Shown one piece after another: positions 1 through 64,000 of a stretch of DNA of 64,000 bases. The notes under the pieces were generated by a model, which had not been told where the DNA came from, searched no databases, and was given only the letters and a program-made list of their open reading frames with translations. Position 1 is the stretch's first letter. Each line of letters starts with the position of its first letter. The stretch comes from Paramacrobiotus metropolitanus. Lineage: Eukaryota; Tardigrada; Eutardigrada; Parachela; Macrobiotidae. The stretch covers positions 1,240,001-1,304,000 of the forward strand of contig NW_026570230.1 in the NCBI RefSeq assembly GCF_019649055.1, in the 5' to 3' direction. The position numbers and the translations under genes are program-made.

Positions 1-1121
1 GTAAGCAGCTGACCAAAACAATCTCGATAACGATCGTTACATATCATGTGCGACTTTAAAAATTAATGGATGCGCGCGGGCGGTCAAAAACTGCCGCATC
101 ATGGCAGAAGCCTTTTCGCGGCGTAAATTTCGAAACGCTTTGCCGTTCGTTTTATAAGCTCAAGCGTCTTACTGAGGAGGTATGTATACAACTGAGAGCT
201 TCCACGCCTCACTATAACTAATAAAATGCAGTAATAATCATCATGCAAGAATGCAGAATATAGAATGCAGTAACAATCATAAGAATGTGATTATATAGAA
301 TGCAGTAATAATCATCTCATAGAATGCAGTAATAATCATCATGTAGTGTAATGTACGGTATCTAATTTTTCGACATGCTTGGACAATGCAGCAAATGTAG
401 TAACGATTTCTGATAGAATGACGCGTTTGCGATCGTTGTCAGAATGCCGGACTGTATTGGGTGTATCGGAGAATTTTCTCACCGGAAGCGATCCCGGTCA
501 ACCAACAGGTGACATACCACGACGTAGGACCGTCCACCTCGCCACTGGTCAATGATTCAGCGCACACCTACTGGATCGAGTACGTTAACTACGACAGTCT
601 CAATTCCACGGACTGCGTGTACGGCTTCTTCGTGGGGACGATCGGACAGAGCGGACTGCTAACCGGACTGATTATACCGAACACGGCGGCTGGAGCACCA
701 CGTAAGCGGTGTGTACGCGCTTTCGTTACATTTAACCGGATATTTTCTACGTTCTTTAGAGCCCTTCACCCTGATGACCCTACATTCCGATCAGACATCG
801 GTCCTCTATTACGGATGCGGAGCGCCCAATCTGCAGACGGGGATCTGCGATGCGCCGGTCGTGGTGCACAGTATTCGTCCCAATCCACTGCAGATGAGCC
901 AGGCCGATAAAGATGCACTGGATGCGTTGGAGAATTCGTTTTTTAACAAATATGGTTGCAATGCTGCCAATGACGTAGCGCTGATTCTGCACACGGCTAG
1001 CAAACCTCTGTGTACTTTTGTTGCACCCACGGAATGTATGCAAAAGCACATAACCGGCTACGAGCAAGTAGCCAACGCTAGTGCTACAACCGGCACAACA
1101 TCGCCGTCAAATAAATATTAA
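1..1121 (+). CDS. Lipocalin-like secreted protein, 3' two exons (gene enters from left edge)
   Basis: The first bases of the window are a perfect splice donor (gtaagc), so the window starts inside a gene whose earlier exons lie to the left. The intron 1-442 ends at a cag acceptor. The coding exons are 443-701 and 760-1121 (TAA), joined in phase 1. The first exon opens with NAGLYWVYRR, which recalls the GxWY-type N-terminal motif of lipocalins. The second contains LMTLHSDQTSVLYYGC followed by paired cysteines and a C-terminal SKPLC. The order beta-strand, YYGC, alpha-helix, terminal cysteine resembles apolipoprotein D-type lipocalins, which are secreted carriers of small hydrophobic ligands. 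N-glycosylation sites are visible (NDS, NST). An AATAAA overlaps the stop region. The family call is pattern-based and moderate. A lineage-specific secreted beta-barrel is an alternative. Confidence 0.5.
215..345. repeat. Degenerate tandem repeat in intron (unit near AGAATGCAGTAATAATCATC)
   Basis: At least four imperfect copies of a roughly 20-25 base unit (AGAATGCAGTAATAATCATC and close variants) follow one another inside the first visible intron. They begin near 221, 262, 297 and 323. Some copies carry short insertions such as the extra bases around 280-296. It looks like a young minisatellite with no coding potential. Confidence 0.75.
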
Positions 1122-1400
1122 ATTCTTAATTAAATCGGTGCTCGGATTTATGAATGTAAACTTGTGACAATAATCAGGCGGAAAATCACGAACCACTCAA
1201 GCACTGAGCACCTCTCAGGAACAGACCGTTTAGAATGATGGTTCGTTTTCAAACAATTGTTGTGCCATTCAACGTGTTGCCAGTTTACTTTGCAAAATTT
1301 GAAATTATTAAGCGCGTCTAAGGTCTCAGGAGCCGGGCATTAGGGTTAATACAACCACAACTAGTTGGGAATGTATTTCACTAAAAACAATTGTTGCCCG

Positions 1401-2600
1401 TCAAGAAGCGGTGGGGTTTTCCGAAGTAGCGGGTGGATGTTTTTCTGGAGAAACGGGTTTTCGTCTGCATGTAATTCCTCTCCGGATGCACTGTCGCAAA
1501 GCCAGCGCTACAGCTTGCCGGTATTGTGGGCTTATTGTCAGTAGGATGACCTGCAACAAAATTCAGCAATAAAACACCACCCCAGTTAAGGCAATCGAAT
1601 GTAAAACCACCTAGCTGCATCGCTAAGTTGGACCTTTAAACAATAACACTACGTAACCGGTCTGTGAAGGAAGCCGATTGTTAAGAGGCACTCGTACCGG
1701 AATGATGAGAAATCCGCATGTATATGAAAATCTCAGCCAGACTGTTATTTCTGGTGATCGATTGTACACTTCCGGCATGGACGCCACAAACACGGGTATG
1801 GTGAGAAATCCAGCCGCATCAATAAAATATTGGACAAAGGTCACGAGTGCAAAGGCTTGGCGCTTTCTTGTCATGTTGGTCGATGACCTTACCGAAGGTT
1901 GGGCATATAACAAACACTTTAGCTGATTAAATAAGACTTTCGTTCCCAAAACAATGTAACACAATCCGGAGATGGACATGGGAATGTAGGTGCCCACCGC
2001 TGTCACCATTACTCCCGCAAGGTTGATTTGCGCAAAACTACACACTCCCAGACGATTTCGAAAATAGCCACCCGATACACCAAAAACCGGCGGAATGCTC
2101 CAAACCGTCCCGAAAAAAATTGCCAAGGACGTGATTAATGTAAGAAATTTTGCACTATACCATGTGCGATATTCGTGCGGAAAAACAACGGCACACAAGC
2201 GATTTATGGCCAGAATTGTTTCTAGCCAAATTATGATGCCAAACAGCGACAAAAATATAACCATTACAACGTTGCAGTAGGCGGCTGGCGCTCGCCAACA
2301 ACCAAGTAGTCCTCCATATAACGGTAGGGCATACGCAGGATACGCAACTACGGAAGCGAATGATTGCATTAGGAGTATTATGGCTACCAAGATGTTGGCG
2401 CCCTTTCGAGTCTGCTTCCGGTTAAGCACACTGAATCCCAGAACGAAGTTGACCGTACTGGCGCTGATGCAAAGGATGAAAAAGATGACTATCCATGCGG
2501 TAGATGACTGTATGACCACGTCCCCAATATGAAGATTAGTGGTGTTTGAAACATTGAGTGGTGTACTGAAATTCGTATAAGAGGGAGCTGCGCAAGACAT
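1401..2600 (-). CDS. Divergent rhodopsin-like (family A) G protein-coupled receptor
   Basis: This is a two-exon gene of about 350 residues. Exon 1 is 2600-1698 (ATG at 2600, then MSCAAPSY) and exon 2 is 1550-1401 (TGA), joined in phase 0 at a CCG/gtacga donor and a ttgttgcag acceptor. Without splicing, the reading frame runs into unrelated sequence after TM6. The splice restores a seventh helix ending PVILLTISPQYRQ, followed by a basic tail. Seven hydrophobic segments are visible, with N-terminal NFS, NVS and NTT glycosylation sites. The usual DRY is ETILAINRLCAVV (NRL) and the usual NPxxY is IIPVILL, so both activation motifs are altered. The NR-CAVVFPHEY stretch resembles chemosensory-type receptors of nematodes (Srx/Srsx), but the ligand is unknown. 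An orphan or chemosensory role is inference. Confidence 0.85.
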
Positions 2601-4225
2601 TTTGTGCAAAACTGCAGACGAGACTGACAGTTAACACCGTACTGATCATGACATTATTGCGACAACACATTCAAAATGCATTTCATCGGTACCGATCCTT
2701 GCATTTTTTTCTGGAATATGCAATTTTATATGCTCGACGTGGCGATCCAGATGCTTTCTCCTCCGCATTACCGATTCCGGATGCAAGTAAACGCTGGGTA
2801 TATAGTAAACGTCAATAATGCACAATATCACGTTGAATGACACATTTAAAGTTTACGATTTATCCCTTGTCTTCCTGGTCAAAAGGATTCCGTGTAATAA
2901 ATGCACCGTCAAAGGAACCAGAGTGCAATTTACAAATGCGGTACACATGGTATTGCAAACATGTTTTTAGAACCTAGAGGTACAATACAAGGATAGTATA
3001 CTGTTTACGCATTAATGGCTACTGCCTAATTTAATGTTATCGATCTGGTGAGTGTTAGATTTCGGGTTGGGAAGACACTGCCGTGACGGATATGCAGCTT
3101 ATCTTGCGCTTTAATTGGCATTTTAGGCTAACTGGGACGCTGTATCTGTAATGTAATACGTGGCGGTGCATTAGAAGCGAGCATGCGTAAAGAGATGGAA
3201 AACGTGACATCAACAAGGAACGTTTCATCTGATAATTGAATTCATCTTCAAAAAGTGTGTTCTTGGTAAACTGCTGTCCGGTGGAATTTTGTTAGGTCTT
3301 TCAATTCACTTTTGTGTACTTTTAACATTTTTAGCAAGAAAAGCGTCTGCGTATTATACATGTCCCTGTACACATGTTTTCACCAAAAAGTTGGTGACTG
3401 GTATTATATATGCACACATTTAGGGCGGAGTTAAAGTCACGCAATCACAAGCCAGTATGCACACTGTAAGTTGTACCTTTAATGAAGAGGAGCGTGCATC
3501 TGTTATGACGCACACTCGGAAGTCAACTCATCGGGAAATCCGTAAATGCACTTTAAAAGAACAGTCAAACTTGGGAGCGTGCTTCCAGGAATGACGATGA
3601 ATGAACATTGAACAAATAATGTTCTACTTCGGGAAAAATAGGTGGTACGATTCTTACCGTAGTTTAGGTTATATTTAATCAGCTGTCATCGTGATATAAG
3701 TTAGTCCTTCATTATCACAGTACTCTGTTTGCATTGTCCTTAAATGTAAACAGCAGTCAAGCTGGGAAAACGCCTGTTCTCAATTACTTGACCGGATATT
3801 GCGGTCGGCTAAAAAACCTATCGCACAGCGCGATTAATATTCCCTAAAGGCTAGGATCGACCACACAAAACTCACAGATCATGCGCCACAGCGAATTCTG
3901 TCGTGCTACCGTTAGCAGTAAATATAGGCAGCTCATTCTTGTGAAGGTTATGAAACAAAGCCAGAAAAACTCAGTAATAAATGCGTGGTCGTTACATGGA
4001 TAACGTTACATGGATAACGCTGATGTGTGGGGTGTTTGCTGATACGGATTATACGCAGTGCAGAATCGACAGAATTTGCCATTTTAAAATGTTCTCGCTG
4101 GTTTCCGGTTTCTGACAGAACCAAGTTTCTTCATCTTTCTCGAAGTTACCTTATTGGTCAGTCAACGCCCTCTCCGTGACCTTTCTGGGACCTTTTGCGT
4201 GGCTGAAACGATGCAGTTGTGAATT
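2601..4225. other. Intergenic region, no gene seen
   Basis: This AT-rich spacer lies between the divergently placed GPCR and GC1. No reading frame with protein character is present. A small direct duplication of about 15 bases (GTTACATGGATAAC) sits at 3992-4019. Both promoters should lie here. I could not identify a convincing TATA element for either gene. Confidence 0.6.
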
Positions 4226-7200
4226 ATGTCGGTGATCAAATGTCAGCTGCTCATAATAATAATGTGCGTTATGCTGCGTGCGCGTGTATGTCTCGCAAAA
4301 AATCGAACCTTTTCCGTGGAGATTATCACCTTTACGGCAATCAGTAGCATTAAGATGAGCATATCCTGGCCATGGGTTGCGCTCATGTACGACGACGCAC
4401 TGGATAATATCCGAAGTGAATTTCCTGAAAATTTTGTAATTACCCAAACCTACCTTACGGATCCCTTATTTGAAGACTGCTCCGATATGACGGCAGAAGC
4501 GAGTTTTCTCGTATCGCAAAGATATTATCAACGCCAAATGATACCGAACGTGACAGTGCTGTTATATTCCGGTAAGATTGCAAGACTATCAAAAGGCGCA
4601 AATCCTTTATGTTGAATATTTTTTTATTATTAATATTCGAAGTCTCGAGCAGAACTTATTATATTTCAAACCCCACCTTGTATATAAATGTGCTTTGTTT
4701 TGCGTGTACAGGTTGTACCGAAAGTATCGAGCTCAATGCTTTGGCAGCAGGTAAGCCGATATCATATTACTGGTAATCGAGCGATTATGGAACCGTAGAA
4801 TGAAGTATTTATTGGATGCTTTTGTTTTTTTTTCTAGGGTGGAATATCCTGCACTATACAAGGTTCAAAGTTGTTTGCATACATGATACGAATATTCATT
4901 TAATTGTGACGAACGCGCATTATGCACATTTATCTGCATCATTTTCTCAGGCTATTGTAGAAGTCACCGACTGTATTATTTAAGCACGTACTATTCATCG
5001 TATAGCTTCTCTAACGTAAAGAAGAGTAGTGTATGCGCAGTAAAGTAATTCAACCTGTAACTGTAAAATTTTCAGTAGTAATAATTATTTTGATTGGTAC
5101 AATACCGTAACCGCGCGAAAAATGGCGTATTCTGCATGCATATTAAGTTCAAAATAAAATTTTACATTATTTTTCACCGTCTACTTCTTGACGTACGCAC
5201 ATTTCAATTTTTTACATTTTACAGCACAGTCGCTACGGATGTATGGACGCAAACGCATGGATTTGCATCCACCTGGATTACATCGTCATTACTATCGCTA
5301 AGCGCTCTGGAACAGTTTGTCGCCAAAATATTCGAGACGTACCAATGGAAATCGGTGCTCTTGCTGCTAGACCGGACAGAGTTCTCTAATCAGTGGTTTA
5401 TTGGCGCTTCTCAGACTGTCGCTTCCAGCATCGAAAACCATATTCGCGATTGTCAGATTTATCGACGAACGTTTCTGGACGAGCGAAGGCCAGACAACAG
5501 TACCAATATGGACTTTCTAATGGAAGCCAAGCAACTTTGTCGCAGTATGTACGTTTTACAAGTTGTATTTACAGACAATTGTACAAGTGTTGAACGGTCA
5601 TTGCAGTCATAATATTTTTTGGAACAACTGAAAACTTCCGCAGAATTCTGGCAAGTTTTTAACTTGGAGTGCACGGTGTGCGGTGAAACTAATTCACATA
5701 CGAATTCAATTCGTCGTTTCTAGGCCGAATCAACCAAGTCAAACATGGCTAATGGTGAATTTGTAAGACCCGCTTAAATTGACCAGCCACAGTAACATAT
5801 ATCCCTCCAGTCCTACATTGTTGCAGGTTTATATTACGGTAGAACCTTATCCACACCCTTCGTGGGGAAATTACTCATGGAAATTTAATGATGACCTCGA
5901 TGAAGTGAGTTATTCCTGCGTATTTTGGCCTTCTGTATTTTTATGATCCACCGCTTTTTATTTTTAGATACTTGAGGAAACATGGCGTTCAGTATTAGTG
6001 ATTACTTTGGCCGAAACAGAAACCGGTCGACTGCAGATTCTTGCCCCTCGATTTCCCGTATGGAAAGCCCGTGCGAAAGAAGTCTATGGCTTTGACATTC
6101 CAGACGATGAAAGCGTAAAATACTGGCTGAACAGCTAAATTAAATATACTATATACTATAAATGTAATCAGGTGAAGCTGTTTTTCAGATAAATTTTTCT
6201 CAACTTTCGGCTTACGAAGCCATGTCGATCTTCTCAAAGGTTTGTAGATGTCGCAAATTCACAGAACGGTCATCATCAAAATTCTGTGCGAAAAAGGTTC
6301 TGCGAGAGGCCATCGTGGAACAGCCTCTACGAAACTGGAGCAATGGCACGGAATTTGCCGAAAGGTTTCACAATCGAAAGGTCGATGTAGTTACCGGACC
6401 AGTTAGGTTCAGTGAAGATGGAAGTCGGCGTGTTAATCTTGTACTTCGAGACTACAACACCACAACCGGTCGCCTAGAGGTGTGTGTCGATCATACTGAG
6501 CATTCTTGTCCTCCCTAAATCGACCAGATATAATTATGTGTATGCCGGTGTTTTAGCCTGTACTTCTTTACGATTCGCTGACCAATGCGCTTCAATCATT
6601 GGGTCCCATTGACTGGCCGTATCGAGATACGCCGCCACCCGATGCACCAGTGTGCGGATTTAGCGGCGGTTTATGTGCTCTTAGTAAGTTCATATTATTT
6701 TATAAAGCTGCTATGATCATATGTACAGATACTTGTATGTAAGTTGTACAGATACTATCACATGGTCAGTTAACCATAACTGAATCAGTTTAATTTCACT
6801 TACAGTTAATTGTTTGTTTATTTAACGGTTATATTTCTCGTTATAGGTGGCCCTAAGTCATAACCATAGCAGTTTTTTTGTTATACATAGTAAATAATAT
6901 TTACCAGAATTTTCAACAATTTGTTTAGGCAACAACCAATTGTACACCACTGTGGTAGCTACGGTTTGCGCGCTTCTGTTTCTTCTTCTCGGTTTCGGAG
7001 CTGCGTTCAGGTATGTTTATTTATCGAACAAATCATTAGCCCTTTTCAATCATCTAAATTCTTTTTAACTAGGAAATGCCGGCAGACCAAGAAAGAGCTG
7101 ACGTCCAGGCGATGGGAGATCAACCGCGCAAACTTGAAATGCCCAGATTTTCACAGCCTAATCGTGAGCGACGGCTCGGCCGGGTCATTACGCTTACGGC

Positions 7201-9406
7201 GTCGCCATATGCATGATAAGAAGCCTAGCCTTCCACTGCCACTTGGGGAACGGAAATCGGACATATCTGTGTTTACGGTTGGAAAAGTTTTAGTGTTTTC
7301 GAATAAAGCTAATTGCTTAAATGCAAGTACATCGTGGAATAAATTTGCATGAATTCAGATTGATCATAAAGGTCATTTTCCTCATGGAGAGATGAGTTAC
7401 AACGATCGGCAGGTTTGGGCGAAAGAGATACCGTGCATGTACCCTCTGGATGAACTACCAAAATCCGCTACGAAGATATTAGCGCAGGTCATTTCGCGTT
7501 GCATAATAAGTCGGGTATTACATCGTGCGATTGGTAATCAGGTTTTGCCTTGCAGCTGATTGGGCTGTACCATCAAAATGTAAACACTTTTATTGGAATT
7601 TGTACAGCCTATGACGGTGTCTCCATGCTTTTTCTGGATGAGTATTGCAAGCGCGGCTCTTTACACGACATGCTGTCCACGCAAAAACCTGATCCGGAAC
7701 TGAAAAAGTCATTCGTCCAGGATATAATATTTGTAAGCAAATTTAACATATGTCATCGCATCATCATGTCATTACATAAGCGATAAATAATTTTTAGGGA
7801 TTGCGTTTTCTTCACGAGGCGACCGTAAAGATGCATGGATTTTTAACCAGTTCTTGCTGCCTTATTGATGGGCGGTTTATCCTGAAAATTGCTAAAGTAT
7901 GCCAACACAAGGTCACTAAGATTCTCAGCGGCGCACAGAAATCAAGGAATTTCAAATTTGCGGACCTATTTTGGACTGCACCAGAGCGTATACTCCAAGC
8001 CGGAAAAGCTGAGCCGACGCAAAAGAGCGATATCTATTCAATGGCCATAATTATTGCCGAAATTTACATGGGAACGCTTTTGTATAATCAGCCTCCTGAA
8101 GGTACGAGTATTTCACATGTCTAACTGAGATTCAGGAAACAAGAGTTTGTGCTTGCAGATTTATACGAACAGATTACTGTTGCCAAAAATATTTCTTGCC
8201 GGCCGTTTATTGATCATTCTCATGTGCCCGATGACCTTATTCCGGTGCTTCAAAACTGCTGGCACGAAAAACCAACAAGTCGACCAACCATACAGCAAGC
8301 TCAGACTAGTATTTTTCGTAAACTCATCATATCTGGTCGGGATAAATTAGTGGATAAGATGTTGAAACGCCTGGAGACATATTCTGAAGATCTGGAGGTC
8401 AGGGTGTACGAGCGCACACTGGAGCTTCAACGTGAACAGAGAGAAAGCGATTCCTTATTAGCTGAAGTCTTTCCCAAGTAAGACATCGTATGCCGTACTA
8501 TCTTCCCCCTTACAATCTCTTGCAATACTTTCTAGATCATTCGTCCAAAGACTGAGGATGCGAGAATACATCAAGCCAGAAATGTTTGAGCAGGTTTGTA
8601 GTGACCACCAAAATATGCGTTAATAAAGCTGTTGAGGCGATTTGCCTTTAGGTGACAGTCTACTTCAGCGATATCATCGGATTCGCCGAGATTGTCAACA
8701 CAGCCACGCCCTACGAAGTCATAAGTTTTTTGGGTAGTACGTATGCTGCGTTTGATCAAATTATTCCGTCGTTCGATGTATACAAAGTGGAGACCATAAA
8801 CGATTCTTATGTGGTAGGAATATACAGTGCAGTACTTAGTTCTGCTTTCAGAACAAAAACGCTGCTGTATTTTTGTAGGTGGCCAGTGGACTGCCGATCA
8901 AGAACGGTGACAACCATGCACTGGAAATAGTCGCCATGGCTTGTTTTTTGATGAAGGTCTACTACAAGTCAATCTTCCGTGGAGAAACCGATTTACGGAT
9001 AGGCATACACACGGGTAGGACAGCCACCGTTTTAATCTGGAAAAGTTATTCAAAGTCATCTTTCTAACGTTTGCAGGACCTCTTGCGGCGGGGATTGTTG
9101 GGACCAAAGCTCCACGTTATTGTTTGTGAGTATACAGCTTTTTATCTGATTTTATTATGGTGGACTCCGCGGTCCGTAGACAAAACGTTGTTGATTTTCG
9201 GCAGATTTGGTGATACCATGAACACGGCCAGCAGAATGGAAAGCCACGGTGAGGCTGGTCGAATTCACATCAGCAGCCAGACGGCTGCTCTTATTGGTTC
9301 TGCCGCCAAATTTGTTCTACAGCCGCGCGGTCATACTGTGATTAAAGGAAAGGGCGAGATGTTCACATTCTGGTTGGAATGGCATTTAAGCTTTTTGGAT
9401 AGTTAG
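4226..9406 (+). CDS. Receptor guanylyl cyclase 1 (GC1)
   Basis: This is a single-pass receptor predicted to convert GTP to cGMP, about 1073 residues. Exons: 4226-4571, 4712-4750, 4838-4862, 5225-5544, 5607-5650, 5724-5762, 5827-5904, 5968-6114, 6189-6239, 6297-6479, 6557-6683, 6929-7010, 7073-7277, 7359-7487, 7556-7732, 7798-8101, 8159-8477, 8536-8593, 8652-8813, 8879-9014, 9077-9125, 9205-9406. Order: signal peptide (LLIIIMCVML), ANF-receptor-like ectodomain, one membrane helix (VVATVCALLFLLLGF), kinase-homology domain with VWAKEI and FWTAPE but no HRD or DFG, coiled-coil dimerisation linker, and class III cyclase domain. Catalytic FSDIIGF, KVETIND and LFGDTMNTASRME keep both metal aspartates, the guanine-selecting glutamate and the transition-state Asn and Arg. 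The glycine of ETIGD is Asn. The exon 5 donor is GC-AG (gcaagt). It is the first of three direct tandem paralogues. Ligand unknown. Confidence 0.93.
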
Positions 9407-11128
9407 TGAACAAGCTTTGTGTTTTCATAAAAAAATTGCACGTCAAAATCCTATCTTAAAGTTGCAAAGCATATCGTTCTGATTTGTCTTTCTAGATTTG
9501 TGTGATCACTTAAACTTACGGCTGAGCACTACTAACTAGTAAATTGAAAGTACTCTTACAAATTATGTACATGGAGTTTTTTGGCAAAATAACCTTTTAA
9601 TTAAAAATCAATAATTCACGGCGACTACGGCAAAACCTCTGACACACCAATCCTTCAGAAATTTAACAGCTTCTATTTGCTATAGCCTACAAGTAAGTCA
9701 TTTTAATTGAACCTTTCGCTGATAATACATTCCTATTTTTACGTCTGATGCATCGATGGATCAGATGCTGCCTTTGTGCCCTGGAGTTTGCGTCCGGTCG
9801 CTGACTGGCCACCTCTATAGATAAAGTTTTAGAGAATTACTGGAGAGTTTTGTCTTTCCGGAACCGCAAAATTTTTAATTACATTTTTCCAGGCTAAAGT
9901 AGTATCGAGGTTAACTGCAAATTTATTTACTCTACAGGTGCTTTCGTAGCCATTATCCCGGTTCTACGGCAAGCAATTTTTTGACCTGCTTGAGACATCG
10001 GCGGAGCACAACACGCCGTCTTTAGAGCGGCATGTTTCAGTATACTTATGGAGCCCGTTTTCATATACATTTTTACGTCTAAAAGACATGGTCTATGGAG
10101 CTATATTATGGCATTTTGAAACTCAAATAACACCCATCCTAATGACATCTTTTGGATGTAGAAAACATGAGCGCTTTTTTCTCGAATAGAACCGGGTATA
10201 GTCAGTTCCAGCTATCGTCATACTGAACATGTAAACAGAGGCAGTAATGGACAGTATGTGATGGTAACTGAACTACATAGTCGAGGTAACAAGGCTAAGC
10301 TAACACCGGTAAATCTGCCTGATTTTCGAATTTTACTGACCGTACTGCAAGCATATACCGTGAATACCACTTTAATAGGCACGGCCATAAGATAGTCCAA
10401 AATGCAAACGCGGGCACGCTACTCCAAAGATAAAATTTACCGTTAATTAATCAGGAAGATAAATCTTAATCATGTGGAAATAGTCAGGATACCGTATGTT
10501 GCCTGCATATGTAGCGAAACCAGTTACCATGCTATGGGTCTGCTGCTCTAACTAGGCAACTCCTTACTATGCAACCTTGGAATAAGCAAGTGTGCTGCGT
10601 GAATACAAGAGACAAGAAAACGTGGGAGAATATTCTCGTTGCGTCAGCCAAAGTACACGGATGGCCTAGTACCGGAAGTAATTAATGACAGATTTGATCG
10701 ACAAATCGAGTATCTTCATATAAACGTTGACGCTGTTTTACTGTATCGAAGTGATTCGTGAACAGCAGAAATATCCGCAGCTAGGTAGCTACAGAGTATG
10801 TCGGATCGTAGAAGCGATGTTCACACCGACAGAGCATTACAGTACGGTCAATACATCGGAAAATCCCAGGGTTTTATTATAATCGTTATAATATTTATCT
10901 GCATACAATCGAAGATTTCGTATCAAGTTTCCCTCCCATAGTACTTTTACTCACAGGATCCATCATCGATTAAAATCTGCATAGTGTAATATGGTGGTAG
11001 CCAGTCACTTTCTATCAGAATATCAAAATATTATAGATACGTGAGGAGAAGGCTCTTTCTATCTAAATGGATGAACCGTTCGTTTTTAATCCTTTTCATT
11101 GATAGACTTTTTGGGTAATAACTGCACA
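9407..11128. other. Intergenic region between GC1 and GC2, no gene seen
   Basis: This 1.7-kb AT-rich spacer has no coherent coding frame. It must contain the GC1 polyadenylation signal and the GC2 promoter, but no unambiguous element could be assigned by eye. Confidence 0.55.
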
Positions 11129-14100
11129 ATGTACAGCGTATTTTGTATTATTTTCTTCGTGCTGTTCCTCTGCCTATTTGCTGGAAAGCAGAAGGCTCAG
11201 TTGGCGATGGCTCAAAAATTAAGTGTGGAAATAATTTCCCCGGGAATGATCAATATGGCGAGTTTGACGAGTATGCCGCTAACTGCTCCAGCCATCGATA
11301 TCGGGTTGGAAGAGATACAAAGAAATTATTCGAAAATACTGGACATTGGCTTAGTGTATCTGTACAACCGCTCATTCAGCACCTGTGACGAAGCGGTTAC
11401 TGGCATCGATTTCCTGGTGTCGGAGTACTATTATTCCCGTAACCGTAATGCCAATGTGACCGTCTTCTTTTTTCCTGGTATGTGTGGAATCATAATATGC
11501 TTTGTTTTTCGAAAGCTTTTTGTCTGTTATTTTGCTAACAGGTATTTCAACATTTTCGTGTTAGTTTTGTATAGTTTTTATGAATTGTCTGATACGTCGG
11601 AGTTTTAGGCCTGTTAAACAGTACTAGGCAAATGTTGCAAAGATTTTACCGTGTCGCATTAGTCGCATACAGTAGGAAATGAAAGATCATACTTCCACTC
11701 ACAACTGCGAAAAAAGTTTTTTTTTGCTGGTGAAGCCTACAGTACTTGGACTAAAGCAAGAAAATTTGCATGGGTTGTTATGTACATCGACAATTGTATC
11801 AAGAATTAGGTATTTAGTACAGTAGTGTAATATTTTTAAAGGTAGATAACAAAATTATTCACGCCAGGGGTATATTACGTGTTCGTACAGTATTCAGGTA
11901 TATCTTTCTGCTTGCCCTTTCCAACTCGGAATGGGGAAGCCGTCAAGCGCGATAATTTCTTCAATAGCATCGTTCTCATGCATAAATTCAGTCCACAAAA
12001 GCGGCTGCAATACAGTTTGCTAATAATTATGTTCTAGGATGTTCCTGGGAAGCGATCTCGGTGGCCAAATTAACTGCAGGCATGAAAGATTGATTACAAC
12101 CAATGAACTTGCAATATAAACGAATTAAAGTGCAGTAAACAGCTCCGTGGAGCTGCGAAGTAGAATAGTCTGTCGCCAAACCTTTGCTTGATTTAGTTGT
12201 GTCTTTTCACGCGTTACAAATTATTACAGGTTGGAATCAGCTGGCCGTAATAGGGTAAATCGATCTCGCTCTCATGTGAAATAATTGTGATGTTTTTCTC
12301 TGAAAGCACACCTTAATGGTTATTTAGAGCATTTAACGATATTGCACTGCGTGATAAGACCGCATACCCCAATGTCATTCAGGCCGGCCCCGTCATGATG
12401 CGGCAGATTATTGCCGCTTTTGTGACCTTTCTGGCTAAATACGACTGGAAAACCGTGTATATCGTGTACGACAAAGTAGGGAAAAGTGCGGCCATTGCAG
12501 CGGCTGGCAGTTTTCTGCTAGCTAAGACATTGAAAGAGACCAATGGCTTTACAGTGTACACGAAAACTGTGGACAGCGCTAAGGATGACACTTTCTCAGC
12601 AGTGCTATCCGAAATCCAGCAAGTAGCTCGGAGTAAGCAATATAACGGAAATTCATATCTGCACACACTGATGCTGCCCCTTCCTTGCAGTTGTTACATT
12701 TTGGGGCCATGCCGACAATCTTCGAAAATTTATGGTGAAGACATATTAAAGGGATTTTGTTAGCATTTCGCACTGGAGTACAAGGCAAAGCGGTCTCTTT
12801 ATTACAGATTGCGGCACATTTTCGCAACATGACAACAGGTGATTATGTAAGTACATGTATCAAAATTGTATGCATATTTTAAATAGTAAGCAATTATTTT
12901 AGTACTTGTATTTTTCGAAAGAAATAATTATGAGGCAGATTATTTATTGTTTGCGTCCTACCGTTATGCTGTAAGTACGTATATGTATAATCTGATTCGC
13001 CTCTTGATTAAAACGATCCGAAAACTTATGCTTTCATATAGGCCTATATGTCGCTATCACCTTTTGAATATGCAACGCCTTTGTTTGGAGATACTACATG
13101 GAAACACAACGACACGTTTGATGCGGTACACGAACATTTGGGTGCGATCTGTTGCTTCTAATTCTAGATCTAAATTCTAGCGATACAAGTAATAAAAAAG
13201 ATTTTGAATCGGTGTCCTGTCTTATCGGTCTATCAATCCAGAACAGCTAATCGAAATATTTTTAGATTAGCTTCCAATCTTACCGGTCTTTATTCGTTAT
13301 TACGGCGACTTCATCCGGGCCTGACGCCGAATACACGCGAATGCTGATGCGAACGGAGTTGTCACGACGGTCAGCAGAATATTACAACTACACGTACCAA
13401 GCGAACGAACTGGTATACTTGTTTTACCGTTTTCCAGCTGTACTGGGAGCCATTAGCACAGTTTTTTATCTTTCCAGCCGACTCCACACATTTACACCCA
13501 GTATGCCTGTATGTACCTGTTAGGACAGGTTAGCATATTACGTTAGGGATCATTTAGTGCTGTATTTTCAATAAAAGTGTTAGATGTTTGTTGCACTTTG
13601 ATTGCTGTACTCGCGGTCGTTAACTACTCGTATTACGCGCGTTAGCTCGCGGTCGCGGTTATTAACCTAGACATTCTTACAGCTTGTAGAACAACTGGCT
13701 CTGGAAAAATATTCACTGGCTGACAAAGCGCAGACGGGAGACCTTGCCAAATGGTTCTGGGGCAAGACGCTTAGCACGCCAGTTGGATCCATAACCTTCG
13801 ATCTTACTGGAGAACGGCAAATCCAATTGGAAATTCGACAGATGAACCTTACATCTGGACTGTTTACGGTAAAGATCAGGGTAATTTTACCTGTTATAGT
13901 CCTTCTTATCGTGCTTTTATTCCATGTTTTGCGAATTTATTAAATGAATAATCCCTAAAGTGTATTTCGAAATGCTTTTCTCATATACAGGCTTTTCTTC
14001 AACAAAACCTCAGTGCGCCGGGACAGATGTCAGAGCTGGGTCCTATTACTTGGTTCGGGAAAACGCTGCCACTGGATGTACCCTTGTGTGGATTCAACGG

Positions 14101-16616
14101 GTTAACCGGCATATGCGCCATTAATTTAGGTAGCAGTAAATTGACATTTTCTGTATCCAATCACGTGTACTGATTCACGACGCATCTTCTTCAGGGAACC
14201 AAACCAGATTGATTGTACAATCAAGTACAATCGCATTAGCGGTGATTATTGTTCTCCTTGTTGCTGTTTTTATGATTGCAAGGTACGCCAGATAATGATC
14301 CTCGTGACAGTTATGCCATTTTTCGGATGCTATTATGTTTTTAATATGCAGCTGATACTTCTATACGTGTAAACGTACAGAGTACGTGTAAACTAGTGAG
14401 AAATTTACTGTTTAACGTTTTTATATTAGGAAAATTTACTCTGAACTGCATCTGCGAAGTATATCATGGGAATTTTCGCCCGGAACGCAGGTCCAAATCA
14501 ATAACAAATCATTATCGGTAATCATTATTTTGCGTTGTTTATCGGTCATGGCTATCGATGATGATCAAACGGCTGCGTCATTTTATCCTTCCAGTTTAAA
14601 ACTGGAGTAGATTAATAACAACGGTTTCATCGCATATTTTCAGAATAATGGACCGTTCTATGGAAAAGTCATGCTCCACAATCAGATCTATTTTGCGATG
14701 ACCGTATCTTACGATTCTTCCATTAACGAGCAATCTCTTCGCAATTCCATTAATAGAAGGAAATGCATAGAGTTTGTGGACAGTGTGTGTGACTTTGCGT
14801 CTGCGAGTTAATGAATTTTAACCTATCAATAACGAAACAAACAACGTTGTAGCTGCTCACAATGGACTCTCCCAGTGTAGTTCGCTTCTTTGGAATTACG
14901 CTGGCCCCATCCACTTTCAGCATTATATACGAAAAGTGCCACCGAGCAAATTTAAGGAAACTTCTTGATGCCCCGCAGATTCCTTTAGATGACGAATTTA
15001 AACTGTCTCTAATTATGAATCTATTGCAGGTAACTGATGTTGCTACAAATCATGTGGTTTATATTTTGATTACGCTCAGAACTGCAGGGTGTTGCTGCTA
15101 TCCACGCCCATCCGACGATTAAATTCCATGGATCCTTGTGTTCTTATTTGTGTGGCATTACTAATCATTTTGGATTGAAAATTTGTGGTCTTGGATGTGA
15201 CCGATTATTGCAATACACCGGCCTGAATCGCGGCACTCACTTGCTTGGTGACCTTTTTACATTTCCTGAGAGCGGCGAAACAAGAGTCCAAATTACTGAT
15301 CGCAGACCGAATGACATTTACGCCGCTGGAGCAATTTGCACCGAAATTTTTACGGAACGTGTTGTCCTTAAAAGCGACAGAGAGCATTTAATTACTTTAG
15401 TTGGTAAAGCAGGCAAACGTTTACAATTTACTCCTGGTATGCCCATCAAATTACAGTAAAATTTGTAATTTTATTTCAGCTAATCTTCCACCAAAAGAAA
15501 ATCTGAAGTACGGAGCAGTTCTTCTGTCTTGCTTTGATAGCGACGCAACGCGTCGTCCGACGGTTAAAAAATTAAAACAAGCATTTTCCCCTAAACGGAA
15601 GAAAGTCACAGTTATGGAGAGATTACTGCAACGTTTAGCTAAGTATTCTATGGAACTGGAACATCTGGTCGGTTTAAAAACTCAGGAATTACTTCTGGAA
15701 CGAAGCAAATGCGATGAGATTCTACTGCATATACTACCAGCGTAAGTACATGATTTAAAGTAGAATCAGAAATGGAAATATACATGACATTCTTGTAATT
15801 TCAGAGCCGTAGTGGAAGCGTTGCGTAAACACGAGAAAATACTACCCGAACCTTTCGACTCCGTAACGATAATGTTCAGCGATATTGTTGGATTCGTACA
15901 ATTTGTCGCATCCGTAACGCCGTACCAAGTCATCGAGTTCCTGAATACAGTGCACGGCCTTTCGGATAAAATAATATGTGATTTTGACGTTTACAAAGTT
16001 GAAACGATAGGCGATATTTACTTCGTAAGTACCAGCACTAAACATAACAAAAGAAGTAATGGAGGCAAGCTGAATGAGTTATCAGCAGTATTTGTTTTTC
16101 AGATTGTGAGCGGCTTGCCAGTGAGGAATGGCATCACACATGCAGCGGAGATTTGCTACACAGCTGTCACCTTTTTGCAAGTCTTCAGCACTAAATTACG
16201 AAGTTTTGACGAATCAATGGCTATTCGGATTGGAATACATACTGGCAAGAAACGTGATACTCTAGGATTGGTTTGTTTTCTTAGTAACAACTTATCGGTA
16301 ACCTTTTAGAAGGTCCTTGTATTGCTAGCGTGGTGGGTCTACAGCGTCCACGCTATTGCCTGTAAGTTGACAAAAACAAACAAAAAACAAAGGAGATAAG
16401 TATATTTATATTAGCGTTCGCAGGTTTGGAGACACGGTGAACACAGCATCCAGAATGGAGTCGTGTGGCGAACCAAACCGCATTCATATCAGCCCCATGA
16501 CTACGGAGTTAATAAGGAATAACACAGCATTTCGATGTGTGCTTAGAGGTTCTATTCTGGTTAAAGGCAAAGGAGAAATGACAACGTTCTGGCTTGAAAA
16601 ACGTGACCTTTTGTAG
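11129..16616 (+). CDS. Receptor guanylyl cyclase 2 (GC2)
   Basis: Paralogue of GC1, about 1052 residues. Exons: 11129-11477, 12038-12079, 12230-12254, 12328-12632, 12691-12734, 12808-12850, 12903-12970, 13042-13125, 13266-13412, 13478-13528, 13683-13868, 13991-14129, 14195-14282, 14430-14517, 14644-14784, 14853-15029, 15088-15403, 15480-15741, 15805-16024, 16103-16244, 16313-16361, 16424-16616. Order: signal peptide (FCIIFFVLFLCLF), ANF-receptor-like ectodomain, membrane helix (IALAVIIVLLVAVFMI), kinase-homology domain, coiled coil, cyclase. The cyclase motifs are the most canonical of the four: FSDIVGF, KVETIGD, YCLFGDTVNTASRME. The pseudokinase region is the most decayed of the four: the APE position reads FPE and the beta-3 lysine region reads YFAMTV. 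Two donors are GC rather than GT (after 12079 and after 16244). Start chosen at MYSVF because a hydrophobic signal follows at once. Confidence 0.92.
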
Positions 16617-19116
16617 CTGTTTTTGTACAGCATATGTATTATTGTCGTAGTACAGAACAAAAAAATTATGTCCTAGTATATGCTTTGCACAAACGAGAAT
16701 ATACTGTAAAGACTGCAATTCGCACTTGACGGCATGATACAGTAATGCCATTCAGACATATCAGTGGTACGTTAACCTACCCGTAGGGAACACTGGATGC
16801 ATACGTAGTCAAAAAGCTATGTATAAAATAGAATTAGCAAAGCTAATTCCGGTTAACGCAGCGGAAGTGATTGCAAGGCTGGACGACTTGGATGACCAGT
16901 GTCCAGCCAAGAAAACCCTATGGTGTGTCTTGGGATGCAGATCCTGATGCTGCATCAGCAATGCAGTTCGGTTGTGGATGTTGTATTTGTTAGTGATCGT
17001 CCATTTCAGTTAGTGCATTTCAGTTGCTGCTGTGTTGGAGTAAAGGTGGTGTACATGTAACAAGTCGTTCTTCCCTCCCGCCCACCCTCTTTGGCGAGGA
17101 GACGGGGGGTTGTTTTAGCAAGGACGGCGGGGCCGGTTGCGCCGGTAACCCGTGTTCCGGTGCTGGTGTCTTCACCCAATGCCCAAATAAAAATCGAATC
17201 GTTTCGTGTGGTTGTTGTTGCTGCCGTAGTCTGCGTTAATGAGCAGTTACAGAGCTCTGAATGCTTCCAAAGAGAAATCAGTATAATTATGACAGTTTCA
17301 GTTATGTACAACCAATGCCATCCGACTTCGGCAAGGTGCCTTTAGTGCATGTACACAGTCCCTAATGGAAGTATACTTAATCAAAAGCTAATTTATATCA
17401 GTAACTTACAAGCTAGATACTTGCCACGATTCTAATCAGCTGGCAAGTGGTACCACTTTAATAAGGAAAAGCAACATGAGGGATGCTTTTGAAAAAAAAT
17501 CATAAATCATGACGGCAGGAACAGCAAACGCTTTAAAATCAAATTAAAAAGATCGGTGGTTTCCAGAAATTTTTGTCTATGTTTTTCCAAGAAGCGCTAT
17601 GTACAGAGTATGTTACTCTCGTTCCGTTGAACAAATTTGTGCGCCGTACGAATTGGCAAGGTCGGTTGTCCAACCGTTACAGTGGGCTCCCAGTCATCAG
17701 CCGGCATATTAAATTCCCATTCGCTAAACATGACTGCGCTTATTTTCAGTCCTAAGTACGGTATTAATCAGCTGTGTCCAATAATTTGGTAAACATTCGA
17801 AATCAGTTCCAGTGCGTAACTGAAGGAAAGTTACGATATCAAGACATTTTTAGCTGCAGTTTGCAGACATTACGCGCGCAGGTTACAGAATTCGACTGAT
17901 TGCTTTGAGAATGGCATCAGTATTATCAACGTCGAAGCCATACTGCTTATAGAGTAATAATCCAGTTGACGTCCAGTAATAATCCGGATAGGTGTTGCAC
18001 GACAGGACGGACTGCAGCTTTTACGTTATGGCTTTGGCAGCGTTGGCCGACTACGGTATTACATATCATAAATGCAAAAGTTACCAATTACCGTGAATCT
18101 GTGTGGATTACAAATTTTGCATTGTACTTAATTCAAAAACATTTTTCGGCTTATGGTTAAGCTGCTCCATGCATGCGTAAGCCTAAAACCACGATTTACG
18201 TAGGAGTTTATGGGATTTACGCCCTAGCTACAATAAGTCGTAGGTGATTACAGTACACTTTTTCACGCAATTGCAAAACGTACGTCCGTACTTGTTCTCC
18301 GAGCAAAAAATCTTTCGCTACTGTACCGACGTATATAAGCGTTGGTAATAATAACAATATAAGTAGAAATATAGCAATTACGACATTAGGCGTTTGAGAG
18401 TGCGTGTTTGTGTTGGCTGTGTGATGTGCATACTTCTAACGTAAGCATAATAGTGCGCGAGTCCAAACGCTTCTGACTTGCATCTTACAGTTAATGAGAT
18501 TTCATTTGTAAATGTTCCTGTGTAACGGCAAATCCCATACTGACAATGAGCTCGGATGACGGTATTATCGTCCGAACGCATTGTAATGTTTCATGTACAG
18601 GCAACGCATTGTTACGTTACACTGGTACATACGGTCCAGATGCCGCCATGCCTGGAGCGTAGATGCAGCTAAGTAAAGAGTACGAGCAGCAGTACTCCAG
18701 TACGTATAATGCAGCTGTTAATGTGGTCAACGTCGGCCTATGAGGTAACGCAGGCGGGCTTTGATAAGTGACAGCTAGATGGCACTGCCTGTGACTTGTT
18801 ACCAATTGCCGCAGGATAGTCACTTGGAATCCGTAAACCTGATATCAGCTACTAAATATTTGATCATGGGAACAATTTCCGGTCTTGATGGCATCGTAAG
18901 GGGCTGTGGCGTCTGTAGCGGAAATCTGATATCAGGATACACTCCTCGCGGTCTGTGTATTATCTGTTATACTGTCACCGTTTTTTGCTTGGTTCCATAA
19001 ATGCATTGCTAAGTTTACTGCAGAATCCGTTAATGATGAACGTTTGTTTATGAAAATATTCTGAGAATCGTTTCGTAAGTGACGGTTGTTCATAACTTTC
19101 TTTGCTGAACTAACGT
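16617..19116. other. Intergenic region between GC2 and GC3, no confident gene
   Basis: A 2.5-kb spacer. A GC-rich patch at about 17080-17230 contains open frames of 70-100 codons on both strands, but they are low-complexity and lack homology that I recognise. Elsewhere the sequence is AT-rich and without coding character. Confidence 0.5.
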
Positions 19117-19123
19117 TATAAAT
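19117..19123 (+). promoter_or_regulatory. Candidate TATA box of GC3
   Basis: TATAAAT lies about 80 bases upstream of the GC3 start codon, in an AT-rich context. This spacing would give a short 5' leader. Position and sequence are the only support. Confidence 0.35.
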
Positions 19124-19203
19124 GCAAAATCCCCGACCAAACTGTACACTTATTGGGGGTAAACGCTGGGAAATGATAGTGCGATCACATTTACCGGCAA
19201 GAG

Positions 19204-22200
19204 ATGAAGTTTCAATGGCTGTGGTGTTGGTTGTTCTTTGGAGCTGCTCATTGTAACTTTGTTATCGAAATTGTCACCTTTACTGTAAACAGCCCGACGG
19301 ACATGAATGTGTCATTTCCTTGGGTGGCGCTGCCTTTTAACGATGTCTTTGCCAACTATTCCGAGAGATTTTGGCCAAATGTCACAGTGCGGCATCGCTA
19401 TTTGAGTGACCCATCGATTCAAACTTGTGCAGATATGAATGCAGTCTGTGATTTTCTGGTTTCGAATTATTTTTATAATCGGACACTGCCTGCACCGAAT
19501 GCGACAGTTTTACTGCACACAGATAAGTTTTTTATTTTTATTATTATTATTATTATCGAACCAACAGTAGCCAAACTCCACTTGGGAGACTTTTAAGGCT
19601 ATTGGAATTTATTTTTGGTATTTTAAAAATTTTATACTTTTTTGGTTTGATTTTATGAGATAAAAGTTACTCATCTGGGAATCGAACCCAAGCTATAGTG
19701 CTATACACTTCAAAAGCCGAACGTAATACCACCAGGCTACGAGCAGATTGACATAATATAATGTTATAATTATTATTTATGCAATGCGTTGCGGTTCCTA
19801 GTAAGTTTTTACATAATAATTATACGTACGTAGGTAAAAAAATGAAAATAGCTTTGCAGTATCACAAATTTTACACAGCAGCATGATTTCCTTTCGTATT
19901 ATACGTTGCAGCGAATCTGTCTTACTGAACCGCCTGGCTGCAGGTAAGCATTATTAGATAAAGTAGAATGCAATTATGCGGATGGTTGTTTTTGTTTGCT
20001 GACAGTACAATTATCTCATTGTAAGCACGCGATTTAGCCTCTCGGGTTTTGTTGCAGAATGGAATGTGCTGATGTTTACGTGGTTTGTCATCTTAGTGAT
20101 CTTATGGTTACTGTACAAACGCGCTACTCCTACTTCATAAATTCGTTTACAGGAGTCCTTTTGGTTACGTTTAGTTTCATGAACATTATTTTTTTGTGCC
20201 CTACAGTATTGAAGCTGCGAATCCCGATCTTGAAGAAAAAGGTTACGCACCAACATGGGTGACCTCGTCCATGTTGGCGTATGACGGATTGAACAGCTTT
20301 ATAGTGGAAATTCTTGCTCGGTTTAAATGGCGCTCTGTGTACATGATTCGTGATGCCACTGCAGACGTTAATCCATGGTTCGGCGATGCCTACAATTCAG
20401 TAATGCATGCTGTTCGCAGTAATGTGCCAGATAACCAGATATCTGGACACATCCTCACGGAAGAAGAAGTAAATGCCACCGACTTCCGGTTCCTGCAAAA
20501 ACTGCAAGAAACCAGTCGAAGTTAGTTTGGCTACAGCAATTTATAATAACGCTGAAAAACATTTGAAATTTGTAGTTGTGTTATATTTCGGGAACACCGC
20601 GAGGCTACGGTTAATTGCGGTGAGTAGATGGTCCATGCTCTAATTAACCAACCTCGTTATTACGAGCTGTGTTGTTCGAAGGCAGCATGAAATGTTTAAA
20701 CGAGGAATGATGGCATCCGGCGAATATGTAAGTAACACGATGAGTGATTTCGAAGCTACTTATAATTAATTCCGAACCTTGAGAATACATTTTGAATCCG
20801 GCAGGCGAAATTTGACTTGAAAAATCTCTCATTTTCTAAAGGTCGTCATTGCTGTTGAACCTTATCCTAGTGACAACATGACTCATGGGTCGTGGGGGGA
20901 TTTTCAGTGGGAGCAAGGTGATTCGCTAGATGCTGTAAGTAATTGAGATTACAGACAATGTTTATCTGTGCTTTCGTATTGTGTCTATGGGGCTGTTGTT
21001 TCTGGATGAAGGATCTGGAATTCGCTTGGCGATCGATCATGTTAATAACTCTCGCCGAAAGTGAGTCGGAACGGAAGACCTTCTTCGCGCCGCGGTTTCC
21101 CGTTTGGGCAAATATGTCCAAAGATTTCTACGGATTCGATATTCCGAGCAGTTCGTTTGAAGTATTACACAATTCTTCTTTAATCAGCCGGCAGTGAAAT
21201 ACGAAACTGAGTCAATGTTGCAGATAAATTTCTCCCAAGTGATGGCTTATGAAGGCATGCTGATCTTCTTGAAGGTGATCTTGATTACAAAACGATGTGT
21301 CAGAAACGTTTTTCACAACATTTGCGTAATCTTTGACTGCGCCTTAAGATACTGGAGGAAACTATCCAGGAGGGTGACCTATCCGATATCACCGATGGGC
21401 GAAGTTTCGCCCAGCGATTTCACAACCGAACGATCGAATTACCGTCCGGTAACGTAACCTTTTCTAAACAAGGCAATCGGTATATGGATCTCCTTCTCCG
21501 CGACTGGGCTGTATCAACGCAATCCTGGAAGGTCAGGGCAGTGTTTTTTTTCCACGGCTTGTTGCGCACTGAGAAAATTCGATCTGGAAAATCTTGATCC
21601 TCTTTGCAGCCGGTACTGAAGTTTGTCTCAGTTACAAGATCCGTCATCCCGCTGAACGACATTATTGACTGGCCAAATACTACTCGCAATACTCCGCCAC
21701 TAAATGAACCGCTTTGTGGCTACACCGGGGCAGCTGCAGGTTGCATTAAAAGTAATTTAATTTCCCAGTAATTAGTGCCGATACGTGGTTAATTCATCGA
21801 CATAAACTATCCAGAGTTGGACATATTACCATTTGTTGCTGGAGTGACGGCGCTGGCCATTGCCATTCTGGCTGGCATCGGCGGATTTGCCTACAGGTGA
21901 GTAAGGCTAGGAATGTCAATTTACGAAGATAAATCAAACCGCAAATATCATCTACAGTCGGTACGTGCAGCGAAGGGCAGCAGCAGCGAGACGGTGGCAG
22001 CTGAATATCCAGTACCTTCTGCATGCGTCGTACAGCCAAACGTCCAACAATATGACTTCTTTGGAAGAAATTTTGAATCCGCTCACTAATTTCCCCGATA
22101 TACAGCTACAAGAGGAAACCGAAATTACTGTAAGATACGCAATGCTATGGATACGAGTACTGAATAAAGGAGTACGCAGTGTATTCCAGGCTTCATGTTG

Positions 22201-24399
22201 TTGCTTCAGAATGTTCACTATCACGGCCACATGTCATACATGGGAAAGCAAGTGTGGGTCAAACCGCTGCAGACTCCGGATCATCATTTCCATCATTTTC
22301 GCCAAATATCCAAGCTGCTGACATCTGTAATACAAAACTGCTTTAGACCGCTATCGCACTCACACGTTATCGCACGCACTAAAGCTTGCTTTGCATTTAT
22401 AGTTAAGCTTGATGAGCAGCGAGAACGTCACCGCTTTCATCGGGATGTGCTACAATCACGATAAAACTTGCATGTTGCTATTGGACGACTACTGTCCTCG
22501 GCATTCACTTCACGACAACTACGCCCAATTACATTCCGTTAGTGAACTGAAAAGTTCTTTCGTTCAAGATCTCCTCAAGGTAACTGTCCGATTTTAAATT
22601 CTTCAAAGCAGTAAGCGCATAGCCGGTACGACGCTAAACTCTGTGAATCTTCGCAGGGAATGAAATTCATCCATGAATCGTCGCGCAAAAGCCATGGATT
22701 CTTGACCAGTTACTCCTGCCTGCTAAGCAAAAACTTTACCTTAAAAATTGCTAAACTGGCATACGCTCAAGTCAAATCATTGCTCAATCACAAGGTCACT
22801 GTCCTAAAGTTTGATCTGGGGAACGATCAAGAGATCTTTTGGACAGCGCCCGAAGTTTTGCGGGGTTTAAGCTATCCCAACCAAAAGTGTGATATGTATT
22901 CGTTGGGGATCATATTGAATGAAATCTTCATGGCTGAACCTCCATATTCAGATCTGTTCTTGACACCAAAAGGTCACCTATTACCTGTTCCAAAATTACC
23001 GTTAAGGTATTCACTGATGTCTAATTTGCAGACGTTTATCAGAAAGCCGCGTTGTCCCATTATTCGGAAACCTATCGTCCGCGCACTGAAAGCCGAATGA
23101 TGGACCACTCCATGAAGGATTTGATCGAGCAATGTTGGCATGAAGTCCCTGAAAAGCGTCCTAACATACAGAAGCTGTACAGAGCCCTTGGTGAGATAAT
23201 GGATTTGAAGCAGTCGGATTCCCTTGTCGGACGGATCCTTAACCGTCTGCAAGTGTATGCAACGGATCTGGAAATTAAGGTGCAACTGCGAACGGCTGAT
23301 CTCATCAGTGAGCAAAAGCTCTGTGACGCTCTTCTGCAAGAAATGTTGCCCAAGTAAATCAAATACGAGCGATGAAGGTAAAAAGTGCGGCACTGCGTCA
23401 TCGCCTACCGGATGTGTTTTTTTTAGATCGGTGGTGGAGCGGTTACGCGCACAAGAACACGTACAGCCTACCAATTTTAGTCAAACAACTATTTACTTTG
23501 GGGATTTGCTGGGATTCAGTGACTTTGCGTCGTCTGCCACACCCTTTGCCGTTGTGACGTTCCTCAATACGGCATATTCGCACTTTGACAACATGATCTC
23601 TACGTATGACGTGTATAAAGTGGAAACTATAGGCGATTGTTACGTGGTAAGCTTAAAACCTGCAAAGATAATGCTGACAGAAAATAGATTTTGATGAGTT
23701 ATCTTTGAGCAGGTGGCTAGCGGTCTTCCGGAGCCAAATGGAGAAAAACATATTACGGAAATTGCCTCAATGGCGTGTCGATTGGTGCAGGAGTATGAAA
23801 ACGTAACCTTTCGGTATAATACCCGACTGCGAGTCGGCATCCACTCAGGTTGGTTAGAGCATGGAGTGGTCCCTGCATATTCCGCTCGCCATTTAATTGC
23901 TCATGGCATTTTCTTTCCAGGAACCGTTGTTGCTGCCGTTGTCGGAAAAGCGATTCCCCGTTACTGCTTGTAAGTCTTCGAAAGTATTTTTATGCTTGTA
24001 AGTATTTTTTGGGCACCAGAATGATCAGTTTTATATGCGACACAGTGGAAGCCTTCCTTGTGTAGTTGAACTATTTGGTTTCAGCTAGACTACGTTTGAA
24101 CTCAATCGTGTTTAAACGGTGTTTGGTTATATGAATGCAGATTCGGAGATACAATGAATACTGCTAGCCGAATGATGAGCCATGGCCAAGCTGGCAAAAT
24201 CCACATCAGTCCGGAATCGGCCTTCTTGTTGAAATCAAATGCCAGTTTTTGCTTGACACCCAGAGGCAGCACTCACATAAAAGGAAAAGGTGACATTTAT
24301 ACGTTCTGGTTGGATGCCTCCAAGAATTCACAGAGGCGAAGTGATTGCCGTTCAGTTACCGAAATTCTGATGTTCGCTAACATTTCTTCTTGTGGGTGA
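19204..24399 (+). CDS. Receptor guanylyl cyclase 3 (GC3)
   Basis: Third tandem paralogue, about 1082 residues. Exons: 19204-19526, 19912-19943, 20058-20082, 20207-20520, 20576-20619, 20686-20727, 20842-20934, 21012-21161, 21224-21274, 21349-21531, 21610-21751, 21815-21896, 21958-22129, 22210-22326, 22403-22579, 22657-22972, 23032-23353, 23427-23646, 23713-23848, 23921-23969, 24141-24399. Order: signal peptide (WLWCWLFFGAAHC), ANF-receptor-like ectodomain, membrane helix (VTALAIAILAGIGGFAY), kinase-homology domain with VWVKPL and FWTAPEVL, coiled coil, cyclase. The first metal motif is FGDLLGF (Asp kept, Ser to Gly), the second KVETIGDCYV, and NTASRMM replaces NTASRME. All key catalytic side chains remain, so activity is plausible. 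The C-terminus extends about 25 residues past the domain and is polar. AATAAA follows near 24474. Confidence 0.93.
19670..19743 (-). repeat. tRNA-like / SINE-type element in GC3 intron 1
   Basis: On the minus strand this 74-base stretch has an A-box-like TAGCCTGGTGG and a perfect B box, GGGTTCGATTCCC, at tRNA spacing. The first five bases, CTCGT, can pair with the last five, ATGAG. Two of seven acceptor pairs are mismatched, so it is more likely a degenerate tRNA gene or tRNA-derived SINE head than a working tRNA. It sits in the intron between GC3 exons 1 and 2, antisense to the gene. Confidence 0.45.
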
Positions 24400-24543
24400 A
24401 CACTTTAATTAATCAAGTTAACTAGATATGGAACCGCAACCATAGAAGTGCTGCATATAGCAATAAACTGAGAAAATAAAGCGTAAAATCTGCATGTTTG
24501 GAAGATCGGCTTTTCAGTGTTTTGATCTGAAACAAGCTTTTGG

Positions 24544-27500
24544 CTAGAAAAATCCTCCAAAAAGGCTTGGTTTCCCAGCGGGCTTATTAGGCTTATCGTC
24601 CGGTTTGCCAGGTTTGTCGTCGGGTTTGCCGGGACCTTTTGGTTTATCGTTGCCAAATAGCCAGCTTGCACCGGCATCAATGAGACCGCTCACTGGCTTG
24701 GATGCCACACCAGACACTGCCGAAATCACTTCGTCTTTGGCCGCGTTGTAGGCATCGGTGACCGCTTTCTTAGCGGTGGATCGGAACCACAGGGTGAGCT
24801 CTGTCATGTTCAGCTGCAGCTGTTTGCCGTTGGGAAGAACCAGGCCCAGGCCAGCTGCATTCTGTTCCATTAAGCTCTTGAGGTTTTCCACCGACATGAA
24901 ACCGGTCAAATCCGGTACAAATACACCGACGTTGTTGAGTGCATTTGCCAGGCCACTGGTCGGGCTGGCGTTGGACGGTTTGCTGCTAGGTGGTGCTGAA
25001 CCAGATGTTCCGGATGTGCCTATGTATTTCACAGTGCTGATGATGAGAATCGAGAATCCGTTGCAAAAAATCAGCATAGTAAAAAGGTCAGTTGTCCATA
25101 ATTTCAGCCGTATACAACAGCGTAATTCAAAAACTGTTGCTTTTGTGGTACTATATTCCGGTTATTAAGGGTCATGACGCACCTGATGTTCCCGAAGTCC
25201 CTGAGGTTCCAGATGTGCCGGATGTCCCGGAGGTCCCTGACGTTCCCGATGTTCCCGCTTGTAGACCCGCCACGACACTTCGCAAACCGCACCCATACAT
25301 CATATTAATGTACGCCCGGCCGGTGGCACTAACGGCACCGACGATGTTCTGTCCAGCAGCGTACAGAGCCTCGATAACGTTTTTGTACGTGCGTACCGGT
25401 CCGGTATGGTTGTAGACCTTGGGTATCCCAGCGCTCACCCGGGATTCAATGCTCATTTCATTTCGCCCGCGGCGAATCTTGACGAATCCCTTGTCACCCC
25501 AGTCAGTGCCCCAAGAATTAGCTACCAACCAGTACGGCTTGTTGGATTCAACGCCCCAGCCAAGGACTTTCATAGCATGAAAGCCGGTTCGCTCGCCTGA
25601 TGCGGGATCGTGCTCGTAAACCCCTTAAAATATTAGAGAATACAAAAATATTTACAAATTATCATTAAAACAAAAAGGTCGTCTGCCAAAAAAGTTTAAG
25701 AATAAGAACTTTTTACCAGTTTTGTAAAGCTTGAAATCCGGAAACATCTCCACAACCACGCTGACCGATCCGTTGGTCATAATTTCCAGCTGCATATCGC
25801 GTTCCGTCTGCTGTACATCGACCAATTCCATTCGTTTATCGAACTTGGTGATCATATACCACGATTCACCTGAATTTTGCGAACAAATAAAGCAAATGTG
25901 AATTGGAAAGCCAGTTTTGTCGTTTGACAAGCGACAAGTTCTATAAATTACTGTACGACCTGTATGACCTTACGTATAAACTACCGTAATTTGCACCGAG
26001 CGCGAAGCGCGAGGTGCTGCGATAAGTCTTCGTCAAGAGCATAAAATTTGTCTGACGCCACGGAAAGCGTACGTCACGCTTTTCCAATTCCACAATCCCA
26101 ATACCATTTTCCAGTGGTACTGGCGCTCGCGCTCGTGCAATAATGTGGTTCGCAGCCACCGCTAGTATTACAAAAACATGTAATCGATGCATACGAGCTG
26201 TACTGTAATCGTAAAAACTAATATAGTAAAATTTAATGATACTATAAATTACAAGGTAGCCTCGCGCATCCGCGCTCGGCACTTAAGTACTGGATAGTAT
26301 AGGCTTTGTTTTGGAAAGGTCATTATCTATATATAAAGACTGACGTTCGGAATTTCAGACTTTCTGAAAATTTTAATTTTTCACGTTCTAAAGTTCTGAT
26401 GTTCTGACTTTATAACGTTCTAACGTCCTAACGTTTTGACGTTCTGACGTTGTTACGTTCTGACGTTCTGACATTATGACGTTCTGACGTTCTTACGTTC
26501 TGACTTTATAACGTTCTAACGTCCTAACGTTTTGACGTTCTGACGTTGTTACGTTCTGAAGTTCTGATGTTCTTACTTTATGACGTTCTGACGTTCTAAC
26601 GTATTGACGTCCTAACGTTCTGACGTTCTGACGTTCTAACGTTCTAACGTTCTGATGTTCTAACGCTCTGACGTTCTAACGTTCTGATGTTCTTACTTTA
26701 GGACGTTCTGACGTTCTGACATTATGACGTTCTGACGTTCTTACGTTCTGACTTTATAACGTTCTAACGTCCTAACGTTTTGACGTTCTGACGTTCTAAC
26801 GTTCTGACGTTCTTACGTTCTAACGTTCTGATGTTCTAACGCTCTGACGTTCTAACGTTCTGATGTTCTTACTTTAGGACGTTCTGACATTATGATGTTA
26901 TGACGTTCTTACGTTCTAACGTTCCGATGTTCTTACTTTATAACGTTCTGACGTTCTGACGGTGTTACGTTCTGACGTTCTTACTTTTTGAATTTCTCAC
27001 GTTTTGACGCTCTGAAATACGTTTGGACTTTTGCATGTCGTAATAATATAATATACATATTTTAAGTACCTAAAGAGCAAGTATTTATGCATCCGCTATA
27101 GTCTCCGTGGTTACAGACATTATGTTTTAAAGCACTTTTTATTGCTGTGCAGTGAATAATTTTCCAGGGGTGCTCTTTACGTTTCCTATACTTAAGACCT
27201 GGTGAAACCATCTTCTGACCACTGGTTATTAAAATCAAACAAAAATCTATTGGCACACCTATGGAAAATATAGAATTTTTTAAGACCAAGCTGGACTTAA
27301 ACTGACCACGCGTTATCGAGGAGTTAAAAACGGCGCATAAATACGCTTTGGTCGGTAAGCTTGTATGAATATAAAGATAAAGATATCAACAATAATTCAG
27401 GTACGTGTTTATTGCATATATACCGTAATATCGGTCATCGGCATAGTTGCGGCTGTGGGTAGGCAGGCATCCTTTCAAGCAAGTCGGCGTCGGTGCGCCA

Positions 27501-28360
27501 TCATCCTCATGCGCCGGTTTAATCAGATATGGCATACAGCCGTTGAGTTCCCCATAATTACCACCGGTTACCACACCGTCGGTTACAAAGGAATCGTACG
27601 CCATCTCCACAAGTCCACCTCTGCTGTTAAAAATAATATAAAACTATACTTTAAATTTCATTGAAAATTAAATATCTACTGAAACACCCTGTGATTATTA
27701 AGTAAGGATACAGGAAAACACTTTGAAAATGAAAATATCTACCATCCAGATCCACAAACGGCACACGTTGGACAGCATGTCAGCATATCTTGCGCGGACA
27801 AATGCACAAAGAGGTCTTTATTTTGGGAGAAGATGCACAGCCGGTCAGTTAGCGCTTCTACTACCGTGTGCGCCTAGAAAATGGTTACATTTCAGGTGTG
27901 GATTACAGTTACAGTTACCTTACAAAACGTGTAAGACATACCCAACATGCTCCGCACCCTCCTTGCATACGAATCTGTGCAAGGCTCTGGCATTTCGGCC
28001 ATGCTTTTCTGGCGTCAAATTCATCGGGAATATCGGCATCCTGCAGCTTGGGTGGTATGAATTGTTGCGGCAACATGCCGGCATGTTTCGTATCCAGCCA
28101 TTTAACACCGAGAGCGGATAAGTATGCGACGGGATCGGCCGCTAAATTCTTTCCGGCTTCGAGAATTGTCTTGGCGAGATCTTTGGCTGGTATTGCAACG
28201 GCTGGACTACAAAAATAAGTTATGGCTCTATTTTATTTTGCCGATTTGTTGTATTTGTACTACTGCCCGTTGTTCTTTTTACTCGTACGTACATTGTGAT
28301 GTTGACGTCCAGAGCAGCAGCGCCGCCAATTAGTAATCCCAGTAACATCCACAGCTTCAT
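24544..28360 (-). CDS. Secreted cathepsin B-like cysteine protease with repetitive C-terminal tail
   Basis: About 577 residues. Exons (minus): 28360-28293, 28206-27942, 27873-27743, 27623-27424, 25869-25717, 25623-25183, 25019-24544. All phases fit. Signal peptide ([13 protein letters not shown]), propeptide, then mature enzyme starting near [14 protein letters not shown]. The papain-family triad is visible: Cys in QGGCGACW, His in [10 protein letters not shown], Asn in [11 protein letters not shown]. The occluding-loop region typical of cathepsin B is present ([11 protein letters not shown], then DDRYYG), so carboxydipeptidase and endopeptidase activity in a lysosome, gut or secretion is expected. 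Normal cathepsin B ends near [10 protein letters not shown]. Here about 235 residues follow: a linker, eight or more GTS repeats split by an intron, a helical segment, and two GKPDDKP units before the stop. This tail is not known to me from the family. GC4 lies upstream on the same strand. Confidence 0.9.
25974..26192 (-). other. Signal-peptide-like open exon inside the cathepsin intron
   Basis: An open stretch of 73 codons begins [14 protein letters not shown], a credible secretion signal, and ends at a strong donor (TAC/gtaagg) in phase 0. It lies inside cathepsin intron 4 on the same strand. The main transcript skips it cleanly (phase 1 to phase 1), and its phase does not fit the next cathepsin exon. 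It could be an alternative first exon of a nested gene or chance. Confidence 0.3.
26370..27015. repeat. Satellite of 8-base units (ACGTTCTG) in cathepsin intron 4
   Basis: Roughly 650 bases consist almost wholly of ACGTTCTG / ACGTTCTA units with point variants (ACGTTTTG, ACGTCCTA, ACTTTATA). Longer blocks recur: a segment starting ACTTTATAACGTTCTAACG occurs near 26410, 26504 and 26751, so the array also has a higher-order repeat. No coding potential. Confidence 0.92.
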
Positions 28361-28896
28361 GGCTGGCGTATGATTTCCCGGAAAATGTAGTGTAAAGACC
28401 GGTGTGGACAGTGGAAGAAACACTGCGCGGAATCTTCTACTGAGAAACATGCACAAAGTCTTGCTTTATGTTATGAAGAAGGAACGTGATGAAATTTGCT
28501 TAATTGCCAGGAATATTCTGCTGAACGAAGCAAACACCCTTCTTGTCTTCTGAGTTGACTGGCCGTGTGTTATTCATATACCATGGAGAGTTAAGAATTT
28601 CTGAGTTTTGTGGTTTCTGCATTTACTGAGTGGTCACTTGAAGTTATGCTGAGTTTTGCATTTTTGTAGCAATTAATTCTTCTCTGTTATTGCACGTGAG
28701 AGAATCGCACAAAAATGAGTGAATTATACAAATTGGCTGAAAAGTAGTCAAACTGGCCTTTTTCTGAAATCACATAGATAGTTGAACTGTAAACCTCTTC
28801 GACATAAAACATTATTATTGTAAATAATACTACCGCTTCCAGCAAGTGCAGCCCCAATTGTTAAAAAATGGAATTTCAAAAACTTTTTCATGATCA
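28361..28896. other. Spacer between GC4 3' end and cathepsin start
   Basis: About 540 bases separate the GC4 stop from the cathepsin start codon, both on the minus strand. No further gene is visible. It should hold the cathepsin promoter. Confidence 0.5.
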
Positions 28897-31800
28897 CTAG
28901 GCAGCTTCCGTCGAGTGTCCCGTTAGCCAGAATGTCATCATTGCTGTTTTTCCCTAAAAGTCAATTGAGTCATTCAGACAAATATTTTATTTTATTTGGC
29001 ATTTATATTTTATGTCATGTAAAAGAGGATTGCTTACTTTAATATTGACCGTTCCTCTGGGTTCGATGTCGAAAGAACCAACCGATCGAAGCAGTTTTTC
29101 GGTACTACTGCTCAAGTGGATTCTGGACGCTACAATGTTAGCAATGTACTCGTAGTTCGCTAAAGGTTGACATGAATGCCGAATGGGAAACATATTGGCC
29201 GGTACTCTTAAACAGTCTCGAATCTCGATTAATACTTTATTACAGGTTATAATTGTAAACATTATGGTAAATTATTATTGCTACCTTCGCCATGACTTTC
29301 CATTCGGCTTGCGGTGTTAATCGTATCGCCAAATCTGCATCAATAAACCAATTTGTGGAAAGCGTTATTTACAATTTTTGCGTGGTTCCTGATAATTCTG
29401 AAGGATGTTAACCCAGTAAAATACAGAAAGGAGAATAAACGGCCGATTTTTACGTTTGCGACAAACGTAAAAAGGAATGAATATTGTATTCAGGACTGAC
29501 TGAATATTGTCACAAACGTACAAGCAATATCGTGGCATGCGAGTTCCAACTACTCCTGCCGCGCAAGGACCTAGGAGTATAAACAAAATCTTTTTACAAC
29601 TGCCTTTTACCAACGATATATTAAAAAAGGTTTTACCGGAGTGGATTCCTATGCGGACCTCTAAACTGGTTTTGGTCCTTGTGTGAAGCAATAGCACGCT
29701 TGAATGCCATACCGCCAGGAGATCCAACGCTGTATCCGCAATTTCTTTACCGTGGCGGTAACCATTGCGAATAGGAAGCCCGCTTGCTACCTACGTACGT
29801 ACTTGAAACTGTTGATCGAGAACATTTTACAGATTGTGTAACTCTGTACCATGTAGGAGTCCTTAATGGTTTCGATTTTATAAACATCATGTTGGAGAAT
29901 CGTTTGGTCAAATGTGAAGTAAACGGTATTCAATAGCGTCACAACGTCTTGAGGTAATGAACTAGCGCAATATGTGTCAAAGCCGACCAGAGTGCTAAAG
30001 AAGACGGTAACCAGTTTGTAATGCTCAACCGGGATTGGTTCTTTGTTGCGGAGTTTGGAGACATAGATGCTGTAACAATAGCAAATCTCAGTTATTTTAT
30101 TTTGTGGATAGACACTTTCGAAATCATAAGTGACCTTTCATGCGTCCGTACCTTGGTATCATTTCACCCAAAAGTGAGTCGACCTTCTGCGTTTCAGCCA
30201 GGAGTTCGTGTGCGCGACTGGCTACCATCGCTTCGAGTTGTGCAGAGTAGGCTTGCAGTCGCGTAAGGATGTCGTCAACGATGCTAACACCGCTGTCAAA
30301 GGTCTTTAAGCGCGAAGCTATTGTGTGAAGGGACGGCCGTTCCATGTCGTCGAAGGCTATGCAACCCGCCATAATCGTGCGTATCTTCTCTGGAAGCGGA
30401 CCCATATCGTTCGGTTTGAAGGGAGAAATCCTTGTTCGGCTGGCTAGTTTCGGCAGCATTTCTGTAATAAAAACCCAATAGTGTGAATCCATAAAATATC
30501 TTGATACAGAGGCTTCGATGGATCCGTGATAATTATAATTGTAGAATTTTGATGTGACTCCATAGACACTCTTACCTTCTATCTCAACGGAATCTTTTAG
30601 GTTCATTCTGTACGGTGTCAGTCCCGTCATGATCTCACCCATCACAATACCAAACGAAAAAATATCTGCAATTCTTGAGCCCTCTTTGGAAGCACCAGCA
30701 TGCTGTTCAGGAGCATCCCATAACAGTTCCATGCGGTTGGCTACAATAGACTGATAACCAACGGAAGAAAGCAGGCGTTTGGATGCATAACCAGAAAGTT
30801 TTACGGCAAAACGGTTATCGAGAAGGGTACTCAAGGAAGACAAGGATCCATGACATTTCAGCCGGGAAGCGTGTAAATAGGAAAGCCCCTTCGCACAATA
30901 TTGCGTAATGCGAACCAGTTACTCAGGATCTTAAGATATTTATTTCAAACTTACTGCAAGGATTTCGTGCATTAAACGAAGTTGTATCTTCTGATTTAGC
31001 AGATTGGCCTTATCGTCTAATAGTTGGCGTAAGCAACCACGCCCATAAGGCCAAAGAAACGACAGCTGCTCGGGCGAGACAACGACACCCGTAAGGGTGC
31101 CGGCATTGTCTTGTGAAATGGACTTCATCTGCAACAACATGTTTTCATTAATTTCAAAAACATATGTCCTTTGGAATTGTTTATCACTTACATCTGCTAG
31201 AATATGGCGGAACTCGGAGTTCGCCGTCAGCGCTCCTGTTGTTGTGGCAATGTCTACTGTATAGGCCCAAACTCGTCGGGAATCAAAGGTCACCACCGGT
31301 TCTCGCGGTTTCGCCGGCAGACGAAATATGTTTTGCGAAGCACCGGAGAGTCTGGATGCCCTTGAGGATTTAATCAATCCCGTTGTCGGATTTGGATTGG
31401 TTATCACCAACAAGCTTGAGCTGAGATTCCACCAGATCGAATATCGCTCCTGATGGCGAACGTATTTCCAGTAACCCAATGGAATACCCACAGCAGCAGC
31501 CACTATGATCACGAATAATACCGCTCCCACGATTGGAAAGGTCACAGCTGAAATGACAAACGAAGATAGTTACGCACACATTTTTCAAATTAAAAATGGA
31601 ACTTGGTTACCAACTTACAAAGAGGTGGGCTGCATTGGTCATCTCGAAACCCACAAGCTGGCGTATTGGATGGAAATGTATCGGAACGAAACCAGCTGTG
31701 TGCTTGCGATGACACGTCGGTTATGGAGTTGTTGGTCCAAGTATGATACCATGCTACCTGGTCAATAAAGGTAACCTCTGCGTTTGCGGTATGACCGGTA

Positions 31801-34800
31801 AGCACAACGATTAATTTTAACCAACCTCAAACTCGCCAATAGCTACGTTGAATTTCAAAAAATGGGTGTCGCGGTTGCGCATTCCATTTGGTCCAATGAC
31901 AGTGCTCCGAAATCCAAAGTCGAAAGTGCGGCTCACAAATTTTTTACTGAATTCTCGTCCTGATGTAAAATCTAAATTTGTTTGAGATTCGTTCAGCACC
32001 TGTCCATAACGCAAATGAAAATTAGTGCAGCATAAATATACAAATCATTCGAAGATACGCAGAAATTTGCGTAGGTTCTGACCTCAAAGCCCGCCAGCAC
32101 TGCTTCGAATGCCGATAATGTAATGTCATTATTCTAGAAAAATTCAACGGTACATTAGGTAAACGTGGAACAGCATAAAAACTTTTATGTTATGAGCAAC
32201 TTTTACATATTATTGCTGTAACGACAATTCTTTTACTGAGCAGTTAATGCACATATACAGCAAAATACTGTAGTTAATTATTTGTAAATACGAAGTTTTG
32301 TCTTTGATTGTTCAGCGCATACAATACATACATAATAATCAGGAGGATATGTAAAATTAAAATGGCGCCTTGAGACTTCTCCCACAGAAATGCTGTAATT
32401 TGTGAGTGATTCCCAATCCGGTGGAGGGAATCGAATAACGATTACCGATTGTAGTGCCTCAAACACCGTCTGGCAAATATAAGCACGCAAATTAATTTTA
32501 TAATTGGCCTTAAAAATATTTTATGCATGCATGTATTTTGCAGAAATAGACATCAAAATAGGCTAAAGTTCAGCTGGATATAGAATCGTGCGTTGTAAGG
32601 AAACATGACAGCGTTCAGCTTGCTGATAGATTATGCTGCTACACCGTTTTGACTGTCCATTGTATTCCTGCAGTTCCTACCTTATCGGCAGTGGAATTCA
32701 TTTTCCAGGTCAGTTCGCTCGTTTCCGGCACCTGAATAGACTGTTGGTACAGCCAGACCTAAAGGAACGAGTTCGCATTTCTGTCATGAAGTGGATAAGC
32801 CTTGAATATCTCTTTAGGTATGTATCCTTAAAATAACCGGAAATTAAAACTGAAAGGTCAACAATGAGCAGTTGAACTGGAAACCAGTTGAAAATGAATA
32901 TAAGGGAATATTGAACGCATCAACAGCATCATATGCCAGTATATTCATAATACTCGTAATGTACGAGGCATAAGTTATTAAATCTTCATTGATGATAAGT
33001 ACATATGAACATATAAGAGAATTCATCTGGTCCATGCAGTGATATATTTGGGATCATAATATTATTAGAGAGACAACTTCATGGAGTACTGACGTTGACA
33101 AATCAGAACGCTCATCCTTTTTTCTACAAACAGTTCCCTTTGTATGCTTGTTATAAAATACTCACATAGTCTCGTCCTGTCATGTTTAATTTGCTGGCTG
33201 TAACCTGTTGAAAAATATGTGTTTAGAGATGCTGTGAAATGCATCGATTTATAAATTTTTTTTAATATCGATAATATTGGATCATTTAGACGGTAGAGCT
33301 CGGTTTGACATCTCATTAGACACGTATAACTTAAAATGCACGTGTTTAATTAACTCACCAATATATTCCGCATAATGTCCGCATTGGTTCCGACAAGCAG
33401 AACTGCAAAATGATGCAATCAAAAGAATATTCTTGCACATGTTCGAAAAGTAAACAGCCGTGGATACCGATATGGGCAACAAAAATGTGGCGGCCAATGA
33501 CCGACCGCACCGAAATCATATCAGCTGTTTGTGCACGGCATTTTTTTAAAGCTGTCATTTCTGTACCTCTACTTTGTGATTTTGCTCGTGTAAGAATCGT
33601 TTTAAAATTGGGATTGTTCCGCGAGTCAAACTGCTCGTAGAACATTTGGAATTCTCCCGGAAATTCCGTTAATACACTCTTAAATCCTCGGCAAGCAACA
33701 ATGTACATTGTGGCAGCGCTGGGAAATAAGGAAAGGTCATCGCACAGCACCGTAACCGTTGTCCAAGCAAACTTGCGTAGAAATTCACGAATAGCCCTTG
33801 AACACTGGCCTTGCCCCGCTGAACTGAAGGTCGTCAGAGTGGGATAGCGTTTCCGGTTGGATAGGGCTTGGTCGGCCGATGTACTATCAGTTAATCACAA
33901 TAATAAAATCAAATAAATTTATTCATAACTGTCTAGCGCTTAAAACTCGGAGATGCATGTAATTTCCTTATTAATACCTGAGTGATGCTAATTAACTAAA
34001 TGATCACTAAAGTTAATGTAACATTGTTGTTGGTTTTTGCCCAAAGAATGGAACGGAAATTCGATAGTCTATGACACGAGACCAACCTTGTAAGAAGGGG
34101 AACATCCAATTCTACAAAATATCGAAATCAGTATCATCATGTAGCACAGGCATAACAGGATTGAATTACGTCATATATAAATATTAACGTCAATCTGTAC
34201 TTGTTGTTAGCAGTATCATGCATGCTGTTAATACTTATTATACCTCGCGCGAAATCTCCAAGAGTTATCATTTCTAAGCTGCATCCTGGAAAAGGCGGAG
34301 GAATTAATTAGAACTTCTGTTCAACAAGAAGTGGAGCGCAAAATTGTGTTCTGGGAATTACAACCAAATGGGTTCCTATCATTTACTCAGGAACGTCGAA
34401 AAATTACCGGAACCATTTGACCCCTCCACACCTTCGACCACGATAATGCGTACGCAAATTCTTACGCTTCGTTAACGTTTTTCAGTTATTTTTACAAAAG
34501 GCGTACCCTATTTTTACAAAAGGGGTTTTAATCACACATACATCAAAATTCTCAAAAATTTATACAACATTATCAGCTATATGGACGCATATGATGTCAC
34601 CACCATGCGCACCGCAAAATTAACAACACTAACAAAACAGTGGAAATACGCGCATAAGCAGTGGGCAGTAATAAAAATTACACTGTAATGTTGTTACCTG
34701 GTGAAAGTAGCAGCGTAAATCCCTTAGTCTGAGAAACAATCCTAACAACTTCTCCGGCCATGGCCGGCATCATGTCTCCGGTGTCACCGCAGCCAACGAT

Positions 34801-35040
34801 CCCTTTATCGCTATAGATCATGTGCCGGTGGATATTCGGCGCCAGCTGCGGGTATGCCTGTAATACCGTATCAAAGGCCACCTCAAATACAGGGCCGGAA
34901 GAATAGTATCCATACATGGGATTTTGTCCAATTATAACCGTAATTATCGTGATATTAGTTGTAGCAGCGGGGGAGCCAGCAAGAAATATCAACACCACAA
35001 ATGACGAGACTATTTTAATGCTAACTGAACCGCGGCACAT
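28897..35040 (-). CDS. Receptor guanylyl cyclase 4 (GC4), catalytic Asp replaced by Thr
   Basis: Fourth paralogue, inverted relative to GC1-3, about 1085 residues. Exons (minus): 35040-34698, 34285-34244, 34111-34087, 33883-33567, 33402-33359, 33204-33166, 33026-32925 (tentative), 32731-32681, 32469-32332, 32133-32083, 31999-31826, 31775-31619, 31547-31192, 31128-30955, 30888-30576, 30461-30152, 30069-29850, 29790-29637, 29570-29522, 29334-29285, 29129-29038, 28953-28897. Order: signal peptide, ANF-receptor-like ectodomain, membrane helix (GAVLFVIIVAAAVGIPLG), pseudokinase domain with WDAPEQ, coiled coil, cyclase. The first metal motif reads FFSTLVGF, so the essential Asp is Thr. The second reads KIETIKDSYM (Asp kept, Gly to Lys). 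LFGDTINTASRME is intact. Every frame is open and splice sites are clean, so this is a gene rather than a pseudogene, but homodimeric cyclase activity is doubtful. Confidence 0.9.
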
Positions 35041-36088
35041 TCTGATCTGATGCGTGCAAACTCAGTTTTGTATATCACTGTATATCAATAGCAGAATGTG
35101 ACAACATGAATAAAACCCGTATCATGAATATTGGTGTATTGGAAAAATGAAAGATCTCTTTCTATCGGGATGGAAAAACTGTCTAACTGAACTTTACATC
35201 TATCAGCCAAGCGCAAAATGCATGCATCAGTATTAATTCACTACGACTACTCGAAGTACTGTTCTTTCTGCCTGGGCTATTCCTGCATGTTTCCCGTAAC
35301 CTGCAGGGTGCTAGTCAGTCAGATATGACGCGGTAGTAACTTATAAATTGTAAGTGACAGCGTATTCGACAAGTCCCTGTCATTTTTGTTCGACCGATGA
35401 AATATGATCATGGGCGTTTAAATGGATAACATAAAGCGTACGGTATATGACAGGATTATACAGATAGTGTGAAACACTCCTATATATCTAACTCCAGCCA
35501 TGCATTATTAATGGGATAGGTAGATACTTCACAAGGAAATTTCCGCTTGGATATATCTGTTGACGTCTCCGTAAAATTTAGAAAATTTAAGGGTTTACGT
35601 AATTACTGTTTTTCAAAGCACTGAGGTCGGGTTTGAGCATCCTTTCCGGTCGCAAGAATTTACATTGATTTCATATTTATAGGCAGCTATTAGATTAATA
35701 AAATCTCTGGCTTAAGTATACGAGCACTTACCATTTAATTACTTATTTATAAAAACAGCTCTGAATGTAATGCTGGCAAATTGTTATCGTATACGACTCG
35801 TATAATCTGTTAATAAATGTTTCTGTAAGAGAAATTCACTCATGCTGCAGTTGTTCAGTGCGCGCATGTACAAAACTGAAGGATTTTTAATCGAAATACT
35901 ACTTTAGTTCACTGTGTTTTTCTCGCTATGTACAAGAGCTATTTTCATGTTCAAAAACAAGGTCATAATTCGACAATATATATAATTTAATGCGATCCGA
36001 GTTCGGACACTCTTGTCGTGAGAATGGTTATGTACAAACAAACGGTTTTACAGCAAAGGAAAATGCCGGTATGTCACAAGGCTACCCG
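35041..36088. other. Intergenic region upstream of GC4, no gene seen
   Basis: This AT-rich region of about 1 kb has no coding frame of protein character. It must include the GC4 promoter and the 3' region of the minus-strand gene at 36089-37135. No confident elements seen. Confidence 0.5.
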
Positions 36089-37135
36089 TTAGAAGATGAA
36101 CATCGGCCACTGTTTTCCAAAGTCTTGCTTGTTATCGGCGTGTCCCCTCCATTCAGAGAGCGGCATCGCTCGGGGCCGTCGCTTTGTTATAGTTGTCAAT
36201 GGGGCGTCTACACCATTCATGGTATTTTTATTAAAGGTAAATTCCTTCCCGTCCACACCACTCACCTTAGCACCAGGACCAGGTACAGAATGCTGCTTGT
36301 GATCCCGAAAAACTCTCTTGATACCCCCGAGGAATCTGTTCTCATTCCGTCCCGTCTGTCCAATATGTGAATCATCGATGCTATTCGACCGTTGTGAGGT
36401 CACCGGCTCACTGCCCGCACGGTCCATGGTCGGCGGTACGCTTCCCGCACGATGCCGGTAACCACCCAATATGAAGGGATTACGCGTGGCAATGCGGATG
36501 GAATTGCGATTGGTCTGCCGCTCTTCCGTCTCCGCCGTGTGGGAGGGCTTCCGGTAGCGGTGCAGTTCACTGGGGAACGATACTTTCTTCTTTAGGTGGT
36601 CTTGGTGAAGCGCTTTCTCATCGTCCTCATCCGTATCGACTGTGGGGATTTCACGGAAGGATGGCGATGGTGCTTTGAGGATGGGCGTTAAGGGGCGGGG
36701 CGTGCAGGGGATCGCCAACGTCGAGCTAGGGCGAAGATTGAGAGTTGCTGATGAAGCATCGCGTTGCATTAGGTCGGTCACTTCCCTGTCGTCTTCATCG
36801 GGTGGTGTGATACGGATCGTCAGAGGCTTCTTTGGAACCGTTCTTGATGGTACTTTGACCTTTTCCTCTGGTAATGAGGATTGCGGGCGCGGGCTGGTTT
36901 TTGCACCAACCGGCGCCGGTTTTGGTTGTAGCTGCCGGAGAGCATTGGGCTGTCTTTCCCGGGCAATTTTTCGCGAAAGCACAGCGAGATTCATTTCCAG
37001 ATCAAATAGCACATCACACATCGTAATACATTCACAGATACACTGTAATACCGCTGTATAGAAGTCGTATAAAATGGTGAGACGGTGATCGGCCAGTTGT
37101 AATGCTAATTCCCTGTACGATATCGGCGTCCGCAT
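36089..37135 (-). CDS. Unassigned Ser/Pro-rich protein with KVSF motif
   Basis: A long open exon of up to 402 codons, given here from the internal ATG at 37135 (MRTPISYREL), about 348 residues. A polypyrimidine tract and tttcag lie near 37205, so a further 5' exon is likely and the true start is uncertain. The N-terminal 70 residues are helical (LADHRLTILYDFYTAVLQ) and may form a coiled coil. The rest is basic, proline- and serine-rich and probably disordered. It contains LKKKVSFPSELHRYRK, whose KVSF fits the RVxF consensus for protein phosphatase 1 docking, and several acidic patches (VDTDEDDEKA). I do not recognise the family. A signalling scaffold or phosphatase regulator is only a hypothesis. 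Confidence 0.6.
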   Translation of the reverse strand: MRTPISYRELALQLADHRLTILYDFYTAVLQCICECITMCDVLFDLEMNLAVLSRKIARERQPNALRQLQPKPAPVGAKTSPRPQSSLPEEKVKVPSRTVPKKPLTIRITPPDEDDREVTDLMQRDASSATLNLRPSSTLAIPCTPRPLTPILKAPSPSFREIPTVDTDEDDEKALHQDHLKKKVSFPSELHRYRKPSHTAETEERQTNRNSIRIATRNPFILGGYRHRAGSVPPTMDRAGSEPVTSQRSNSIDDSHIGQTGRNENRFLGGIKRVFRDHKQHSVPGPGAKVSGVDGKEFTFNKNTMNGVDAPLTTITKRRPRAMPLSEWRGHADNKQDFGKQWPMFIF

Positions 37136-37912
37136 GTGGATTAAACTTTTGCATAATAAAGTCTGTAAAATATTTGGGATTGCTGCGCTTATGCATAGAA
37201 CTGCGACTGAAATAGAAAACAAGTTTAGTTGCTGAATGAGCGAAACTACACAATATGCAACGTCTACTCGACAACAAGTTATATGTGAAGAAAACACATA
37301 ATCGAACCAAAAAGCTGCTTTTTACAAGAAACGCTGGATTTTCGTCGCGATGTGATTCATAGTTTATTTTTTTGGCCGACCACTGATTTAGCCATAGGCA
37401 ATTTTATGCGCAGAGATCACGAATAAACAAAAAACCAGGGATCAACTGATCGTAAGAAAATACGCTTGTAAGGCAAGCAGGTACTATTCTACAACTTCAA
37501 GTACACATCTGTAATACAAATGAGTATACTTCCGCCGGTAGTATTCGCAGTCTCATACAGTGGTGTTAATGAACGATTTATTGTGTAGATATTTATACGT
37601 ACATATCTATATGTTATTTACCACGTATACGTAGCTTATAACCATTCGCAGCTTTACTTCGCTATCGTGCAACGTAAACTCTTAACACAACTTCCCCTTT
37701 AAGTGTTGTTTATCCGTAGCCCTCATTTCGGAACCATAATGGTCATGTCGAATTCAGAACACTTTTTGACGTAAAAATGTTTCTCACACGATGCTATGTA
37801 TTTTATTTATATTATGACGTAAACAAAACTATATACGCGCTTGGCAAGTCTCGGTGTTGTCATTTATTACCTGTGGTACAACGGTTATGCAACAGCTTAA
37901 AACAACACAATT
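37136..37912. other. Spacer, no further gene seen
   Basis: Part of this stretch (to about 37297) is open in continuation of the unassigned gene and may contain its upstream exon. Beyond that it is AT-rich without coding signals. Confidence 0.4.
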
Positions 37913-38206
37913 TTACAACATGAAAATTTCATTTAACTTTTCTGCTCCTTCCATCGTTCCCAAAACTGATGCAGCGTTTCCTCGTTGTATCACTAGTGAC
38001 AGTCTTTGACGTAGAAATTCATGGGAACGTCTTTCGCCTGTGTGTTGCTCCAGTCGTTTGCCCAATTCTTTAATGATGGCAATGGCTGACGGTCCCCATG
38101 GGCCCATTGTTTCGAAAGCAATTGGAGAAAAAATGTATCTGCCGTTTAAGTACGAGTACAACTGAGACTTCTTCTGTTCTGAGTCTCGGTTAGGTTTAAC
38201 GTACAC
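37913..38206 (-). pseudogene. Fragment of retrotransposon polyprotein C-terminus
   Basis: An isolated 97-codon frame carries FSPIAFETMGPWGPSAI, then a spaced LRQRLSLVIQRGNAASVLG. A segment of this shape (PIAFET-G--G, then LRQR-S---Q-GNA) is one I associate with the last part of non-LTR retrotransposon polyproteins in invertebrates. No reverse transcriptase core is found nearby, so this is a truncated relic or an exapted tail. The assignment rests on motif memory only. Confidence 0.45.
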
Positions 38207-39073
38207 GTTTGAAATTTAAAACAGTTCTTTGGTATTAGTACAAATATTTTTGTAAGCTAAAAATTAATACGAGTATGAAAACTGGCAATCAAAACTACAT
38301 TTAATGCATCTAGTACACTGATTCGCGAGCCTTTGGGAAAGTTAATTATCACTACTTGTACACAGCAATATGCGCAGTGCTACGTACTCAGTTTTAAATC
38401 ATGCAAGACTTACGAACATGACAATTAAAGTGGCCCAGCAGTAATGGTGAGTAAGCTACCATTCTGCAATACGAGTATGAATCTTAATAGTCGTATGAAT
38501 TTTAATAGTCATAACCGACAAACAAAGTAAATCACAATTGTCGTAATAACCTCCAGATATAATTAATTCTTCTATTCACTTCTACATTAACCTACATTGT
38601 GCAGGTGGTAATAATTTTATGAGTCAAAGCATGTGATACAGTATATTGTTTCTTATGATGATAAAGATTCTTGTTGATTTGATGCTCAGTGTTTTAGCAC
38701 CGGCAAAAATTTTACAGACTCGTATGACTTTACGCGCATTTGCCAATACGCGAATGAGTTTTAATTATGATCTGCAACAAGTTGCATTTGGAAAACAGTG
38801 CAGTGCTTACACATCGCTCAATTACTTACTGGTAATTGCAAGAAAATTTTAAAAATCACGCGTATACGTGCAGTATACACTGGGTATATCAGTGCCAACA
38901 AATACGGTTTAAATTAATTTTATAACATACAAAATCACAGTGAGTAACATACGGCCTCGGCCATATAAGCGAAATTATTAGAGTAATCATAACGTTTGTG
39001 AAACAAATAAAGAGCATCGGCAAAGGATCCTGACGTTATTCCTTCTTCCCATTGAGAACAATGGCCCATTCGA
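38207..39073. other. Intergenic region, no gene seen
   Basis: AT-rich, short frames only. Nothing resembling an exon or a repeat of note. Confidence 0.5.
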
Positions 39074-39764
39074 CTAGGTTCGCACCAAATATTCATCCCC
39101 CCTAACGAAATTCGGGATATAGCTAAATTTATTTGTACTGGTTCTTCTTGTCGGCACAGTTAGGTACCTCCCGGAATGACCATAAATTCCGGAAGCGGGA
39201 CGTGCTGGCGATGCTACCGGATGCTTAGCTTGTGTCCGTAGAAACGTGTCGGTCGAATGCGATAAATCTTTTCCGAGTTTTTCTTTTACTCTGATATATC
39301 CGCGTGGTTCAAACTGCGTTAAGTAATGCACTTCCTCCTTCGACCCGGCATTTCTCACCGTGGATAACGGATATACTGAGCCATCGTCACCAACCGCAAG
39401 ACCGATTTCTACGTTCAAAATTTTCTGCGCAAGATATGTATTTCGCGCGGCTTGCTCGTAGCCACTGTAGTAACGATTGGCAGTTCTGACGCCGGTGTAA
39501 TGGAGTGATGGCATAATTGTCATCACGTTCTGGCATCAGACCAAGTTCAGGTATCAGACCAGAATCGATACTTCTTGGAAGAGTGAACAATCGGCGATTT
39601 GCGGACTTTTGATCGCGTGCCAGATGTTTCCGACGATCACTCCAGTTCACGATGCGTGTTGGAAATTCGGCGTAACGGATTCCTGGTAAATCGTCGGTTG
39701 CAGTCAGCGACGCAAACGATACCTTTTTCACGGTTCGAATTGTGGCGGTTTCATCAGAAGCCAT
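39074..39764 (-). CDS. Unassigned small protein with KVSF motif, apparent frame change
   Basis: The frame from MASDETATIRTVKKVSF (ATG at 39764) runs about 80 residues to near ELGLMPERDD. A second minus-strand frame, open from 39526 to the stop at 39074, continues with protein-like sequence (RTANRYYSGYEQAARN, later FEPRGYIRVKEKLGK). The two overlap at 39387-39526 in different frames. No intron with matching phase could be placed between them. The simplest reading is one protein of about 225 residues interrupted by a single frameshift, real or from assembly. KKVSF again resembles an RVxF phosphatase-docking motif. Family unknown. Confidence 0.45.
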
Positions 39765-40486
39765 ATTATAAGTACTCGTACAGTAGCTGTCCATCAAATG
39801 ACGGAACATGAATTTAGGAAAAAATGTTTTAATGAAACAAAAGCTACTATCATCAGGAGATTCAAAGGAGGTACCACGCGACGATCACAACTAATGGCAA
39901 ACGTGAACGCGCATGGTAGAAAAAAAACTATCTCAAAAATATTAAATTAGTAGAAAATGCTATTAGTGCATTCGGTGCACAAATTCGGGTTTTGTCCTTT
40001 ATGTCGACACTTGCCGGACAAAAATCTCTGTTTACTGGGAAAGTAAGCTGTAAATGTTCCGATATATAAATATTAGTTACGTTATAGTGTGAGACAATGC
40101 GTAGAACTAAACGTGCTTGTCTTAATTTTGCCCTTACCAGGATTACTAGTACTGCAGAAATTCAGTTAAGGAATTAATTATAATCCAGATAACCATTTAC
40201 CAAGAAACGCTAACCCTTCCGGTTTCCTTTAATGTCTGCAAATGCAATTCTTCCGGCAGGTTTGCCTAAGGTCATACATTTACAGCTGATTGTGAGTACA
40301 GTACTTCAAGTATTCCGTGGTAGTTCCGGTTATCACGACTGAGTATCAATTAATGCATTTATTCTCTGTTGTTAATCTCCAAAGTGTTGTAAGAGGAGAA
40401 TCCTCTTTACACACAGCAGCCGCCCATCCGCCGCCTACCTGGTTGGCTCAAGCTCAAGCACAAATATCTTGATCTTCGCCAACAGC
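39765..40486. other. Intergenic region, no gene seen
   Basis: No coding signal. The sequence leads into the tRNA-like element and then the foldback transposon. Confidence 0.5.
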
Positions 40487-40556
40487 GGTGATGGCACAGT
40501 GGCTGTGCTACGTGGATCTCACTCGGTAGCCAGCGGTTCGATTCCGCTCCATCGCC
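40487..40556 (+). tRNA. tRNA-like element (degenerate tRNA or SINE head)
   Basis: The 70-base unit starts GGTGATG and ends CATCGCC, giving a seven-pair acceptor stem with one G-T wobble. TGGCACAGTGG (40492-40502) fits the pol III A box and GGTTCGATTCC (40535-40545) is a perfect B box. GCAC/GTGC can form a D stem and AGCGG/CCGCT a T stem. The anticodon arm does not fold into a normal 5-pair stem and 7-base loop, so an isotype cannot be given. A tRNA-derived SINE head or tRNA pseudogene is as likely as a functional tRNA. It lies 96 bases from the foldback transposon. Confidence 0.45.
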
Positions 40557-40645
40557 ATTTTTCGGAATTTCCTCAACAGACAGGATCTTCATCTGACCGC
40601 CCTCCCTCGCTGAGATCATCACGGACAGCCGACTTATGGCTGCCT

Positions 40646-40651
40646 CTGTTA
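40646..40651. repeat. Left target-site duplication (CTGTTA) of foldback element
   Basis: CTGTTA abuts the left end of the element and recurs at 44126-44131 abutting the right end. The six bases match exactly. Confidence 0.7.
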
Positions 40652-43600
40652 TATGGAATTCCGAATGGCCGGGAGTTTTGTTGATGTTTGCTGTTTGATT
40701 TAGAAAGTTTGATCAAAGATCAATGATTACAAGACAATGAATTTGGATGGTTTGATTTAAAACCATTGATTTTCAGATCAGTGATTTTCAGTCAATGATT
40801 ATGAATCAATGATTTTCGGACACCATGATTTTAAATCAGTGATTTTCAGATCAGTGATTTTCAGTCAATGATTATGAATCAATGATTTTCGAACACCATG
40901 ATTTGAAATCAGTGATTTTCAGATCGGTGATTGAAAATGACTGACTTAAATGTTTTGATTTTGGATCACTGAATACAATTAACTGGTGATTCACTGGTGA
41001 TTGTATTAAATCAATGATTCATTAAAGACAGACCTGCAATCATTGATTGCCATTCATTGGCTTGCCATCAGTGATTTTCAATACGTAACCGTCGCCGCGT
41101 GCAATGGAAACCCGCTATTCAGACTTGGAAAAGTTTTCACGCTTTACAAGTTCCGATTCCTATCTACCGATTCCAATAAATTTACTCCAGTAAAAAGGTT
41201 TAGAAATCATTCAGAGTGATACACACAAATAATGATATGTTGCAGTGCTTCACATTTTTAATTATTTGATGAAAAATGCGAAAAACAAGTTAAAACGAAG
41301 TTCTGTATATCACCATAAATTCTGTTATACTGTAAAAGAAGAAAAGGATGGCATTCTATGCAAGCGAGATAATATAAGTGTTCCAGTGATCCGGTCACGA
41401 AAAACATAAAGCTTTTACTCCAGGCAGGACATTAACGGGTACTCCAGGATGTACATTAAGTAAGACTGACCAGTGATAGCTGAACATTAAGCTGTACTGC
41501 AGGCTTTCCCACTAACTAAACTTACGAGCTAAATAGTTCCATTGAGTTATTCGCACACATACCAGACGCATATCGTTTTATGGAGAAAAATTAGCTTTGT
41601 CAAGCAGTGTTTTTTATAGCGGGGTGGTCTTTATTCTTATCGTTTAAAAAAATGTGAAGTTAGTATTGCAAATCGTCCAATGACGCGTCTGTGCGCACTT
41701 CAAAGACGCCACCCATCACGCATCCGAAATACTGAAATTCGGTGAAAACTGAGCGCTGGCCCGCCTGTACGACATCTGCGTTGGCAATAGAGTCTTTTAT
41801 TTGCTTTAGTTTTGAGTTTACAAAGAGTTCACAAAATAGATTGTTGATATTTTCATGTGCATTTAAGGTTCAAAATCGTCGAAATTAGATTTGGAATTTT
41901 TAGAACACAAACAAAAATTACACCGCGTTCAAGTGTTTAGTGCTCAGAATCTACAGCGTACTTTGTGCCAGCTTCAGCTAAATCCGGATATGATCAGCCA
42001 AGCTAATAACCACGCGATGCAGCATGCCCGCAATCAGCGCTGCAGAAGATCGGTATCTCCGATGCGTGATGGGCGGCATCTTTGAAGTGCGCACAGACAC
42101 GTCACAGGACGAAATGCTATACTTAATTTACATGTTTTTTAAACGATAAAAATAGAAACCAACCCACTACAAAAAATTTTTTTCTATAAAGCGATAGGCG
42201 TCTGGTATGTGTGAGAATAACTCAATGGAAATATTTTGCTTGTTAGTGCAGCACAGGTTGAACTACAGGCCTTACACAAGGTCATACTACGGGCTATACT
42301 ACGAGCTGTACTACAGGCGGTACATTAGGCAAACAAGTTCTGTACACGCCGGAGTATAGTTAAAATGCAGAAGATATTAGTTAAGCATATTGAATATTTT
42401 TGTAATTATACTTAATCACATTAGAACTAATTTGAGGCGTAAAAATTGAAACCGGTAAACTGGAAGCATGGATATATATTTGATACGCAAGACACAATTA
42501 TTAATGAATTTTAGCACTGCATCGAGCCGAATTAACAAATTCATAAAACCAGAGACGCGGACAATCTGCAGCTTTCAGAAAAAAAAACACTTTTGTCTTT
42601 AGTTTTTTGCAAAAAAAGTGTTAATAGGGTGACTTATATTGCGCTCAGAAAAGTATTTAAGAATTCAGATGCATTACGTTAAACAAATCAACAATCATTG
42701 CGATGGGCTGCCTAAATTTTTTAATATCCTAAATTCTGTGTGCTATTACGCTATATTTGTTTTTCTGATGTGATAAAATACAATTAAGAAAAATATTCAA
42801 GATGCTTAGCTGATATCTTGTGCCATATGGCTATAGTGCGGCCGACCCCGGCGTGCTGGTTTGCCTCGCTTGTTTGCCTAATGTTCCTGTAGTACAACCT
42901 GCAGCACAGCCCGGAGTGCAACCTAGTGCATGCCCTGCAGTCTAACCTGTAGAGCACCAAGTTCAATTTAGCAATACCATTAGCATTATTTATCGTACAG
43001 CCAGCAGTACATCTCAATGTACGACCTGTTGTAAAATGTTTGCTTTCTATGATTCAGATACATGTGTTGCTTTCGTATTTGTTTAGAATGTTGTCAAATT
43101 TTCTTGCAGAGCATTACAAAATTTATCCATATATACTGAACGGAGTTTTTTTTTGTTTTTCGAAAAGTAAGTAAAAATCTATGTGCACGCATTGTTATCA
43201 TTTTTTATGTACATTACTACAAAAGGATTAATAAGCTTTCTAAGTTAAGATGTTCAATTGATATACATATTGCTTCTCGTCGATTTTCAGTTTGCCAGTT
43301 AATGGAAGATGTAAAAGCAATGGTGGTTGTTATTTCATCTTTGCTAATGAAATGTCAAGTTCTTATCCAGAAGAAAATGTATTATTTCGATATTATTTTA
43401 GTTGAATGTCACAAGTAATACATCATTATTATGCTAGAATTAAAGCTGCACTAGCAATTAGTTATCTGGACTCAGTATTGAGTAGCTGTGCGCAATTCGG
43501 ATTGGTTGGGTGGTAGTGAACAGGAGTGCGCAGCCGCGTTTTAAGACGGTTTTCTTGTGCCGCAGAGTCTACGGTGCACTGGATACCAAACATTTTCGTG

Positions 43601-44125
43601 TTTTCCAAGTCCGAATAGCGGCATCCAGTGCACGCGGCGACGGTTGCGTATTGAAAATCACTGATGGCAGGTCAGTGCAGGGCAATCAATGATTGCAAAT
43701 CAGTCTTTAATGAACCATTGATTTTAATTCAATCGCCTGTGAAATGTATTCACTAACCCAAAATCAAGCCATTTAAGTCAGTCATTTACAGTCACTGATC
43801 TGAAAATCACTGATTTCAAATTCATGGTTTTCGAAGATCATAGATTCGTAATCATTGGCTGAAAATCACTGATCTGAAAATCACTGATTTCAAATCATGG
43901 TGTCCGAAAATTATTGATTCATAATCACTAAAAATCACTGATTTCAAATCATGGTGTCCGAAAATCATTGATTCATAATCATTGACTGAAAATCACTGAT
44001 TTGAAAATCAATGGTTTTAAACCAAACTATCCAAATTCATTGTCTTGTAATCATTGATCTTTGATCAAACTTTCTGAATCAAACAGCAAACATCAACAAA
44101 ACTCCCGGCCATTCGGAATTCCATA
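40652..44125. mobile_element. Foldback-type DNA transposon with long terminal inverted repeats, probably non-autonomous
   Basis: The ends are near-perfect inverted repeats starting TATGGAATTCCGAATGGCC and extending about 500 bases each (about 40652-41150 and 43600-44125). They differ by scattered substitutions and small indels. The arms contain many degenerate copies of CAATGATT / CAGTGATTTTC, forming internal tandem repeats. A 6-base CTGTTA duplication flanks the element. A second, nested inverted repeat lies in the core (about 41540-41740 against 42050-42240), with AAGTGCGCACAGAC and CGTCTGGTATGTGTG in opposite orientation on the two sides. No frame longer than about 77 codons occurs, and no transposase is recognisable. 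The 6-base duplication excludes TA- and TTAA-targeting families. The superfamily is undetermined. Confidence 0.88.
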
Positions 44126-44131
44126 CTGTTA
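44126..44131. repeat. Right target-site duplication (CTGTTA) of foldback element
   Basis: Exact copy of the six bases at 40646-40651, immediately outside the right inverted repeat. Confidence 0.7.
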
Positions 44132-44789
44132 TAGTGTTCGTAATGTGATGTAAACCTGCGCCCATTTAGCAGACAATTTACCGGCTTAAAAAATTAGAAA
44201 AAAAGATATACATGCAAATATGTATTATCCTCTGTTGTGAACAGCCAAAATGTAAGACTACAATCGTGGTAGAACGTCGCGGGGTAATTATTGTATGCGT
44301 ATACACATACAGTACAATACAATAAGAGTAGCAAAATATTCTGTGAATCGTGGCTTCAAACAAAACGTGCAGTAATAAATTGACGAGCAATTAAACGTTG
44401 AAAACACTAGCCAGAGGAAGCGTTTTATTTTTCGCAATTAACTGGACCGAAGTTTTTGGTGGAGACGCACACCCAGCCGCGAGACGGTAACTCCGTGAGA
44501 AGTACTGTACTGTACCCTTTAATACCCTGTTGCTGCTTTAAGTTTTAACTGTTTTGGTGCAGAACACTGGAATTAGTGGAACAGCATCTTCATAAGATTT
44601 GTGACATTTGTCACGTCTTTATGTCTTTTCAGTAATCCAGTTTTTTGTTTAAATTGGTTTAAAGTTTTATAATGTTCATACAAGTGTAGTTAATTGTTAT
44701 AACTTGTGATTAAATAGCGCTTTGTACCTTTCCCGTCCGTGACTGATTCGGTGTAATAGTGAGTGTGATCTTCTACAAGAAGCTGAGAA
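44132..44789. other. Upstream region of BLOC1S6
   Basis: About 650 bases between the transposon and the start codon. The last part is probably 5' untranslated leader. The transposon lies within 700 bases of this start codon. No defined element recognised. Confidence 0.4.
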
Positions 44790-45239
44790 ATGAGTGATTC
44801 GCCACCAAGTCCCTCTGGCGCAGATAACCAGAATTATGAGCCCATTCCCGAGCACTCGCCATGCCAGCCGGATAGCACGGATCTTCGTGTGCGTCTGTCA
44901 GAGGTGCACAGCAATCAGTGCGTGATACTGGACAGTCTGTCGGAGATCAACTGGCGCTTCGGAGACGCTGGAAGCACCTTCGATCTGGACGCTGAAGCGG
45001 AACGCGCCAAACAATATTTGCAGAAACTGTGCACCATCCGCCAGAATATGAGCGTTATACAGAACAAGCTGACACGCCTGCAGGAGCGCGCCTACAAAAT
45101 CAAGCAGTTTAAGGAGAAGGAATACACGGGCGCATACCGGAATTGGCTGTCGGATTTGGAATATCAGCGCCATTTGACAGCGAAATTCGAACCTGCAGCC
45201 AGACGCAGCAACGATACTCTTCCTAAAGCTCAGCAATAA
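44790..45239 (+). CDS. BLOC1S6: BLOC-1 subunit 6 (pallidin)
   Basis: A single-exon gene of 149 residues. After a disordered Ser/Pro/Glu N-terminus, residues 45-115 read NQCVILDSLSEINWRF, then a spaced AKQYLQKLCTIRQNM and KLTRLQERAYKIKQ. This aligns along its length with the coiled-coil core of pallidin (NQ-VLLDTL, AEAKHYHAKL-NIRKEM, KLKKRA-KLQQ). Pallidin is a coiled-coil subun of BLOC-1, which sorts cargo from early endosomes to lysosome-related organelles and binds syntaxin-type SNAREs. AATAAA signals follow the stop near 45246. Intronless structure contrasts with its neighbours. It could be a retrocopy or simple intron loss. Confidence 0.82.
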   Translation: MSDSPPSPSGADNQNYEPIPEHSPCQPDSTDLRVRLSEVHSNQCVILDSLSEINWRFGDAGSTFDLDAEAERAKQYLQKLCTIRQNMSVIQNKLTRLQERAYKIKQFKEKEYTGAYRNWLSDLEYQRHLTAKFEPAARRSNDTLPKAQQ

Positions 45240-45418
45240 GTAATAATAATAAATATTGAACGTACGTAATAAATATTGATACTAGAAACTGAAGGATTGC
45301 TGATTGTACATAAATTTTGTACGTTATAAACTTATACAAAGTAGTTGAGCGATTTGTGCGGGTGATGAGACTTTGCAGTTTTCTGCAGTACTTATTTTAC
45401 ATCGCAAATTTACTCTTA

Positions 45419-45517
45419 CGTAATAAGAGTAAACTTTCAGTTAATGAAATGTTTATGTACCGTAAGCAGCTTACGGTATATAAACATTTCATTAACTGAA
45501 AGTTTACTCTTATTACG
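45419..45517. repeat. Near-perfect 99-base palindrome (hairpin or miniature inverted-repeat element)
   Basis: Two arms of about 48 bases, starting CGTAATAAGAGTAAACTTTC, are complementary with one mismatch and a two-base centre. The transcript would form a stable hairpin. It lies about 180 bases downstream of the BLOC1S6 stop. Confidence 0.9.
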
Positions 45518-46450
45518 ATTGCAGATTTTCCATAAGATATTGTGGAGTTTTGCTCATTCCACGAAGAAGCCACACGATTTTCCCCAGATTCAATTCCATA
45601 ATATTGTTCGTTTTGTACATCAAGTGAAGATAACTGCCATTTTGTTCCTGTTCCAACTCATGGGCACATCGGACGTATGTCTGGACTCTGGAGTGTGCCT
45701 GCTGAACTACGAACGAACGAATAACGACCAAGTTGGACCAACTGCCTTTTCTTTGCTTGTGACATGTGGTACTTTTGTTCCGTCTGTTTTTTTCTAACTA
45801 TGCTTTTCCCCACCCTGTGATACATCTTATTGCTTTATACGATCATATTTTTATATTTTTCCAGTTTTCAGTTGGTTGCGTTTTATGTGATATATTTGAG
45901 TAATGGTGCAACTTGATAGTGACGATGAAATAACAGTTAGTAATTTCTGACTGATTCGATTGTCTTTGTTGACTTGCTAATGTATGAGCTCACAAAAAGT
46001 TTTTGACAATGAACATACACAAAAAAACTGCGTTTTAGATTCGGTCGCAGGAAACATGTTCTTCGTAAATTTTCAGCACTGTGGCGGAAATTCAGCCGAC
46101 CGGGGATTACCGACAAAATCTTTTAAGGTTTTCGTGACCCTTTGAAATTAAACGCAGTGGCTACAAAATACATAAGTACTTTTCCTGACATGATGTTAAG
46201 TACTGTACTTATGGTTAGTAAGTATCTGCTGTAAATCTTGTGTTCACACAGTTCTCCGTTCGGAGCAAACTGTTATCAACGCAGCACAACGAAAATTAAG
46301 AAACCAACCAACAACTCAAAAAGAAGCAAAGATTCATGGGAATTCCCGAAAGTCTGCAGCTAGAAATTATTATGATCACATTTAATTTTCACTCGCAAAA
46401 TACGCAGCGTGGCCAGAACTGCACAAAAATTTGTTTTACTACAGATCATT
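45518..46450. other. Intergenic region between BLOC1S6 and CARNMT1
   Basis: Convergent 3' ends meet here. No further gene seen. Short open frames lack protein character. Confidence 0.5.
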
Positions 46451-48569
46451 TCATGATAGTGAGTTCCCACTGGCATCCACAAATGACGCCTTAAGATCCG
46501 GTTTATGGCATACGAAAGACACACAACGGTATTCATAACGCAGCATGGAGTAAGGATTCTGGACGTACGAGCAAGGGATATCCGTCTTTTCCTCCTGTAA
46601 AAGAAAGCACTGAGGACTTGAATAAGTGCAAAATTATACTGGATACAACAGCAGTCAGGATACAACAATCCCTTACCAACATCTGAAAGCCAGTGTTCTT
46701 TATCACAGTTTTCACATGTTCGTAGGTTAATTCTAAACATGATTCATGCGGAATGTCAGCAAAATGGTACAATAGCGGTCCGAGATTCATCCAATATCCG
46801 CCCGGTTTAAGTAGGTGCCAGATATGCTCAACATACTCCAAAACGTTACGGGCGGTATCGATGAAGAAACACGTGACAACACAATCCCATGTTTCATTCC
46901 GGTCGAATACTTCCAGGAAATCCCCAGCCACCATGCCGAAATTATGACCAGGGGGAAGGTCCGTAGGACTGATGTCGGGAATGCTGATGCCGATCATCTG
47001 GTTAGCGGAGCTGAGATTGTTCGATGCGTGGCCGATCCATGGATAAATTTTGTATCCGTCGACCTCTTGACAGCTAAATATCAATTAGATATACAGTACC
47101 AAAATTACACCACAGACCAATATGCAATGCACAAAATCGCGATACAATGCACAAAATGCAATACAAGTATCGATATTTAGCATCGCAATACGAGTACAAT
47201 GCACAAAATAACCTACAGTACGAGCAGGTAAAATAAATGATGCAGCAGCACTTGTATATCTGTATAGGCATTGTTTACAACAGATGTTAAGCGAAATTGC
47301 GGAAGTAAACAACTCGAAAACATTTAAAGTCTGTCTTATCCACGAGTTTTGTAATTTGTCAAAGCTTTCAGACCTCAGCTTTCCACTACTAAATAAACGA
47401 ACTCGGACAAAACATACCAGTTGAGGATGAAATTAGACGCCAGGAGCATGTACAAGGAGAATTCATTTCCGATGCTGGTATAACCCCGTCGAGCAAATTC
47501 CCACGGCAAACGACCCAATCCGGCGCCGGGGTTAAGGATTTGAATCTGGCTAACATCACTAAAAGACAACCGAACAGTTTAAACTGGAACATAATGCCCG
47601 CGTTATCCTCAAAGCATCCATTAATTTATTTATGTACAGTGACTTTAATTTGCGATAGAACAGGTAGCCAATTTTCGGCTACGATTCTAAAAACCTTACC
47701 ATTTATCTTTGGGAAAGTACTTCTCGACAGCAGCAACAAGCGGCTCATAAGCTTGTTGACGCTCAGTCTGTCCTTCGCGACTCCAGTCGCGGACAAACAT
47801 CCGCAGCGTGGTGTGCACTTTGTCCATATGGAAAGTGCTGACGGGCTGCGACTGGATCCCATCACCGCCTCCCGTATCGCCGAAGGTGTTGTCGAAAGGG
47901 GTTTGCAGCAGGATCTTGTCCAGGAACTGCTGGTTGATGGCAGTACACTGCCGTAGTGCATCCAGATGATCCATGAACTGTGGCAGACGTTCGCCTTGGG
48001 GCTTCGTCAGCGATTGGTAGTGGTTGCGCTGGCGTGCGATTTTCTTCATCGCATGCGTTCTGCACAGTAAAGACATTAATTTTTAATATTAATTTAATAT
48101 TTAACATTTATTTTTAATATTTATTTTTTTAATATTGTTATTATAAGCACAAAAATGCAGGCGTTTAGTTCAGAGACAACGCGGATTCACCGACGTTCGT
48201 TAGGGACTTATGGAAAAATGTTAGTTCAAAATCTCACGGCTGAGACAGCGATTACCTGTAGTACCGGAACGCTGCAACGACCGTTTCAAAATGTTGACGC
48301 TCTTCGAGTTCCTCGTCCTCCGTGAAGGGTGCGCGACCGTGGTGCGAATGAGTATGGTGGGATCCAGCCTCGCCGTCATGCGAGTGCGAGTGAGCTTGGT
48401 GGTCGTGAGAGTGCGAAGACTCGGCACCGTTACTCACGTTATCTGTAACCTGATGGTGAGCATCGTTCTCGGGATCAGCGACAGGCGAACCATACGTTTG
48501 CTGCTCGCCAAGCTTTGGCAATGACGGCGATTTTCGTGGAACATCCGTCAGAACCTTATCGTCGGCCAT
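46451..48569 (-). CDS. CARNMT1: Carnosine N-methyltransferase
   Basis: About 451 residues in five exons (minus): 48569-48256, 48059-47700, 47558-47418, 47073-46677, 46594-46451. All phases agree. The enzyme transfers a methyl group from S-adenosylmethionine to the histidine ring of carnosine to give anserine, and the family also modifies protein histidines. Family landmarks appear in order: [13 protein letters not shown], the SAM-binding [57 protein letters not shown] and [17 protein letters not shown]. The last exon ([17 protein letters not shown]) matches the conserved C-terminus. The N-terminus holds a His-rich run ([15 protein letters not shown] and HHTHSHHG) that I do not know from other members. 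An ATG at 48632 could extend the start by 21 residues. Confidence 0.92.
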
Positions 48570-49265
48570 GACGAGCAAACTGGTTGTGGCAACCTGATGT
48601 TGAGGTCTCGGAATTGTAAGTTCGCGATGCACTGCAACACTCGGGTGCGCTACAAACTCCGATAATCAAAAGGTACGCATTCTAGTTGCTGTCCTTCGAA
48701 AAACCCAGTTGACTCGCAATCTGCAGCCGATTATCAAATCCGATGTTTTAACGCAAACCGTAAACGACAAGCAACGGTAAAAACCAAAAAGTGCAATCAG
48801 TTTAGCGTATAAAAAACTTTATTCGTAAAGTAAGAATCAAAGAAAAACGCCACTTTAGAATTAAACAAAAAAATTGAAGGCTCAAGAATGCCAGCTGATC
48901 CATTTAAGTACAGTACTCTAACGGAGTCTAGCCGGAAACGGAAATAAGCATATGGCATCTGTCTAAGCGAACTGGCGCCCAATGGGGGGGGGGCAGGCTT
49001 TCGACGGGGGGTTGATCAAAGACTATGCTCCAGACGTTTTCCTCATGTTGACAAGACTTTACAACGAGCGCATCCAAACGTCAGATTGTCAGAACTCGGA
49101 ACTAAAAGTTTTTGATAACTCAGTTATTAAGCAGTTATCATAACTGCTTAATAGATTGCATTGTTCATTTTGGATAACGCTTATAAACGATTTTGAACTT
49201 TATGGAATTCGGAGATAGTTATTCCCAATGCCTGCCGTGTGCTGCGGACTGAATGAAGTGAACGC
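48570..49265. other. Region between CARNMT1 and P2X, divergent promoters
   Basis: No coding signal. A run of ten G occurs near 48984 and another G-rich patch near 49000. A perfect small palindrome sits at 49126-49152. The two genes are transcribed away from each other, so their promoters share this interval. Confidence 0.5.
49126..49152. repeat. Perfect 27-base palindrome
   Basis: ATTAAGCAGTTAT, one spacer base, then its exact complement. Possibly a dimeric protein-binding site in the P2X upstream region. Function unknown. Confidence 0.7.
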
Positions 49266-49272
49266 TATAAAA
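49266..49272 (+). promoter_or_regulatory. Candidate TATA box of the P2X gene
   Basis: TATAAAA about 370 bases upstream of the start codon, on the coding strand. The intervening sequence would be the 5' leader. Confidence 0.4.
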
Positions 49273-49635
49273 GTGTCTGTGCTCCAAGTTTAACGGCGTT
49301 CAGGCAGAAAGTGAAACACGCGATTCGCGTACTCGGTACTCTTTTACTTTCCGCGTTTTTGAACCAGGAATTTGAGATAGTATAACACCATCTATCCACA
49401 ATTTCTTGTGAGCCTGTTCTCCCACCCGGTTGATAGTTTCGTGCAGTGGATTGCCCGACATCTGATCCGTTTGGATTCATCGGCTGTGCTCGTTTGCTGT
49501 GTCATACGCTTGCCCGATTTGTTTGACTACCGCAGTCACGGTGTAGTGCTTCAGCTTGCTGTCGTTCTTGCTGGAATTCTGACTCTCGGAGCCTGCTTTT
49601 ATTGTGCTGGTTGCTGATAGATTGTTAAATCCGCC

Positions 49636-52600
49636 ATGTCTGGCATCGCCATGGGTTGTACCAGGATCTGTGCACGTTTTTTCGAGTATGTTTGAAGATC
49701 ACAGTTGTTTATTGCTGACTGTATTAACTACAACAGTGATTAGACTAAATTTTTAGATTGGTTATGATTGTTATGTTGTAACGTAGATGATACTATAAGA
49801 GTAATTTCTGTTTGTAAATTAAATGAACAGTTGTGAAAAACCGTGACTCGAATAACCAGTGGTTTGTTTTCATAGACGAAATACGGTTCACATAGTTTTG
49901 CGATTCAGTTTATGTTGCATTGTTGCTGTTAGGAAGGCAGTTCAAGGTTTCCCGTTTGCTTTCAGGTATGATACACCAAAGATCGTCCACATTCGCAGCT
50001 TCAAGGTTGGCATCCTGTACAGATTCGTCCAGCTGGTCATTATCGCCTACATAATTGGGTAAGCCTTACCTCAGCTGTAGAAAAGGCTGAAGATCTTTTT
50101 GTCCTGATTAAACGCGCTTAGGTTGCGCTTGCCCTCGATGGTTGCGGTTTTGAGATTGTACGATTTCGTTTGCCAAGACTTAACGCACAGCTCGTGTGCT
50201 GACATGAATAAACAAATTCAGTATATTTACTGTTGGGAACTGAAATTCAGTATAATGTTACATAAATCACTTTTTTAAGAAAATAATTCTTTCGGGACAT
50301 GGCCATATGAATTGCGGTGATTGCATTACTCATTTACCCGGCAAGAAATCCGAATAGTTGGAAGGCTTAACGTTTTATGATTGTATCATCTGCATCTGGT
50401 TGGTTTGTTAATTAAATGATTTAAGTAAATAGTTTACGTCAGATTGCTATACCCGGATTTTTATACCAATTTTTATTTAGCTTGTGATAGTTGCATGCGT
50501 AATAGAAAGTTTACTCTTATGCAAGAGCGGTCACATATTTTTATCCCAGTAAACCTGTACCGGTAAAATTTAGCATACTTATCGGTGGATTTTTGCGTTT
50601 TGTAGTTTGATTGGTTTGCACTTTGAAGACTGAAAAACCGCCGTATGATGATGTCCATATTCTCAGAGAACATTTTCGATGTGAATCTGTGAAGATGGCT
50701 TTATCTAATCGGACAAATAATACATCCATCTCTCAACTTTTGTAGTGTGGTGATGGTGTACAAAAAGGGCTATCAGGAATTCGATAATGTGGAAAGCACT
50801 GTCACATCCAAAGTCAAGGGTGTCGTGATGACGAACAACAGCATGCTGAACAGCACCGGCAACGATGTGCGAGTGTGGGACACTGCCGATTACGTTGTGC
50901 CGCCGCAAGTAAGTTTTGCAAGTTTGACGACATGATGGATGGTTTAAGCAGTCGCTGGACAATCGCTTTTCATTAGTGCTTATTGTTGTCATACGCTATG
51001 GATGGTCGGAAACGATCGGTTATATGGCAGTATACGATCTGTCTTCCGTGCTGAGTGATTTTTAATAACTGATTAATTCGTGAGTTTGTCGATCTGTTTT
51101 TTAATAAAAATCTCGATGTTTACCTCAGATTGAAAGTTAGTTTTTATTTCTCAGATTTTCGGTAATTTGTTAAGGGCGCATCAAATTTGTACATATATTT
51201 TCAGACCAGTTCACCTTTGTTTCTCCGGTTCAGTCATCCATAATCTTTTCATACAAAATATTTCAAAATTAGATTTGTAATACCTTTGTTATACGTTTGT
51301 ATAGGAAATGTCTGTGATGTGAGAGTGATTTTATTTTTTTATGTATTATCCGAATCTTCCGATCATTTACAGGAAAACGGAGCATTTTTCGTGACAACAA
51401 ATTACATTATGACACCGGACCAGGAGCAGGGAATCTGTCCGGAAGTAAGTGTTTCCTGCAATGCTTTGAGCTTAGCATGCGCTCACGCTGATTAACACGC
51501 TTGGCCAGAATGAACAGTTAATTGAAGGATTCTCGGTCTCATCAGCAAGGTGCGACCTGCACCAGCGATGCCGACTGTCCCGCCAAATCGCAGTCTGCCA
51601 ACGGGATCCGCAACGGCACCTGTAACACCACCACCAACACGTGCAACATTTACGCGTGGTGTCCGGTGGAGACTGATATGGAGCCATCGTACGTCAAACT
51701 CCTAGGTGCTTCCGTTCAGTTGCTCATTGTATGTAATGGTGATACATTTTTTAGTGTGCCAATGCTCCAGGGAACGGAAACGTTTACTGTTCTGATCAAA
51801 AACCAGATCATTTTCCCTAAATTTGGAGTGAGGAGGTATTGAAGCTCATTTTTCTATAATTTTTACCATGAACTCATGTTTGGTGTGCTTCCCAGTGAAA
51901 CTTTCGATTAGATAACTTAGATGTTTAAGTCAATTTGATGTCATGGAATGGTGTACTTTGTTGTCACAGTTGCTTTTATTATGGAGATGTTTCGTAACGG
52001 TCTGGAAATCCTGATTTCAGGCGAAATATTTTGGATTCTTTTGCAACTAACAATACCTATTTGAGCGGCTGCCATTATGACCCGGTAACCGATCCTTACT
52101 GCCCGATTTTCCGCTTGGGTGATATTGTCCGACTTGCCGGGGAAAACTACACAGAACTTGCCGTGAAAGTGAGTTTCTTCCCAAGTTTTGCTTTCTGTAC
52201 TTACTTGGATCGTGACTTGTAAGCTGCACTAACGCACCACAGAATCAGTAATATTTTGTTTTAAAATTGGCGACTGCTGTATTATGTGATCGTAAACTTT
52301 CGACCAAGTGTATTGATAGAAGGCACTGATACCGTTAATTTTCAAATGGTTTTTCTGGTTTAACGGTGTGATAGCTTTATTAAATACTTTATGTTACTGT
52401 ATCGATTTGCAGGGTGCCGTGATGGGATTTGTGATTCAGTGGGACTGCAATTTAGATTTAGCGGTTGAAAAATGCCGGCCAAAATACTCCTTCCGACGTA
52501 TCGATAATCGGGACGACGTTACAGCAAAGGGCTGGAATTTCAGGTCAGACTGCACTCTGCTCACAAATATTATACAATCTTAGCAGTAGTTCGCTGTTTA

Positions 52601-53769
52601 GGAGTTAATTCTTTACTTAGCATATTGTAATGATAATTACGATACCGTCCGTTCGAAAGCTTGGATTTTTTCAAGTTTTTCCACTATTTTGCAGGCAAAA
52701 CATGTTTAACGGTTCAGATGCGTCTAGATCTAGCTAACATAAAAATTAATAATGGTTTGCTGCTCTGTTGAGCTTTTTGAATGTGGTTTGTTTGTCACGG
52801 GCACGATCGAACATTGTTGTCTGCAATTTTATGGCGTTTTGATTTTGGTCTGTTGTTTGGACAACCATTACTCTTCCACGATGAATGGAAATAATTTTTT
52901 TCAGATATGCGAATTACTGGAATGTGCCCGGAAACAGCACAACCACCATCCAGAAGCGAACGCTAATTAAGGCTTTTGGAATACGGTTCATATTTTACGT
53001 ATATGGGACTGCTGGCAAATTCAACTTCGTACCGATGGCAACGAACCTTGGTGCCGGTCTAGCTCTGCTCGGACTAGTAAGTGTTTCTGGCATTTTTGGG
53101 ATTATCAGTGCTGACAATGTGCCATTTTATAGTCGGTTATTGTCTGCGATATGATCCTCCTCTATTGCACGAAAAAGCGAGAGTTCTATCATGAAAACAA
53201 GTTCGTCATGGTTAAGGACGATGATGCTCTTCTGGTAAGGAAGCATGGTATATTTTGGTTGCAGTTGATTTTTGGCAATCGCTGTCATTGAATCTTCACC
53301 CTACGATTTTGTTGAATTTTCTCCAAAACTTTATTTGAACATTGGTTAATTTTTAGTTATCTTGCTTTTCCTCTGATATCGCCGGTTTTTGTTTTATTTG
53401 AGTTGATTCTGTGTAACTTACAGATACAAACATTCATAATAAGTTGTAATTATGATACTTACGAGTAGATGATTTTGCGTGTTTTTAAGAAATTTCTGCA
53501 TTTGTGGTTCGCGTCTGCCATAGAGGTTGCCAAGTTTGGACGGAGGAAATTCGTGAAATCTGTAGCATTTCGTAAAGTAGCTGTGCGTTCGTAGAGATAC
53601 ATTTTTGTTATTTTACACAAAATTCATTAATTTTATCGAACATTTAACTGCTTTTGTGTTGTTAAATTTTACGAGTAGCTTGTTTTTACGTAATCGTTAA
53701 TGGTTGCAGGTGGAAGATTCGGTCAAATCCAATTACTCGTACCGGGATTTCAACCATTCTGACGCATGA
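49636..53769 (+). CDS. P2X receptor (ATP-gated cation channel)
   Basis: About 410 residues in 11 exons: 49636-49685, 49966-50058, 50746-50908, 51373-51444, 51528-51688, 51755-51835, 52021-52168, 52413-52543, 52905-53076, 53133-53234, 53710-53769. Trimeric plasma-membrane channel opened by extracellular ATP. Diagnostic features in order: [17 protein letters not shown] before TM1, [18 protein letters not shown] with the ATP-binding lysines, a cysteine-rich head ([11 protein letters not shown] through [17 protein letters not shown]), [24 protein letters not shown] with the Asn-Phe-Arg of the ATP site, [20 protein letters not shown] before TM2, and YCTKKREFY matching the YxxxK trafficking motif. 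The intracellular tail is short. Length and topology fit the family. Among paralogues it resembles the P2X4 type most, though that is a loose comparison. Confidence 0.95.
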
Positions 53770-56700
53770 ACGCTACGAATGGACTCAAAACTGTGCTCAG
53801 CAGCCAAATGATTAATGATGCCCGGTGGAATGAGTCAGACTCTGGTCTCTTCTGGTGATAAAACGTTAGTTTGTCGGAATTTTTTCCCGTGAAGATTATT
53901 GCCAAGTGTGATTAATGGTCGTACCTATATCTCCTATGTACTTTGGTCTCGCGTTTTAATTGTGTTCCGACAAAAGGGTTTTTTTATTGTCTGGGCCTTG
54001 TTTTTACTTTTAATGGGTATGCTTTTTTATTGCTCATATTTTTTGTGGAGAAGGCTAATTTGGATATGTACTGGTATTTTGCTAGAAACTGCGGTTTTGT
54101 GAATTGTCTTGCCTAGAAGCGCAATGGCGACGCCTTGATTACTTTGAACAAAATAAAGTGTTTGCGGTGGGCAATGATAAAACAAAACGCAGGTCGTTCA
54201 GCTGAATGAAATTTCTACAAGAAACCAGCGATAATTCCATACAAATCCTCATACTCATTAAAAAAATATCAGTTTCAGTGGTGTTTAATTGTGTACTTAT
54301 ATTTTTTTGTGGCCATAATTTATAACTTCGCAAATGTATGTTGTTGATCGTATGTCAACGTTTCACACACGAACATTGTGAATATAATTTATAAGATCCT
54401 TTAAAAGGTTAGAGTAGCGCGCCAAACTGCATGTCCGAAAGGCAGGCGCATTCCAGATAAAGGGCACCGGCGTGGCACTTGCAGTAATTGATTAACAGCG
54501 GGAGATGCTCCCTTGGCTGGACCGGCTGCGCGCAGACGTTGTCCGTATTAAGTGAATCTAAATTAAAGTGGCAATTAAGCAGCGGATAGTGATGGTATTA
54601 CAAACGCTTGCGGATCATTTCCAGTGAATTATGACCTGCAGGCTAACATAACGCTCACTCCGCCGCTGTATTCGCCGCGACGGGGTTATAAATACATTCT
54701 TGTCACATTGAAAGGATGGGCGATTATTAGTGGAGCGGTAAATATGTTTATTTATATAAGTAGTTATCGTTTTTGCTGCTAATGAGAACTGACATTGCCA
54801 ACTTGACTGGCTCTAATGTTTTTTATTCGCTTTAACTTTTCATAACCGAGAAAATAAATTATTTTGGCACACAACGATACAGCTATCCAACGACTGACGA
54901 CTCCAGATTTAGTTCAGCATTTTACTCTCCGCGCAGAAATGAGCTTGCTTGAAGTGTCTTATAAAAATATATATAATCGTCATGCCATTTTTTAAAACTC
55001 TCTCTGTGTATCTCTATTTCCTTGTAATTTACCGGCGACATTTAAAACAGTTGTGTAATTCACTTTGCATGTCTAAAATTTTACGAGCATTGATTCTATT
55101 AGAATAACATGCACCGTTAACGTGTAAATATAAACTTCAAATAAATGCTTATAGGTAATAAAAGAATGTGTCGATCTGATAATTTGTAACTTTCGCAAAA
55201 CTACCAAACAAAAAAAAAATTTGGAGGCTGATTATTGCCGGTAGTATTCTATACGGCATAACGATGCATATCGATTTCTCGACCTGAAGTTTGGTAAAAA
55301 ATTTCGTTTTCCTGTTTGTTTGGTGGGTATCTTAGACGTACATCATTACAGAAACTTTGTAAAGCATGCATGAATAATTATAAATTCGATAATGCCATGA
55401 TTTCTTCGCATCAGCTTTTGATAAAATTTTCAAGATGCAAGACATTTAATACGATTTGGATGGCGCGATTGAATTACGCGAAAACATGCCCCGCAGGTAT
55501 GTAAGCATTTGTTCAATTAAACAAAGCAGAAATTTGTCCGTTAAGGCGTTACCAATTTTCTGTATAATCCGTAAACAAGAAAAAATCGTTAGTACTTTTA
55601 ATCACACCTTTTGTTGCCGGTAATGATGTTAACTCAAGAGAATGCACAAACATACCATGATAACTTCCAAATAACACGTTTTCCTATAGAAAGCGGCGTT
55701 CTTGCCCGCGGGCCAGCAATGGGCTCACACTAATGACTTTAGCACAAAAGTGTAGGAAATAACAGATCGCAAAGTAATTTCGCGGAAACAGCTGCAGACG
55801 TGTTCTCGGTTAATGATTATCAGAATTATATAAGTGAATTAATAGCATGTATTACTATGGCGCAATAAAACTGGCGAGGCACCACTTAAAAACTTTTGTT
55901 GCACTGTTGCATGGTTTTATAGAGTTTATAGAGGCACCAAATCTCGTAAACTTAAAGCTTTTGTCTGTTTTTCAATAACAGTAACATGGACGTTCCAAGT
56001 TATTTGACCATGGGCGAGACGAAACCACTAAACAAAAGTTCAGTCATTTAAATTATTTTGTGGAAGCACAAACCATTTTGTATTAAACCTTCGCAAAGCA
56101 GCGCGGGGTTCAACACTAATGTTAAAAAATTTGTTTAAATAGGAAAAAGAAAAAGACATTCGTTAACTATAAGACGGTGTTTTGGGTCTTAAGCATTTTA
56201 AGGAACAATGCTTTCTAGCTTTTACTTTTGTCACCAGCATTTTCGGCTTGCACAAATAAAAAACTTACATGGTTAGTAACATTTACGTGTTTTTTGGTGA
56301 CCTTTTCTAGTAAGTTGTATGACATGCGCGGTGTGTAATAAGATACACTTGTACTTGGCACTTGTTAAATGTTGTAGAGCAAGTAAAAATAGGGAAAATA
56401 ATCATAATGACTAGCATGAGCTCTGATGGTGGAGCATTTTACGCTCGACTAGTGTATCCATCTGTCATTTGATAGTGTAAATGCCTCTAGCTAATTAGTG
56501 TCAAATAATCCTTAAGACGAGATGATTTACTAAAAGTCACTAAATCACTGCTGTGTGCCTTTTCCTCATCAGGCTCGCCAGTCTGCCGCTACTGACGTTC
56601 GTACACACTTTTGGACAAAATTAAACGCGCTCACCAATTCTAAAGCCCTCCGAGCATCCGTCCGAGAGCTGTTATAGTTACACTGTACAGTTTATCACCG

Positions 56701-56893
56701 CCATCAACCTCCTGCCTTTCACATTGCATTTTATCACATTAGCTTCTTAAAGACTTTTTATGGCGTTTTCTGCGCTTTTATCCATACGCACACGCATGTG
56801 GTAGCGGTGGTGTCTTGATCATTATAGGCACTATAGAAGTGCTACTTAATTGAGCCGTTGAGGTGTGATTAATTTTAGCGATTTGATTACACC
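53770..56893. other. Large AT-rich intergenic region with one candidate minus-strand exon
   Basis: About 3.1 kb between P2X and BARX. Apart from a GC-rich patch at 54409-54700 nothing looks coding. AATAAA near 54150 may serve P2X. Regulatory DNA of the homeobox gene is expected in the right half. Confidence 0.45.
54409..54557 (-). other. Possible terminal exon of a short cysteine-rich protein
   Basis: A tttaatttag acceptor at 54558-54559 is followed by an open stretch, SLNTDNVCAQPVQPREHLPL and then INYCKCHAGALYLECACL, ending in TAA. Codon composition is GC-rich unlike the surroundings, and five cysteines cluster. TATTTATA on the minus strand near 54690 could be its promoter. No upstream exon with matching phase was found, so this is tentative. 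Confidence 0.3.
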
Positions 56894-59004
56894 ATGCCGC
56901 TTTTATCGTTCTCCATTGACGATATACTGGGGAACCGGCACGAGGCTAAACCCCTTCCCCTCACTCCTGGCCATGGGTTTCCGGTGACGCCGTCGGTTAG
57001 CTGTGACGATGAAATACTGCGGTCTCGGAGATCCTGCCGGTGTGTGCACTGCGAAGATATGCTACGCGAGGCAGCCGGTATGCCCAAATTCATTCTCAAT
57101 TGACTTATACGATTATGTTGATGCCGTTAATTAACCGCATCGTTTTGGTTCATAATACTCCTAATGGAGTGTTAATTAACTGGTGCATTATGCCATTCAT
57201 TACCTTAATTAAGTTATGAGTCGGTTTTATTGCAGGGGTCACGAATGTGGTACCTGTGTATGTGGCTTATTATAGAACTATGACCGCATGCAAGTTATAT
57301 GGAATGCCATTAATAATATCTTAATGAGTCTTAATCAACTGTCACGTTTGCAAGTTGCAACCTTCCTGATTTGTTAGCCATATCAAGGTAAACATGCGCT
57401 TACGCAGTCGAAGTAATAATTATTATTATTATAATTATTATTATTATTATGCATTTAAAAAATGAATTTTTAGTAAATAGTTTACTAGTGCACGTTGTGC
57501 TTCTGCAGCGCACAGCAAAATACATACAAAAGATTCAAAAACGTCTGCCAGCACGAAAATCAAATCAAGGTCATGATTTCTGTACACTTGTCACATACAG
57601 TTTTGACGGAGGGCTTTACAAATCATGTTATCTAATATCCTTCTCTTTGACTTTCTACTGTTTGACAACGAAAACAAGCTATTGCTTCGATACAGTTTTA
57701 ACGTATCAGTCTTTGTGAGTGTAATAAAATTTTTTAGCAGCTTTAATCAAGCCGTGCTGATTCTAAACGGAATTCTTGGTTTGCACTTTAAACAAATACT
57801 TTAGCATTTTGTACACCAAAATGTCACGGTTTTGCTGGGTTAATGCAGTGAATCTCTGCTGGCAGGCTCTTATTTGCACAATTACAATGATTAAACAAAT
57901 TTTATAAACAAAATGTTGTACCGAAGCAGTGAGTTATGCACAGTTTATGACTTTCGCTTGCCGGAAATGGTTTCTTGTCTGATCCATGACACTCAAAGTT
58001 AATGTAACGGTAATTGTACGAGTATATTGAGCAATCTGCTCTGCTCCACATCGAGAAATCTTTTGCATGATGAGCTAGTGAACTGAATTAAATGATTAAC
58101 GTATGTTTGATTTGCCTTTGACAGAATCCAAGCGCAAAGACTACCTCCTCTCTTACCTAATGTCCAGCCCCATGCCCACTGACCTTTCCATGTCCCGGTA
58201 TGCATGCGCACCGGCAGACCCTGTCCCCTTACCACATGACCTCCATTCATCACAGCAGCAGCTGCAACCCAGCCTGGCCGCCATGTCGGAGTGCTGTGAT
58301 ACGAAATCGGACGATGACAGCCGCGCACAGCTCTACGGGATGAAACGCCGACGTCTACGGACGGTCTTCACCGATTCACAGCTTGTCGTGCTGGAAGATC
58401 GGTGGGTGTGATGCGACATGCGAGTGCATGTGCTTATGATCGTGTAAATGCGTTAGCTCATTAAAAATTCGCGTTAGTTTTTACGTGGTGTGCGTGTGTG
58501 TGTGTGTGTGCTTAGGCAACGAAAATTTATTTGAATCGATTGTGACAGGCTGTAATTAAATGACGGGCGCTGACTCATTAAGACAATGTTTATTATGGCT
58601 GCAGGTTCTCCAAGCAAAAATATTTATCCACACCAGACCGACTAAAGATGGCGAAAACACTGGGCCTTACACAATTGCAAGTGAAAACATGGTAAGCTTT
58701 TTTCAGCAGCGGTTGCGGATGGCTGATGTCATTTTCATGGGTAATTGCTATTTTTGTTTGTGCCTGCCAGCCAATTACACGAACGCTTAATGACGGCAAA
58801 TAGGCAGCCGTTAATTGCTGGTGTGATAATTGATGTGTGTGTTGTTTTTTCTTGCCTGTCGTTAGGTATCAAAATCGCCGGATGCGCTGGAAACGTTCCT
58901 TGCTCAGTATGGGCAACGCCGATGAGATTTCCAGTAGCCTGCGCAAAAGTAAAGGTCGTCCTAAGAAAGACTTTGATTGTGAAGCGCCGGTTGACGCCAA
59001 ATAA
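56894..59004 (+). CDS. BARX-family homeobox transcription factor
   Basis: About 228 residues in four exons: 56894-57077, 58125-58401, 58605-58691, 58866-59004. DNA-binding nuclear regulator. The homeodomain starts [18 protein letters not shown], continues [19 protein letters not shown] and ends [39 protein letters not shown] and the downstream SKGRPKKD are shared with BARX1/BARX2, and Tyr in WYQNRR separates it from BSX (WFQNRR). Introns split the homeodomain twice, after residues Arg and Trp, both in phase 2. The N-terminus ([13 protein letters not shown]) resembles the engrailed-homology-like repressor motif seen at the start of many homeobox proteins. BARX factors control adhesion and muscle or gut mesenchyme development in other animals. 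The role here is inferred. Confidence 0.9.
57414..57450. repeat. ATT trinucleotide microsatellite
   Basis: Imperfect (ATT)n / (AAT)n run inside BARX intron 1, with one interruption near the middle. Confidence 0.85.
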
Positions 59005-59539
59005 TGCGATGGCTTTGTGAACTCATATGATTGCGATTTGAAAATGATGAAATTGTCATTTGTATTATACGAATGTTCTGAATAATCTACAGCGCATTTT
59101 ATTTAGAGTGATACGTATTCCAAGCAAAGTGTAGACAATGCGGGGTGCTTTCTGAACTTGCCAGTTAAAGTTTTAAAAAGGACCGTGCAGCATAGTTAAC
59201 GGATCGTACAGCATAATAGACCTTAAAAATTCTCTTGAAGTGCAGGTCCTGATGTCACTGGACCCCATATTTGTTAACCTGATTCAGCAAACTACTCAAA
59301 TTTCTATAGAACTAAATTATAAAATGTATATATAGCTTCTTATTCCGCAAAATATATATTTTCTGTTAACGATCCTCGGTCGGCTATAAGGCACAACAAT
59401 GGATCCGATAAATTCAACTGCTGAAGCTGCAGTAAAACTGTCAACACGGGCAGAATTTCGATACACCGCGTTTTGCCTATCTTTTAATATTTCTGCAAAA
59501 TCGAATGGATAAAATAGGAAATTGTGTTGAACATCCATG

Positions 59540-60890
59540 TTGAACACATCCGTTGAAATTGTGTTGAACAGCCTTTTCATTATGCGAAACATTCGTTGCG
59601 TGCGAAATAAAACGCTTGCAAATACAGCCCTTGCGAGCCGTTTACACTAATACGTACACTGTATACATGAAATAGCAAATAACTTCTGTGTTGTCATCAT
59701 CAAGCAAACGGCCCAAACAAGAAATCCCAAAATCCAGCCGAAATCTCGGAACAGTAATACGACTAATGTTTTAACACAGCTACTGTAAACATTAAGCAGC
59801 CATATACCATTGAATTCATGAATACGGATGTGCTAGAAATTATAATATCTAAGAAGCATCGTTATCCAAACAACAGTGACCGTCACATCAGCCGGCCAAA
59901 AAGGACAGAAAATAATTTTAATTTACCAAAATATTACAATAGCAGGTACTAAGCTTTACGTGTGAAATTTCAGAAGCTCCTCGAGACATGCCAAAGTAGG
60001 TTGACTTGGCCGCTGTTAAGTTCTTTAAAATAATGGCGAAATCTTCATCTGGCCGGAAATCTTCTGACCTTTTCATCAAAAAGCAAAGGAACCCAAGATA
60101 GCCTAACATAAACTTGATTTACTATACTTCTATAGCATCAGGCGAATACTATTGTCACTTACACAGTTACACTTTCGTGTAACCGTGCTTCTGATGGCAC
60201 TAAAACAAGCAAGACAACCAACGGGCTTGCTGTACCAAGCATTTGTCGAGCGTAACGCCTACGAAGACATTAGATACAAAGCACCTGGCCGTAGACGATA
60301 GAACCAATATTGGTTCTAATTATTGGTTTTGGCATTAATGCCAAATCTCCAATGACTCCCGCCGCCAAAACAAAAGAAAAGCCTTTCCGCGGTAACTGAA
60401 TAATCAAGGTCAACTCATCCCATTCCAACCATAATGCACGGAAAATCTCCTCAAAACATATTGGGTCGACTTTTATTGTTTGGATGGACAAGCGCAGTAT
60501 GTCGTAAAATCCGACCATTCTGTTACGCACTACGGTTACCACGTGGTAATGCAGCGTGTAGACGGTGTTAGGGAGCAGGCGTGTAACTATTACAACCACG
60601 CGCAAGATGATATCGTTTACACCGAAAGGAACTAGCCATATCGAATATGGTTCCCGTTGCCAGGATTCAGCATGGCCAGACTTCGCATTTAAGCATAAGT
60701 GGACGAAAAGAATGATCACATGAACAGCCCTCACTCCGGCCAATGCGAAACAGCCGAAATACAACCACTTGGGCTGCGATAAGATGGCGAAACAATGGTG
60801 ACTGTTTCCGTGCTCAGTATGTGACAAAGTGTGGACAGTGTCATTAGTTTCGACGACAGCCCCTAGAAAAACGGCTGCAGTCGTTAGCAA
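59540..60890 (-). pseudogene. Decayed copy of the neighbouring adhesion GPCR membrane region
   Basis: The minus strand at about 59560-59790 is clearly similar to the last exon of the adhesion GPCR at 61190-61360 (shared AAATACAGCCCTTGCGAGCC, FGWILGFLVWAVC against FGWLFGFLVHAVC, NGSQGLYL in both). Here the TM6-TM7 segment is broken: the TM6 frame hits a stop, and NGSQGLYL lies in another frame, followed by two stops. Upstream, 60270-60890 is a 206-codon frame with TM2-TM3-like sequence (HCFAILSQPKWLYFGCFALAG). The block looks like a duplicate of the downstream half of the receptor that has lost coding ability at its 3' end. The 60270-60890 part could still be expressed. Confidence 0.6.
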
Positions 60891-61084
60891 CGAAATTGGC
60901 TAGCCACATCAGCAATTACGGAAATTATGGGACTTTGCCGCATGACGAGAAAGTCACCGTCAATACCGAGTTTCCTAACTTAATTATATGCCATGACCTT
61001 TCGCATATGTCCATAGCTTTGTTTTCTTATCAGTTTAGGCTGGCGGAGCTTTAGATTTCATTGGGGTTACCGTTAGTCCATCTT

Positions 61085-64000
61085 TTAATATCTCAGTGAA
61101 CCTAGGAAACGAGAACTCTGAGAACGAAAGTCTGAGATTTTTCTCCCGTGCCGTTTCACGGTGCGAAAAACTCCCTGTGTGCGAAAATAAAACACTAGCA
61201 AATACAGCCCTTGCGAGCCGTTTACAAGAATAAAGAAATAGCATATGATTTCTTTTGTGCTGTCATCTAAACATACGGCATGAACCAGAAACCCGAAAAG
61301 CCAACCGAAACCCAGGAACAGCAACATTATTACTGTATTAGCAAACTCCTGCAAAATCTTGTAAGGCCCTTGTCCCGCTTTGCTGATCATATGTGTATGG
61401 CTTTTTTGGTTTTTATGTCGGTGACACTCTAAAAAAATGAATGGAATACTGTTAACAGTTACAAGAGACTCATGATCCAACGCAGTTAATACATCTTTAC
61501 GCATTACTCAGTACTAATTCAGTTAAAACTAAGCGCAAACATAATGACTGACCTTTGTGATAATGAAAAATTAGAGCTCCCATGTTGAAAGCCAATATGA
61601 GCAGGATAGGCATTACGAAGGTCACCATCAAAAACACAAAGCTTTGAGGGTGTATCCAGCACCTGACACAATAAAAAGCTGTATGAGCTACTCTAGTGAA
61701 GGACTGCAGATGGCATTGGTAGCTACAATACCAAGACCTTGTACTGTTTCGTTACCATTGGTCGTCTGACCCATACACCGTTCCATATCGTCCATCGATA
61801 TCAGGAAACCGAAAGCAAAGAACATCGGTATCAACGGAATTCCTATAGGTCACAGGAGATTTTAAATTGCCAATCACTGAAAGAATAGGCTGTTGAAGTT
61901 TACCCCATGCGAATGCAGCGGATTTGATAAAAAACCACCGGAATGTGTCACCATGGAGCGTTTTGCATTCTGCTATAGCGCTTAATATGCATGTTCATTC
62001 GATAAGAGACAATTCGGAAGCATTCGACTGCCATCCAGGCAAACGATACCAACAAAATCCAATGACTCAGTATTGCAACGCTTAGGCAAGCGTTTTCGTG
62101 TCCATCCGTGTATGGCAGGTACTGGCCAATGATTAACGCGATATGCGCCAACGCCAAACTGAATGCCAGGTTCAACCGTATGAAGATGGGTGGAATTAGG
62201 AACTGCTTTGAGTAATGCGAACGAAAGCTGCAAAGCATAAATGCTCACCTTATTTAAAACAGACAGAAGTTCAGAACAACTTACAAACTGTAGTATGGAG
62301 AATCATTATACGTATAACGAATCTCTATAATACAGCAATCAGTGCCATAATTGCACCCTGTAACACAAACGGTATTTAAGGGATTACCCTAAACGCCGAA
62401 ACTGCAGGTTAACAGCACAAGAAAAAAAGCAGGGCTGTGCTGAATTCTGATTCCATAGACAACATCTACCGGAGACGTGGACCTTTGTATCAAACGCAAC
62501 AAGCGCGGCTTGTTTCGCTTTCTGACTATCTGTATTCTTGAACTTCATCTTGACAAAAAATAGTGATTCGAACATCTTTGTAATTGTCAATAGTTTGATC
62601 TTTCCAATTTGATGATGTAGTAAGCGAAACAAGCCGCGCTTGTTGCGTTTGATACAAAGTACCCAATCTCTCGGTGACTATCTGAGATACTCGTACAGTA
62701 GTTACTGACTACAACATGGTGCAAAGCTGTTTCGCAATATGCATGATCTTGACTTACAGTATATGGACGGCCACGATAATGGAACATATAACTGTCATTC
62801 CTCCTAGAACTGAGCTGAGATGTTTTTGGGCCATACTGTCGAAATCCAACACTGGATCAGAGCCACAAAGGTCAACTAAGCCACCAATGTTGGTCAAGTG
62901 ATCGCATGCGCACTGAGAAATCAGTTCACCGTCGCCGTTTATAAAAGTTTTGACATGATAACAACCCTCGTCAGACCAGACCGCAGGTGGTGCGTTCATG
63001 GCGTTGCTTTCCGGAAAGAATTTCACGAAAACGCAACTATGCAATTTTGCTCCCACGTATTTCTTAAATCGCTCGTTGCTCTGTTAAGGTAATAGATAAA
63101 ACCGTTTGCCAGCACAAGAGGAGTCAACCTAGGTCCGCTGTTTACCTTATATAGATTCTTCAGATTGATTTCGATTATCACAATCTTTTCGATGTTTCTG
63201 ACTGTATCTGGGACCATGCCGGAAACCGTGATATTGGTTACGATGCGTTCGGACCGTGTGCCCAAAACAGGATCGAAATCGAATGAGGCAAATTTCGGTT
63301 GATAGGAAGCCCCAACCTCAAGCAGTACTTGTTGCGACGCGTTCATGCCGATATCTAAACCATTCCTCATTCTCGATTGCAAAATTAATCAGTAATACTG
63401 CAAAAAACATACAGGAAGCAACTACAGATACAAACAGTCTACAGTTATGTTGAAAAACATTGAATACTTTTGTCATTTAGTAAACGACTTAGTTTTGTAA
63501 GTTGCCGGTTGGTTTGAAGATACCAGTACTTAATAAGATTGTAGTCATTCACTGACTTGCATTAATCCAGTTGTCACGTATAGCGTTTCTGTTCGAACAG
63601 ATTTGTATTCCATGATTCGAATTCTTCGATACGTCATAATGAAATTCGGTCCCGATGTCGTCACTCGTGTTGGCGATTTTGGCCGATGCGCAGTACGCAA
63701 AATTCAAAGTCAGCATGTCCTGCGGATTTTTGAGATAAACACTCCTTACAGCGGTTGCAAGGCGAGTTTGTATAAACGGCTGTATAAACGGCTCAAGTTC
63801 TCTTTCAGTAGGTACAACAACACTCTTAGTGGAATCCAGTTTTTGCAGGGAATCTGAGGCAAGCTTTTGCAAGCCGTGCCTTGTGGAATTTGTTACTGAT
63901 TCCAGTTGTAAAGCTTTATCAATAATTTCAAGGGTACGTCCTGTTATTTGAAGCTTGAACGCCACCACATCAAAAAACGACTGTGTTACTGATGTGGTTG
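61085..64000 (-). CDS. Adhesion-type GPCR (family B2) with GPS motif, 5' part beyond right edge
   Basis: Exons seen (minus): from 64000 (open at edge) to 63553, 63371-63146, 63080-62758, 62227-61952, about 61842-61760 (TM4), 61662-61553 and 61428-61085. The first three form a GAIN-type domain. It ends in a GPS motif: SCVFVKFFPES, AVWSDEGCYH and QCACDHLTNIGG, with the HLT autoproteolysis tripeptide kept and the usual Trp after CVF replaced. TM1 (SVLGGMTVICSIIVAV), TM2-3 (LNLAFSLALAHIALII, HWILLVSFAWMAVE), TM4 (GIPLIPMFFAFGFLIS), TM5 (CWIHPQSFVFLMVTF) and TM6-7 (FGWLFGFLV, VNGSQGLYLLVFYF) follow in order. The phases around the TM4 exon do not fit by one base, which may mean a frameshift or a missed splice site. 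Ligand and role unknown. Confidence 0.8.
62483..62659. mobile_element. 177-base miniature inverted-repeat element in adhesion GPCR intron
   Basis: The ends are inverted repeats of about 39 bases starting CTTTGTATCAAACGCAAC, with one mismatch. They enclose about 100 bases of unique AT-rich sequence. It lies in the intron between the TM1 and TM2 exons. No target duplication was clear. MITE is the best description. Confidence 0.8.

What the first reader, a model, noticed from the sequence alone, without database searches (positions are those of the whole stretch)
29850..30069. GC4 has lost the first catalytic metal-binding aspartate (FSD to FST) yet is otherwise intact
The exon reads VFFSTLVGF where class III cyclases have FSDIVGF. 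This Asp binds the catalytic metals and its loss abolishes activity in known cyclases. Every GC4 exon is open with valid splice sites, so selection has kept the protein. A dead subunit could pair with GC1-3 through the coiled coil, or signal only as a decoy receptor.
Basis: partly seen in the sequence, partly recalled or inferred. Interest (0 to 1): 0.75.

Follow-up and report, generated by a model that had tools for sequence, protein, structure and literature searches.

The report
Half-site guanylyl cyclase receptor, tardigrade
One of a very large family of membrane receptors in a tardigrade genome has lost one of the two residues that hold the catalytic metal but keeps the rest of its active site, as about fifty of its relatives in the same genome do, which suggests that these receptors work as halves of mixed pairs rather than as dead proteins.

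Summary
GC4 is a receptor guanylyl cyclase gene on the minus strand (ATG 35040, stop 28897). Its first metal aspartate is Thr (ACT, 29991-29993); the nearest paralogue has GAC. The other catalytic residues read (D2, E, C, N, R) are intact.

It is not unique. In this tardigrade genome 49 of 161 sampled receptor-type loci lack the aspartate (S, A, H, Y, E, I, G or T). These 49 keep E 49, C 48, N 49, R 48, and close pairs among them show dN/dS as low as intact pairs. That active-site pattern is the one of human soluble cyclase beta1. Ten other loci show the reverse, soluble-alpha pattern: both aspartates kept, N and/or R lost. Of 143 loci read on both sides, one has lost both.

Best explanation: GC4 is a beta-type half of a heterodimeric receptor cyclase, giving the purine and transition-state residues while a partner supplies the metals (inferred; no biochemistry). 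The principle is known from soluble cyclase and proposed for C. elegans ODR-1/DAF-11. I saw no report of this scale and of both complementary types in one receptor family in the listings searched. The one-sidedness is suggestive, not decisive, statistically.

The parts
29991..29993 (-). codon ACT (Thr) in place of the first metal-binding Asp (FSD to FST)
   Evidence: nearest paralogue L001 has GAC, GC1-3 have GAT
29850..30069 (-). cyclase exon G1 with the D1 position, Glu for the guanine (29871-29873) and D2 (29859-29861)
   Evidence: residue coordinates counted by hand
29637..29790 (-). cyclase exon G2 (VASGLPIRN...VRIGIHSG)
29522..29570 (-). cyclase exon G3 (GPCAAGVVGTRMPRYCL), guanine-site Cys 29524-29526
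   Evidence: residue coordinates counted by hand
29285..29334 (-). cyclase exon G4 (FGDTINTASRMESHGE), transition-state Asn 29316-29318 and Arg 29304-29306
   Evidence: residue coordinates counted by hand
29038..29129 (-). cyclase exon G5 (SRIHLSSSTEKLLRSVGSFDIEPRGTVNIK)
28897..28953 (-). cyclase exon G6 (GKTAMMTFWLTGHSTEAA, stop)
   Evidence: translation; end counted by hand, the script's own end for this exon ran past the stop
30152..30461 (-). exon K3: end of kinase homology domain and linker towards the cyclase
   Evidence: Pfam kinase match
30576..30888 (-). exon K2: kinase homology domain (GLSYLHASRLKCHGSL...)
30955..31128 (-). exon K1: kinase homology domain
31192..31547 (-). exon T: hydrophobic segment (TFPIVGAVLFVIIVAAAVGIPLGYW) read as the membrane span, and start of the cytoplasmic part
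   Evidence: read by eye, no predictor run
33166..35040 (-). first part of the extracellular region, exons E1 35040-34698, E2 34285-34244, E3 34111-34087, E4 33883-33567, E5 33402-33359, E6 33204-33166
   Evidence: Pfam ANF_receptor E 8.2e-16
8649..8816 (+). GC1 cyclase exon, aspartate kept (YFSDIIGF); possible partner
15812..16030 (+). GC2 cyclase exon, aspartate kept (MFSDIVGF); possible partner
23434..23649 (+). GC3 cyclase exon, aspartate kept (YFGDLLGF); possible partner

Best explanation
GC4 is a receptor guanylyl cyclase whose cyclase domain is a half-site of the soluble-cyclase beta type. A homodimer of GC4 should make little or no cGMP, because neither of its two sites would have the first metal Asp. 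Paired with a receptor that keeps both Asp residues, GC4 supplies Glu and Cys for the guanine and Asn and Arg for the transition state to one working site, and the partner supplies the two metals. Ligand binding outside would then drive one active site per dimer. Shown here: the residue pattern in GC4, its recurrence in the genome, the intact complementary residues, constraint on Asp-less copies, and other receptors in the same genome with both Asp residues. Inferred: that they are in the same cell, that they dimerise, and that the pair is active.
For: GC4 keeps D2, E, C, N and R. Human soluble cyclase beta1 has the same pattern: FSG at the Asp site, GDKYM, KVET, PRYC, VNLTSR. Of 49 Asp-less loci, E is kept in 49, C in 48, N in 49, R in 48, D2 in 47. 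On the tree E, N and R show 0 changes in 48 Asp-less rows (L023 left out), against a median of 13 a column; C also shows 0, but 3 rows are gaps there, among them L133, whose Ser would make it 1. N and R are not indispensable to the fold: 10 loci with both Asp residues have lost N and/or R; L129 (MTIASK) shows the same two changes as the soluble alpha chain of PDB 4ni2 (VTLANK). Of 143 loci read on both sides 1 is broken on both (L023, close to L002). The Arg of RIGIH on the metal side (AC5 Arg484 by my count; label recalled) is Arg in 29 of 48 Asp-less rows and 69 of 74 intact rows, 9 steps against 2. dN/dS of chosen close pairs: Asp-less 0.06-0.22 (7 of 11 calculable), intact 0-0.28 (10 of 13); GC4 with L001 0.23 at dS 1.66. 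Two reviews put forward the same idea for C. elegans receptors (passages).
Against: No expression, dimerisation or activity data. D2 is kept in 47 of 49 Asp-less loci although a pure beta-type half would not need it (soluble beta1 keeps it too). E, C, N and R may be kept for folding; 18 columns of 159 show no change in Asp-less rows. The one-sidedness test is weak: losses on the N/R side 1 of 49 against 10 of 87, Fisher P 0.097 (0.014 only if L023 is left out); with D2-less loci added, 1 of 56 against 10 of 87, P 0.050; seven metal-side positions together 78 against 73 steps, P 0.085; the phosphate-loop Gly changes more in intact rows, 8 against 18. Fisher counts ignore kinship; the independent-pairs test had 3 usable pairs and could not reach significance. 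GC4's own Arg of RIGIH is intact, so GC4 itself shows no relaxation beyond D1. Several dS values are near saturation.
Confidence: 0.6

Rival explanations
1. GC4 and the other Asp-less copies are non-catalytic receptors: decoys, dominant-negative partners or scaffolds. E, C, N and R are kept for folding or for allosteric nucleotide binding.
For: Homodimers should be inactive. Purifying selection fits any function. The kinase homology domain of GC4 also lacks a D(F/Y/H)G motif (FAVKLSGYASKRLL).
Against: N and R can be lost in this family (10 loci), yet 48 of 49 Asp-less loci keep both. A dead receptor should lose them at least as often. The difference is weak statistically.
Confidence: 0.27
2. 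GC4 is still an active homodimer, with the metal held by D2, by water or by another acidic residue.
For: D2 is kept; an Asp follows the loop (VGFD). A review notes that some soluble beta subunits were reported active as homodimers (PMC5225109, passage).
Against: L001 with intact D1 also has VGFD, so this is no replacement; the A and H copies have no Asp at that position. That loss of D1 abolishes activity is recalled knowledge, not tested here.
Confidence: 0.07
3. GC4 is an early pseudogene or an assembly error at one codon.
For: Middle of the extracellular part not resolved into exons.
Against: At least two base changes are needed; 16 modelled exons are open; dN/dS with L001 is 0.23, though at dS 1.66; 48 other loci lack the Asp too.
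Confidence: 0.06

Closest known systems
Soluble guanylyl cyclase beta1 subunit (human, PDB 4ni2 chain B, 6jt0 chain B)
   Same: Active-site pattern: first metal Asp lost (Gly), D2, E, C, N and R kept
   Different: Soluble heme-linked enzyme (recalled); GC4 has an ANF-type extracellular region and kinase homology domain and gave no HNOBA match
C. elegans ODR-1/DAF-11 and other nematode receptors proposed as obligate heterodimers
   Same: Receptor cyclases said to lack Mg-coordinating or GTP-binding residues that a partner would supply (PMC8045692 and PMC5225109, passages)
   Different: 27 receptors in all in C. elegans; here 49 Asp-less loci among 161 sampled. I did not compare their sequences
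Human natriuretic peptide receptor 1 (GC-A)
   Same: Best solved match of the GC4 cyclase domain, E 3.2e-53; same domain order (recalled)
   Different: GC-A keeps the Asp (FSDIVGF); mammalian receptors are homodimers (PMC5225109, passage)
Mammalian adenylyl cyclase C1/C2 halves
   Same: Catalytic site split between a metal half and a transition-state half (recalled; the domains matched)
   Different: Both halves on one chain; C2 has lost both Asp residues (recalled), GC4 only the first

Membership tests
Receptor guanylyl cyclase | ANF-type ligand-binding extracellular region | tested here: met
   Pfam ANF_receptor E 8.2e-16 on exons E1-E6
Receptor guanylyl cyclase | single membrane span | not tested
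   a hydrophobic stretch is read in exon T; no predictor run
Receptor guanylyl cyclase | kinase homology domain | tested here: met
   PK_Tyr_Ser-Thr E 1.7e-20
Receptor guanylyl cyclase | class III cyclase domain | tested here: met
   Guanylate_cyc E 4.8e-57; GC-A is the best solved match
Receptor guanylyl cyclase | all six catalytic residues, as in homodimeric members | tested here: not met
   first metal Asp is Thr; the other five kept
Soluble guanylyl cyclase beta subunit | half-site pattern: first Asp lost, D2, E, C, N, R kept | tested here: met
Soluble guanylyl cyclase beta subunit | HNOBA domain before the cyclase | tested here: not met
   no HNOBA at E 0.001 in the Pfam scan of GC4; no HNOBA match listed on contig C10. 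So it works like beta1 but is not one
Obligate heterodimeric receptor cyclase (ODR-1/DAF-11 type) | lacks a residue that a partner would have to supply | tested here: met
Obligate heterodimeric receptor cyclase (ODR-1/DAF-11 type) | suitable partners in the same genome | tested here: met
   112 of 161 loci keep the first Asp, 97 of them were read as keeping both; 10 of these are N- and/or R-less
Obligate heterodimeric receptor cyclase (ODR-1/DAF-11 type) | activity only on co-expression; shared cells | not testable with these tools
   needs expression data and enzyme assays

The most novel reading that the evidence does not exclude
In this tardigrade lineage a receptor cyclase family of some 160 or more loci has repeatedly split its shared catalytic site: a large changing set of beta-type receptors (metal side broken, 59 loci in the sample) and a small set of alpha-type receptors (transition-state side broken, 10 loci) work in pairs, so that ligand specificity is combinatorial, somewhat as insect odorant receptors share a co-receptor.
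Probability: 0.33. Interest if true: 0.78.

Novelty: new variant of a known kind. Interest (0 to 1): 0.56.

Why it matters
In the passages that I read, obligate heterodimeric receptor cyclases are argued from a few nematode genes. A genome with about fifty half-site receptors, probably several separate losses and both complementary types would make the idea testable at scale: which halves pair, whether loss of one half-site locks a pair into heteromery, and whether such receptors form a chemosensory repertoire. It also warns against annotating 'dead' cyclases one residue at a time.

Tried and rejected
Rejected: single-base error (needs at least two changes). Rejected: replacement Asp in VGFD (L001 with intact D1 has it too). 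Rejected: loss special to GC4. Considered and corrected: an apparent stop at the start of a kinase-homology exon disappears when the intron 30954-30889 is read with its GT-AG ends. An early table showed N and R as kept in nearly every locus found, because weak N/R-less motifs failed the inclusion threshold; N/R-less loci appeared and after more downstream DNA was fetched. Apparent D2 losses at exon ends in 9 loci were artefacts; D2 was read from the next exon in 4 and left unknown in 5. The motif corrections were entered by hand. Pairwise dN/dS on untrimmed exons included intron letters and saturated pairs; it was redone on trimmed exons and on pairs chosen by me. Independent-pairs tests had too few pairs. 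No structure was predicted: I judged that a spliced protein would not be accepted and did not send one. No orthologues were compared: the tool states that G000 has no relatives held, and by their descriptions the other collections hold prokaryotes, viruses, phages and plasmids; I did not search them.

Dropped rows: L147 (adenylyl C1-like), L156 and L157 (other cyclases) were left out of the 164 before the counts; L147 and L156 were still in the tree. L023 was left out of the step counts. N/R unresolved in 18 of 161 loci (15 with no Asp loss read, 3 D2-less), none of them Asp-less at D1. 8 of the 111 Pfam matches that I had picked as covering D1 (out of the 150 shown of 200) were not fetched. 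Some loci may be alleles or assembly duplicates (L016 and L017, L032 and L033, L056 and L057). Weak results: a piece of the alpha-type L039 gene gave a HNOBA match below its cut-off (19.2 bits, cut-off 23.4), and the extracellular piece of L006 an ANF_receptor match below its cut-off (21.2, cut-off 25.4).

Full report
What is there. The window is G000:C10:1240001-1304000 of a 169.8 Mb genome in 533 contigs. Of 14 matches to the tardigrade protein SAHS1, 13 lie together on contig C3 (the query matches PDB 5xn9), which marks it as a tardigrade; that SAHS is confined to tardigrades is recalled. The window holds four receptor-type guanylyl cyclase genes, GC1-GC3 on the plus strand and GC4 on the minus strand. 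GC4 starts with ATG at 35040 and ends at 28897. I modelled 16 exons with GT-AG introns; the middle of the extracellular region was left unresolved. Pfam finds an ANF_receptor region, a kinase homology domain and a Guanylate_cyc domain. The nearest solved protein for the cyclase domain is human natriuretic peptide receptor 1.

The observation. The motif is FFSTLVGF and the codon is ACT at 29991-29993; the nearest paralogue L001 reads GAC, GC1-3 read GAT. D2 (KDSYM), the guanine Glu (KIETI) and Cys (PRYCL), and the transition-state Asn and Arg (NTASR) are present. The roles of these residues are recalled knowledge of class III cyclases; the same positions were read in soluble cyclase chains of the PDB.

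How common is it. A search of the genome with the GC4 exon scored the best 150 of 343 candidates and listed 150 matches, so the family may be larger than the sample. I fetched the 146 outside the window and 14 further places from the Pfam search. In the 164 aligned exons, 114 had Asp at D1. After dropping 3 loci that do not look like receptor cyclases, 49 of 161 lack D1: S 23, A 8, H 6, Y 4, E 3, I 2, G 2, T 1 (GC4). The sample is ranked by likeness to GC4, so the share is biased: it is 48 of 150 in the GC4-exon list and 17 of 100 in the Pfam-ranked list, whose model favours Asp. On a FastTree tree of 163 rows the label needs at least 16 changes, 6 forced by well-supported branches; on an IQ-TREE quick tree of 161 rows 15 and 3. 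GC4 joins L001, which has the Asp (support 93 and 92). On the IQ-TREE tree alone this pair lies beside a group of 14 FSS copies (support 82). So GC4's loss is either its own or shared with that group and regained in L001.

Which side is lost. Each cyclase site takes its metal residues from one subunit and its guanine and transition-state residues from the other (recalled). In the 49 Asp-less loci E is kept in 49, C in 48 (L133 has Ser), N in 49, R in 48 (L023 has Cys), D2 in 47. Ten further loci keep D1 and have lost D2. Ten loci keep both Asp residues and have lost N and/or R: L025, L039, L041, L044, L045, L080, L106, L120, L129, L130. L129 (MTIASK) has the same two changes as the soluble alpha chain of PDB 4ni2 (VTLANK). 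L106 is the least certain of these as a receptor. By position none of the sampled loci lies at one of the 26 HNOBA matches (compared by eye), though a piece of the L039 gene gave a HNOBA score below the cut-off. Of 143 loci read on both sides one, L023, is broken on both; it is close to L002. The split is thus nearly exclusive, but the test against independence is weak: 1 of 49 against 10 of 87, P 0.097; 0 of 48 against 10 of 87, P 0.014 without L023.

Selection and relaxation. Close pairs of Asp-less loci have dN/dS 0.06-0.22 (7 of 11 pairs; 4 were saturated); intact pairs 0-0.28 (10 of 13; 3 saturated); GC4 with L001 0.23 at dS 1.66. Two of the seven Asp-less values rest on dS above 2. Parsimony steps at E, N and R are 0 in 48 Asp-less rows, where the median column has 13; C shows 0 with 3 gaps, and the Ser of L133 would make it 1. 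In all, 18 of 159 columns show no change there, so these residues are not alone in it. The Arg of RIGIH has 9 steps in Asp-less rows and 2 in 74 intact rows (P 0.014, one of seven metal-side positions looked at; the seven together 78 against 73 steps, P 0.085). The Gly of the phosphate loop goes the other way (8 against 18 steps). These results fit a catalytic half better than a dead protein, but they are not proof.

How it most likely works. GC4 should be inactive as a homodimer and serve as the guanine and transition-state half in a pair with a receptor that has both metal residues. GC1, GC2 and GC3 next door have all six residues and are possible partners; so are the N/R-less receptors, for which a beta-type partner would be the natural complement. 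Dimerisation, shared expression and activity are inferred.

What is known. [quoted passage not shown] The other says that a number of C. [quoted passage not shown] The kind is therefore known. A 2006 survey found no homologues of the nematode-specific cyclase genes in tardigrade ESTs (PMC1435932, passages). My searches for tardigrade receptor cyclases and for receptor cyclase pseudoenzymes listed 5 of 5, 6 of 6, 10 of 123 and 10 of 94 papers; no title or abstract start there reports such an expansion in tardigrades. In the comparative genome paper PMC5531438 a term search found 'cyclase' once (adenylate) and 'guanyl' never. The library holds open-licence papers only.

Noticed in passing
L039, L041, L044, L045, L080, L106, L120, L129, L130, L025: Loci with both metal Asp residues but transition-state Asn and/or Arg lost (for example FGDTVQIAQKM), the pattern of soluble alpha chains.
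   Followed up: partly
G000:C68:136162-359302 (L003, L005-L012, L020, L062): Eleven cyclase loci of the sample lie on one strand of this contig and all have FSS in place of FSD: a clustered expansion of half-site receptors.
   Followed up: partly
L038, L055, L056, L057, L065, L071, L092, L134, L150, L159: D1 kept but the second metal Asp lost (7 Ser, 1 each Glu, Ala, Asn), with E kept in 10 of 10 and N and R kept where read: a second way to break the metal side.
   Followed up: partly
L056 and L057 (C1:1328490 and C1:1346860): Identical D1-D2 exon peptides 18 kb apart; for L056 no downstream cyclase exon was found in 2.9 kb. Possibly truncated copies.
   Followed up: partly
30888-30576 (exon K2): GC4's kinase homology domain has no D(F/Y/H)G motif (FAVKLSGYASKRLL), while the alpha-type L039 gene reads ITDFGLNSF. 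PMC8045692 links this motif to basal activity (passage).
   Followed up: no
27386-28360, minus: A cathepsin-B-like cysteine protease gene seems to lie just downstream of GC4 on the same strand (read from the ORFs; name recalled, not tested).
   Followed up: no
26493-26675: An open frame made of tandem copies of a short unit (NVRTLERQ-like).
   Followed up: no
L002 and L023 (C123 and C19): Close copies on two contigs (dS 0.33 over the exon); L023 has Arg to Cys in NTASR and a divergent exon start. Duplicate, allele or decaying copy not decided.
   Followed up: no
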